A stretch of DNA of 37,668 nt from a virus, in IMG/VR virus record IMGVR_UViG_3300002231_000332, positions 11,309 to 48,976 of that record, one strand, 5' to 3'. Of the stretch, positions 1 through 37,668 are shown piece after piece. The position numbers and the translations under genes are program-made. Every line of letters begins with the position of its first letter. The first letter of the stretch is position 1. Below the pieces are notes generated by a model that was given only the letters and a program-made list of their open reading frames with translations, made no database searches and was not told the DNA's origin.

Positions 1-95
1 TCTGTCGAATCGTAGTTTCCTATCGATAGCCTCAATAGAGCTGCCAAGCTCTTGTAAAATTAGTTCAGAGTTACATGTGTTAAAGATTATTACAT
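1..95 (-). CDS. Possible partial ORF with broken start, runs off window
   Basis: One minus-strand frame is open from about position 144 to the window edge (it includes VIIFNTCNSELILQELGSS) but has no ATG, GTG or TTG. An ATG at 95-93, preceded by a well-spaced AGAGGA, is followed at once by TAA. Inserting one base after that ATG would give MVIIFNTCNSEL and join the open frame. The simplest reading is a real downstream gene whose second codon has lost one base, in the organism or in the assembly. The product is not recognised and only about 32 codons are visible. Confidence 0.3.
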
Positions 96-98
96 TTT

Positions 99-1462
99 TT
101 ATTCCTCTTCTATGAATGATTCGCCCGTGAGCTCTTCCAGTTTCCTAATCATCTTTTCCATTTTGATTCTGACAACCTTGCCAGTTTTTGAGTTTCTAGA
201 ATAGTATTGCCATTCGCCTTCAGTATCGTGTGGAGAGATTTTGTGTTTTCATTGCCGGAAGAGTCCTTGACATACATCTCACCCGATTTGGCATACAATA
301 CCGCTGAATCTGATGGAGTGGAAGGCTCAGTGGTGTCCTTTGCCTTAAAGAGGGATGTCGATAGAGTCCCAGCTTTTGCCACATCCAAAGAACCGTTTAC
401 ACTCACGAGGCTGCCTCTAGCTCTGAGGAGGGATTCGCTATCGTCAGAATCTACTCTTAGGCAAGACTCCGGGAGTTCGAAGACATTGATATCTCCATCG
501 TGGTATGCTGTCCAGAAAACTTTACCAGTAGTGCTTTCAACATCGATTCCATAAGCAGTGGTGCTCGATACGAGTAGTTCAACCTGTGTCCCCCCATCCA
601 TATCAGCACGGTATACTCCTCGGTCAGCAGTGGCTCCGCTATCGGTCCAGTATACCTTCCTAGTGCTAATGTCCAAAGAGAGGTGTAGGGGTCCAGTTCC
701 TGGGTCTGAAACCACAGATTCAATTGTACCGCCTGCCATTGGGGCTTTCTGTATCTTATTGGTACTGCCATCATTAGTCCAATACATCGTGCCGTTAGCA
801 ATATCGAGAGCGATGTCTCTAGGCATACCGGCTGAACTTACAGTCGCCACCACCTCGGCACTACTTCCATCCATCGTCGCTCGCCAGATTTTGTCCGAAC
901 TGTTTTCTACCCAATACATCATATTTGAGGCAACATCAAGAGCGATTCCATAGTAAGTGTGGCTCGTGCTTTCAATCAAAGTCTCTTCATTCGAGCCGTC
1001 CAGATCTGCTCGCTTGATTCTTCCGGAGGCAGGAGATGAGGTGTATTCCGTCCAATATATCTTGGAAGCGGCTTCATCCACATCAACACTGTGTCCGGCA
1101 CTTGAGAGGGTCACCAGTGTAGTCATCGAGTCGCCCTCTATTGAGATGCTCCTAATCCTCTGCCCCGTCAATTCGGCAAAGAATACTTTGCCAACTGATG
1201 GCACTGCTTTAACCCCAACTGGCTTTGTCGCAGAAGCAAATAAAGTTTGCTGTCCGACCAGTGTGAGTTCGGTAGTGGGATTGGTGGAGTAAATCTCTGG
1301 GGCTGTGATAGAACCATTGACTTTTATCTCTCCCTCGATGGCGAGCGACCCCGTTACTTGGATAACATCATCCGATGTGTTACCTAGCTTTACCTTTCCG
1401 TCATCGGTAAGCTGGAACCCGTAAGTCCCGTCGCCTCCGTCTTTGTAGCCTATTCCTGCCAT
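99..1462 (-). CDS. Tail-fibre-like protein with six-bladed YWTD beta-propeller, frameshifted near its end
   Basis: As read, the frame ends at 149 (437 aa). The N-terminus (MAGIGYKDGGDGTYGF) and the later segment LYAKSGEMYVKDSSGNEN look like phage fibre repeats. Residues of about 75-330 hold six spaced strands (VFFAEL, IYWTEY, MYWVEN, MYWTND, VYWTDS, VFWTAY) with LD(I/V) and MDG spacers, the pattern of LDL-receptor class B repeats forming a six-bladed propeller. After position 242 the -1 frame encodes ISPHDTEGEWQYYSRNSKTG and then ends MEKMIRKLEELTGESFIEEE, with its stop at 99-101. This resembles C-terminal tails I recall from marine phage fibres, and it makes better sense than the in-frame ending. 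Restoring one A in the AAAA run (239-242) joins the two parts. GGAGGG precedes the ATG. A host-recognition role is inferred. Confidence 0.7.
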
Positions 1463-1486
1463 CTTACAATTCCCTCCATTGTTGAA

Positions 1487-1714
1487 TCATTTCACCTCTT
1501 GCCTCATTCGACAAAGTATGTCGTTATGTGAATCCAGACTAAATCGCTTACCAGCCTCAGCGATAACCACGCTATAATGCCCTTCTGTATATATGTTTGA
1601 TAATTCGTGATAGCACCTTAGTGCTGAATATCTAAGCTCAAAATGCTCTTGTAGTATTACAGAGCTCAAATCTGAATAGGTTGGATGTTCCAATACCACG
1701 GTAACACTATTCAT
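1487..1714 (-). CDS. Small uncharacterised protein (75 aa)
   Basis: The frame is open up to 1774, but the start is taken at the ATG at 1714 because AAGGAGG lies 6 bases upstream and the protein then begins MNSVTVVLEHPTYSDLSSV. It overlaps the end of the preceding 72-aa gene by eight bases, a translational-coupling arrangement. The sequence is mixed polar and hydrophobic, with no signal peptide, membrane segment or cysteine motif. It sits directly before the tail-fibre-like gene in the transcription direction, so it could be a fibre accessory protein, but nothing in its sequence shows that. Confidence 0.6.
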   Translation of the reverse strand: MNSVTVVLEHPTYSDLSSVILQEHFELRYSALRCYHELSNIYTEGHYSVVIAEAGKRFSLDSHNDILCRMRQEVK

Positions 1715-1925
1715 CGATGCCTCCTTGCTCTTGCCTTGCTTCATTCGCTTTCTTGAACATATCGCCCATATCACTCATGGGATGTACCTCTCTCTTAAAA
1801 TCTTTTATCTTCCTGCCCGCCAGAGTAAAGCAATTTTCTATTAAGTCTAGCTCTGCAGACAGCGGTCCAACAATCACTTCAGTGGGGCTGGTATAAATTA
1901 CCATCTCTCTCTTCTTCTTTGACAT
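1707..1925 (-). CDS. Small uncharacterised protein (72 aa)
   Basis: It begins MSKKKREMVIYTSPTEVIVG and ends ARQEQGGIDE. The first half looks like beta strands (VIYTSPTEVIVGPLSAELDLI) and the second half like a charged helix. No known family is recognised. The stop overlaps the following gene's start, and its own start lies inside the end of a possible 44-aa membrane ORF, so it belongs to the same tightly packed run of small genes. Function unknown. Confidence 0.6.
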   Translation of the reverse strand: MSKKKREMVIYTSPTEVIVGPLSAELDLIENCFTLAGRKIKDFKREVHPMSDMGDMFKKANEARQEQGGIDE

Positions 1926-2032
1926 CTTCCAAGTTCCTTAATAGCTCTTAATACAATAAAGGTTGCACCAAGTGCCAGTATCGAGTAGCAATATATCACC
2001 GGACCTATTCTTGCTTGTTTCCTATCAACCAT
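1898..2032 (-). CDS. Possible small membrane protein (44 aa)
   Basis: The ATG at 2032 opens a 44-codon frame beginning MVDRKQARIGPVIYCYSILA, followed by a hydrophobic stretch to about residue 30 and a basic tail ending RCQRRRERW. This is the layout of a single-span membrane protein with a positive cytoplasmic end. AAGGAG lies upstream with a rather long spacing of 12 bases. It fills the gap between the 82-aa and 72-aa genes and overlaps both. The membrane segment and basic tail are visible; expression is inferred. Confidence 0.45.
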   Translation of the reverse strand: MVDRKQARIGPVIYCYSILALGATFIVLRAIKELGRCQRRRERW

Positions 2033-2253
2033 CTTAATGCCGATCTCCTTGTTGAGAACCCGTCACTCATACCAAAAATAGATATGCTTTGAGTGGCAGA
2101 CTCAATTGCTCGTATAGTGTAACGACGACTGAACCCAACGATCCTCGATGTAACAAAATACCTTTCTCTGATAATTTCTGTCTCTACCTTAACGCCGGCT
2201 GCCAAAAGTTCTTTACGACATTCGACCAGTAGATCGTTGTTAGACTTTCTCAA
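2005..2253 (-). CDS. Small uncharacterised protein (82 aa), TTG start
   Basis: The frame begins at a TTG codon (2253) with GGAGGAG about nine bases upstream, and no ATG precedes it. The product (MRKSNNDLLVECRKELLAAG at the start, SALRWLIGNKQE at the end) is basic, with an apparent helix-strand-strand-helix pattern (ERYFVTSRIVGFSRRYTIRA). The closing ALRWLIG helix recalls small phage DNA-associated proteins, but no family is assigned. It lies between two other small phage genes in the same direction. Confidence 0.55.
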   Translation of the reverse strand: MRKSNNDLLVECRKELLAAGVKVETEIIRERYFVTSRIVGFSRRYTIRAIESATQSISIFGMSDGFSTRRSALRWLIGNKQE

Positions 2254-2271
2254 AGCCTATGGCTCCTCCGC

Positions 2272-2715
2272 TCACACTTCATTCGATCTTATCCAGCTTA
2301 CCTCGATCCATCGATTGGATTCCGAATCGGAGTAGCGAACAAAGGTATCTAAAAGGCGAGTCTTCACCTCATGTACAGTTGGCATCAGGTATGCCCGAGG
2401 GAGCTTCGTCATGTCATATCTATAACTCCACTCGCCGGCTTCGGCGGATAAGTAGACCCATTCTAAAATACTGTAAGCAACTTGGCGAGCATGAGCGTTT
2501 ACCTCTTCCTGTTGCTCTGGGGATACAAAACTCTTCTTACTTTCCTCTTCCGCGATAGCCCTCTTTGTGATGCTCATCAGCTTTTCTTTATCCAGTGTAA
2601 TATCTTCTGGCGGAGTTTCATAGAGAGCGTCAATTTCCTTCTGCTTTTCTTCTTCGCTTTTTGCTTCCTCTTCATCAAAATAAATATCGAACTCTGTCCA
2701 ATCGTTAGTCATCAT
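2272..2715 (-). CDS. Uncharacterised acidic protein (147 aa)
   Basis: It starts MMTNDWTEFDIYFDEEEAKS behind an AAAGGAAAG ribosome site. The first 60 residues are strongly acidic and probably disordered or helical. The second half is more regular, with aromatic positions (YSILEWVYLSAEAGEWSYRY). There is no signal peptide, cysteine motif or nucleotide-binding loop. The neighbour upstream (90 aa) is also acidic and may act with it. Function unknown. Confidence 0.6.
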   Translation of the reverse strand: MMTNDWTEFDIYFDEEEAKSEEEKQKEIDALYETPPEDITLDKEKLMSITKRAIAEEESKKSFVSPEQQEEVNAHARQVAYSILEWVYLSAEAGEWSYRYDMTKLPRAYLMPTVHEVKTRLLDTFVRYSDSESNRWIEVSWIRSNEV

Positions 2716-2727
2716 AATGCTTTCCTT

Positions 2728-3000
2728 TCATTGTATGTTCCTCGTTATAAAGATGGCACGGGTTGCCACCGCTTGAAAAAGATATTCGTAGTATGTCCGA
2801 GAGTCTGGTTGTCCTGCCTGTTGGCTCCACAGTACCCAAGCATCCATATAGTCTTGTAGTATTGTTGAGGCTTCCGTGAGCGGCGGCAGTCCACCCTCTT
2901 GAGACTGGAGTTCTTCGATGATGGAAGCTAAATCTTCCATACTGTCACCAGCAAACTCATCGCCGACTTCCACAGAGCCGCTAAACTCGTCATCTGTCAT
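2728..3000 (-). CDS. Uncharacterised acidic protein (90 aa)
   Basis: It begins MTDDEFSGSVEVGDEFAGDS and is acidic over the first 45 residues, followed by a helical, aromatic C-terminal half (YYEYLFQAVATRAIFITRNI). The ATG overlaps the stop of a 17-codon upstream frame starting at 3051, which could be a leader peptide. One copy of the ACTAYTTAY motif lies 70 bases upstream, just past the stop of the VWA gene, so this gene may head its own transcript. The family is not recognised. Confidence 0.6.
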   Translation of the reverse strand: MTDDEFSGSVEVGDEFAGDSMEDLASIIEELQSQEGGLPPLTEASTILQDYMDAWVLWSQQAGQPDSRTYYEYLFQAVATRAIFITRNIQ

Positions 3001-3069
3001 GACTGTGGCTTTCCTGAAGTTGATAAAAATAGCATTTCGTATTCTCCCATGGTAAATTTTGCCCCTACA

Positions 3070-3078
3070 GTAAGTAGT
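3070..3078 (-). promoter_or_regulatory. ACTACTTAC motif, candidate late-class signal
   Basis: The coding strand reads ACTACTTAC immediately after the stop codon of the VWA gene and before the 90-aa acidic gene. It is one of seven copies of ACTAYTTAY in the window, all at gene boundaries on the same strand. A promoter role is inferred. Confidence 0.4.
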
Positions 3079-3079
3079 A

Positions 3080-4255
3080 TTATTTTAGTACCAACACCCT
3101 CTCTTTAGTCTTAAAGTATGGCATCGATGCTCCGGTCGGGTCCGTTATCCAAGCTCTTTGGCATTTAGAAGCCTTTGGCATCGGGGCATACATGTCAGTC
3201 AATATCAAGTGACCATCGAAATTATGTTGATTTACATATTCTGTCGGGGCATCAAAATTGGTTCCCCCTCTTAGAACTCTCTTCACCTCTCGGCGCTGCC
3301 CCTTTTTCCAGACGAACACTTCATCAGAGTAAACCATATCATCGAAAGGGATCACTACGAACTCTGCAATCTTAGCGAGGGACTCAAGTTCCGAGAAAAA
3401 GAGCTCAAGAAGATTGTCGCTCACAGAGCCAGACTGGTCAATACTAATGGCTATCCTTGCCTGTCGCTCTGCCTTTTTGCCGGCATGGACATACGGATAC
3501 CGACGATTGATCCGCTTGATGGAAGACTTCTTGGATGATGTCTGAGACGTCCTCACGAAGTATCTAAGCATCTTTCGCCAATCAATCGTAGCAGAGCCTA
3601 TCTTTGTCCGAATCTGTTCTCTAACACTGTGTGATAAAGAGCCCCACCCTCGACCCTTGTCACATTCCTCGACAGCCTTCTGAGCCATATCCTTAAATCT
3701 CTCTTTGGCTATCTCTCTGGTCTGGGAGTCGCTCTTGCCCCACGATTCGTGACTGTCGAACTGACCCTCTGGGTTGCCGGAGCCATCTGAGGAGCCAGAT
3801 GGGGGAGACAAGAAGCTTGGATCTTCTTCTTTCTTCTTCTTTAGTGCCTCAAAGTACCACTCTGCTGTTTGAAGTGGAGCCATCTCACTAAACTCATCGA
3901 CACCTGGAATACAGCACTTCGGTGGTAGCTCATTCTTTATGAACCCATTGATAGCAAGATCTGTAGCAATGTTCCACATCGGAGACATTCCTGCTTCTGG
4001 AAGTCTTTCTGTGACATGTTCGAAAACAAGGTGGTAGAACTCATGCTTAATGACCCCAGCTTTTTGTTGATCGGTGAGGGTATCGAAATACTCAGGATTG
4101 TAAAACATCTCGAACTGACCGGAATCTGGATTGATGCCGATTCCAGCAGTGGGAACCCCTAGTGTCTCCCTCTTATCAATTCGCCGGGAGAGGGCAGCAA
4201 AAAATGGCTCATCCTGTAGGAGCCTGAATATATGTTTATTCAAATCAAACGGCAT
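3080..4255 (-). CDS. VWA-like putative metallopeptidase (DUF2201 type)
   Basis: The 391-aa protein has two domains. The N-terminal part carries HEFYH at residues 71-75, a zinc HExxH site, in the context GVIKHEFYHLVFEH typical of the metallopeptidase-like domain of the DUF2201/VWA family. A low-complexity Ser/Gly linker covers about 150-170. The C-terminal part is a von Willebrand A-like fold with MIDAS DQSGS at 273-277, a later RGGTNFD threonine and LTDM aspartate. In bacteria and phages such proteins pair with MoxR-type AAA+ ATPases, and one lies 0.8 kb upstream here. The likely role is an ATPase-driven remodelling or insertion complex; the substrate is unknown. The ATG overlaps the preceding gene. 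Confidence 0.8.
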   Translation of the reverse strand: MPFDLNKHIFRLLQDEPFFAALSRRIDKRETLGVPTAGIGINPDSGQFEMFYNPEYFDTLTDQQKAGVIKHEFYHLVFEHVTERLPEAGMSPMWNIATDLAINGFIKNELPPKCCIPGVDEFSEMAPLQTAEWYFEALKKKKEEDPSFLSPPSGSSDGSGNPEGQFDSHESWGKSDSQTREIAKERFKDMAQKAVEECDKGRGWGSLSHSVREQIRTKIGSATIDWRKMLRYFVRTSQTSSKKSSIKRINRRYPYVHAGKKAERQARIAISIDQSGSVSDNLLELFFSELESLAKIAEFVVIPFDDMVYSDEVFVWKKGQRREVKRVLRGGTNFDAPTEYVNQHNFDGHLILTDMYAPMPKASKCQRAWITDPTGASMPYFKTKERVLVLK

Positions 4256-4487
4256 TTAACTCACCACTCTTTCTTTTGCTTGGCTGACTCAATGCTCTCA
4301 CCCGCTTATCTGTGGGCGAGACTAGGCTTTTCCTGTATCCTCTGGAATTATCCATCCACCAAACATAGAAGTATACTTTCCTCTGGGCTGTATTGTATGG
4401 ATCTTGGTGTACACCATAGACAAGACCGACTAGTCCGGTTTTCCGGTCCTCGATCAAGTCACCTGGGTAGAAGTCATGCCGGCGCAT
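4245..4487 (-). CDS. Small SH3-barrel-like phage protein
   Basis: The frame is open to 4541, but the start at 4487 (MRRHDFYPGDLIEDR) is preferred because upstream residues encode a poor match and overlap the preceding gene by more. The pattern GDLI, GLVGLVYGV, then VYFYVWWMD is a string of beta strands like small SH3-barrel phage proteins. Two similar proteins occur in the window (8389-8667 and 12583-12804), suggesting a dispersed paralogous family. It sits between the HEIGH metallopeptidase and the VWA protein and may be co-translated with both. Function unknown. Confidence 0.6.
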   Translation of the reverse strand: MRRHDFYPGDLIEDRKTGLVGLVYGVHQDPYNTAQRKVYFYVWWMDNSRGYRKSLVSPTDKRVRALSQPSKRKSGELNAV

Positions 4488-4938
4488 TCCACTCTCTTTC
4501 GGCTGCCCAATCAATATAAGACATAATACATTTAGCGGCACAGTTCTCGTATGCTCTCTCGTCTAGTTTTATTCCTAGCCCCTCGGCAAGTTCTTTGCCG
4601 TTCTTCCATGCCTGCATCTCTTCATCCAGGAGCTGGACCCTGTAGGCATATGACTTGATAGGCTTGCCGGTGAGGTCCGACTTTGCTAGCAGTTGATATT
4701 TTCCATAGCGGTATGCTCCGTTGGATCCGTCTTCACGGTTCATAGCATGCCCAATCTCATGTAGGAGAGTGAACATTTGATTCTCATCTGTCTGAGATTC
4801 GTTAATGATAATCAACCTATCCTCTGGCATATATCTATCACACTGACCCGTGGTAAAAACAACGGTGACTTGCTTGACTTCTTTCGCCCATTTTACTAGC
4901 TTATTGATGCTCTTGCTGTATTTACTCTTATATGGCAT
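4474..4938 (-). CDS. Putative zinc metallopeptidase with HEIGH motif (ImmA/IrrE-like)
   Basis: This 154-aa protein carries TLLHEIGHAMN at residues 57-67, with H60, E61 and H64 forming an HExxH zinc site as in ImmA/IrrE (DUF955) peptidases. The flanking arrangement (strand IIINESQ before, long helix LLDEEMQAWKNGKELAEGLG after) also fits that family. Members cleave repressors or act as intracellular proteases; the target here is unknown. It follows a sigma70-type promoter with a palindrome and has a good AAGGAG site. It lies in the transcript between MoxR and the VWA protein, giving a cluster of two different HExxH proteins with one ATPase. Confidence 0.7.
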   Translation of the reverse strand: MPYKSKYSKSINKLVKWAKEVKQVTVVFTTGQCDRYMPEDRLIIINESQTDENQMFTLLHEIGHAMNREDGSNGAYRYGKYQLLAKSDLTGKPIKSYAYRVQLLDEEMQAWKNGKELAEGLGIKLDERAYENCAAKCIMSYIDWAAEREWNAPA

Positions 4939-4970
4939 ATCATCGCTCCTTTTTTGCCTGTGAATATATT

Positions 4971-4999
4971 ACCCTATCATATACAGATATATCTGTCAA
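4971..4999 (-). promoter_or_regulatory. Sigma70-type promoter for the HEIGH metallopeptidase gene, with palindrome
   Basis: The coding strand has TTGACA (4994-4999), 17 bp, then TAGGGT (4971-4976). The -35 is perfect and the -10 is weak. A 14-bp perfect palindrome ACAGATATATCTGT (4983-4996) occupies the spacer and the edge of the -35, a possible operator. It is about 35 bases upstream of the ATG at 4938. Confidence 0.65.
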
Positions 5000-5040
5000 G
5001 CTCTTTTTTGGTATTTTTTTACCCCTTATTAATCAGGCAC

Positions 5041-6141
5041 TTATGCCTGCTCCACAGCCTCCTGATCTGCCATATTCGATACCAGGGACACGACATGATC
5101 TCCGATCCGCCTTCCGTCCACTTCTGTGCCGTGAAAACTAAGAATATTCTCTCTCAATTGAGACTTTCCGATGATGCTGAACAGCTTCATTGCCATTTCG
5201 CCGGGAATTGATACAAAGTATCCAGCGAGATTCGAGAGATTGCTTTCAGACAGGAGAGTGTTGAATATCCCAGAAGCTTCCATCTTCTCAATCAAAGCAC
5301 CGTGCTCATTGATGTCGAAGTCTTTCGTCATCGAAATATTGCCTTCATGGATAACATCCTCAACAGTAACCTGTTTGCCATAATTGATGGCGAAATCTCT
5401 GAGAGCGATTGCAGCTTCGAAGCCGACGAATCCCTGAGAGAGAGTGAAGAGTAGAGGCTCGTGCATCTGGGCTAGCTGGTCTGAACATGTCTTGAGTGTC
5501 TTGTCGAGACGGACCCAAGATCGTCGGCTGGGGTATACTTTGTTCGGCTCGAAGTTATCCAAGTGTTCAAGGTGGCTTCGATTCTGGTTGATAAAATCCC
5601 ATACCACTTGCGAAACTTCCCCCTTTGACCATGTTAGCCAATCTTCGACTGTGGGCTCCACATCAAAAACAGTGTATCGATCCAGTTCTGCTGGATCCAT
5701 CTCTCCCACTTGATACTCTGAACCGTGCTCTCCGCCATTGACGGCGGCAACGATGACAGTATTCTCGTGTAGAGAGTATCCGTTGATCTTTCGGCTATCG
5801 GTTAGCTCAAAAATTCCCTGCCTCACCTCTGGGATTGCTCTATCAATCTCGTCTAGAAACAAGAGGACACCACGAGAACATGCCTCCATGAACCAGTCTG
5901 GTGGGTTCCATCGAGTTGACGAGGAGTCTGAAGAGATGGACGGTAGCCCAATCAGATCGCCTTCCGTCATCTGTGATGCTCGACGCTCGATAACGCCATC
6001 GGTGTATCCCAGCATTTCCTCAATCTGATAGACTATCTCTGACTTGCCGATGCCGTGGCGACCTCGAAGAATAACAGGGTATCGAGCTCCAAGGACGACG
6101 GGGGCTGCTGAAAGAAATGTTTTAAAATCTACTGATGCCAT
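5041..6141 (-). CDS. MoxR-type AAA+ ATPase
   Basis: The 366-aa protein has Walker A GRHGIGKS at 27-34 and Walker B LLFLDEID at 93-100, followed by the sensor-1 region VIVAAVNGG, as in MoxR/CobS-like AAA+ proteins that typically work with VWA-domain partners. The C-terminal 200 residues are helical and lack other recognisable domains. A VWA/HExxH protein is encoded 0.8 kb downstream, so an ATPase-VWA remodelling complex is inferred. Phage homologues are often annotated CobS, but no cobaltochelatase context exists here. The gene ends at 5041, ahead of a separate promoter for the HEIGH gene. Start supported by an AAAGGAAAAG site. Confidence 0.85.
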   Translation of the reverse strand: MASVDFKTFLSAAPVVLGARYPVILRGRHGIGKSEIVYQIEEMLGYTDGVIERRASQMTEGDLIGLPSISSDSSSTRWNPPDWFMEACSRGVLLFLDEIDRAIPEVRQGIFELTDSRKINGYSLHENTVIVAAVNGGEHGSEYQVGEMDPAELDRYTVFDVEPTVEDWLTWSKGEVSQVVWDFINQNRSHLEHLDNFEPNKVYPSRRSWVRLDKTLKTCSDQLAQMHEPLLFTLSQGFVGFEAAIALRDFAINYGKQVTVEDVIHEGNISMTKDFDINEHGALIEKMEASGIFNTLLSESNLSNLAGYFVSIPGEMAMKLFSIIGKSQLRENILSFHGTEVDGRRIGDHVVSLVSNMADQEAVEQA

Positions 6142-6201
6142 AATAGCTTTTCCTTTTCTCTTTTAATTTTGTAAGTAAGCCAATCTAAAAAACACTGGCG
6201 G

Positions 6202-6861
6202 CTAAAGTCTTTTTCTTCTTTTCTCTAAGTAGTAACTGCCTTGATGGCAACTCTCAATATTTAAATCCAAAAAATAGTCATCAATCCCATTCCACCCAAG
6301 ATAGAAGCCAAGAGGTTGGCTCTGAGCTAGAGCCGTCTTGCTAATGGTCACTGGAGAGATTACATTCCACTCACCAGATGAAAGAAAGGGATATGAACTA
6401 TAGTCAGCGGCTCTATCTGGTGTCCGGATCCGATGTGGTTTCAGAACTTCAGAATAAATATATGTTCCCTTCTTGCTATCGTAAGTTCTATCGAGCTCGT
6501 GTTGAGGGAATTTAACTCTCCGGATAGTGCTCCCAATATGATAGTTGGGCACTCCGTTCAGCATCTTTATTGATACCCATCGGCGACCTGGCTTTCTGTA
6601 GAAGAGTTGTTCCCAGTGGAGACCAGTAACCATTGCCAGTGGTGTGGGCTCATTCTCTGTAGTCTCTTTGTTTGGGATAGTAAACTCGATAAGAGCACCT
6701 GGACCGATCCCTCGCTCTACCATATCGTCCACGACAAGATCAATAAACTTTCTGTTTATCTCCGCTGCCTTAGACTTATCTCGCCTAAGAGGGGCACATG
6801 TCCTTCTGTCATGACCTTCGTCGCGACAATAGGAGCATCTTCTTGGTTTCCTCGTGGTCAC
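6202..6861 (-). CDS. CCHC zinc-knuckle protein (219 aa), GTG start
   Basis: The start is GTG at 6861 with AAAGG about seven bases upstream. Residues 9-22 (CSYCRDEGHDRRTC) form a CX2CX4HX4C zinc knuckle, a nucleic-acid-binding motif, inside a basic N-terminus. The middle part (GPGALIEFTIPN, LAMVTGLHW, WVSIKMLNG) is beta-rich, like the small SH3-type proteins elsewhere in the window. The end is basic (YYLEKRRKRL). RNA or DNA binding is inferred from the knuckle only. It overlaps or abuts the preceding 88-aa gene. Confidence 0.65.
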   Translation of the reverse strand: MTTRKPRRCSYCRDEGHDRRTCAPLRRDKSKAAEINRKFIDLVVDDMVERGIGPGALIEFTIPNKETTENEPTPLAMVTGLHWEQLFYRKPGRRWVSIKMLNGVPNYHIGSTIRRVKFPQHELDRTYDSKKGTYIYSEVLKPHRIRTPDRAADYSSYPFLSSGEWNVISPVTISKTALAQSQPLGFYLGWNGIDDYFLDLNIESCHQGSYYLEKRRKRL

Positions 6862-6864
6862 TTT

Positions 6865-7131
6865 TTATGCCTTTCCAATAAGATGATCTGTCATATCAGT
6901 ATTGCCGTATTTTATATGTATCTCATCGAAAGCGGAAGAAAGACGAACCCAGTTCTTGCCTCGGGGCGAAATCTTACCGTAGGTCGCGACAACCATGTAC
7001 TCATCTGGATCATAGAGGGAGATAATGTCCATTATAGTCTTCTTTTCGAAAGAATCCATTGTAAATTCTTTCGTCACGGTTGGCACACTGAGCCCATCCT
7101 TGCTTTTCTGATAAATCTTAACGGAAACCAT
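6865..7131 (-). CDS. Small uncharacterised protein (88 aa) behind a sigma70-type promoter
   Basis: It begins MVSVKIYQKSKDGLSVPTVT and has an alternating strand/helix pattern without a known motif. A strong AAAGGAG site lies nine bases upstream and a promoter with perfect TTGACA lies at 7169-7196. It is the first gene of a transcript that continues into the zinc-knuckle gene and possibly MoxR. The promoter class is shared with the replication genes, so early expression is likely. Function unknown. Confidence 0.6.
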   Translation of the reverse strand: MVSVKIYQKSKDGLSVPTVTKEFTMDSFEKKTIMDIISLYDPDEYMVVATYGKISPRGKNWVRLSSAFDEIHIKYGNTDMTDHLIGKA

Positions 7132-7168
7132 TCTTGCTGCTCCTTTGTGAGTAATGTTGATTTACATA

Positions 7169-7196
7169 TTATTACACAAAGCAGAGATCATGTCAA
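7169..7196 (-). promoter_or_regulatory. Sigma70-type promoter upstream of the 88-aa gene
   Basis: TTGACA (7191-7196), a 16-bp spacer, then TAATAA (7169-7174) on the coding strand, about 40 bases before the ATG at 7131. The -35 overlaps the stop codon of the preceding gene at 7193. Confidence 0.65.
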
Positions 7197-7549
7197 GTCT
7201 TTTGTGAGGATTTTTTTACTCGGCTGGTTTTCTTGGACTTTTTTGCCCTCGATTTCTTTGGCTTTGCTAAGTCGCTGTTTTTACTCGCTTTCGGTGCTTT
7301 CACCTTATCTTCCGGCTGGTTAGCTTCCTCTAGTGCCCGAATGCGATCTCTCTGGTATTCTACGAGATCACTTAGCTTGGACACCTCCGATTTAGATTTG
7401 ACCAGTTCGGCAAATAAATTCTCAATTTGCTGTTCCATTTCTTTTACGATTTTTGCCGCCTTGGTAGGTATAACATGTACATTACTGTTTTCCCTCATCG
7501 ACTGTGCTAGTTGTTGTGCCGGTGAAATTCGGCTTTGCTTGTTAGACAT
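7193..7549 (-). CDS. Coiled-coil protein with Lys-rich tail (118 aa)
   Basis: The frame is open to 7642, but AAGGAG eight bases before the ATG at 7549 fixes the start (MSNKQSRISPAQQLAQSMRE). Residues of about 40-80 form a heptad-like helix (EMEQQIENLFAELVKSKSEV, then LSDLVEYQRDRIRALEE), and the last 35 residues are Lys/Ser-rich (KSRAKKSKKTSRVKKSSQKT). This suggests a coiled coil with a nucleic-acid- or membrane-associating tail. It follows the lysis-like membrane gene. No family assigned. Confidence 0.6.
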   Translation of the reverse strand: MSNKQSRISPAQQLAQSMRENSNVHVIPTKAAKIVKEMEQQIENLFAELVKSKSEVSKLSDLVEYQRDRIRALEEANQPEDKVKAPKASKNSDLAKPKKSRAKKSKKTSRVKKSSQKT

Positions 7550-7566
7550 TTTCTCACTCCTTTCCC

Positions 7567-7845
7567 TTACAGTATCCCAGTGGGATAAACTTGGGTAGCA
7601 TAATATACATAGCACGAGCCATATAAAATAACTGCTAACCACTCTCTATTCATCTTCTTAACTAAAAGTCCATAGCTACGAAGAACGAACATCCAAATCA
7701 AACACATCTTGACTATGGCGACGCTTGCCGTAAATAGGGACGAAATAAGCATAGCGAAAGATAAGATACATAAAAGACCGTATCTATCGTTCTGGGGGAG
7801 TATTTCTTTCTCTTCGTTTGTTTCTTCTTGTTTCTCTTCAGACAT
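7567..7845 (-). CDS. Membrane protein, candidate holin
   Basis: The start is ATG at 7845 (MSEEKQEETNEEKEILPQND), although a GTG at 7851 is four bases from AAGGAG and also possible. After an acidic cytoplasmic-type N-terminus there are two or three hydrophobic segments (LLCILSFAMLISSLFTASV; MCLIWMFVLRSYGLL; WLAVILYGSCYVYYATQVY). It directly follows and slightly overlaps the VanY peptidoglycan peptidase gene. Position and topology suggest a holin or other lysis membrane protein. That is inference from context, because holins have no diagnostic sequence. Confidence 0.55.
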   Translation of the reverse strand: MSEEKQEETNEEKEILPQNDRYGLLCILSFAMLISSLFTASVAIVKMCLIWMFVLRSYGLLVKKMNREWLAVILYGSCYVYYATQVYPTGIL

Positions 7846-8377
7846 TATCACTTTTCTCCTTTGGTGATTCTCTCACCTTCTTTTTCGGGGGTGGCGGATT
7901 ATCTCCGTAGAATGTCCAGTGCCATGGCTCCGCTTCCACATCATTGTAGAATCCATACCGCTTGGCATTTCGCTTCATCCACCAATACAAGATTGTCCTG
8001 TATCTCTTCCCTTGAATGATTCTAGTTGTGCCGCCCACATCGATGGACAGTCCCATTTGGTGATTGCTCCAACCGGGTGGTGCTGCTAAATCACCTCTCT
8101 GCCTCTTCATCCGATGCTGCTCTCCGTGGGTACGGAAGGCACTGAGCACATCTAGATAGAATCCATCCTTAGCTGCTTGAACTGACATCTCTCTAAAGTT
8201 ATCAGAAGCATCTCGTGATAGAAAGAGGGTCTTCGCTTTTCTCTTCTGTAGGATCGAAGATACATAGAGGGGCTTAGGCTCTCCGCTTTCATACCCCCTA
8301 ACTTTCATAGAAAAATTGGTAGCACTGACATCGCCAGAGCTAATGAAAAACATGAGTAAAATATTAGAAACTATCAT
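7838..8377 (-). CDS. VanY-type D-Ala-D-Ala carboxypeptidase/endolysin with signal peptide
   Basis: The frame extends to 8431, but GGAG six bases before the ATG at 8377 and the signal-peptide-like start MIVSNILLMFFISSGDVSA fix the start (179 aa). The M15B VanY fold is shown by SAFRTHGEQH (79-88), SNHQMGLSIDVGG with zinc ligands H106 and D113, and EPWHWTFYG with H153. It should cleave peptide cross-links or stems in peptidoglycan in the periplasm. Export by its own signal peptide would place the enzyme before holin action. A candidate membrane holin follows directly. A sigma70-type promoter lies within the preceding gene. Confidence 0.85.
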   Translation of the reverse strand: MIVSNILLMFFISSGDVSATNFSMKVRGYESGEPKPLYVSSILQKRKAKTLFLSRDASDNFREMSVQAAKDGFYLDVLSAFRTHGEQHRMKRQRGDLAAPPGWSNHQMGLSIDVGGTTRIIQGKRYRTILYWWMKRNAKRYGFYNDVEAEPWHWTFYGDNPPPPKKKVRESPKEKSDNV

Positions 8378-8388
8378 CTTATCTCCGC

Positions 8389-8667
8389 TCAACTCTTTTC
8401 TAGCAAGCAAAGATCTTGCTCGTCCATCCAAAGCTTCTTATCTTCCAGTGTCCACCAAACATACACCTTTGGTAGCAGCACGGAAAATGACTTTCCTGCC
8501 CTATGATCTCTCAAGTCGTGCATATCAAAACTCCTGAACTCTGTTGATAAAATCAACCCAACTCCCGATCTCAAAGAGAGATCACTTCTTAAGTATACCA
8601 GATCTCCCACATGAAAGTCAAGCACTTTTTTCTGTCGTATGTTCGAATCTTTAGGGTCCGTCATCAT
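8389..8667 (-). CDS. Small SH3-barrel-like protein (92 aa)
   Basis: It begins MMTDPKDSNIRQKKVLDFHV, followed by GDLVYLRSD, GVGLILST and VYVWWTLEDK. This order of strands (GDL, G-I/V-L, VYVWW) matches the 80-aa protein at 4245-4487, so the two look paralogous. Either of two adjacent ATG codons could start it. AGGAGG lies about 17 bases upstream, too far for normal use, and an ACTACTTAC motif sits only a few bases from the ATG, so initiation is unclear. Function unknown. Confidence 0.6.
   Translation of the reverse strand: MMTDPKDSNIRQKKVLDFHVGDLVYLRSDLSLRSGVGLILSTEFRSFDMHDLRDHRAGKSFSVLLPKVYVWWTLEDKKLWMDEQDLCLLEKS
8592..8621 (-). promoter_or_regulatory. Internal sigma70-type promoter upstream of VanY
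   Basis: TTGACT (8616-8621), an 18-bp spacer and TATACT (8592-8597) lie inside the SH3-like gene, about 215 bases before the VanY start. It could give the lysis genes their own transcript. The wider spacing and coding location lower confidence. Confidence 0.45.
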
Positions 8668-8671
8668 ACCA

Positions 8672-8680
8672 GTAAGTAGT
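8672..8680 (-). promoter_or_regulatory. ACTACTTAC motif before the SH3-like gene
   Basis: A copy of ACTAYTTAY lies between the stop of the MopE/VWA gene and the ATG at 8667, with only four bases between motif and start codon. If it were a -10 element the message would be almost leaderless. Confidence 0.4.
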
Positions 8681-8694
8681 GCCCCCTCCTAGAG

Positions 8695-10653
8695 TCATGC
8701 CCCTCCGTCTACTCCGTATAAGCAGATGTTGGCGAATATATCGTTTAGGACTTCGGTATAGCGGTTTCCGTCAGGTGGAGAAATTTCATAATATCTGTCT
8801 GGATCTCCGTAAATTATCTCGTGGAAGCCGAAGAAGAACTGTGTCTTGTTTATGATAAATGTCTCTATCTCGTCGCCTGGCTCACAAGAACCGATCTGGC
8901 AGTTGTGAGCATTCAGATACACCGAAGATGCTTGAAGCGAGGACCAGCTCTGTGCTGGCTCGTCGCTGATCAAGATTATGTAAGGGTAGGCGTCTGCCCT
9001 CCAGCCGATGCCGGCAGGATCAGCGGGATCCGACAGGTCATACATCACATCTATGGATGGCTCATACCCTCCGCCTTGGGCATTTATTATAGATGTCAGT
9101 GCGGTAAGGAAGGTATTTACATCAACCAGAGGTGGTGCCGTCTCAACAATGTAGGGTGCTCCACTTCCGCCCATGCCGTCTGGATAGTCTGGGAATGAAA
9201 CAAGGGCAAAGCGATGCTCTGTGTCTTCGAAGTCTGCTACATAGTTCGAGATGCCCTCGGCGAGAGCAAGAATGTATGGAGTCATAGAGCCGGAAATATC
9301 AATGGCGAATACCATATCTACTCTGTCGTGGATATTTAGATCTTCGTCTACTTCTCCGTCACAGTCGTTGTCTAAGCCATCACACACTTCCTCTGTTGGT
9401 ACTATCTCTCCAACACATTCGCCAAACTCGCCGGCTGTACAAATAGCAACTCCGGCTTTGCACTCTCCAACTCCCATATTCTCCTCTGGCTGGACACCAC
9501 ATACGACTTCCATTCCATCTATGATGTTGTCACAATCGTCATCCCAATTGTTACATACCTCGGTATCTGGACCAAACCAAAAGCACTCTCCCCATACTCC
9601 AAAGTTGTCACACACTTGGATTCCAATGCCACAACTCATCATAGCACCCGTGTATTGATCCATCATAGGATCCTCTTGGCATGTCTGAGCATCGCCCTCT
9701 ACACAAGGACAGTCTTCGTCCACCTCTCCATCACAGTCGTTATCAACACCGTCACAATACTCTATTCCAGGCGAGGGTGCTGTACAGCCGCCCCAAGAGC
9801 CATAGGAACAGAACTCTATACCCATCCCACATTCAGTCTCACAGAGCCTTTCCAGATCGTTATCAATGATGCCGTCACAATCGTTGTCGATATCATCACA
9901 TACTTCATTCTGGGAATACTGGGCATCGATACAGAGGAGCTCTCCATTAACACAGGAGTTGCTGCCATAGGAGCATTGCCCGACAGTAGTGTCTGGACCA
10001 CAGGGGAATCCCTCCAGCCAAGATTCTTCGTCTACTTCTCCGTCACAATCATTATCAACAAGATCACACAATTCGTGTGCTGGTAATACCTGTTCTTCAC
10101 ATCCGGTCCAAGCTCCGGCTATACATGAGACTGCCCCAGTCTGACATGGGGTGCCTTCGAAAACAGAGTCAGATTCGCCGGTCCAGCATTCATAAGGACC
10201 AATCTCGTCTATCTCGCCGTTACAGTCGTTGTCAAAGCCATCACAAGTCTCGGAGGCATTCGGGTGGATGTATGGGTCGCTGTCGTCACAATCAGCAGGA
10301 TTTAGGCATGACCAATAGTCATTGAACAAATCACCGTCGGCATCAGTGGACAGTCCATTGTCTATAGTGCCGTCACAGTCGTTGTCCAGACCATCACATA
10401 CTTCATCAACGGGCTTTATCTCGTTGACACAGATTTGTCGGTTTAGGGCATCACAGGTGGTATTGCCGAGCTCACACTCGCCCTTTGCTCGGGAGATGAT
10501 GTCGTTATCAAAAACATATATACCACCGTCAGAAAGATTTAGGCACGGGCTAGGCTCTGGGCATGAAAAGAAGAGAGGTTCATCGTCACAATTACATGCA
10601 CTCGTAAGTGCCATCATCGTCATAAGAAACATCCATATCTTTCTGATCATCAT
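8695..10653 (-). CDS. MopE-repeat plus von Willebrand A secreted lipoprotein
   Basis: The 652-aa protein starts with a hydrophobic signal segment ending ALTSAC (C20), a probable lipoprotein site though the -3 position is unusual. Seven MopE-type calcium-binding repeats of the form CDGLDNDCDGEVDE follow at about residues 84, 135, 194, 249, 297, 365 and 421, separated by Cys-rich linkers. A VWA domain occupies about 445-645 with MIDAS DISGS at 452-456. Such Cys- and Asp-rich architectures are common in secreted Myxococcota proteins and rare in phages. Surface display with metal-dependent adhesion is inferred, perhaps altering the infected cell surface or excluding other phages. A perfect sigma70 promoter lies 50 bases upstream. 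Confidence 0.85.
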   Translation of the reverse strand: MMIRKIWMFLMTMMALTSACNCDDEPLFFSCPEPSPCLNLSDGGIYVFDNDIISRAKGECELGNTTCDALNRQICVNEIKPVDEVCDGLDNDCDGTIDNGLSTDADGDLFNDYWSCLNPADCDDSDPYIHPNASETCDGFDNDCNGEIDEIGPYECWTGESDSVFEGTPCQTGAVSCIAGAWTGCEEQVLPAHELCDLVDNDCDGEVDEESWLEGFPCGPDTTVGQCSYGSNSCVNGELLCIDAQYSQNEVCDDIDNDCDGIIDNDLERLCETECGMGIEFCSYGSWGGCTAPSPGIEYCDGVDNDCDGEVDEDCPCVEGDAQTCQEDPMMDQYTGAMMSCGIGIQVCDNFGVWGECFWFGPDTEVCNNWDDDCDNIIDGMEVVCGVQPEENMGVGECKAGVAICTAGEFGECVGEIVPTEEVCDGLDNDCDGEVDEDLNIHDRVDMVFAIDISGSMTPYILALAEGISNYVADFEDTEHRFALVSFPDYPDGMGGSGAPYIVETAPPLVDVNTFLTALTSIINAQGGGYEPSIDVMYDLSDPADPAGIGWRADAYPYIILISDEPAQSWSSLQASSVYLNAHNCQIGSCEPGDEIETFIINKTQFFFGFHEIIYGDPDRYYEISPPDGNRYTEVLNDIFANICLYGVDGGA

Positions 10654-10671
10654 AGATTCACCTTCTTTTCG

Positions 10672-10878
10672 CTAGTCGCCTTCCTTTATTGTTGCCATAT
10701 TTATTATATCTTGTTTCCTGTCATCTGTCAATTGACTGAACCACTTTGAGACAGTTTTGTCTGATGCCTCAACAAAAACACTACCAACACCATCACAGTA
10801 CGAACATGAGTATACTTTGTTTAAGCACACTAGGCATCCCGTCTTCACATAGAGCTTGCTATGTTCATTTTCAGGCAT
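10672..10878 (-). CDS. Small zinc protein with DnaJ-like CxxC pairs (68 aa)
   Basis: The frame is open to 10986, but that region contains the Hsp20 terminator, so the ATG at 10878 (MPENEHSKLYVKTG) is chosen; no clear Shine-Dalgarno precedes it. CLVC at residues 16-19 and CSYCDGVGS at 26-34 form two CxxC pairs, the second resembling the CxxCxGxG repeat of DnaJ zinc fingers. Zinc binding is likely. It sits directly behind Hsp20, consistent with but not proof of a folding role. The promoter for the MopE/VWA gene lies inside it. Confidence 0.6.
   Translation of the reverse strand: MPENEHSKLYVKTGCLVCLNKVYSCSYCDGVGSVFVEASDKTVSKWFSQLTDDRKQDIINMATIKEGD
10703..10731 (-). promoter_or_regulatory. Perfect-consensus sigma70 promoter for the MopE/VWA gene
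   Basis: TTGACA (10726-10731), 17 bp, TATAAT (10703-10708) on the coding strand, about 50 bases before the ATG at 10653. It is inside the C-terminal codons of the small zinc protein. Both hexamers match the consensus exactly. Confidence 0.8.
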
Positions 10879-10950
10879 TTTTGTTCGTTTCAAGCATTGT
10901 TTCCGCTTGCTCTCCCTAAAATAACTAGTTCCTAAAAAGCTAAAAAAGAA

Positions 10951-10972
10951 AAAACACACCGAAGTGTGTTTT
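10951..10972 (-). terminator. Rho-independent terminator after hsp20
   Basis: The transcript would fold ACACAC-TTCG-GTGTGT, extended by A-U pairs, followed by a run of U in the coding-strand direction. The UUCG tetraloop and U-tract are typical. It begins 18 bases after the Hsp20 stop codon. Confidence 0.85.
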
Positions 10973-10989
10973 TCTATACATACCAAATT

Positions 10990-11430
10990 TTACCCAATCG
11001 AAATAACAGTTGGTTTCGCCTCTTCGGTAGGAGGGATAGTAACCCTCAGTAGTCCATTCTCGAAGGACGCGTCTGATTTATTCAAATCAAGCTGATTCTC
11101 GTAATCAACAAACGACTTCGAGAAAGACCTCCTAGCAATCCGTCGTGAGGTTGTATCTCCTTTTGAGATGGACTCACACGAAATCGTAATGTAGTTATCC
11201 CTCACCTCCACCTTCAGGTCTTCCCTGGAGAAGCCAGCGAGAGCTACCTCGATTACTTGATTGTTTTCCTCGTCTTTATATATGTCCGTAAGGGGATATC
11301 CTTCTGTGGATTTCTTAGTGACCTCGCCGGACCAATCTGGCGAGCGAACGATCAATTGCTCGAAGATCGAGTCCAGCACCGATTGCCCCATGATGGACGG
11401 AAAGTAATGGTTTCTAGTTAGTTTAGTCAT
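10990..11430 (-). CDS. Hsp20/alpha-crystallin small heat-shock protein
   Basis: The 146-aa protein shows the alpha-crystallin domain at about 46-140: TDIYKDEENNQVIEVALAGF, then REDLKVEV, a basic SRRIARRSFSKSF segment, and ASFENGLLRVTIP, which fits the family A-x-x-x-n-G-v-L signature. It should act as an ATP-independent holdase in the cytoplasm. T4-like marine phages often encode Hsp20. The gene is a clean single unit with its own promoter (11497-11524), structured leader, AAGGAG site and terminator. A DnaJ-like zinc protein follows. Confidence 0.92.
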   Translation of the reverse strand: MTKLTRNHYFPSIMGQSVLDSIFEQLIVRSPDWSGEVTKKSTEGYPLTDIYKDEENNQVIEVALAGFSREDLKVEVRDNYITISCESISKGDTTSRRIARRSFSKSFVDYENQLDLNKSDASFENGLLRVTIPPTEEAKPTVISIG

Positions 11431-11444
11431 GTCTGTTCTCCTTT

Positions 11445-11491
11445 ATAAGCAAGCTTATGACTTAGTTAGTGTGCCCCTAGAAGGCGGCACA
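11445..11491 (-). promoter_or_regulatory. Structured 5' leader of hsp20
   Basis: Two inverted repeats lie between the promoter and the start codon. TGTGCC/GGCACA (11486-11491 with 11470-11475) forms near the predicted transcript start. ATAAGC-TT-GCTTAT (11445-11458) ends next to the AAGGAG ribosome site at 11438-11443. A temperature-responsive or stabilising role is possible but unproven. Confidence 0.35.
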
Positions 11492-11496
11492 GATAC

Positions 11497-11524
11497 AATG
11501 TAAACACCACAGAGTGGCTGTCAA
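11497..11524 (-). promoter_or_regulatory. Sigma70-type promoter for hsp20
   Basis: TTGACA (11519-11524), a 16-bp spacer and TACATT (11497-11502). The -35 hexamer begins one base after the encoded CCA end of the tRNA gene, so tRNA readthrough and hsp20 initiation are adjacent. Confidence 0.7.
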
Positions 11525-11525
11525 G

Positions 11526-11600
11526 TGGTGGACCCGGTAGGATTTGAACCTACGACCAACCCGTTATGAGCGGGTCGCTCTACCGCTGAGCTACAAGTCC
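11526..11600 (-). tRNA. tRNA with CAT anticodon (Met or lysidine-type Ile)
   Basis: The coding strand gives a complete cloverleaf: acceptor GGACTTG pairing with CGGGTCC, D arm AGCTCAGCGGTAGAGC, anticodon stem ACCCG/CGGGT around loop CTCATAA, T arm GTAGG-TTCGAAT-CCTAC, and an encoded CCA at 11526-11528. Three G-T pairs occur in the acceptor stem. The CAT anticodon fits elongator Met, or Ile(AUA) if the wobble C is converted to lysidine; the short D loop and the TTGGTC region resemble the Ile2 type, so identity is left open. It has its own strong promoter. Confidence 0.93.
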
Positions 11601-11611
11601 AAGCAGATTAG

Positions 11612-11640
11612 ATCATAGCAGATCGCCTCTAATCTGTCAA
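11612..11640 (-). promoter_or_regulatory. Strong sigma70 promoter for the tRNA, with inverted repeat
   Basis: TTGACA (11635-11640), 17 bp, TATGAT (11612-11617), about 12 bases before the tRNA 5' end. A 9-bp inverted repeat CAGATTAGA (11604-11612) / TCTAATCTG (11628-11636) brackets the -10 box, a possible operator. Confidence 0.8.
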
Positions 11641-11664
11641 GCTATTTCTCGATGTTTTTGTTTT

Positions 11665-12048
11665 CTATGAAACTACGGCACCTTCTGACCAAAAACGTCT
11701 ATTCTTTCTTTCGTTTGTGATCACCAGAACTTCAATGCCGTCTGGTGTGATCTTGTGCTTGTAGTATTCTAGGCACCCATAAAGTGGCTTACCTTCTTTC
11801 CTCTGGAACTTTTGTCTTGGTGGTGGTCTATTCAAGTATGCCAGGCATCCCTCGACTATTTCCTTCTCCGTAAGTCCATCTGACTTTAGTTCCTCATGAT
11901 CAACTTCTAAGTATCCTCCGACAACCCAGCGCTTTGAGCCAAATCCTTTGACATTCCAAAACATAGAGCCGTGATACCTGCCGTGCCTCTTCTCTTCGTT
12001 CCTAAATGAGAACTCCTCGATTGGCTTCCATTTACAGGGGATTTCCAT
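11665..12048 (-). CDS. Uncharacterised basic protein (127 aa)
   Basis: It starts MEIPCKWKPIEEFSFRNEEK behind TAGGAG. Aromatic-rich strands alternate with basic loops (GSMFWNVKGFGSKRWVVGGY; CLEYYKHKITPDGIEVLVIT). No signal peptide or catalytic motif is seen. It is the last gene of the run from 13.1 kb before the tRNA promoter, downstream of the glutaredoxin. Function unknown. Confidence 0.6.
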   Translation of the reverse strand: MEIPCKWKPIEEFSFRNEEKRHGRYHGSMFWNVKGFGSKRWVVGGYLEVDHEELKSDGLTEKEIVEGCLAYLNRPPPRQKFQRKEGKPLYGCLEYYKHKITPDGIEVLVITNERKNRRFWSEGAVVS

Positions 12049-12056
12049 AGCTGCTC

Positions 12057-12311
12057 CTATTTTTTCCGTGCCTCAAGAAACTCAATGAGTTCTCGGGCGC
12101 CGCCAACTAAGTCCATTGCTCCGTCGCTCTTACAGTATAAGATGACGGGAACTGTCTCGTGTCCGAATTGCCTCTTCACCATATCGAGATAGCCCTGGCA
12201 TTTATCGACGACAGACACCACATAGCTTTCTCGGTGTTCTTCCAGTAGCTCTATAGCTTCTCGGCAATATGGACAATCCACTTTTATAAACAGATGGTAA
12301 AATGAAAACAT
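12057..12311 (-). CDS. Glutaredoxin-like thiol-disulfide protein
   Basis: The 84-aa protein has the active site CPYC at 13-16 after a first strand (YHLFIKVD), the cis-proline segment TVPVIL, and the GGARELIEF ending typical of glutaredoxins. It would reduce disulfides in the cytoplasm. In T4-like phages such proteins serve ribonucleotide reductase; here the reductase is class II and has its own C-terminal cysteine pair, so the glutaredoxin may regenerate it. AAAGGA lies six bases before the ATG. Confidence 0.85.
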   Translation of the reverse strand: MFSFYHLFIKVDCPYCREAIELLEEHRESYVVSVVDKCQGYLDMVKRQFGHETVPVILYCKSDGAMDLVGGARELIEFLEARKK

Positions 12312-12314
12312 TTC

Positions 12315-12593
12315 CTATCCTTTCAAAAGGCGAGAGTTGGCGGTATAGCATTTTTCCATAACCTGTGCTGGAGTTCCTATCACTACCAATGCTTCCTCTG
12401 CAGTGGATCCAAGCACGATCCTGGAAAATGATTGCTGCTTGTGGAGATCCCACGGAAGCTTACCTTCATCCAAGAGCCTCTTAGTATTATCGTCCCTCTT
12501 GACACTCACTATACTATCTGGGTTTACAAAGACCTCTTTTATTTCGTAGTTTCCCTTCCCTCTGTCCACTACCTCTACAAGCTCAATTAACAT
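12315..12593 (-). CDS. Small uncharacterised protein (92 aa), FlbD-like pattern
   Basis: The start is set at ATG 12593 (MLIELVEVVDRGKGNYEIKE) because AAGGAGG lies seven bases before it, even though the frame is open to 12626. The strand order, with VNPDSIVSVKRD, SRIVLGS and EALVVIGTPAQVMEK, resembles small FlbD-like beta proteins, but the resemblance is weak and no role is assigned. It overlaps the preceding SH3-like gene. Confidence 0.55.
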   Translation of the reverse strand: MLIELVEVVDRGKGNYEIKEVFVNPDSIVSVKRDDNTKRLLDEGKLPWDLHKQQSFSRIVLGSTAEEALVVIGTPAQVMEKCYTANSRLLKG

Positions 12594-12804
12594 CTCTCGC
12601 CTCCTTCTTGCCAAAAGGGTAGGCACATTCTTGGCGAATCGTCCATTCCCTCCCTAGGCAATAAATCTTGTAATACTTTCCGTCACTAAGACTTTCCTGA
12701 GTCAGGATGCCTAATGTGGGCTCGGTGGTAAACTTAAACGAGCCTTCGGCATCAGAAAGAAGAAGGACGTTTGATGGAACATGAACTAGATCACCGCTCT
12801 TCAT
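12583..12804 (-). CDS. Small SH3-barrel-like protein (73 aa)
   Basis: The likely start is ATG 12804 (MKSGDLVHVPSN), since the longer frame overlaps the previous gene further and GAGG is upstream. GDLVHVP, LGILTQES and YYKIYCLGREW follow the same strand order as the proteins at 4245-4487 and 8389-8667. It overlaps both neighbours by about ten bases, indicating coupled translation. Function unknown. Confidence 0.5.
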   Translation of the reverse strand: MKSGDLVHVPSNVLLLSDAEGSFKFTTEPTLGILTQESLSDGKYYKIYCLGREWTIRQECAYPFGKKEARDVN

Positions 12805-13096
12805 CGGGCTGTGCCTCTGAGGTATCAAGTGTCATGTGCTCCTCGTATTGGCGTAAAATAGAAATACAGTCCTCTATTCTGGATTCTATCTTTTTCATGT
12901 CCTTCTTCATATCTTCCAGCGAAGAGATGGCTCGACTACATCTGCCTTGGGACAGGGAGTCAGAAGCTGCCCTACTGTTGTTGGCTTCCAACTGTAAGTT
13001 GTTAGCTATGTCGGAAATCAATAATTTTATATCTCCCGGTAAATCCTTGAGGGATGTTCGGAAAGAGATCTTTACTTCGCTCACAAATACCTCCAT
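12791..13096 (-). CDS. Helical protein (101 aa) behind a sigma70-type promoter
   Basis: It begins MEVFVSEVKISFRTSLKDLP and is largely helical, with a coiled-coil-like stretch at about 60-90 (SLEDMKKDMKKIESRIEDCI). It heads a transcript of small genes (SH3-like, FlbD-like, glutaredoxin, 127-aa protein) driven by the promoter at 13118-13146. No ribosome site is obvious. Family not recognised. Confidence 0.6.
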   Translation of the reverse strand: MEVFVSEVKISFRTSLKDLPGDIKLLISDIANNLQLEANNSRAASDSLSQGRCSRAISSLEDMKKDMKKIESRIEDCISILRQYEEHMTLDTSEAQPDEER

Positions 13097-13117
13097 ACTT
13101 GTCCAATGCTAGTCATA

Positions 13118-13146
13118 ATCATAGCACCCTAATATAAATAAGTCAA
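13118..13146 (-). promoter_or_regulatory. Sigma70-type promoter for the 13.1-11.7 kb small-gene operon
   Basis: TTGACT (13141-13146), 17 bp, TATGAT (13118-13123), about 20 bases before the ATG at 13096. The -10 box is the same as that of the tRNA promoter. Confidence 0.75.
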
Positions 13147-13159
13147 GTGTTTTTTTTGT

Positions 13160-13441
13160 TTAGCCTAGGGTTTTTGTGATGGTGTATGCAACAATACCTA
13201 TCATTGTCGATACAACCATCCAAATAATCTTGGAAGATGTCTTCTGCCATGCCTCTAGCTCTCTAAGCCGAGCATACAATCCTTGATCGGGATGGTATAC
13301 CGATTCTCGGACTTTCGCCATGTCTTCTGCCATGTCTTCCTGCCTATCTTTCAGTTCATCAATTTTCATCTCTAGCATGTCCAGCTTAGAATTAAGCTCA
13401 GCTAGTTGCTTTACTGTCTCGTCGGAGTCCATAGGCGACAT
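13160..13441 (-). CDS. Coiled-coil protein with C-terminal membrane anchor (XhlA-like)
   Basis: The 93-aa protein begins MSPMDSDETVKQLAELNSKL, continues as a long heptad helix to about residue 50, then HPDQGLYARLRELEAWQKTS, and ends with one membrane segment (IIWMVVSTMIGIVAYTITK). This resembles small phage XhlA/holin-associated proteins. A lysis or membrane-anchoring role is inferred from architecture only. It follows GroEL, with an ACTATTTAT motif between, and has an AGAGG ribosome site. Confidence 0.65.
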   Translation of the reverse strand: MSPMDSDETVKQLAELNSKLDMLEMKIDELKDRQEDMAEDMAKVRESVYHPDQGLYARLRELEAWQKTSSKIIWMVVSTMIGIVAYTITKTLG

Positions 13442-13465
13442 AAAAAATCCTCTTGGCTAGATACT

Positions 13466-13474
13466 ATAAATAGT
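13466..13474 (-). promoter_or_regulatory. ACTATTTAT motif between groEL and the membrane coiled-coil gene
   Basis: A copy of ACTAYTTAY begins three bases after the GroEL stop codon and lies 24 bases upstream of the ATG at 13441, a usual distance for a late-type promoter followed by a ribosome site. Confidence 0.45.
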
Positions 13475-13477
13475 GTG

Positions 13478-15043
13478 TTAGTCCTCGATAATGGCATGGC
13501 TCGTAGTAATAAGTGTCCCTATTGCCGATACAGCATTCTGAAGAGCACACCTGGTTACTTTTGCTGGATCTATGATTCCGCTACCCAGCAGATCCACCGT
13601 ATTGCCTGTTGACATATCGAAGCCATAGCCCTCGTCAAGCCCTAGGGCTCCGTCTAACAAGACATCTGGCTTCTTGCCGGCATTAGCCGCCATTTGCCGT
13701 AAGGGCTCCTGAATCGCCTTGAGCACAATCTGAGCACCATATTCCTGGTCAGAGTTATCTGCCTGTATCTCCACACCTCGGGCTGCCGACAGGAGTGCCA
13801 TGCCTCCGCCACATACCATCCCCTCTTGCTGAGCTGACTTCACTGCCTCAAGAGCATCTTCGATACGATGCTTCTTTTCTGTCATTTCTATTTCAGTGTT
13901 GCCCCCCACACTAATGATAGCAATGCCGCTAGCCAATCTAGTAATCCTCTCCTGGATTCTCTCACAAGCCTGCATGTTGTCTGTCTGCTCAAAGAGTGAT
14001 TTAAGAGAGTCAATCCTTTGTTCTACTTGGGCAGTATCCCCGTTTCCGCCAACGATGGTTGTAGCTATTTTTGATGCCTCAATCGTTTTAGCGTTTCCGA
14101 GGTGAGTCAGCTTGATGTCACGAAGGTTGAGCCCCGACTCTCTCGTTACAAAAGTGGCACCGACACTGGTAGCCAAGTCTTGGAGGATGTTCCTTCGCTC
14201 GTCTCCGTAGCGAGGTGCCTTGATGGCGGCGACCTTCATCGTTCCCCTCACCGTATTCATAATCATTGCCGCTAAAGCTTGACCCTCAATTTCTTCTGCT
14301 ACGACGACGATGGGGCGACCATCTCGTGCTGCCAGTTCTAGTGCTGGGAGGATATCTTCCACGAACTCAATCTTTTCATCTGTGATTAGGAAGAGAGGAT
14401 CGTTATACTTTAGAACTCCTCTCCGCTCATCAGTGATAAAGGCACTGGCGGCATAGCCGCTGTCGAAGCGGAAGCCCTCAACTACATCTAGGCTAGTCTC
14501 TAGAGATTTACCGTCCTCGATGGTTATTGAGCCGTCCTTGCCGATCATATCGATGGCTGTGGAGATGAGCTTTCCTATTGTCCGATCACCGTTAGCCGAG
14601 ATGGTGGCGATGTCTTCGATGTCGTCCAGCTTCGTCACTCTCTTAGCACTGGCTCGGAGGTTATTTACGATAACGGCTGTTGCCTTGTCGATGCCTCGCT
14701 TGAGCTCAACTGGAGATGCTCCAGCAGCGATGTATTTCTGTGCCTCAATGAAGATTGCCCGAGAGAGGACGATGGCTGTGGTGGTGCCGTCGCCAGCACT
14801 GGTGTTCGTCTCTTCGCTTGCCTGTTTGATTACTTGGGCACCGACATTTTCGAATGGGTCAGCAAAGTCTATGAACCGTGCTACTGTTACCCCGTCTTTG
14901 GTTATGATTGGATTTCCATTCTTAGGCTGAATAACAACATTCCTGCCCCTTGGTCCCATTGTGGCGGCAACATTGTCCGCCAACTTGTTAACTCCGTCTA
15001 GAATTTTTTGTGATAAAGAACTGCCGTCATCATAATTTTTCAT
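13478..15043 (-). CDS. groEL: Phage-encoded chaperonin GroEL (Hsp60)
   Basis: The 521-aa protein aligns by eye along its length to group I chaperonins: ATMGPRGRNVVIQ (about 27-39), KDGVTVAR, the ATPase segment TSAGDGTTTA at 81-90, the apical domain (IVVVAEEIEGQALAAMIMN) and VCGGGMALLSAARG. It would form the folding cage in the cytoplasm. It lacks the bacterial Gly-Gly-Met tail, ending SHAIIED. A GroES-like protein is encoded 11 kb away. It has its own promoter and a GGAGG ribosome site, so strong expression during virion assembly is likely. Confidence 0.95.
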   Translation of the reverse strand: MKNYDDGSSLSQKILDGVNKLADNVAATMGPRGRNVVIQPKNGNPIITKDGVTVARFIDFADPFENVGAQVIKQASEETNTSAGDGTTTAIVLSRAIFIEAQKYIAAGASPVELKRGIDKATAVIVNNLRASAKRVTKLDDIEDIATISANGDRTIGKLISTAIDMIGKDGSITIEDGKSLETSLDVVEGFRFDSGYAASAFITDERRGVLKYNDPLFLITDEKIEFVEDILPALELAARDGRPIVVVAEEIEGQALAAMIMNTVRGTMKVAAIKAPRYGDERRNILQDLATSVGATFVTRESGLNLRDIKLTHLGNAKTIEASKIATTIVGGNGDTAQVEQRIDSLKSLFEQTDNMQACERIQERITRLASGIAIISVGGNTEIEMTEKKHRIEDALEAVKSAQQEGMVCGGGMALLSAARGVEIQADNSDQEYGAQIVLKAIQEPLRQMAANAGKKPDVLLDGALGLDEGYGFDMSTGNTVDLLGSGIIDPAKVTRCALQNAVSAIGTLITTSHAIIED

Positions 15044-15076
15044 GTATCCTCCGAGAAAAGAAAAATCTCTCCTAGT

Positions 15077-15104
15077 ATTATAACCGTATTATTTAGAAAG
15101 TCAA
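15077..15104 (-). promoter_or_regulatory. Sigma70-type promoter for groEL
   Basis: TTGACT (15099-15104), a 16-bp spacer and a perfect TATAAT (15077-15082), about 35 bases before the GroEL ATG at 15043. Confidence 0.75.
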
Positions 15105-15112
15105 GGATTATT

Positions 15113-16123
15113 TTAAGCGGGATCTCCGCTCATCTTTATTGATGAAGCCAGAGGCATACTCTCCCACTTGAATCTAATCCTAAAAAGCTTCGAAGCGTCG
15201 GTTCCAGTTCCTGCCCAAACAACAATTGAGTTTTTTCCCACCGGCTCAAGTTCGATATGTTCAGAAGAAATCTTTTTAACCTTCTCGTTCTCAATCGGAT
15301 CAGAAACAGTTGCCGAGTATTTGCCTCCAGTTCCGTGACCAGTAACCTTGATGTAGTACGGAAATACATCGCCAGCGTCGATCCACTCTTCTAGGAAGTG
15401 TTCTTTGAGATCGTCGATATCCATGTCCAAGTAAAAGCTCAACAAAGCATCCCTCAGTGCCATTAATACCTCAGTGCCAGCATCATAATAGTGCTGAGTC
15501 TTTGGGTTCGTTCTGGATGCCTCTATCCCCTTCAAGTATTGTTTTCGCCCTGACGTGGTTGTGGCTCCGCCGAAATCTAACTTCTCCAGATTCTTCTTCA
15601 TGGGCTTTTCGGCTATAGACTTCATATCTAGCCCCAGTTGCTTTCCAAGGCGACCGATGCCAGGGTTCTTGAAGCCGATGTCGCCAGCACCTTTCGTCGA
15701 TTTTGCAGATAGTCCCAAGTAAGAGTCTTTTCCGAATTTCAGCAAGACATCTGTCGGATTTTTCCTAGACAGCACGTCCACTCCGGTTGCTCGGGACAAT
15801 ACACCTGGTCTGGCAGTCCACCAAGCCTGGCTGGGACTTCCATCATAGCCGTTTGAGGATGCCCAGGATAATGATGTATTCGCCATCTCGATAGCTCTGC
15901 CATCCTGGTCCTCGTATTGTTCCGGCGTTATCTCTCCTTTCCTCTTTTCAAAGGCAGCCAAGACCTCGGAAGACTGATCGCCATAAATGTCCCAGCTTCC
16001 TCCGCCACAATAATATCCAAGCAACATTTCGTTAATGTCGGCAGCTTTGGTGTTTGCTGATTCCAGCACTTTATCAATCTCTTCGTCGAGAAATTCCAAC
16101 AATAGCTTAGACTCTTTCTTCAT
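15113..16123 (-). CDS. Uncharacterised phage protein (336 aa)
   Basis: It starts MKKESKLLLEFLDEEIDKVL, an N-terminus of the type seen on virion-associated proteins of T4-like marine phages. The region TDVLLKFGKDSYLGLSAKST faintly recalls a PD-(D/E)XK nuclease core but has SAK in place of the acidic residue, so no nuclease activity is claimed. The C-terminal part is beta-rich (YYIKVTGHGTGGKYSATVSD). GGGAG precedes the ATG and its start overlaps the 62-aa gene's stop, so the two are co-translated from the perfect promoter at 16350-16378. Confidence 0.6.
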   Translation of the reverse strand: MKKESKLLLEFLDEEIDKVLESANTKAADINEMLLGYYCGGGSWDIYGDQSSEVLAAFEKRKGEITPEQYEDQDGRAIEMANTSLSWASSNGYDGSPSQAWWTARPGVLSRATGVDVLSRKNPTDVLLKFGKDSYLGLSAKSTKGAGDIGFKNPGIGRLGKQLGLDMKSIAEKPMKKNLEKLDFGGATTTSGRKQYLKGIEASRTNPKTQHYYDAGTEVLMALRDALLSFYLDMDIDDLKEHFLEEWIDAGDVFPYYIKVTGHGTGGKYSATVSDPIENEKVKKISSEHIELEPVGKNSIVVWAGTGTDASKLFRIRFKWESMPLASSIKMSGDPA

Positions 16124-16308
16124 TTCATCTTCTCCCTTTCGGACTCAATTCTGATCCGTATTTCTTCGCTTTTCAAAAATTCAGTTGCCATCTTGCCGAG
16201 TTGACCGGTGCCTCTCAGTTTAAGACATCTGCTCCACTGCCGATCATATTTCTTCTGTAGGGTGTGTAGCACTGTCTTGTACCATAACTTTCTAGAAAAC
16301 TCGACCAT
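16120..16308 (-). CDS. Small basic helical protein (62 aa)
   Basis: It begins MVEFSRKLWYKTVLHTLQKK and is rich in Lys and Arg throughout, with two predicted helices and no cysteine motif. It is the first gene after a perfect sigma70 promoter and one ACTATTTAT motif, and is coupled to the 336-aa gene by a four-base overlap. Nucleic-acid binding is possible from charge alone. Function unknown. Confidence 0.55.
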   Translation of the reverse strand: MVEFSRKLWYKTVLHTLQKKYDRQWSRCLKLRGTGQLGKMATEFLKSEEIRIRIESEREKMK

Positions 16309-16332
16309 GATAAATAACTTCCCATCTTCAAA

Positions 16333-16341
16333 ATAAATAGT
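16333..16341 (-). promoter_or_regulatory. ACTATTTAT motif at the start region of the 16.3 kb promoter
   Basis: This copy of ACTAYTTAY lies nine to seventeen bases downstream of a TATAAT box, overlapping the expected transcription start, and 24 bases before the ATG at 16308. Two promoter classes may therefore serve the same gene. Confidence 0.45.
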
Positions 16342-16349
16342 TCAGAAAG

Positions 16350-16378
16350 ATTATAAAACTTCTTTTCAGGCTTGTCAA
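16350..16378 (-). promoter_or_regulatory. Perfect-consensus sigma70 promoter
   Basis: TTGACA (16373-16378), 17 bp, TATAAT (16350-16355). The -35 abuts the U-tract of the upstream terminator. It drives the 62-aa and 336-aa genes. Confidence 0.8.
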
Positions 16379-16384
16379 GCAAAA

Positions 16385-16416
16385 AAGCCACCTGCTCAAA
16401 GGGATACAGGTGGCTT
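16385..16416 (-). terminator. Rho-independent terminator after the acidic core-like gene
   Basis: The stem GCCACCTG/CAGGTGGC (16387-16394 with 16407-16414), extended by two A-U pairs and a 12-base loop, is followed on the coding strand by six U residues. It insulates the acidic core-like gene from the next promoter. Confidence 0.88.
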
Positions 16417-16439
16417 CTTCTATCTTCTAGATGTATAGC

Positions 16440-17036
16440 TTATTGCTTAGCAGCTAGTCGTTCTTTTACTCGCTTGCTAACCTCGGCTACCAAGTCATCT
16501 AGGTTCTCGTACATATCTCTCATGGCAGGAGCTTCTTCCTCTTCCTCGGAAGCCATTTCCATCTCTTCTCCGCCCATGTCGTCAGCGGGTGCCTCTAGCT
16601 CGGAATCCATTTCCATCTCTTCCTCACCAGGTGCCTCGTCGGTGCCGGCGGCGGCAATCTTTTGTCCGAGCTTCACAAGAATTCCAGCCTCTTCTGGAGT
16701 GATGGAAAGCTCTTCTGCTCCCATGTCCATCTCAGGTGCTGGCTCTTCCAGGGCTTCCTCTTCTTCGTAATCCATCGCCATCTCTTCTTCTTCACTAACA
16801 ACTTCTTCGGTGCTAGCAACTTCTTCGGTCACGTCTTCGTCAACAACTTCTTCCTTAATCTCTTCTGCCGTGTCAGCCTCAACTGCTTCGGCGACTTCCT
16901 CTGTTTCGTCAGCAGCCTCTTCGACTACCTCTTCCTTGTACAAATCCGATACGAACTCTTCAGCTAGTGGTTGTAGGCTAGCCAATTTCATGAAATGACG
17001 GACTGAACCTTCTTCTAGCAACGTTTTCTTAGACAT
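16440..17036 (-). CDS. Highly acidic prohead-core-like protein (198 aa)
   Basis: The N-terminus MSKKTLLEEGSVRHFMKLAS resembles the conserved start of head-associated proteins in marine T4-like phages. Residues of about 35-170 are dominated by Glu with Val, Ala and Met (for example EEVVSEEEEMAMDYEEEEAL), with little predicted fold. The C-terminal 30 residues are a mixed-charge helix (LDDLVAEVSKRVKERLAAKQ). Such acidic, helical, disordered proteins fit a scaffold or core role in capsid assembly; this is inference. It has its own terminator, a leader hairpin and an ACTATTTAT motif upstream. Confidence 0.65.
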   Translation of the reverse strand: MSKKTLLEEGSVRHFMKLASLQPLAEEFVSDLYKEEVVEEAADETEEVAEAVEADTAEEIKEEVVDEDVTEEVASTEEVVSEEEEMAMDYEEEEALEEPAPEMDMGAEELSITPEEAGILVKLGQKIAAAGTDEAPGEEEMEMDSELEAPADDMGGEEMEMASEEEEEAPAMRDMYENLDDLVAEVSKRVKERLAAKQ

Positions 17037-17062
17037 AACTCTCTCTCCCTATGAATATTAAT

Positions 17063-17077
17063 TCGCCTTTGTGGCGA
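17063..17077 (-). other. Leader hairpin upstream of the acidic core-like gene
   Basis: TCGCC-ACAAA-GGCGA forms a short stem-loop 27 bases before the ATG and 15 bases upstream of the GGGAGAG ribosome site. No U-tract follows, so it is not a terminator. It may stabilise the mRNA. Confidence 0.35.
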
Positions 17078-17098
17078 TAAAGAAACTTTAAATCATCT

Positions 17099-17107
17099 AT
17101 AAATAGT
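17099..17107 (-). promoter_or_regulatory. ACTATTTAT motif upstream of the acidic core-like gene
   Basis: This copy of ACTAYTTAY lies 62 bases upstream of the ATG at 17036, leaving room for a leader that contains the hairpin. The virion-type product fits late expression. Confidence 0.5.
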
Positions 17108-17134
17108 GTTCAGAAAGGCAAAAATCCCTTTTTA

Positions 17135-17371
17135 TCACTCTATAACAAGCAATCTTTTATTAAGCTTGTTTAATGCCTTATCTTGTATCTGCTTCACTCT
17201 CACATAACTAATTCCCAGCCTTTCAGAAATCTGGTGGAGAGTCATTTCTCCATTCTTCTCTATGGATATCGCCACACAGTTGTTGTCCTCTTTATGCTCT
17301 ATCCACAGCCTACAATCCTCTTTCAGGCACATGTCGCCCGATGTGTAGCACTTCTTAGCGCAGTCCTTCAT
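17135..17371 (-). CDS. Cys-rich protein with sigma70 region 4-like helix-turn-helix
   Basis: The 78-aa protein has a Cys-rich N-terminal half (C4, C8, C15, C20, C32) that may bind metal. The C-terminal part MTLHQISERLGISYVRVKQI then QDKALNKLNKRL is a close match to the sigma70 region 4 helix-turn-helix that contacts -35 elements. It lacks regions 1-3, so it is not a full sigma factor. It may be a transcription regulator or co-activator for phage promoters. A TTGACA/GATAAT promoter lies 75 bases upstream inside the previous gene. It overlaps that gene by four bases. Confidence 0.8.
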   Translation of the reverse strand: MKDCAKKCYTSGDMCLKEDCRLWIEHKEDNNCVAISIEKNGEMTLHQISERLGISYVRVKQIQDKALNKLNKRLLVIE

Positions 17372-17670
17372 ATATCCATTTCCTCTTCGAACATGTCGAA
17401 CAAGCCTTCTATCTCATCTTCTGATAGTCTGAACTTTCTCTTTACATTATCGGACGTTTGCTTCTCTTTGTCAAGTATTTTCTGCTTACTTTTCACAAAA
17501 AGATGCTTCTTTTTTTTGAACTCTATTATGTAGTCAGCAAACTTCGGGTCGTCTTCCAGGAAAGAAGATACAACTCCTCTGAAAAACTGTCTCTTTGTAA
17601 GACCCTCGTGCTTGAGCTTGATAAGTAGCTTGGCATAAGTGGTGTCTTCGTCCTCGAACCCGATGATCAC
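17368..17670 (-). CDS. Conserved-looking phage protein (100 aa)
   Basis: It starts MIIGFEDEDTTYAKLLIKLK, continues basic (EFKKKKHLFVKSKQKILDKE) and ends with an acidic helix (EDEIEGLFDMFEEEMDI). The fixed order with the Cys-rich sigma4-like protein after and the CxxC protein before recalls gene neighbourhoods of marine T4-like phages, but no function is known to me. It overlaps both neighbours by four bases. A promoter for the next gene is embedded in it. Confidence 0.6.
   Translation of the reverse strand: MIIGFEDEDTTYAKLLIKLKHEGLTKRQFFRGVVSSFLEDDPKFADYIIEFKKKKHLFVKSKQKILDKEKQTSDNVKRKFRLSEDEIEGLFDMFEEEMDI
17446..17474 (-). promoter_or_regulatory. Internal sigma70-type promoter upstream of the sigma4-like gene
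   Basis: TTGACA (17469-17474), 17 bp, GATAAT (17446-17451) lie inside the 100-aa gene, about 75 bases before the sigma4-like start. Both hexamers are near perfect, but the location within coding sequence leaves doubt. Confidence 0.55.
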
Positions 17671-17924
17671 TTCATACCCGATTCGAAGTTCTCAACAACC
17701 GAGGTGGCTGCCTTCCAGCAACTTGTACAGTAAAGCCTGACCACATTCTCGTCATTCTTTACTACTACATGCCAGGACTTCACCATCTCCTTATCCTTTT
17801 TGTCGAACGATTTCAAACAAGCACTACACTCGTCTGGTAATCTATCGAACATGTTCATTTTCTGTTGTAGGTCTTTTTTCGCTCGTTTGGAAGACTTCGT
17901 AGTCTTTTTTATCTTTTTCGGCAT
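17667..17924 (-). CDS. Zinc-finger-like protein with two CxxC pairs (85 aa)
   Basis: It begins MPKKIKKTTKSSKRAKKDLQ, then NMFDRLPDECSACLKSFDKK with CSAC at about 34-37 and LYCTSCWKA with a second CxxC near residue 66. Four cysteines in two pairs suggest a zinc ribbon. The N-terminus is strongly basic. It overlaps the end of the HELVH lipoprotein gene by 83 bases in another frame, unusually long for this genome; a shorter start at about 17858 is possible. A regulatory nucleic-acid-binding role is plausible. Confidence 0.6.
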   Translation of the reverse strand: MPKKIKKTTKSSKRAKKDLQQKMNMFDRLPDECSACLKSFDKKDKEMVKSWHVVVKNDENVVRLYCTSCWKAATSVVENFESGMK

Positions 17925-18522
17925 TCTTTAAATCCATCAATTTTAAAATTTCGTTTGCTTCTTTAATGAGTCGTGTATGGTTTTCTGTCCATCCAGGATA
18001 TATGTCGCCCTCGTGGTCTGGGTCTCCTCGGTTGTCTGGAGAGAGAACCCTTATCGAGGCATGGACAAGTTCGTGAATCAGAGATGTGTCTGGAACTTTT
18101 TCTCCTGGACCTAAGTAAACAACGACATAATCTTTGTCTAGTGTAAGTCCGATTGCTGTCCCTTGTTCGATGAAAGAGCCGTCCATCCGATAGCCATTGT
18201 TGAATACCATCTTTTCTAGTCTCCATTCAATGGTCATCCTATTCAAATTCTTGAGCACGATGTTCGACTTATCTCCGAATCTCTTATACCACTCCATGTA
18301 GAAAATGTGTAATGCTAGCGATGTGTCGGCTGGGTCTGGGAAGTCGCAGGATGGTTCTATCTGATAGGACATATCCCATCCTGGTATTCTCGTTATCTCG
18401 CTCTTTTCCTCACAGGAGGCAGGTCGAACTTTAACATCTTCGCCGAGAGATACACACCCAGCACCCAGGAAAAGTATGGCTGCTAATGACACAATGGGGA
18501 GGGTAAAAACTCTAGACACCAT
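17842..18522 (-). CDS. Lipoprotein with HExxH metallopeptidase-like site
   Basis: The 226-aa protein has a signal peptide MVSRVFTLPIVSLAAILFLG ending in the lipobox GAGC (C23). Residues 149-155 read IHELVHA, with H150, E151 and H154 as an HExxH zinc site. It should be exported and anchored in a membrane, where it could process envelope proteins or peptidoglycan. The C-terminus is charged. A phage-encoded lipoprotein protease is unusual. The ATG has no Shine-Dalgarno but lies two bases from an ACTACTTAC motif. Family not identified. Confidence 0.65.
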   Translation of the reverse strand: MVSRVFTLPIVSLAAILFLGAGCVSLGEDVKVRPASCEEKSEITRIPGWDMSYQIEPSCDFPDPADTSLALHIFYMEWYKRFGDKSNIVLKNLNRMTIEWRLEKMVFNNGYRMDGSFIEQGTAIGLTLDKDYVVVYLGPGEKVPDTSLIHELVHASIRVLSPDNRGDPDHEGDIYPGWTENHTRLIKEANEILKLMDLKNAEKDKKDYEVFQTSEKRPTTENEHVR

Positions 18523-18524
18523 AA

Positions 18525-18533
18525 GTAAGTAGT
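18525..18533 (-). promoter_or_regulatory. ACTACTTAC motif before the HELVH lipoprotein gene
   Basis: The motif starts after the methyltransferase stop codon and ends two bases before the ATG at 18522. If it is a -10 element, the message would start inside the gene, so here it may act differently or be coincidental. Confidence 0.35.
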
Positions 18534-18537
18534 ATTT

Positions 18538-19017
18538 TTACCTAGTGATCGCTCCCATCAGCGGGTTTTGCTGCTTCCAGTGGTCCCGAAAAACAACAAC
18601 TGCGGACGGAAACGGGGCTGACATACTGCTATCGCTAAATTTGATTCGCCCTTTTATGAAGTAGATCTCGGCGGCTTTCATACAATACTCGTGCCAATAC
18701 GATGTATCAGTCCGAGAAGGTATTAGCATTACAACAGTAGTCTTTTCTTTTCGACTCTCGTCGTAAGCCTTTTTTACCCAGCTCTTTATCGCCTTGCCAT
18801 ATGGTGGGTTGACGAATATTGATTTGTTCGGACCCCATTCCTGTGCTAGTCCGTCGTCGTCCTCCGTAAAGAAGTTCTTACATTTGGCATTCTCGGTGGA
18901 GGCACAGGGGTCCAAATCAAAGCTGAACTCCTCGTTTAGTTTGTCGAACAGCTTTTGAGGAGTTTCCCAACTCATATCTTTACTGCTAAACATAACCTTT
19001 TTTGTATTCTTATCCAT
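18538..19017 (-). CDS. Phage DNA N6-adenine methyltransferase (Dam family)
   Basis: The 159-aa protein matches the small phage Dam-type family: WETPQKLFDKLNEEFSFDLD (17-36), CASTENAKCKNFF, the catalytic motif NPPYG at 70-74, and MLIPSRTDTSYWH near 105. It should methylate adenine in DNA using S-adenosylmethionine, perhaps protecting phage DNA from host restriction. Family members are commonly about 150-180 aa, so it is full length. It follows two tiny membrane-protein genes in the same direction. Confidence 0.9.
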   Translation of the reverse strand: MDKNTKKVMFSSKDMSWETPQKLFDKLNEEFSFDLDPCASTENAKCKNFFTEDDDGLAQEWGPNKSIFVNPPYGKAIKSWVKKAYDESRKEKTTVVMLIPSRTDTSYWHEYCMKAAEIYFIKGRIKFSDSSMSAPFPSAVVVFRDHWKQQNPLMGAITR

Positions 19018-19044
19018 TTCTGTTCCTTTTTCTCTCGACTATTG

Positions 19045-19161
19045 TTATCTGTAATATTTGGTTACGGTCCATATGAAGATCACAACAAATGCCCACGGCA
19101 TCAGTGTCTCCGCTGCTAAGAGTAGAAAGTCTACTCCTAGCCAATCATTCTCCGGCATCAT
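19045..19161 (-). CDS. Small membrane protein (38 aa)
   Basis: Starting MMPENDWLGVDFLLLAAETL, the frame continues through a hydrophobic stretch (MPWAFVVIFIWTVTKYY) to TAA. GAGGAG lies four bases before the first ATG, a very good ribosome site. It overlaps the end of the 49-aa gene upstream by 17 bases. A single membrane span is visible. It could be a small holin-like or superinfection protein, but no family is recognised. Confidence 0.6.
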   Translation of the reverse strand: MMPENDWLGVDFLLLAAETLMPWAFVVIFIWTVTKYYR

Positions 19162-19294
19162 TGAACTCCTCACACATTCGATCAACCCCCATTGGAGCCA
19201 AGAATGCTGAAGCAAGGAGGGCTACAATAAAGAGCCCAACTATCGATAACATGGCAATAAAGAAAATGCTGCTACAGCGCTCCCTATAGCTCAT
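19145..19294 (-). CDS. Small membrane protein (49 aa)
   Basis: The ATG at 19294 overlaps the dUTPase stop as ATGA. The product begins MSYRERCSSIFFIAMLSIVG, followed by LFIVALLASAFLAPMG and an acidic end (CEEFNDAGE). One membrane segment with a basic N-terminus is evident. Its stop overlaps the next small membrane gene, so the pair is likely co-translated. Function unknown. Confidence 0.6.
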   Translation of the reverse strand: MSYRERCSSIFFIAMLSIVGLFIVALLASAFLAPMGVDRMCEEFNDAGE

Positions 19295-19821
19295 GATCTC
19301 TCGCCTTCGAAATCAAAGCACATGTCAGCATACACAGGAAGTTTTGAAAGCAGATCCTGCTTCTTGTTGTCAGTGCTCCCCAATGCACCATCCTTACGAT
19401 CACTCATCGCTATCGGATAGTAGTTATACAAATCTTGGTCATGCTTCTCGAATGCTTTAAAGTGAACAATCGGATACATCACCACTTGAGCAATTTTATC
19501 ACCTGGACTGATTTGTCGCTGCTCTGTGCCAACATTGTGTAGGTTGACAAAGACTTCGCCATCATAGCCTGGATCAATAACACATGCTCCAACCAGTAAA
19601 TTCTTCTTGGAAGCATTGCCAGAGCGGTTCTTCACCTCCAAGCAGTATCCGTGAGGAATACCAAACTTGTAGCCTGTCTGAAACAGCTTGCTTTGACCGG
19701 GCTCGATTGAAATCGACTCTTTGTTTTCTGGATTGAAAAACAAATCCAATCCGGCATCACTCGGGTTTGCACGCTCAGGGGGCAAAGCATCTTCTCTTAC
19801 TCTTACATATTCTAATATCAT
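19291..19821 (-). CDS. dut: dUTP diphosphatase (dUTPase)
   Basis: The 176-aa protein has the family motifs: DAGLDLFF (22-29), RSG at 66-68 followed by an insert, GACVIDPGYDGEVFV (78-92), SPGDKIAQVVMYP (105-117), and the flexible C-terminal GALGSTD (145-151). It hydrolyses dUTP to dUMP and pyrophosphate, keeping uracil out of DNA and supplying dUMP. The extra tail beyond the last motif (KKQDLLSKLPVYADMCFDFE) is longer than usual. It works alongside the class II RNR encoded in this window. Confidence 0.93.
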   Translation of the reverse strand: MILEYVRVREDALPPERANPSDAGLDLFFNPENKESISIEPGQSKLFQTGYKFGIPHGYCLEVKNRSGNASKKNLLVGACVIDPGYDGEVFVNLHNVGTEQRQISPGDKIAQVVMYPIVHFKAFEKHDQDLYNYYPIAMSDRKDGALGSTDNKKQDLLSKLPVYADMCFDFEGERS

Positions 19822-19826
19822 TTTCC

Positions 19827-20000
19827 CTAATCCTTTACTTGATAGAAGGGCATCTGACGAGGCAGAACGATCTTCTTGTTTCCTTCTACATCAAGCTCAA
19901 ACTCTGTTTGTCGATACACAGACACTTCATTGTCAACTTCTACCCGGACAAATTTATCCTCAAAGTTATTCGGGTCGCTTACTAGTTCCATTCTAATCAT
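19827..20000 (-). CDS. Small uncharacterised protein (57 aa)
   Basis: The ATG at 20000 follows GGAG, and the protein begins MIRMELVSDPNNFEDKFVRV and ends VLPRQMPFYQVKD. It is acidic and beta-rich with no cysteine or membrane segment. It lies in a compact run between the small lipoprotein and dUTPase. Function unknown. Confidence 0.55.
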   Translation of the reverse strand: MIRMELVSDPNNFEDKFVRVEVDNEVSVYRQTEFELDVEGNKKIVLPRQMPFYQVKD

Positions 20001-20010
20001 TTTCTTTCTC

Positions 20011-20178
20011 CTATCGCTCTATGTGGACTACCATATCTGGAAATGCAATGACTTCTTCATTCACACATCCAGCATCACCGGCATCGGACAGTCCACCGTC
20101 CAAGTCGGTACATCTTACTCTATCATCTTCGATACATCCTGTCAAGGACAAAATGCCTGCTACTATAATTTTTTTCAT
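20011..20178 (-). CDS. Small lipoprotein (55 aa)
   Basis: It begins MKKIIVAGILSLTGCIEDDR: a two-lysine start, a short hydrophobic core and a lipobox LTGC (C15), which together predict a secreted lipoprotein. The mature part is short and acidic with two more cysteines (C24 and C38) that might form a disulfide. AAGGAG lies eight bases upstream. It is one of three lipoprotein-like genes here. Function unknown; superinfection exclusion is a common job for such proteins. Confidence 0.65.
   Translation of the reverse strand: MKKIIVAGILSLTGCIEDDRVRCTDLDGGLSDAGDAGCVNEEVIAFPDMVVHIER
20117..20145 (-). promoter_or_regulatory. Weak sigma70-like promoter candidate inside the small lipoprotein gene
   Basis: TTGACA (20140-20145), 17 bp, TAGAGT (20117-20122). 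The -10 is poor but similar to the TAGGGT of the 5.0 kb promoter. It could serve the 57-aa gene and dUTPase. Confidence 0.3.
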
Positions 20179-20238
20179 AACTTACTCCTTTTGCCTCTCA
20201 AGTATAAAATACGGGAGAGGAACAATATTAATATTCTT

Positions 20239-23200
20239 TTACCCTAGCATTCTAAAAGAATGCCTGATGCTTCTTGTGCTAAATCCCCATACCGGATCAT
20301 GATCTAGTCGTGCCATGTAGGGGCGGTTTAGCTGTACACTGTCAGAGCCCTTCTTGACTCCCCAGCACTTTATTGCTGTCACGGTGCTGTTCTTGTCTAT
20401 GGCTTCTATGAGCCACCAATCCTTGCCGTGCTTCGTCTTTTTCTGTACTACTTTCCTGGGGATGAACCACACAATTCCTAGCCCCGGATCGTACTCGCTG
20501 ATGGGAGGAACAGCAACCTCTTCCAGTCGGCGCTCTACTTCCTTGGTCATAACAAGTTCGAATGGGAATAGCCCAGTCAGATCAATAAGGTAATCAAGCT
20601 TCTCCTCTGGGGTGAAGTCTCCTTCACTAACATACTTCTCTATGTTCTCTAGGAGATTCTTCTCTTTTCTCGGACGATCATTGGCTATCGCCATCCAAAA
20701 GTGCTTCATTCCGCTAAATCTATCGTCAATGAGCTCATTCATCGCCTGAGAGCGAGCAAGTGCGTCGATGCTCTTCTTGTTTACCTTCGAGTAGAGCATT
20801 CTATCATTAAAGAGGAACTCCTCCACCGTATTGAATGGTCGATGAGTCATTATCTCTTTGATAGCTGTGCTTCCCAAGCCCTTGATGCTCGAAAGCGGCT
20901 GGATTAGTGTGTTGCCATCTTCGTTGATTTCCCAAGTGAAGCCGCTAGTATTTACATTGAGCTTCTCAATTTCGAATCCCATACTTCGTGCTATGTTGAT
21001 AGCCTTCTCTTTTCGTGCTTCTGGCTCCTTGTCTAGGAATGCTGCCATCCACTCAGAAGGATAGTAGTTCAGCAACCAAGCACATTGAAACGATAGGATG
21101 CTGTAGCTCAAGGCATGAGACTTGTTGAATCCATATCCTGAGAAGAACTCAAATGTATCCCATAGTCTTTGAGCATCGTCTGCTCTCATATCTTTCTCTA
21201 GACATCCCGAGATGAAACGGTTGTGGATGTCCTCTTTGAGCTTGTCTTTCCCAGAGCCTCGCTTGGTCAAAATCTTACGAAGCATGTTCCCTTCGTCTAG
21301 ACTGATGTCGTTACCGAGGCGATGGGCTAGCAATGCTATTTGCTCCTGGAAGATAAGAAACCCGTAAGTCTCCTTGGTTACTTCCTCAACAATCTTGTGG
21401 GCATATTCAATCTCATCAGGATTGTTCTTTGCTTGGATGTAATGCTTGTCCACTTTGGCGGAGAGAGGTCCAGGTCGATAGATACTTGTAATGGCAGAGA
21501 GGTCAACGATGTTGTTTGGCTTGACATGCTTACAAAACCTTTGGGCTCCGTCTTCAGTAAACTGGAAGATGCCTGCCCATTTTCCTCTCCCGAAGATGTT
21601 CTTGTATACATTCTGGTCATCCAAGTTGATAACTGTTGGGTGAAGATTCTTGTCGTAGAATTCTTTCACATCATCAAAAGTGGGCTCAGGATTGCCCTTG
21701 TGTCGCTTGAGAACATGGACGATTGCTGACTCCATCATTCGAAGCGATGCTAGTCCCAAGATATCAAACTTGATGAAGCCCATGGGCTCTAGATGCCGGA
21801 CATTCTGCCCTTCGCTCCATGGAGTCTGCTTCACACCACCACTATTGATGATTGGCATGTGCTGATCTAGATTGTCTCCAACAACTACTCCGCCAGCATG
21901 ACGAGAGCAGCTTCTCACTTGACCGTACAGCACATCAACATTAGTCTCTACATCGGGGTACTTTCGAAAGAACTCCTGTAATGTAGGGCTATATTCTTTC
22001 ACTTCCTCGAAGCCTGGGATATACATGCCGGCTGTCATACCCTTCGCCTTTTTAGCCAAAGGGGTTGCCTCTCTCATCATTACACTGGTAACTAAGTTCA
22101 CTTCCTTGAAGGGAATGCCCTGCATCTTGCTGATGTCTTTTATCAGAGATTTTAGCTGAAGTGTGTTCCAGTTTGAGATGGGAACAACCTTATCGTCACC
22201 CCACTCTTCTATCAGAGCCTCTTTCAATTCAAAAGGATCAGAAACATCATAGTCGATGTCGGGAAAGCCTACATCCTTCTGGTTCCTCGTCATGAAACGC
22301 TCGAACAGAAGATCGTACTTTATCGGATCTACCTGGGTTATGCCCAGGACATAAGCGACAAGAGAGCCCGCCGCACTGCCACGGGCTGGACCTACGAGCT
22401 GCTTGGACAAGGCAATGTCGGAGATTGCTTTCATCGTAAGAAAGTATTGAGAGAAGTCGTTGGTATTGATTACCTCAAGTTCTTCGTTTAGGCGATTTAC
22501 ATAAACATCTTTCTTATCAAGACCGGCTTTTCGGAGCCCCTCAGTGGAACACTCAATGAGAGTATCTGCTGGCGTTTTACCTTTGGGGACCACAAAACTT
22601 GGAAGCCGTACCTGGTTATCTGGTAGAAACCTGGATATTCTCTCATGGGCAATGTTATGCGTCTCGGTAATAGAGTCGCGTACCAGATTATCATCGTATT
22701 CATATCCACAATCCTTTGAGTACCCTTTGTAAGATGCCCACATTTCATCGCCATTCTTGGGATAAAGCTGGTAATCCATTTCGTCAATTGTCTCGGGGAT
22801 TCCCGAGCCATCATCGCCCTTTTTGAGCCATCCTATTTTTCTATATACCTCTCGCTGCTTCCACACATCGGGGCTCGGGTAGTGGCTATCAGCGGTACTA
22901 ATTAGGCTCACATCAAACTCTTTTGCTACCTCGATAATATGTTTGTTTAGCTGATGTTGCTCATCGATTCTGTTCCACTGGAGTTCGGCATACCATCTGT
23001 CGCCGAAGATGTCCACCATCCTCGATGTTGTCTTTCTCATTGCCTCTCTGACTGCCTCAGAGCCTTCCTCTCGGTTCTCCCAGAAGTCTCCGGCATATAC
23101 ACCGCCAAGGCAAGCGGAGGCAGCAATGACCCCCTCGTTGTGTTCCTGTAGCATATCGAAATCTAGGCGAGGGAAACGATAATAGTTCTCTTCTCTATAG

Positions 23201-23673
23201 CTCTTGCTGATTAGTTGAAAAATGTTATTTAGCCCTTTTTGGTTCTGGGCTAATAGGATCAAGTGGCGGCGGCGGTTCAGGATGCTCTTGATTGCCTTCT
23301 TTGTCTCTTCCTCATCTTCGACAGTCGCACCGGACACATCATCATCCAACTTCGCTTGGCGCTTTTTGCTTGCTGCTCGCTCTTTTTTGATTCTCTCATA
23401 GTCATCTCGCCATTCCGATACGGATGGAATAAAGTATGCCTCAACACCAAAAATTGGCTTAAAGTCCTTACCCTGCTGTTCCATCTTTTTAGCATGAAGC
23501 ACTTGGTATGCCAGCCCATTCATGTTGCCGTGATCAGTTAGAGCTAAGGCATCCATGCCGTTCTCATAGGCAAAGTCCATGTGTTCTTGTGGGTATCCAA
23601 GACCGTCAAACACACTGGCGACACTGTGGGCATGTAATCCTACGAACGGAATCGTTGATTCTTTTCTTTCCAT
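20239..23673 (-). CDS. dnaE: DNA polymerase III alpha subunit (DnaE, family C)
   Basis: This 1144-aa protein has an N-terminal PHP domain (LHAHS with H14 and H16; LTDHGN at 45-50; GVEAYF), then the family C polymerase core: PARGSAAGS (429-437), the catalytic aspartates D472 and D474 in PDIDYDV, and a third in IKFDILGL. A helix-hairpin-helix region (SSIKGLGSTAIKEI) and an OB-like C-terminus (WWLIEAIDKNSTVTAIKCWG) follow. It should replicate phage DNA. Length and domain order match bacterial DnaE, which T4-type phages normally lack. It has its own sigma70 promoter with a palindrome. Confidence 0.95.
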   Translation of the reverse strand: MERKESTIPFVGLHAHSVASVFDGLGYPQEHMDFAYENGMDALALTDHGNMNGLAYQVLHAKKMEQQGKDFKPIFGVEAYFIPSVSEWRDDYERIKKERAASKKRQAKLDDDVSGATVEDEEETKKAIKSILNRRRHLILLAQNQKGLNNIFQLISKSYREENYYRFPRLDFDMLQEHNEGVIAASACLGGVYAGDFWENREEGSEAVREAMRKTTSRMVDIFGDRWYAELQWNRIDEQHQLNKHIIEVAKEFDVSLISTADSHYPSPDVWKQREVYRKIGWLKKGDDGSGIPETIDEMDYQLYPKNGDEMWASYKGYSKDCGYEYDDNLVRDSITETHNIAHERISRFLPDNQVRLPSFVVPKGKTPADTLIECSTEGLRKAGLDKKDVYVNRLNEELEVINTNDFSQYFLTMKAISDIALSKQLVGPARGSAAGSLVAYVLGITQVDPIKYDLLFERFMTRNQKDVGFPDIDYDVSDPFELKEALIEEWGDDKVVPISNWNTLQLKSLIKDISKMQGIPFKEVNLVTSVMMREATPLAKKAKGMTAGMYIPGFEEVKEYSPTLQEFFRKYPDVETNVDVLYGQVRSCSRHAGGVVVGDNLDQHMPIINSGGVKQTPWSEGQNVRHLEPMGFIKFDILGLASLRMMESAIVHVLKRHKGNPEPTFDDVKEFYDKNLHPTVINLDDQNVYKNIFGRGKWAGIFQFTEDGAQRFCKHVKPNNIVDLSAITSIYRPGPLSAKVDKHYIQAKNNPDEIEYAHKIVEEVTKETYGFLIFQEQIALLAHRLGNDISLDEGNMLRKILTKRGSGKDKLKEDIHNRFISGCLEKDMRADDAQRLWDTFEFFSGYGFNKSHALSYSILSFQCAWLLNYYPSEWMAAFLDKEPEARKEKAINIARSMGFEIEKLNVNTSGFTWEINEDGNTLIQPLSSIKGLGSTAIKEIMTHRPFNTVEEFLFNDRMLYSKVNKKSIDALARSQAMNELIDDRFSGMKHFWMAIANDRPRKEKNLLENIEKYVSEGDFTPEEKLDYLIDLTGLFPFELVMTKEVERRLEEVAVPPISEYDPGLGIVWFIPRKVVQKKTKHGKDWWLIEAIDKNSTVTAIKCWGVKKGSDSVQLNRPYMARLDHDPVWGFSTRSIRHSFRMLG

Positions 23674-23708
23674 ATCAAAAAGCTCCTGGGAATGGGGTTA
23701 GTTATAGG

Positions 23709-23737
23709 AGTATATCATATCATAGATCTCTTGTCAA
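23709..23737 (-). promoter_or_regulatory. Sigma70 promoter for dnaE with a 17-bp dyad over the -35 box
   Basis: TTGACA (23732-23737), 17 bp, TATACT (23709-23714). The -35 box lies within a perfect inverted repeat, ATCTCTTG-T-CAAGAGAT (23726-23742), a likely site for a dimeric regulator. It is about 35 bases upstream of the ATG. Confidence 0.75.
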
Positions 23738-23769
23738 GAGATTTATTGAGTATTTGTAAGTTGTTGATT

Positions 23770-24417
23770 TTACGAGAGAATTTTCTTGGCGATGTTCTTT
23801 ACAGCCATTCGCTCGTTCTTGGAGAGATCATTATATGTCTCCAGCCCTTCAGCGAAAGTAAATGGACGTTTACCGACTCGGGTCATAAATTCTGATTCTT
23901 TGCCCATTTTTATATCCCCTACCGATATTTGTTGTCCGAGTCCAGGAAATTCGCTGTTGTTAGTACCAAGCAAGTATGCTCCCTTGCCGCCTTTTGGTAT
24001 TACTAGCACGGAGTCTTGGCAGAACTTCTTACCAATCTCCTCAACTCTGGAGGTGAAAGAAGGATCGTCTTTGAGGTTGACTACGAAAAAGCTATCTTCC
24101 GATACTTCCATTGCCGAGGGTGTGTCGAAGTCTTCTATATAAGAGCCGTCAACTTTGGTGACACCGTATCCACTAGCCAGTAGGGAAGCCTTCACGTCTC
24201 GATTCCGAAGCATGTTCGCGCTCTTTGCCTTACCCTTCTTCACTTCCTCTACCTCTTCCTCATACTCTGCTGAGCCTTCTACACATCTGGAAGTGTCCGA
24301 TGGATCTCCTCGGAAGCCTGTGAGTATAGCTGTATCGTGGTTGCCGATATGTTGGTATACACGAGACAGAGATGACTCGTTCAAGTATTGTCGCCATTCA
24401 TTGATAATCTTTTTCAT
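23770..24417 (-). CDS. DUF3293-like protein with virion-type N-terminus
   Basis: The 215-aa protein starts MKKIINEWRQYLNESSLSRV, a pattern frequent at the start of phage structural or head-associated proteins. The rest resembles DUF3293: ILTGFRGDPSD, NMLRNRDVKASLLASGYGVT, EDSFFVVN and GKKFCQDSVLVIPKGG. Known members have no firm function. An ACTATTTAT motif lies 20 bases upstream, the motif seen before the acidic core-like gene, fitting late expression. Confidence 0.6.
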   Translation of the reverse strand: MKKIINEWRQYLNESSLSRVYQHIGNHDTAILTGFRGDPSDTSRCVEGSAEYEEEVEEVKKGKAKSANMLRNRDVKASLLASGYGVTKVDGSYIEDFDTPSAMEVSEDSFFVVNLKDDPSFTSRVEEIGKKFCQDSVLVIPKGGKGAYLLGTNNSEFPGLGQQISVGDIKMGKESEFMTRVGKRPFTFAEGLETYNDLSKNERMAVKNIAKKILS

Positions 24418-24436
24418 TTTCTCTCCTCTAATCCTA

Positions 24437-24445
24437 ATAAATAGT
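24437..24445 (-). promoter_or_regulatory. ACTATTTAT motif before the DUF3293-like gene
   Basis: This copy of ACTAYTTAY begins one base after the stop codon of the nucleotidyltransferase-like gene and is followed by AGAGGAG and the ATG at 24417, an ideal late-promoter arrangement. Confidence 0.5.
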
Positions 24446-24446
24446 C

Positions 24447-25391
24447 CTAAACTTCTTCTTTTGTATCCTCGCCGAAAGGATTGTGTTCGTGATATTTAAG
24501 TATCATTTTCGGTTTTATTACATATTTTGAATATTCGTCAGCCATATATGTACAATAGTTTTCCCAACTGCCGATGTTGAAATACCTGTCTGTTTCCATG
24601 ATGGTGTGACCTGTCGTGTCTAGCTGCCCAAATACTTTCTCTAACGGGAAGTGGCGGGCACTGTATCGCTCCTCCGGGGGGAGCTTGTTTCCCTTGAGGG
24701 TATTCTCTTCATCGTCAAAATAAGAGCCTGGCTCATAGATGCCGGTGCCTTCGCTTCTTATTATCCTCCGGAAATTCTTCCAGTCCTCTACATCAAATGT
24801 GAAAGACAGATACTCCCCGTCCTTGACCGTCTTGCCGTTATGGGAAATGTAAAACTTCTTCTTCTGGTCGGATATAGCCTTCCTATGTTTTCTGATGCTT
24901 CGGACACTGTGAACTCCATATGGAAAGGAGACATAGTATTTGTCTGGGACAGTCCACTTGCTTATAATCTTAGATACAGAGAATGCCCTCATTGAACCGT
25001 AAATGACGCTCCAAGCCAAGCAGTCTCGCTTGTCTCTGTCCTTTGGGTGGATAGGGACATAGAAGATGGGTATCGTCTTTTCGTGCTGCTTGCCTCCGCC
25101 AAAGAAAGAAAACTTCCTTCTGTTTGCTGCTGTCCAAACCGGATCAACAATCCAATCTCCTATCCGGTGCCTTATCAGGGGCTGCATCTCTCGATGACAC
25201 ACTATCCATATACTCTCACAGCCAGCCATGGCACACTCATAGACACTTCGCTCTACAGCAAGATAATCCTTTCCAATGGGCATCAAAGAATCGTGCCACG
25301 GGAAACCAAAATCCAGCTTCTCCCCGGCGACTGGAATAATCCCCGCCAAGGTAAAGTATGTTGTGTCGCCAATTGGCTTGATCTCATCCAT
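24447..25391 (-). CDS. Nucleotidyltransferase-like protein (314 aa)
   Basis: The N-terminal region resembles the nucleotide-binding fold of sugar-phosphate nucleotidyltransferases: LAGIIPVAGEKLDFGFPWHD, then PIGKDYLAVERSVYECAMAG and IWIVCHREM, in the order loop, helix, strand. The canonical G-x-G-T-R loop is altered to PVAGEKL, so catalysis is uncertain. The C-terminal 150 residues are not recognised. It overlaps the preceding Rossmann-type gene by eight bases, suggesting joint work on one substrate, for example a nucleotide sugar. No glycosyltransferase is seen nearby. Confidence 0.55.
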   Translation of the reverse strand: MDEIKPIGDTTYFTLAGIIPVAGEKLDFGFPWHDSLMPIGKDYLAVERSVYECAMAGCESIWIVCHREMQPLIRHRIGDWIVDPVWTAANRRKFSFFGGGKQHEKTIPIFYVPIHPKDRDKRDCLAWSVIYGSMRAFSVSKIISKWTVPDKYYVSFPYGVHSVRSIRKHRKAISDQKKKFYISHNGKTVKDGEYLSFTFDVEDWKNFRRIIRSEGTGIYEPGSYFDDEENTLKGNKLPPEERYSARHFPLEKVFGQLDTTGHTIMETDRYFNIGSWENYCTYMADEYSKYVIKPKMILKYHEHNPFGEDTKEEV

Positions 25392-26184
25392 TCAGATACT
25401 TTCTTAGTGTCCTGACATATTTGTTCTGGGAGGGTTCTTCCTCGTATAGCCTCAGAAGCTCCTCTTCGGAAAATGGCTCTCTAAATACGGGGAGGACATC
25501 TCTGCTGGCTGTCTCTATCTTTATAGAGAGGTTCTTTTCTCTACCAGTCTTCTTGTCTGTGCCGTTCTTTCTTCCTTTGATTCCAGCATCCGTCATCATC
25601 TCCAGTACCTTAAACCTAGCATAAGTGTCGGTGTATTCCACACTCCTAATCTGTTGCTCTGTTAGCCACGAAATAGAAAGAATGTCTTTCTTCTTCTGTG
25701 GGTTTCCGAAAATCCTATCAGACAAATAAAAGTGAACATCTCTCACAAAGTCATCTGGGCTATCAAGGAAGTCTATGTCGTGAGGGGAGCTCCCTCTATC
25801 GTTCATCCAGTCAAGCACCATAAGCTTCTTTTCTTTTTCGATCTTCCCATCCCAGCCATGAAGCTCGGTGTCGTCAAAGACAATGACATCATCAAAGGCG
25901 AAGTGACCGTATACCGGATCTTCTGTAAAGGCTTTGAGGGTGCCGTCCTCAATTCGGATGCTTTGAGTCTTGTTTCCCATCGGGAGCAAGCCAGACAGAG
26001 ACATGGTTACGGACAACTCTCTCCATAGCTGACTCTTGCTGCCTAGTCGCTCATCAGTCTCAAAAAATAAAGGTATCCTCGGCATCGTATAGATTACGGG
26101 AATACTATAACAATACCCACATAACAACGATGCCAAGGATCCCCCAATTATTATTCTATCATATTGGTATATTTTATTCTTCAT
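25384..26184 (-). CDS. Rossmann-type (NAD/FAD-binding-like) protein (266 aa)
   Basis: It begins MKNKIYQYDRIIIGGSLASL, where YDRIIIGGSLASL is a strand-loop-helix of the GxGxxx(A/G) dinucleotide-binding type with serine in one position, followed by PVIYT as a second strand. The remainder (including DVIVFDDTELHGWDGK) is not assigned. It sits in an operon with the GroES-like gene before and the nucleotidyltransferase-like gene after, with four- and eight-base overlaps. Oxidoreductase or flavoprotein function is possible. The family is not identified with confidence. Confidence 0.5.
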   Translation of the reverse strand: MKNKIYQYDRIIIGGSLASLLCGYCYSIPVIYTMPRIPLFFETDERLGSKSQLWRELSVTMSLSGLLPMGNKTQSIRIEDGTLKAFTEDPVYGHFAFDDVIVFDDTELHGWDGKIEKEKKLMVLDWMNDRGSSPHDIDFLDSPDDFVRDVHFYLSDRIFGNPQKKKDILSISWLTEQQIRSVEYTDTYARFKVLEMMTDAGIKGRKNGTDKKTGREKNLSIKIETASRDVLPVFREPFSEEELLRLYEEEPSQNKYVRTLRKYLNG

Positions 26185-26456
26185 TCATTTTCGTAAAGAA
26201 CAACAAAGTTCTCTGGGATTATGAATATCTTTTTGTCGCCTAAATTTACTGACCTTACCATAGACTCTTCTACAATAACTCTAGAATTAACGGCGAATAC
26301 TGGAGAGCAGTCCATAGACTTGCCCACAACCCTATAAGTGCCGAAATCTTTAACAGCCTTATAGTCGTCCGGTACCAGTACCTTTGAAATGGGAGCCTCC
26401 TCATTAGCTTCACACTCCTCTAGCATCAAGTGCCTATTGAAGGGGGAATATTTCAT
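26181..26456 (-). CDS. GroES-like co-chaperonin (gp31-type)
   Basis: The start is ATG at 26456 with AAGG seven bases before it (a GTG at 26462 is less likely), giving 91 aa. The order NRHLMLEECEANEEAPISKV, LVPDDYK, TYRVVGKSMDC, SRVIVEESMVRSV and FIIPENFVVLYENE follows the beta-barrel layout of GroES and phage co-chaperonins, with a possible mobile loop before LVPDDYK. It would cap GroEL during capsid folding, and the phage has its own GroEL at 13478-15043. Assignment is from pattern, not strong identity. Confidence 0.6.
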   Translation of the reverse strand: MKYSPFNRHLMLEECEANEEAPISKVLVPDDYKAVKDFGTYRVVGKSMDCSPVFAVNSRVIVEESMVRSVNLGDKKIFIIPENFVVLYENE

Positions 26457-26734
26457 CCGCACACCTTCGTCTTGGAATAGAGCTCAAAGAAATCTCTCAT
26501 TTGCTCAAGATCAACTTCCGACTTCATCAGTCGGTAAGCTTTAACAGCGGCAGAGATCTCTTCTTTGGAGAGCCAACCGTTCTCCACATAGTTTTGCTTT
26601 AGATCTCGCTTCTGTTCCTTATATGGCTCCATTTCGGTTTCCAAGGCAGAAAGTGATTTGATGTAATCAACAATTCTGTTCTCCTTCTCTACGTCATTTC
26701 CACCATCAACTACCTTCAAATTACCATTAGACAT
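26453..26734 (-). CDS. GapR-like (DUF2312) coiled-coil protein
   Basis: AAGGAGG five bases before ATG 26734 sets the start (MSNGNLKVVDGGNDVEKENR), so the longer frame to 26770 is not used. The 93-aa protein is mainly one helix pair: DYIKSLSALETEMEPYKEQK, then a bend (VENGWLSKEEISAAVKAYR) and a final helix. This arrangement is similar to GapR/DUF2312, an A/T-rich DNA-binding chromosome-structure protein. The similarity is moderate. It is the first gene after the promoter at 26761-26789 and is coupled to the GroES-like gene by an ATGA overlap. Confidence 0.45.
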   Translation of the reverse strand: MSNGNLKVVDGGNDVEKENRIVDYIKSLSALETEMEPYKEQKRDLKQNYVENGWLSKEEISAAVKAYRLMKSEVDLEQMRDFFELYSKTKVCG

Positions 26735-26760
26735 ATAGCCTCCTTTTTGTTTATTGTCTA

Positions 26761-26789
26761 AGTATAGCATACTTTTTTTGCCGTGTCAA
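26761..26789 (-). promoter_or_regulatory. Sigma70 promoter for the GapR-like/GroES-like operon
   Basis: TTGACA (26784-26789), 17 bp, TATACT (26761-26766), 27 bases before the ATG at 26734. It starts four bases past the RNR stop codon. The inverted repeat AAGTAT-AGC-ATACTT (26760-26774) spans the -10 box. Confidence 0.75.
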
Positions 26790-26792
26790 GCT

Positions 26793-28649
26793 TTATTTTA
26801 TCTCACAGCTTCCGCCGGCACATGCTAGTTCACCTTTGAGATCAGTATTGTCTTCTGCTTCACTGATCTGGGTGAGATCAACATTCTTAAGATGCTTCAT
26901 CATCTCCTCGTAGGTTTCCTCCGAACATTCCTCGAACGGCTCTTGAACATAAGAGCCTCCATCATACGGCAAGCAAGAAATCCCGTTGTAACATCCTCGG
27001 TTGTCCCACATCCAGCGACCGACGGTTTCCCATTCGTTATCTTTGATCGATATTGTAGCAGAAATATTGTGGGTATTTTGTCCTCTAGAGTGTCCCGGCT
27101 TTATCCAATTTTTGGAAAACCACTTGATCCTCTGGAGGAGATCTAGGGCATTCTCGTCCCTCAAGGTTGCTCCCTCTGGTGCCTTCTGTGGGACTGAGAT
27201 AACGGCTGTGTCGTGAGGTCGAAAATACTCATCCTCAACAAGCTCTGGATGGTTCTTTAATAGATATCCATATATCGGCTCATTTTTTCCTACTCTTATC
27301 CGACGAATATAGTGCTGGCTATGCCAAGCATGGATCCCGGAGCTACAACCAAGTGCTAGCGAAGTTGTTCCCGCTGGCTTGATGGTGGTGACCCTGGCGG
27401 CACTCTTGATTCCAATCAGTGACGACACCTCTTTGTTCTTTTGCCGTGCCGCTTTTGCTGCTGCCTTCACATCCAAGCCTTGTATCTTATTCGAAGCAAT
27501 GCCGGTCAGACTAATGCCCAAAAGAGCCTCTCTCTCGGTGGTTCGCTGCCATACAGATCTTAAATAATGAAAGTTGGTATATCCTGCCTGTAGGGTGCCG
27601 ATAAGAGTAGCAGCACGAATCCTAGCCTCCAAGTCTTCCTGTCCCTCTACCGTTGAAGCATTAACCTCACACAAGTTACAGAACTGAAATGGTCTGAGTG
27701 CAATTTCACAACACGGGTTGGTGCCATAATCTTTATCGTTAGAGAAATATATCCCCGGCTCGCCCGAGTTGCTTAGCTTTATCTTCTCCCACAGTTGGAA
27801 AAAGAACTCTTCGTCCACCTTGTGTCGTAAAAGGACAGCGCTGTTGTTTGCTCGTCCTCGTTGTGGATTGAGCTCATACCAGTTGCCATATTTGCTAGCT
27901 ATCATCTCGTCATCGTCTGCAGAGAACAGGGATATCAAGGCTGCTCGACGGATGCCGCCTGCCAATACGGCATCAGCAATATAGCAGACGATATCGTGGA
28001 CCTCAATCGGTCGAAGCTGATCTCCGTCAGACTTTTCATTCAAGATACTTTTGATGTGTCTCAAGCAGTTTTTGAGTGGCTCTGGTCCAGGAGCCTTGCC
28101 GCCGCTAGTAATCAGTTGAGAGCCTTTGGGGCGAATGTCGCTGAAATCGAAATCTAAGGTGGCAGTTCCTCGAAAATAGGATTTCATAAGAACTTTCACG
28201 GAGTCAGCCCAGCCCTCAATACTATCGCTAACTAGGTATCTCTTTACTTTGCCTGGATTTGGCTTTTTAATCTCTGGGAGTTCTTCTACATGGTGGGATT
28301 GGACACTATATCCTACTCCCGTTCCACCGAGAAGGAGAAACAAGATCTCCCCAAATGCTCGCCAATCATCTACCGGCAAATAGGCACAGTTGTAGATTCG
28401 GTTAGGCGAAATCTCAATAGGCTTCCCGCTAAATTGTAGCGATCTCATGGAAGGAAGCACTTTCTTATCGTAAACTAGCTTGTAAGCTTCTTCTATATCA
28501 TCATAGAGGTGAGGATACTTTTTCTGGTGCATTTGCTTGTTCCTAGTGACTAGCTCATCCCAAGTTTCCCTTCTCTTTTTGTCCTCTAAATACCGAGCGT
28601 ATTTCATGTGGACGGTAATGTTGCTCAAAATCTCACTTGCTAATTCCAT
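26793..28649 (-). CDS. nrdJ: Adenosylcobalamin-dependent (class II) ribonucleotide reductase
   Basis: The 618-aa protein has class II features: NCAYLPVDDW (C88), LLGGTGVGYSVQ (107-117), GGIRRAALIS (231-240), the radical-loop segment NPCCEI (311-316) and FQFCNLCEVN with C324 as the likely redox partner. The tail ELACAGGSCEIK carries C610 and C615 for active-site re-reduction. It converts ribonucleotides to deoxyribonucleotides using a cobalamin radical and needs no small subunit. It resembles the monomeric Lactobacillus-type enzyme but is shorter (about 739 residues there). A B12-containing host is implied. AGGAGAG precedes the ATG. Confidence 0.93.
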   Translation of the reverse strand: MELASEILSNITVHMKYARYLEDKKRRETWDELVTRNKQMHQKKYPHLYDDIEEAYKLVYDKKVLPSMRSLQFSGKPIEISPNRIYNCAYLPVDDWRAFGEILFLLLGGTGVGYSVQSHHVEELPEIKKPNPGKVKRYLVSDSIEGWADSVKVLMKSYFRGTATLDFDFSDIRPKGSQLITSGGKAPGPEPLKNCLRHIKSILNEKSDGDQLRPIEVHDIVCYIADAVLAGGIRRAALISLFSADDDEMIASKYGNWYELNPQRGRANNSAVLLRHKVDEEFFFQLWEKIKLSNSGEPGIYFSNDKDYGTNPCCEIALRPFQFCNLCEVNASTVEGQEDLEARIRAATLIGTLQAGYTNFHYLRSVWQRTTEREALLGISLTGIASNKIQGLDVKAAAKAARQKNKEVSSLIGIKSAARVTTIKPAGTTSLALGCSSGIHAWHSQHYIRRIRVGKNEPIYGYLLKNHPELVEDEYFRPHDTAVISVPQKAPEGATLRDENALDLLQRIKWFSKNWIKPGHSRGQNTHNISATISIKDNEWETVGRWMWDNRGCYNGISCLPYDGGSYVQEPFEECSEETYEEMMKHLKNVDLTQISEAEDNTDLKGELACAGGSCEIK

Positions 28650-28680
28650 TTTCTCTCTCCTATTTGTTGGTTTTTATTTA

Positions 28681-30036
28681 CTAATCTTCTTTTCTTGTTT
28701 CGTCCCTAAGCATTTTGTATACCTTCTGTGGACCCGACAATACCTCTGCCGAGTGCTCATCTTGTGGAAATACCTTTATCGAGACATTTCCTGGGTCCAT
28801 AAAAATTGGAAACACTACACCGTCAATACCATTCCTATTTTTGGCTATATAAACCCTCCCCGTATTGTTCATCTTGTCAGCACCGGTTCTTGATACTGAG
28901 AAAATAAAATCAGCCACGAAACATTTCGAGAATGCTTCACTAATAGATTCCATTGTAATAACTTCAGCGTTTATCCCACTCCTGTTCGTTTGAGATGCTG
29001 TCCAGACGGGGCACTCGAATTCATGAGCGAGTGCCCTCAACTCTTCATAAATAGTTTCGAGCTCTTCCCTTTTCTCCTTCGAGTGTGAAATAGGTTTCAA
29101 AATATCACCGTAATCCACAACAATCATTCCAGGCTTGAAATCTCGGTTTCGAAGCTTCTCCAGGTGAGTTCTGAGAGTCTGGGTGGTAGCCGACTTCGTT
29201 GGGTATTCTTTGATCAAAAGCTTTCCTGGCAATTCTTTGATCTCCTCGAATACATCCTCTTTGCTATGACGAAGTTCGTTGATTGGGATTCCAGTCAGGC
29301 AACTATCATATCTATTCCCGATTGTCATGTCCTGAAGCTCTAGTGTGTAGTGAACAACATTTACTCCGTTCTTCAAAGCCATGGCACCCAAGTGAGCTAG
29401 CACCATGCTTTTACCTACGCCAGTAGGAGCTATAACGACTCCGAGTTCTCCCTTTCCCATACCTCCGCCAGTGATTCTATCTATTTCTCCCCAGCCAGTT
29501 GCAATCGGATGCCTGGATCTAAGCTGATACCTTGCTTCAAAGTCTTCTATGAAGTCATACCCAGTATCGTTATCGACACCTAGCTTGAGAGCATCATTGA
29601 TAATCTTGCTAACTTCGTCGAAGGATGACTTTTGCATCAGCTTCACACTTTTGAGCATAGCTTCTTGGAGCTTTTGTTTCCGGCAGAAATCAAGGGATTT
29701 GTCCTGGACAAACTCTTCATCAACATTAGAGAAGTTTCCGCTGGCGATTCGGACATAAAAGTCACGGACCTGCTTTCTGACGGCTTCGTTCCCGGAGGAG
29801 GTTTCGCTCTTAAGAATGCTCTCGAATGTATCTCTCGATGGATGTTTTTTGTATTTCTCCTTATATAGATAAATTTTATTTACAAAATTTTGAAGATACT
29901 TTAGTTCAAAGAAGTTTATGTTAAGCACTTCGCCGATTTGAGTCGAGAAACGAGAATCATCTAGAATCATCTTTGCTAGAGATTCTTGAAATCCTTTTCC
30001 GAAAGAGCCAAAAGTCGAATCGTTGTCTAGTTCCAT
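28681..30036 (-). CDS. Replicative DNA helicase (DnaB/gp41-like)
   Basis: The 451-aa protein has Walker A APTGVGKS (203-210), Walker B MIVVDYGDILKP and the arginine-rich C-terminal motor common to DnaB and T4 gp41. The N-terminal 170 residues are helical, as in gp41. It should unwind DNA 5'-3' ahead of the fork. No separate primase is visible in the window. It has its own promoter (30058-30086) and GGGAG ribosome site. The upstream exonuclease ends before it, with a gap of 46 bases. Confidence 0.93.
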   Translation of the reverse strand: MELDNDSTFGSFGKGFQESLAKMILDDSRFSTQIGEVLNINFFELKYLQNFVNKIYLYKEKYKKHPSRDTFESILKSETSSGNEAVRKQVRDFYVRIASGNFSNVDEEFVQDKSLDFCRKQKLQEAMLKSVKLMQKSSFDEVSKIINDALKLGVDNDTGYDFIEDFEARYQLRSRHPIATGWGEIDRITGGGMGKGELGVVIAPTGVGKSMVLAHLGAMALKNGVNVVHYTLELQDMTIGNRYDSCLTGIPINELRHSKEDVFEEIKELPGKLLIKEYPTKSATTQTLRTHLEKLRNRDFKPGMIVVDYGDILKPISHSKEKREELETIYEELRALAHEFECPVWTASQTNRSGINAEVITMESISEAFSKCFVADFIFSVSRTGADKMNNTGRVYIAKNRNGIDGVVFPIFMDPGNVSIKVFPQDEHSAEVLSGPQKVYKMLRDETRKED

Positions 30037-30057
30037 GTATTTTTCTCCCAGGTATAT

Positions 30058-30086
30058 AATATAGCTTTTTTTCTTTCGAAAGTCAA
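30058..30086 (-). promoter_or_regulatory. Sigma70-type promoter for the helicase
   Basis: TTGACT (30081-30086), 17 bp, TATATT (30058-30063), about 22 bases before the helicase ATG. The -35 overlaps the exonuclease stop codon region. Confidence 0.7.
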
Positions 30087-31069
30087 GATGTTTGTTTCTT
30101 TAATTCATAAACAGTTCTCTGGAATAGGGCAAAGAGATTATCCAGGTTGATTTGAGGGCAGCCGTCTTCAAACAGAAGCTTGACCATCCCTGTCTTATTG
30201 AACAAGGGAACATATTCGTCAAATGTTTCCCTTATTTTTCTAGTTGTCTGAGTTGAGAGGGATGGTGAATAAAGCTGCATCATCTTGTAGTTGATTTTTA
30301 CAGTATCAATGTTCTCCAAGACATCTCGGTAAAACTTCACCTTTTCTTCTTCCCTCTCTTCACAATACTTTTCTATTTCTGTTAGAAGATATTCTTTCTC
30401 TTCGGCTAAAAAGGGAAGCCTCTTCGCTACTGTCGGAAGCCCGACTCTCGGCACTCCAGGAAGGTTATCCGACTTATCACCAGCGATTGCCCTAGCGAGA
30501 GCAAAATTGTTGGGATGGATGTTGAACTTTTCTAAAATAGAATTCTTATTCACAACCTCGTCCTGAATCGGGCGATATAGGACTGTTGTATCTCCACACA
30601 ACTGGAAGAAATCCTTGTCGCTCGACACTATCACTTTGTGCCAGTCGCTAAATTGAGGGAGCTGGCTCACATATGATACCGTATCGTCTGCCTCCGTTTC
30701 AGGAAACATAAACTGGACTACGGGAGTCTCGTTTAGATACTCAAGGACTCTGACCTGCTGCCAGATGAGGTTTTTTGACTCTTCATTTTCTGGCAGGTTT
30801 CTTATAAATCGATTGAGGCGAACTGGCTTTCTACCTTCCTTGTATCCCTTGACAATGCTTCGGCGTCGGCGGCTGCCGTTTTCTCCGTCCCATACAACAG
30901 ATATCAGATCTGGCTTTATCGTTCTTGCTAGCTTTTGTAGTCCCTGGAGAAATCCAACTAAGCCGCCGATGGGCTGACCGTTGGAGGAGATAGTTGGATT
31001 CACAATATAGTGCCTAATAAAAGCATTGTGACCGTCAACTATCATTATTCTTTTCTTATTTTCGCCCAT
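30083..31069 (-). CDS. 5'-3' exonuclease/flap endonuclease (RNase H-type)
   Basis: The 328-aa protein has the metal ligands of the FEN/5'-3' exonuclease family: D12 in MIVDGHN, D61 in VVWDGENG, D128 and D129 in ETEADDT, D151 and D153 in SSDKDFF, and D198 and D201 in the helix-hairpin-helix GDKSDNLPGVPRVG. It resembles T4 RNase H, which removes RNA primers from lagging-strand fragments. It lies downstream of RecA, ClpP and a coiled-coil peptide and before the helicase. GGAAT lies eight bases before the ATG. Confidence 0.92.
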   Translation of the reverse strand: MGENKKRIMIVDGHNAFIRHYIVNPTISSNGQPIGGLVGFLQGLQKLARTIKPDLISVVWDGENGSRRRRSIVKGYKEGRKPVRLNRFIRNLPENEESKNLIWQQVRVLEYLNETPVVQFMFPETEADDTVSYVSQLPQFSDWHKVIVSSDKDFFQLCGDTTVLYRPIQDEVVNKNSILEKFNIHPNNFALARAIAGDKSDNLPGVPRVGLPTVAKRLPFLAEEKEYLLTEIEKYCEEREEEKVKFYRDVLENIDTVKINYKMMQLYSPSLSTQTTRKIRETFDEYVPLFNKTGMVKLLFEDGCPQINLDNLFALFQRTVYELKKQTS

Positions 31070-31232
31070 TCTTAGATTCCAATCGTCTAAGCTTCGCCCT
31101 AGCAGACTGAAGCTTCTTCTTTATCTTTTCGTTCTCTTCTCTCAGAAGAAATATTTCGTCAAGAAGGTTTTCTATTGCATCTATAGAAATCTTAACTGTT
31201 TCTTTGAGAGTTTCTATTTTCGTTTTTTTCAT
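31056..31232 (-). CDS. Small coiled-coil protein (58 aa)
   Basis: The frame begins MKKTKIETLKETVKISIDAI and continues as one leucine-rich heptad helix (ENLLDEIFLLREENEKIKKK) ending in a basic tail (RAKLRRLESKNGRK). It fills the gap between ClpP and the exonuclease and overlaps the exonuclease start by 14 bases. No strong ribosome site is present. A dimeric helix that could bridge replication proteins is plausible, but the role is unknown. Confidence 0.55.
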   Translation of the reverse strand: MKKTKIETLKETVKISIDAIENLLDEIFLLREENEKIKKKLQSARAKLRRLESKNGRK

Positions 31233-31244
31233 CTACGAATCAGC

Positions 31245-31853
31245 TCAAATAATTTCGTCAACTAAGCCATATTTTAGACAAGTGTCCGCATCGAACCACA
31301 AATCGTGCTTGAGAATCTCGTCAAGCTTCTTTTTTGGAATGTTGGTGTGCTTATTGTAGATCTCCCTGATGGTCTGCATCAGAATCTCACAATTCTCCAT
31401 GCTGTCCTTGAGTTCTTCAAACTTGCCCCACATACCAGAAGATAACTGATGGATGAGCATGAACGAGTTCTTGTGGATGTATCGCTTTTCAGCCACGACA
31501 CTCATCAGAGTTGCTGCCGAGGCGGCACACCCCTCTACTACCGAGTGGATCGGTGCCTTGGAAGCCATTATATAATCCACCGATGAAAGTCCAGCGAAGA
31601 CAGAGCCTCCGTAGGAATTGATGTGTAGTCGGATTGGAGGAACTGGAATGTTGTAGTTGTGACTATTTGTACACATAGCATCAGATAGTGTCTGGATGTT
31701 TTTGTTTAGTGCCAGGCATTCCGGTCGAGTTACTTCTGAGTAAAAATAGATCCTGTTGTTTAGGGAGGATACCTCATTTTCGTTCGAACTGTTATCGTCC
31801 AGTCGGATATCACAAGTGCTCCCCCAGTATTTATCTTGCTTTAACATTTTCAT
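31245..31853 (-). CDS. ClpP-like serine protease
   Basis: The 202-aa protein has the ClpP fold markers: INSYGGSVFAG (78-88), EGCAASAATLM with catalytic S112, FMLIHQLSSG with H135, and KHDLWFDADTCLKYGLVDEI with D184. The full Ser-His-Asp triad is present. It would form a barrel-shaped peptidase; with no ClpX or ClpA in the window it may use host unfoldases, or serve as a prohead protease. It directly follows RecA, with an AGAGG ribosome site. Similar ClpP-like proteins are known in phage capsid maturation. Confidence 0.88.
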   Translation of the reverse strand: MKMLKQDKYWGSTCDIRLDDNSSNENEVSSLNNRIYFYSEVTRPECLALNKNIQTLSDAMCTNSHNYNIPVPPIRLHINSYGGSVFAGLSSVDYIMASKAPIHSVVEGCAASAATLMSVVAEKRYIHKNSFMLIHQLSSGMWGKFEELKDSMENCEILMQTIREIYNKHTNIPKKKLDEILKHDLWFDADTCLKYGLVDEII

Positions 31854-31855
31854 TT

Positions 31856-32980
31856 CTATACCTCTTCCTCTGCTTCATCGTAAAAGTGTTGGGCATCTAC
31901 ATCCCTATTATCAAATTTCAGTACGACTTCTTCGTCCACAAGCCGTAAGACTCTATCTCGAAATTTTGAATCCAGCATGAATTCGCCCCACTTGGCGGCT
32001 TGGAATTTCTGCTCAGATCCATCGCCATATTTGAGAGTCCACCATGGACCCGAGCTTGTCAACTGGTCCGAAGACTGTATAGCCTCAAATAAGCTTTCGT
32101 CATCTCTCACCCCAATATCATTACCCCACATAATCTTGAAATTACATATTCTGCCGGCTGTTCCAAAGCGAGACTTTTCCAATCGAGCCTTAACTTCATT
32201 GCCGACGACGAAACCCTTGTCGTCAGCGATGATGCTCTTCTTGCCTCGCTTGCCAGTCAGCCAAATTCTCAAACTGTAGGCATACATCATCGACTTGCCT
32301 CCAGGAGTGGTATATTTTTCACTATCCGTCGCGTATTTCGGGTTCGCTACTTGAAGATTTGTTTTGAGCTGATTTAGCACCAAGAGGGTAGACTGTGAGT
32401 TGGCTAGCGACACTATTAGTTTGGACATTCCCTTAGCCAATACACGAGCCTTGACAGCAACCGATTCATTGGGGTTAAATGTTCCCTCTACATCGCTCAC
32501 AGCCGGGGTCAAGGCGAGGCTGTCCCAAATAAACAGCATCTTATCTTCCGTCGAATTCAAAAGCTCCTCAATCGTCTCCAGTACAAACTCAACAGAGCTC
32601 GCCTGAACATACAGAACTTCATCGACATTCAGACCGCTTTTGCCAAGAAAAGTAGGATCGATGGATGATTCCGAATCGAAGTATACCACATTGATGCCCA
32701 TTTTCTGGGCATTGGCTGCTGTCTGGGCTGCCATGTAGCTCTTTCCGGAAGCTTCTAACCCTGCTATCTCCGATATCTTTCCTACCGGGATGCCGGCAGT
32801 CTTTCCTCGGCAGATGACACTATTTAGCCATGTGGAGCCTGTGGGAATCCAGTCTTTGACTTCAGTTGGATTATCTGTCGTAAGATCGTGTGCTACATTC
32901 ATGCCAGCCTTTTTATTGATCTTCTTCCTAAGCTCATCGATGTTCAAAGAACCTTTTTTCTGTTTCAAACTTCTCACCAT
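31856..32980 (-). CDS. RecA/UvsX-type recombinase
   Basis: The start at 32980 (MVRSLKQKKGSLNIDELRKK) is chosen because GGAG lies eight bases before it; the frame upstream to 33016 starts in poor sequence. The 374-aa protein has Walker A GLEASGKS at 74-81, Walker B MLFIWDSLAL, and the loop region of RecA (VEGTFNPNESVAVKARVLAK and NQLKTNLQV). It should form filaments on single-stranded DNA and pair homologous strands, as UvsX does in T4 recombination-dependent replication. It follows the SSB terminator and is first in the RecA-ClpP-exonuclease run. Confidence 0.93.
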   Translation of the reverse strand: MVRSLKQKKGSLNIDELRKKINKKAGMNVAHDLTTDNPTEVKDWIPTGSTWLNSVICRGKTAGIPVGKISEIAGLEASGKSYMAAQTAANAQKMGINVVYFDSESSIDPTFLGKSGLNVDEVLYVQASSVEFVLETIEELLNSTEDKMLFIWDSLALTPAVSDVEGTFNPNESVAVKARVLAKGMSKLIVSLANSQSTLLVLNQLKTNLQVANPKYATDSEKYTTPGGKSMMYAYSLRIWLTGKRGKKSIIADDKGFVVGNEVKARLEKSRFGTAGRICNFKIMWGNDIGVRDDESLFEAIQSSDQLTSSGPWWTLKYGDGSEQKFQAAKWGEFMLDSKFRDRVLRLVDEEVVLKFDNRDVDAQHFYDEAEEEV

Positions 32981-33002
32981 AGCACAACTCCGTAAATAAA
33001 GT

Positions 33003-33034
33003 AAAAAAAGAGGCACCCGTTAACCCTGTGCCTC
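33003..33034 (-). terminator. Rho-independent terminator after the SSB gene
   Basis: The coding strand reads GAGGCAC (33028-33034), an 11-base loop, GTGCCTC (33010-33016) and seven T residues. The 7-bp stem and T-run are typical. It ends the SSB transcript 18 bases after its stop, ahead of RecA. Confidence 0.88.
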
Positions 33035-33052
33035 CCCGTGGGTGTGTGATGT

Positions 33053-33805
33053 TTAACGAGTCATCAGTTCGTCAAGGGCATTATCAACCTTGTTCACACC
33101 ATTGCCAGGATATTTTTCCACTTCACTGGAAAACTCCTCTGGATTGTCGGCTGTCAAATGAACATCCAAGAATCCTTGAACTTCAACAGTCGTCTTTTTC
33201 TCAAAGAGAGATTCAAAATCTGGCACAGTACCCAAAAGACCCTCACACTGCTCTTCGCTAATCTTATCGCTGCAAAGGCGGCTAGAACGTCGTTTTGGTG
33301 TCACCTTGGTCATAGGAAATTGACCTCCAGGTGGCTTACCGTAATGTAGATCCAGATCGATACCAGTTTCAATATCCGTAATATCCCCGTAGTCCGGATT
33401 CAGCACAAGACCCAGGAGAGTTTCATATACCGTCTTGGAAAAACCCCATAGACGGACTCCAAGCTCCTCTTCCCCTCGAACAAGGACGGGAGAGAAGAAT
33501 CGAGATTTAACACCGAGCTGTCGTGCCATAGCTTTGCTCTCTTCATCGCCTTCTTGGTAAAGACCACGAACAAAACCACATACTGGGCAATCCTCTCCAA
33601 AATTATTCTTTGGACACAGGAAGCCGCCCTCTTTGCCGACACCATAATGGAAAGAAAAGCTCTTGAAAGGATCTCCGTCCTCAGTCGGAACAATCCGTAC
33701 AGTCTGTGTTCCCTCGGAAGGTTTCCAGAACTGACTGCCACCACCCTGACCTCGGTTTTTGAGGGTGCTGTACTTTTCTCTCATTTTTTTCATATCAATT
33801 GCCAT
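33053..33805 (-). CDS. gp32-like single-stranded DNA-binding protein
   Basis: The 250-aa protein begins MAIDMKKMREKYSTLKNRGQ, a basic start like gp32's cooperativity domain. A zinc site is visible as H53, C64, C73 and C76 (FLCPKNNFGEDCPVC), close to the T4 spacing of His then three Cys. The core (VRIVPTEDGDPFKSFSFHYG and RFFSPVLVRGEE) is the OB fold, and the C-terminus is acidic. It coats single-stranded DNA during replication and recombination. It is a stand-alone unit with a perfect sigma70 promoter, AAGGAG site and terminator. Confidence 0.92.
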   Translation of the reverse strand: MAIDMKKMREKYSTLKNRGQGGGSQFWKPSEGTQTVRIVPTEDGDPFKSFSFHYGVGKEGGFLCPKNNFGEDCPVCGFVRGLYQEGDEESKAMARQLGVKSRFFSPVLVRGEEELGVRLWGFSKTVYETLLGLVLNPDYGDITDIETGIDLDLHYGKPPGGQFPMTKVTPKRRSSRLCSDKISEEQCEGLLGTVPDFESLFEKKTTVEVQGFLDVHLTADNPEEFSSEVEKYPGNGVNKVDNALDELMTR

Positions 33806-33836
33806 TTAAGACTCCTTTTAGTTTTTGTTAGACATC

Positions 33837-33865
33837 ATTATATCAGATCACTTTGCTTATGTCAA
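33837..33865 (-). promoter_or_regulatory. Perfect-consensus sigma70 promoter for the SSB gene
   Basis: TTGACA (33860-33865), 17 bp, TATAAT (33837-33842), about 30 bases before the SSB ATG. The -35 overlaps the stop codon of the WYL_2 gene. Confidence 0.85.
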
Positions 33866-34132
33866 GTGCTTTTTCTCAAAATTTTCTTTTTCCTTTCCTT
33901 CCAGTAGTTTCACATCTACTTCTCCCAGTGCTGAGTTCCAGTTGAATGTCCGGAAGGCAGACTCGGAAACATCCCATACGAGCTCTTGCCCTTCTGGTAC
34001 TTTTCGCTGAGATGATCCATCCTTAATCTTGGAACTTAAAAAGCTGGAGGGGAGATCTTCCAGCTTTACAAAAGTCATAGTCCGAATGTCGCTGTTCTTC
34101 TTCTTGAAAGAACCTGTAAAAATTTTAACCAT
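33857..34132 (-). CDS. WYL_2 (DUF2693-like) Sm/SH3-type protein
   Basis: The 91-aa protein has the WYL_2 pattern: MVKIFTGSFKKKNSDIRTMT at the start, then VWDVSESAFRTFNWNSALGE at about 52-71, matching the short phage beta-barrel that binds nucleic acid or ligands. T4-like phages often carry one or several. It overlaps the FtsZ-like gene's stop and is followed by the SSB promoter. Precise function is unknown. Confidence 0.7.
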   Translation of the reverse strand: MVKIFTGSFKKKNSDIRTMTFVKLEDLPSSFLSSKIKDGSSQRKVPEGQELVWDVSESAFRTFNWNSALGEVDVKLLEGKEKENFEKKHLT

Positions 34133-34967
34133 AGTTTACTCCTTGAATTATCTTTGTTTGAGAAACAATATAGATGTAGTTCTTGTCATATTCCGTTGAG
34201 TATACTCCAAAGCCTACTTTTATGTCCTCGTCCTTTTGTGCTACTCTCTTCTTTACCCTAAAGAGGAGATCAGAATCGTTATCTACCTGTTTTTTGTTTA
34301 TAGCAAAATAATAGCTCTTTTCGTTAACATTGTCAAGAGAAAAGCACATCTGATCTGTCATTTTTTCCATCTCACCGATTCCTATAGTACAAATCCGGCA
34401 AATACCAGACTCCTTTGGGTAGCTGGACATTACTGCTTCGGTGTTTCTATAGACATTCAGCATGTGAATGGTGGAAGAGACAAATTCATTGATCGTGTCT
34501 TGATATCTGCCAATCGGAATATTCCCAATGACCTTTTCGATTGCGGAATTAGAGATAAGATAGAGTTTCTCGAAAAGCCCAGACCGAGCATATTCCTGGA
34601 ATACATTAGATACCACTCTGTCGAGGTTCCTTGAGTGATCGTCAGTAAGATCTGGCTTTATATAGAGCACCTCTATTCTTCTCGAACTTACTGCCTCCAG
34701 TATTCTTAGCGATGCTGAGGAAATGTCTGTGCCGCCGGAAACCACAAAGAGAATGTCGCCGTCAATCTTCTTGAGAGCATTCGTAACCCTTGCTGGAAAC
34801 TTTTCTTCGTAGTCTTCTGGTGCCGATCTCTTCTTGATGGAAAAGCAGTTCTTATTATCTTTATCGGGAAGCCCTGCTCCTATCTTATATACTTCATACT
34901 GGGGATGTTTTCTGAACTTCTCTGCTATAGCACATCCGACCTTGCCCAAGCCAATCACATTAATCAT
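34125..34967 (-). CDS. Divergent FtsZ/tubulin-like protein
   Basis: The 280-aa protein follows the FtsZ fold order: INVIGLGKVGCAIAEKF (2-18) for the first nucleotide-binding loop, ILFVVSGGTDISSAS (72-86) in place of GGGTGTG, VLYIKPDL, then LYLISNSAIEKVIGNIPIGR (135-154) matching the LITIPNDKLLKV segment of FtsZ, and a C-terminal half (ICTIGIGEME, then VGFGVYSTEYDKNYIYIV) like the FtsZ second domain. The glycine loop is degenerate, so GTP hydrolysis is doubtful. It could build a filament, block host division, or position DNA as PhuZ does. It overlaps both neighbours by eight bases. Confidence 0.65.
   Translation of the reverse strand: MINVIGLGKVGCAIAEKFRKHPQYEVYKIGAGLPDKDNKNCFSIKKRSAPEDYEEKFPARVTNALKKIDGDILFVVSGGTDISSASLRILEAVSSRRIEVLYIKPDLTDDHSRNLDRVVSNVFQEYARSGLFEKLYLISNSAIEKVIGNIPIGRYQDTINEFVSSTIHMLNVYRNTEAVMSSYPKESGICRICTIGIGEMEKMTDQMCFSLDNVNEKSYYFAINKKQVDNDSDLLFRVKKRVAQKDEDIKVGFGVYSTEYDKNYIYIVSQTKIIQGVNYG
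34308..34336 (-). promoter_or_regulatory. Internal sigma70-type promoter for the WYL_2 gene
   Basis: TTGACA (34331-34336), 17 bp, TATTAT (34308-34313) lie inside the FtsZ-like gene, about 175 bases before the WYL_2 start. Good hexamers, but embedded in coding sequence. Confidence 0.5.
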
Positions 34968-35274
34968 CTTCTTTCACTTCCTCTAGGATGATCCCCTCAT
35001 AATATGCCCCAAGGTCAGCCTCTTTCTGGATTCTTTCTTCCATAAGCTCGTCGATGGTGTATCCCAGCTCAAGAGAAAGAGCATACACCACTTCCAAGAC
35101 TTCTGCCAGTGCTCCGAGAGATCGATTCTCCAAATAGCCATTAACATGCTCAAGCAATGCGTCATCAACATAATCTAGATATTCCTCTTTCAGTGCCTCT
35201 CGGCATGAGAATACCTTCTTCTTCTTTATTAAGAGATGTGGTACTTTATCTCGAACGAGTTTATCGTATTTCAT
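34960..35274 (-). CDS. MazG-like nucleotide pyrophosphohydrolase family protein
   Basis: The 104-aa protein begins MKYDKLVRDKVPHLLIKKKK, the YDKLVRDKIP start typical of the COG4997 branch of all-alpha phosphohydrolases related to MazG. ALKEEYLDYVDDALLEH and LAEVLEVVYALSLELGY carry the acidic helices that bind magnesium (E-E-x-x-D pattern). It would hydrolyse nucleoside or phosphoribosyl triphosphates, possibly alarmones; the substrate is unproven. It overlaps the polymerase stop by four bases and precedes the FtsZ-like gene. Confidence 0.75.
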   Translation of the reverse strand: MKYDKLVRDKVPHLLIKKKKVFSCREALKEEYLDYVDDALLEHVNGYLENRSLGALAEVLEVVYALSLELGYTIDELMEERIQKEADLGAYYEGIILEEVKEDD

Positions 35275-36446
35275 ATATCAATCCTCCTCATGTTGCCAAA
35301 GTCTCTGCCGGCACTAACATTGACTAAAAAATCTCCAATTTTGTTCCGGGAAAAAATTTCCTTGATCTCGTATATCAAAGCTCGCTCCTCCTGTGCCAAA
35401 TCCACCACAAAGCTGTCGTGAATCAAGAATACTATCTTGGATTTCTTTCCTTCTAGGATCTTATTTATCTTCATAGCTTGGTCAAGAACCAAATCGCTAG
35501 TAGTGCTCTGTAGAATATAGTTCAGGGCATGTCCGTCGTCACACTCTATTTCTCTTCCAAATGGAGTCTTGATCTTACCTGAATTGTAATACTTTTTTAA
35601 TACCTTTTCCACCTTGTAGTAGTCTTGGTCAATGTTCGGATTATATATCGCCGAGAAGATCTTCTTCTTCGCTTCGGCTCTGGTCATTTCCTTTTTGAAG
35701 ACATTCTCAATATTCCACTCGTGGATATCTCTTTTCGGCTGCTCTTGTCCAGATAGAGAGAGTAGTGTTCTTAGCTCGGCAGCATTGTAATCAAACTCCA
35801 CAAACAGATCGTTATTCGGTTTGACTATTTCCCTGAGAGATCGCTCAATGTTTAGAATGGGAAAGCTAGAATTTGTTACTGTTAGTCTGCCGGTAATAGT
35901 CCCGAACTGATTGTATTCTATCGAAGTCTTTCCTCTGACTCTGTGGAGGAAGTTTCTAACTGCCGCATTTCCGAGCTTGCCTCGGAGGCTCGATGTATCA
36001 ATCTTGAGAGTGTTTTCTTTGATTTCAGCAAATAGTTTTTCCAGCCCAAGCATAAAGTCGTATGCCTCTGGCTTGTGGAGGTTTTGATGAACATGCTCAA
36101 GAATCTCACATTTGAGCTGGGAGATCTCTTTCATAAACCACGGTGGAACCAGATCGTATATACACACATCCTGGACCTTTATTTTGCTATTCTTGATGGC
36201 TGTTTCGAATGCCTTTCTTTTTTCCAGTGCTCCGTCCCAATCTCTACCCAGATGCTCGGGGCACATTTCTCCTAAAGATTTGCCGCCACAATAAAGCTTC
36301 AGATACTCTATTCCGTCTTGGTGGTGGGAATGGGAGTAGTCCCATGTTACATTGTTTTTGTCGGGATCGGGGCTCGTATCGTGGATGGCGCCGTCATAGT
36401 AGTATCCTAAACACTCTTCCTTCGAATCAAGAGTTATGTAAAACAA
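35271..36446 (-). CDS. Compact family A DNA polymerase (PolA-like), TTG start
   Basis: The 391-aa protein shows the polymerase motifs of Pol I: TGRLTVTNSSFPILNI (185-200), motif A FDYNAAELR (218-226, D219), motif B O-helix RAEAKKKIFSAIYN (256-269, with F264 at the E. coli F762 position), a tip segment TPFGREIECDD, and motif C IHDSFV (342-347) where HDE becomes HDS. The 3'-5' exonuclease and 5' nuclease domains are absent. The start is TTG 36446, with GAGG five bases upstream, since no ATG is in frame nearby. It may fill gaps or act in lagging-strand processing beside DnaE. Confidence 0.85.
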   Translation of the reverse strand: MFYITLDSKEECLGYYYDGAIHDTSPDPDKNNVTWDYSHSHHQDGIEYLKLYCGGKSLGEMCPEHLGRDWDGALEKRKAFETAIKNSKIKVQDVCIYDLVPPWFMKEISQLKCEILEHVHQNLHKPEAYDFMLGLEKLFAEIKENTLKIDTSSLRGKLGNAAVRNFLHRVRGKTSIEYNQFGTITGRLTVTNSSFPILNIERSLREIVKPNNDLFVEFDYNAAELRTLLSLSGQEQPKRDIHEWNIENVFKKEMTRAEAKKKIFSAIYNPNIDQDYYKVEKVLKKYYNSGKIKTPFGREIECDDGHALNYILQSTTSDLVLDQAMKINKILEGKKSKIVFLIHDSFVVDLAQEERALIYEIKEIFSRNKIGDFLVNVSAGRDFGNMRRIDI

Positions 36447-36447
36447 G

Positions 36448-37668
36448 CTATCCTCGCTTTCTTTTAAGCATGAAAGTTCCTCGGCGATATTTGTCTATCT
36501 GAGAGCTTTCTTTCCACGGTCGGCGGACCTCTTTATTGATGAATTTGTATGCTGCTTCTTCTCCGGAGTAGAGAAAGAACTCTGCTGCCTTTGAGGCAAC
36601 CTGGTCAAGCTTGTATTGGTTCCAGTCTCGGTTCGTCTCTTTCGCTCTAATAAACACATACAGCCTAATCCAGAATGAATTATCAAAATACCATTCCTCG
36701 TTATATTGTTCCTTGCTAATGGTATCACGATGGATAATCTTTGTCAAGCTTTTCTTTTTACCTTTTCCTCCCACGAGGGGGATTCTGACTGTCGGAAGGG
36801 TTTTGACGAAGGCATTGTAAAACTCTCTCATATACACTTTGAGATTTGGTATATCAAAGTGGTGGGATCGATAGTAGTATTTGTCTACCATAGTTTCGGA
36901 GTTTATCCCGTAGGTATTCATATGATTTTGAATCTGAGGAGCATATGGTAGTGCCAGCAATCTCCACGGGGCATTCTTATCGAGAACGAATCCATTGTTT
37001 GCTGCAATCTGCCTGTATATTTCGAAGTTGGAGTCGTTAGTATAGGATAGTATCTTTTCTAGATCGTCTCCGTGATCGAGGGAGTCTTCGATCTCAACAG
37101 CAAGCCCGCTATACATTGGAGTTCCCAAGTTGCTTGTTATGTATTCCGTCTTTGTAAATGGCGAGAGCAGTGTTGTTCTGTCTATCAGTATCGTGAACTG
37201 CTCAACGAAGTCCTGGAAGCTTTGGATGTGCTCATTGATTTCTGGGGAGGATAGAAATGGGAAGAGGTAGTTGCTATAAAAAGAGTTTATAAACGAATCG
37301 TAATCGCTATTGACGCTTTGCCAGCCTCGAAGGGGTTGTAGAAAATTTGTGTCCTCTATGAACCCTCCGGCATATAACATCCCATCCGAACGAAGTAAGT
37401 CCATATTTCTTCGGAATGTGGTAAAGGCATCTGCTACAAAGTTCAGGGCTACCACACTTGTCTCGTCATCGGGTATTTCTTTTAGGAAGTTCTGGGAGGG
37501 GTATATTGAGTCTTGATTCTTATCAATCCTGCCAAATAAAATATGGTCATACCAATAGTCGGCAGAGCTCTGCTCTAAAATACCGACAGGGTAGTTCTTT
37601 ATATACGACAGTCTCTCACTGTAAGAGCTGCTTGCTGGGAGGCTATTTGATCCAAAACTTAGCTTCAT
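36448..37668 (-). CDS. Uncharacterised protein, begins at or beyond window edge
   Basis: The visible 406 aa start with an ATG exactly at the window end (MKLSFGSNSLPASSSYSERL), so the true start may lie further upstream. It is rich in aromatic residues and Asp/Asn (SADYWYDHILFGRIDKNQDS; YYYRSHHFDIPNLKVYMREF), with no obvious catalytic motif or signal peptide. The C-terminus is basic (FMLKRKRG). A structural or virion-assembly role is possible because of size and composition, but it lies beside replication genes. The polymerase starts one base after its stop. Confidence 0.6.
   Translation of the reverse strand: MKLSFGSNSLPASSSYSERLSYIKNYPVGILEQSSADYWYDHILFGRIDKNQDSIYPSQNFLKEIPDDETSVVALNFVADAFTTFRRNMDLLRSDGMLYAGGFIEDTNFLQPLRGWQSVNSDYDSFINSFYSNYLFPFLSSPEINEHIQSFQDFVEQFTILIDRTTLLSPFTKTEYITSNLGTPMYSGLAVEIEDSLDHGDDLEKILSYTNDSNFEIYRQIAANNGFVLDKNAPWRLLALPYAPQIQNHMNTYGINSETMVDKYYYRSHHFDIPNLKVYMREFYNAFVKTLPTVRIPLVGGKGKKKSLTKIIHRDTISKEQYNEEWYFDNSFWIRLYVFIRAKETNRDWNQYKLDQVASKAAEFFLYSGEEAAYKFINKEVRRPWKESSQIDKYRRGTFMLKRKRG

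Follow-up and report, generated by a model that had tools for sequence, protein, structure and literature searches.

Tailed phages of a large, so far uncultured clade encode within their replication module a protein that standard family databases fail to recognise and that forms a reduced, divergent and new family, here called TUB1, of the superfamily that includes the cytoskeletal protein tubulin and the bacterial division protein FtsZ. In these phages TUB1 is a part dedicated to that module, and it suggests a new use of the tubulin fold in copying or arranging viral DNA. The window in which we found it, that is, the whole stretch of DNA analysed, comprises 37,668 nucleotides (positions 11,309 to 48,976 of IMG/VR record IMGVR_UViG_3300002231_000332, which is 48,976 bases long). 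The genes that concern us here are the following:

36448..37668, minus strand: conserved gene of 406 aa upstream of the polymerase domain (no PHROG match; one Pfam match below cut-off)
35271..36446, minus strand: PolA-family polymerase domain, 391 aa (PF00476, E 1.7e-15)
34960..35274, minus strand: MazG-like protein (PF12643, E 3.9e-4, below cut-off)
34125..34967, minus strand: TUB1, tubulin/FtsZ-fold protein of 280 aa (AlphaFold2 model, Foldseek, VIA-align, hhalign)
33857..34132, minus strand: 91-aa protein, phrog_1086-like (E 3.2e-4)
33053..33805, minus strand: gp32-like single-stranded DNA-binding protein, SSB (PF08804, E 2e-11; phrog_1192)
31856..33016, minus strand: UvsX/RecA-like recombinase (phrog_97, E 4.4e-51)
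30083..31069, minus strand: 5'-3' exonuclease (PF02739, E 1.3e-24; phrog_107)
28681..30036, minus strand: DnaB-like replicative helicase (phrog_19, E 2.4e-75)

The TUB1 reading frame begins with ATG. It overlaps both neighbours by 8 nt, at its own start with the end of the MazG-like gene upstream and at its own end with the beginning of the 91-aa gene downstream, for which Pfam gives no match up to E 0.1. TUB1 is under purifying selection: dN/dS lay at 0.06-0.17 for 12 pairs out of 13, the thirteenth having a saturated dS. These values, together with three near relatives at 98% identity and the presence of a homologue in 72 of 80 loci gathered through the SSB gene, establish the frame as a real gene. 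Among members the median length is 279 aa, and an extended C-terminal tail is absent.

The initial annotation had proposed a divergent FtsZ/tubulin-like protein from the order of its secondary-structure landmarks, and AlphaFold2 bore this order out. The model of the window protein, built from an alignment, has a mean pLDDT of 92.8 and a pTM of 0.91. When it was compared with the PDB by Foldseek, FtsZ structures appeared in all 50 matches listed (best E 1e-13), with 10-15% identity to FtsZ in the alignments; by VIA-align, CetZ, FtsZ, TubZ and tubulin filled all 50 matches listed (best Z 24.4 over 255 residues, 3.0 A). When it was compared with viral models, the top two matches were phage proteins annotated as FtsZ or cell-division protein; after them came entries labelled tubulin-like or PhuZ and others unnamed or uncharacterized, and unrelated proteins appeared from rank 10 onward. 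A second model, of a member 39% identical to the window protein (L121; pLDDT 94.0; built on a different but overlapping alignment), gave TubZ and FtsZ as the best Foldseek matches (E 1e-11) and CetZ at Z 24.1 by VIA-align. For both models, all 50 Foldseek and all 50 VIA-align matches listed are tubulin-superfamily chains, and the VIA-align ranges run from residue 1 to residues 271-283. As modelled, TUB1 thus belongs at fold level to the tubulin/FtsZ structural superfamily, with a predicted N-terminal domain, helix H7 and C-terminal domain. The structural comparison that had been suggested with the initial annotation therefore returned FtsZ/tubulin matches of near full length covering both domains, and not a different Rossmann-like family without the C-terminal tubulin domain.

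Sequence similarity between TUB1 and FtsZ sits at the limit of profile detection. In local hhalign comparisons a 103-sequence TUB1 profile matched FtsZ collinearly between T1 and H7 (P 3e-4, 40% probability) and PhuZ in the first 97 columns (P 4e-5, 70% probability); decoys, comprising 10 neighbour-family profiles and two reversed profiles, gave P 0.058-0.77. Global alignment failed with FtsZ (4 columns, P 0.8) and gave P 0.0012 with PhuZ, and a 38-sequence TUB1 profile found nothing among PDB sequences. The profile comparisons support homology of TUB1 to FtsZ and PhuZ. It is highly improbable that TUB1 is a Rossmann-type dinucleotide-binding protein mistaken for a tubulin. Some members do weakly match TrkA_N and other NAD-binding Pfam families (best of these E 0.018), but every Foldseek and VIA-align match listed, 50 each for both models, is to the tubulin superfamily, the VIA-align ranges are of near full length, and hhalign favours FtsZ and PhuZ.

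The Pfam tubulin profile misses TUB1. Scanned alone, the window protein had its best Pfam match at chance level (ApbA, E 0.23), no match in PHROGs, a best NCBIfam match of 0.073 and, with phmmer against PDB sequences, a best match of 0.0082 to a lipoprotein over only 33 residues. Thirty-eight members scanned singly gave assorted weak matches (best Pfam 0.0051, best PHROG 0.00057), and PF00091 matched two of the 38 at E up to 1, the better at 0.024. Searches with PF00091 gave nothing above the curated cut-off in 15 TUB1-bearing records and no match in the source record.

The sites by which tubulins are usually recognised are partly kept, partly changed and partly lost in TUB1:

34929..34955, minus strand: T1-like glycine loop, residues 5-13 (IGLGKVGCA), aligned by hhalign with the FtsZ glycine loop
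34710..34739, minus strand: remodelled T4 phosphate loop, residues 77-86 (SGGTDISSAS)
34548..34550, minus strand: N140 at the end of S6 (T6 loop), at the FtsZ Asn165 position by hhalign
34446..34514, minus strand: core helix H7, residues 152-174, from the window model and the alignment
34395..34445, minus strand: H7-S7 linker, residues 175-191, replacing the T7 loop and H8

Conservation was counted in 103 rows. Frames shorter than 255 aa were omitted, as were sequences containing X, identical copies, and the three sequences that lack the trimming pattern (L117, L143 and L047); near-identical rows were retained, so the rows are not independent. The landmarks named at the outset, namely the glycine loop IGLGKVGCAIAEKF, SGGTDISSAS and LYLISNSAIEKVIGNIPIGRY running into a long helix, are all present. 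In the T1 loop, G6 and G8 are found in 103/103 rows and G11 in 102/103, counts that are partly a matter of selection because rows were trimmed on the T1 glycine motif; two of the three pattern-less sequences, L117 (IMGLGQAGC) and L143 (VVGMGKAGC), still bear these glycines. The aspartate that ends S2 (D30) is retained in 89 rows. N140 is retained in 99 rows, and in H7 N160 is found in 100 and H168 in all 103; the register of N160 against FtsZ 186/187 is uncertain by one residue in the hhalign alignment. We take the positions of N140 and N160 to be guanine contacts in FtsZ and tubulin.

The T4 loop in TUB1 reads about G-[SAG]-G-x-[IV]-S-[GAS]. The reduction of GGGTGTG to SGGTDISSAS, pointed out from the window alone, is correct for this protein but not for the family, in which the commonest form is about GSGxISG and T80 is lineage-specific (T in 3 rows, G in 90 at that position). 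The pattern GGGTG[TS] occurs in 0/103 TUB1 rows, 8/8 FtsZ and 0/6 PhuZ sequences; since the PhuZ set is also devoid of it, its absence alone is no proof of lost GTP binding. The same caution applies to catalysis. We sought NxDxx[DE] in residues 171-191 (21 residues in all 103 rows) and found it in none, and the most acidic column of this segment is acidic in 58 rows, yet 99 rows have some acidic residue there. The FtsZ-type T7 pattern [NV]xDFxD is present in 6/8 FtsZ and 0/6 PhuZ sequences, and so the T7 motif test alone does not show that catalysis is lost. The models, whether of the window protein or of L121, have neither a helix between H7 and S7 (H8) nor one between S7 and S8 (H9), these names being assigned by reading the DSSP strings. 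Hence the C-terminal half resembling an activation domain, which the initial annotation had recognised, is present in the models but is reduced. TUB1 is not to be classed as FtsZ or as a PF00091 GTPase, given the missing signature, T7 motif and H8 and the Pfam scores below threshold. Six residues, Y24, L87, Q124, R128, S129 and H168, are invariant in 103/103 rows; to our knowledge they are not tubulin signatures, and they may mark a different activity.

The relatives that were suspected to exist unnamed in other phages are numerous. A scan of IMG/VR with TUB1 itself found only four near-identical loci, and we also scanned with the neighbouring SSB, retaining the best 80 of 272 loci. Of these, 72 carry a TUB1 homologue, or 72 of the 75 with room for it: L024, L080 and L088 have 1.0-2.2 kb available upstream and no TUB1, whereas L028, L030, L073, L077 and L079 end within about 0.5 kb of the SSB gene. 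An alignment of 38 members, which share 32-98% identity with the window protein, was made from 43 sequences by omitting five: L004 for its broken frame, L021 and L047 as truncated, L022 for an unread residue and L055 as a near-duplicate. A search with it found at least 592 TUB1 relatives among at least 599 matched IMG/VR stretches. In contrast, tblastn with three members against 50,697 phage records gave no credible match, only partial ones at E of 1 or more, or none. A pattern scan of a genome collection of 84,980 species gave a single match (L166), in a WOR-3 MAG; we do not take it as evidence of the host, because it sits on a fragment of some 5 kb flanked by runs of N in a scaffolded bin. 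Each of 15 large records (84-191 kb) has one copy of TUB1.

The position of the gene is nearly constant. In 77 loci gathered by the TUB1 pattern, at least 8 of them on contigs also reached through the SSB, the SSB lies downstream of TUB1 in 65/65 testable loci and a PolA-like polymerase upstream in 58/59. The distance limits were 2.5 kb for the SSB and 2.6 kb for the polymerase, and the SSB of L083 and the polymerase of L151 lie just past them. The 406-aa gene adjoins the polymerase in many loci, and the order that follows the SSB in the window (UvsX, 5'-3' exonuclease, DnaB, ribonucleotide reductase) recurs whole or in part in many loci. The MazG-like gene and the 91-aa gene, on the other hand, are facultative neighbours (14/77 and 11/77 loci). 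The initial annotation had described the place between MazG-like and WYL_2 genes, the second of which is the 91-aa gene, as not a known tubulin locus; in the open-licence PMC papers searched we indeed found no description of such a locus, or of the TUB1 family, but the constant neighbours are PolA and SSB. TubRZ partition loci have iterons, and no iteron cluster was found in positions 31000-37668 of the window.

The module also exists without TUB1. In Flavobacterium phage immuto it consists of PolA, two small genes, SSB, recombinase, exonuclease, DnaB and RNR, and similar modules are found in Microcystis phage Mel-JY01 and LR756508, with a partial one in a Lysinibacillus phage. Whole-record searches with the TUB1 profile, for which the record of L001 served as the positive, found no TUB1 in Mel-JY01, immuto, LR756508, LysYB1, phiKZ or Noxifer. 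A 428-aa protein at the same place in Mel-JY01 was considered as a hidden TUB1 and rejected, having no match to the family profile. It thus seems that an older replication module either acquired TUB1 or lost it.

For TUB1 we infer nucleotide binding, assembly and function, and we tentatively prefer a scaffold of the replication centre, stable and dependent on nucleotide, to a dynamic spindle of the PhuZ type. TUB1 would still bind a guanine nucleotide in a remodelled pocket, as the kept T1 glycines, N140 and N160 suggest. It would associate head-to-tail, or with replisome proteins, beside the polymerase and SSB. Its hydrolysis would be slow or nil, because it lacks the usual T7/H8 element, with which one tubulin or FtsZ subunit makes up the active site of the next. 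Stable assemblies of this kind would keep the phage DNA held, spaced or positioned while it replicates. The scaffold is favoured because position and constancy point to replication, the fold points to nucleotide-gated association, and the missing T7/H8 makes hydrolysis in trans less likely. It is supported by the fold matches, the profile relations to FtsZ, PhuZ and a second phage tubulin described below, the linkage to PolA (58/59) and SSB (65/65), the single copy, purifying selection and the kept guanine-contact asparagines, as well as by the T7 motif count (0/103), two models without H8 and the absence of an iteron cluster in 31000-37668.

Other observations count against the scaffold. The I or V of T4 stands where FtsZ has glycine and could block the phosphates. 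Passages of PMC3678025 describe the protofilament interface of phiKZ TubZ, tubulin and FtsZ as made of T7, the base of H8 and S9, so that a known interface element is missing from TUB1. The argument for lost hydrolysis is weakened by the PhuZ set, which is likewise 0/6 for the T7 pattern, and by the 99 TUB1 rows with some acidic linker residue; the PhuZ control lowers the scaffold and raises the spindle in our estimate. The operon relatives in Mel-JY01, immuto, LR756508 and the Lysinibacillus phage manage without TUB1. The low hhalign probabilities, the failed global alignment with FtsZ and the empty PDB profile search also weigh on this side. As to the doubt, raised in the initial annotation, that the protein binds GTP well or at all, the T4 loop is remodelled and T7 is absent, but N140 and N160 are kept, and phiKZ PhuZ is competent although the PhuZ set is without both patterns.

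Almost tied with the scaffold is a second possibility, that TUB1 is a non-polymerising adaptor of the replisome, acting as a monomer or small oligomer and serving as a loader, a clamp-like bridge or a regulator among PolA, SSB and helicase. The fixed position between PolA and SSB, models without H8 or H9, the missing FtsZ-type T7 motif, a median of 279 aa without an extended C-terminal tail, and invariant residues unlike those of tubulin all speak for such an adaptor. The conserved guanine-contact asparagines and T1 glycines, however, go beyond the needs of a mere scaffold, and we know of no precedent for a non-polymerising replisome adaptor among prokaryotic tubulins. A dynamic spindle like that of PhuZ, centring phage DNA or moving capsids by GTP hydrolysis, is unlikely. 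TUB1 is phage-encoded and of the same superfamily as PhuZ, and the PhuZ set, with 0/6 for both GGGTG[TS] and the T7 pattern, shows that absence of these alone leaves GTPase activity possible; but H8 is missing in both TUB1 models, no acidic linker column is kept (maximum 58/103), and phiKZ chimallin was found in 0 of 15 records (84-191 kb), a weak point since that search had no positive control. The poisoning of host division that was also proposed at the outset, by a GTPase-dead FtsZ mimic capping or co-assembling with host FtsZ, is very unlikely. The fold does match FtsZ, but identity to FtsZ is 10-15% in fold alignments and at the limit of profile detection, interface elements are missing, and TUB1 accompanies replication genes: its steady association with PolA and SSB suggests replication and speaks against poisoning.

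Some TUB1-bearing phages encode another tubulin. A search of 15 TUB1 records with PF00091 revealed in one of them (G006), at E 3.1e-7 and below the curated cut-off, a separate 364-aa frame, here called TUB2 (L192:6387-7481). Its motifs are GVGGGGGK at T1, GGGGGTGS at T4 and D-S-K-D-L at the place of T7, and its profile matches FtsZ with P 7e-12 over 246 columns and TUB1 with P 5e-5. TUB2 relatives occur in at least 107 IMG/VR stretches, while tblastn against the phage collection at E 0.01 found none. GGGTG[TS] is present in 68/68 TUB2 rows and D-x-[KR]-D-L in 67/68, with the query probably counted twice. In G006 the gene adjoins genes with amidase and peptidase domains (cell-wall enzymes). Six of 20 large TUB2 records clearly carry TUB1, and one more does at E 0.005; conversely, among 31 TUB1 records only that supplying the query has TUB2. 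The two occur together in seven records, two of which may be near-duplicates, and phages with two tubulin families thus exist in metagenomes. An obligatory pair of TUB1 and TUB2 (a heterodimer) was rejected from these co-occurrence counts, though many records are fragments. It is possible, if somewhat doubtful, that the tubulin fold, here lacking its customary catalytic loop, has been recruited as a core replication factor, a constant partner of PolA and SSB, in phages some of which run a second tubulin system as well, one that looks catalytically intact.

Should TUB1 serve in DNA replication, the fold would have a further role besides partition, spindle and division, and uncultured phages would be richer in tubulins than has been appreciated. 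Being small and lacking H8 and H9, TUB1 also lends itself to testing which elements of the fold are required for assembly. Passages of a 2025 survey of large phages, which used HMM searches at E < 1e-5, present tubulin homologues as distinguishing the nucleus-forming Chimalliviridae, with a few scattered other cases (PMC11835377). Tubulin/FtsZ protein clusters are also mentioned in hot-spring viruses (PMC8597652).

TUB1 shares with FtsZ two domains joined by H7, the T1 glycines and asparagines at the T6 position and in H7. It differs in being without GGGTGTG, the T7 NxDxxD, H8 and H9 (in the models) and a C-terminal tail, and, whereas FtsZ has PF00091 and the C-terminal domain, TUB1 has no Pfam match above cut-off and lies in a replication operon. 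PhuZ (phiKZ TubZ) of the Chimalliviridae is likewise a phage protein of tubulin fold, to which the TUB1 profile aligns over 97 columns (P 4e-5), and the PhuZ set resembles TUB1 in its 0/6 counts for GGGTG[TS] and the FtsZ-type T7 pattern. The TUB1 profile, however, matches nothing in the phiKZ or Noxifer records, and by this profile test TUB1 appears not to be PhuZ; the comparison with PhuZ made initially thus holds at the fold and weak profile level, and no further. phiKZ PhuZ is described as having a competent site, and its C-terminal tail as taking part in assembly (passages of PMC3678025). The Bacillus plasmid TubZ is similar to TUB1 in fold (2xka_A, Z 22.8; L121 model with 2xka_C, Foldseek E 1e-11), but TUB1 is about 100 residues shorter than the listed TubZ chains and has no nearby iteron cluster. 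The best structural match is archaeal CetZ (3zid_B, Z 24.4, 255 residues, rmsd 3.0), at 14% identity; as the best Z scores for CetZ, TubZ and FtsZ differ by no more than 2, they do not assign TUB1 to a subfamily. TUB2, finally, is phage-borne like TUB1, but with its 364 aa and canonical-looking motifs it stands apart from the reduced tubulin of the replication module.

Seven records encode, together with TUB1 (the predicted 280-aa tubulin/FtsZ-fold protein of the replication operon), a second protein, TUB2, one open reading frame of which served as the query:

L192:6387-7481 (record G006, C1:103389-104480), minus strand: TUB2, 364 aa; relatives in L194-L273

TUB2 represents a separate phage tubulin family and, by the look of its motifs, appears catalytically intact: GGGGGTGS is present, and D-x-[KR]-D-L occupies the T7 place. 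Relatives are encoded in at least 107 IMG/VR stretches. Amidase/peptidase-domain genes adjoin TUB2 in one record.

The window carries the following further genes:

13478-15043, minus strand: GroEL homologue (phrog_5725, E 4e-144)
20239-23673, minus strand: large DNA polymerase, 1144 aa (phrog_405, E 9e-230)
31245-31853, minus strand: ClpP-like protein, with 'head maturation protease' as its top PHROG
35271-36446, minus strand: small PolA-family polymerase domain, 391 aa
36448-37668, minus strand: 406-aa gene, adjoining the PolA domain in many loci

The same phage codes for both a large polymerase and a small PolA-family domain. The 406-aa gene gave no convincing family match; it may encode the N-terminal portion of a polymerase that is split in two, or else a partner. 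The ClpP-like gene lies in the replication operon and is present in only some relatives.

TUB1 was not found in the 1.0-2.2 kb upstream of the gp32-like SSB gene in three SSB loci of the same group (L024, L080 and L088), where this stretch holds other open reading frames. Neither did the TUB1 profile match the following protein:

L182:7406-8692, Microcystis phage Mel-JY01: 428-aa hypothetical protein

Mel-JY01 is a named relative of the operon, and in it this protein sits ahead of SSB.
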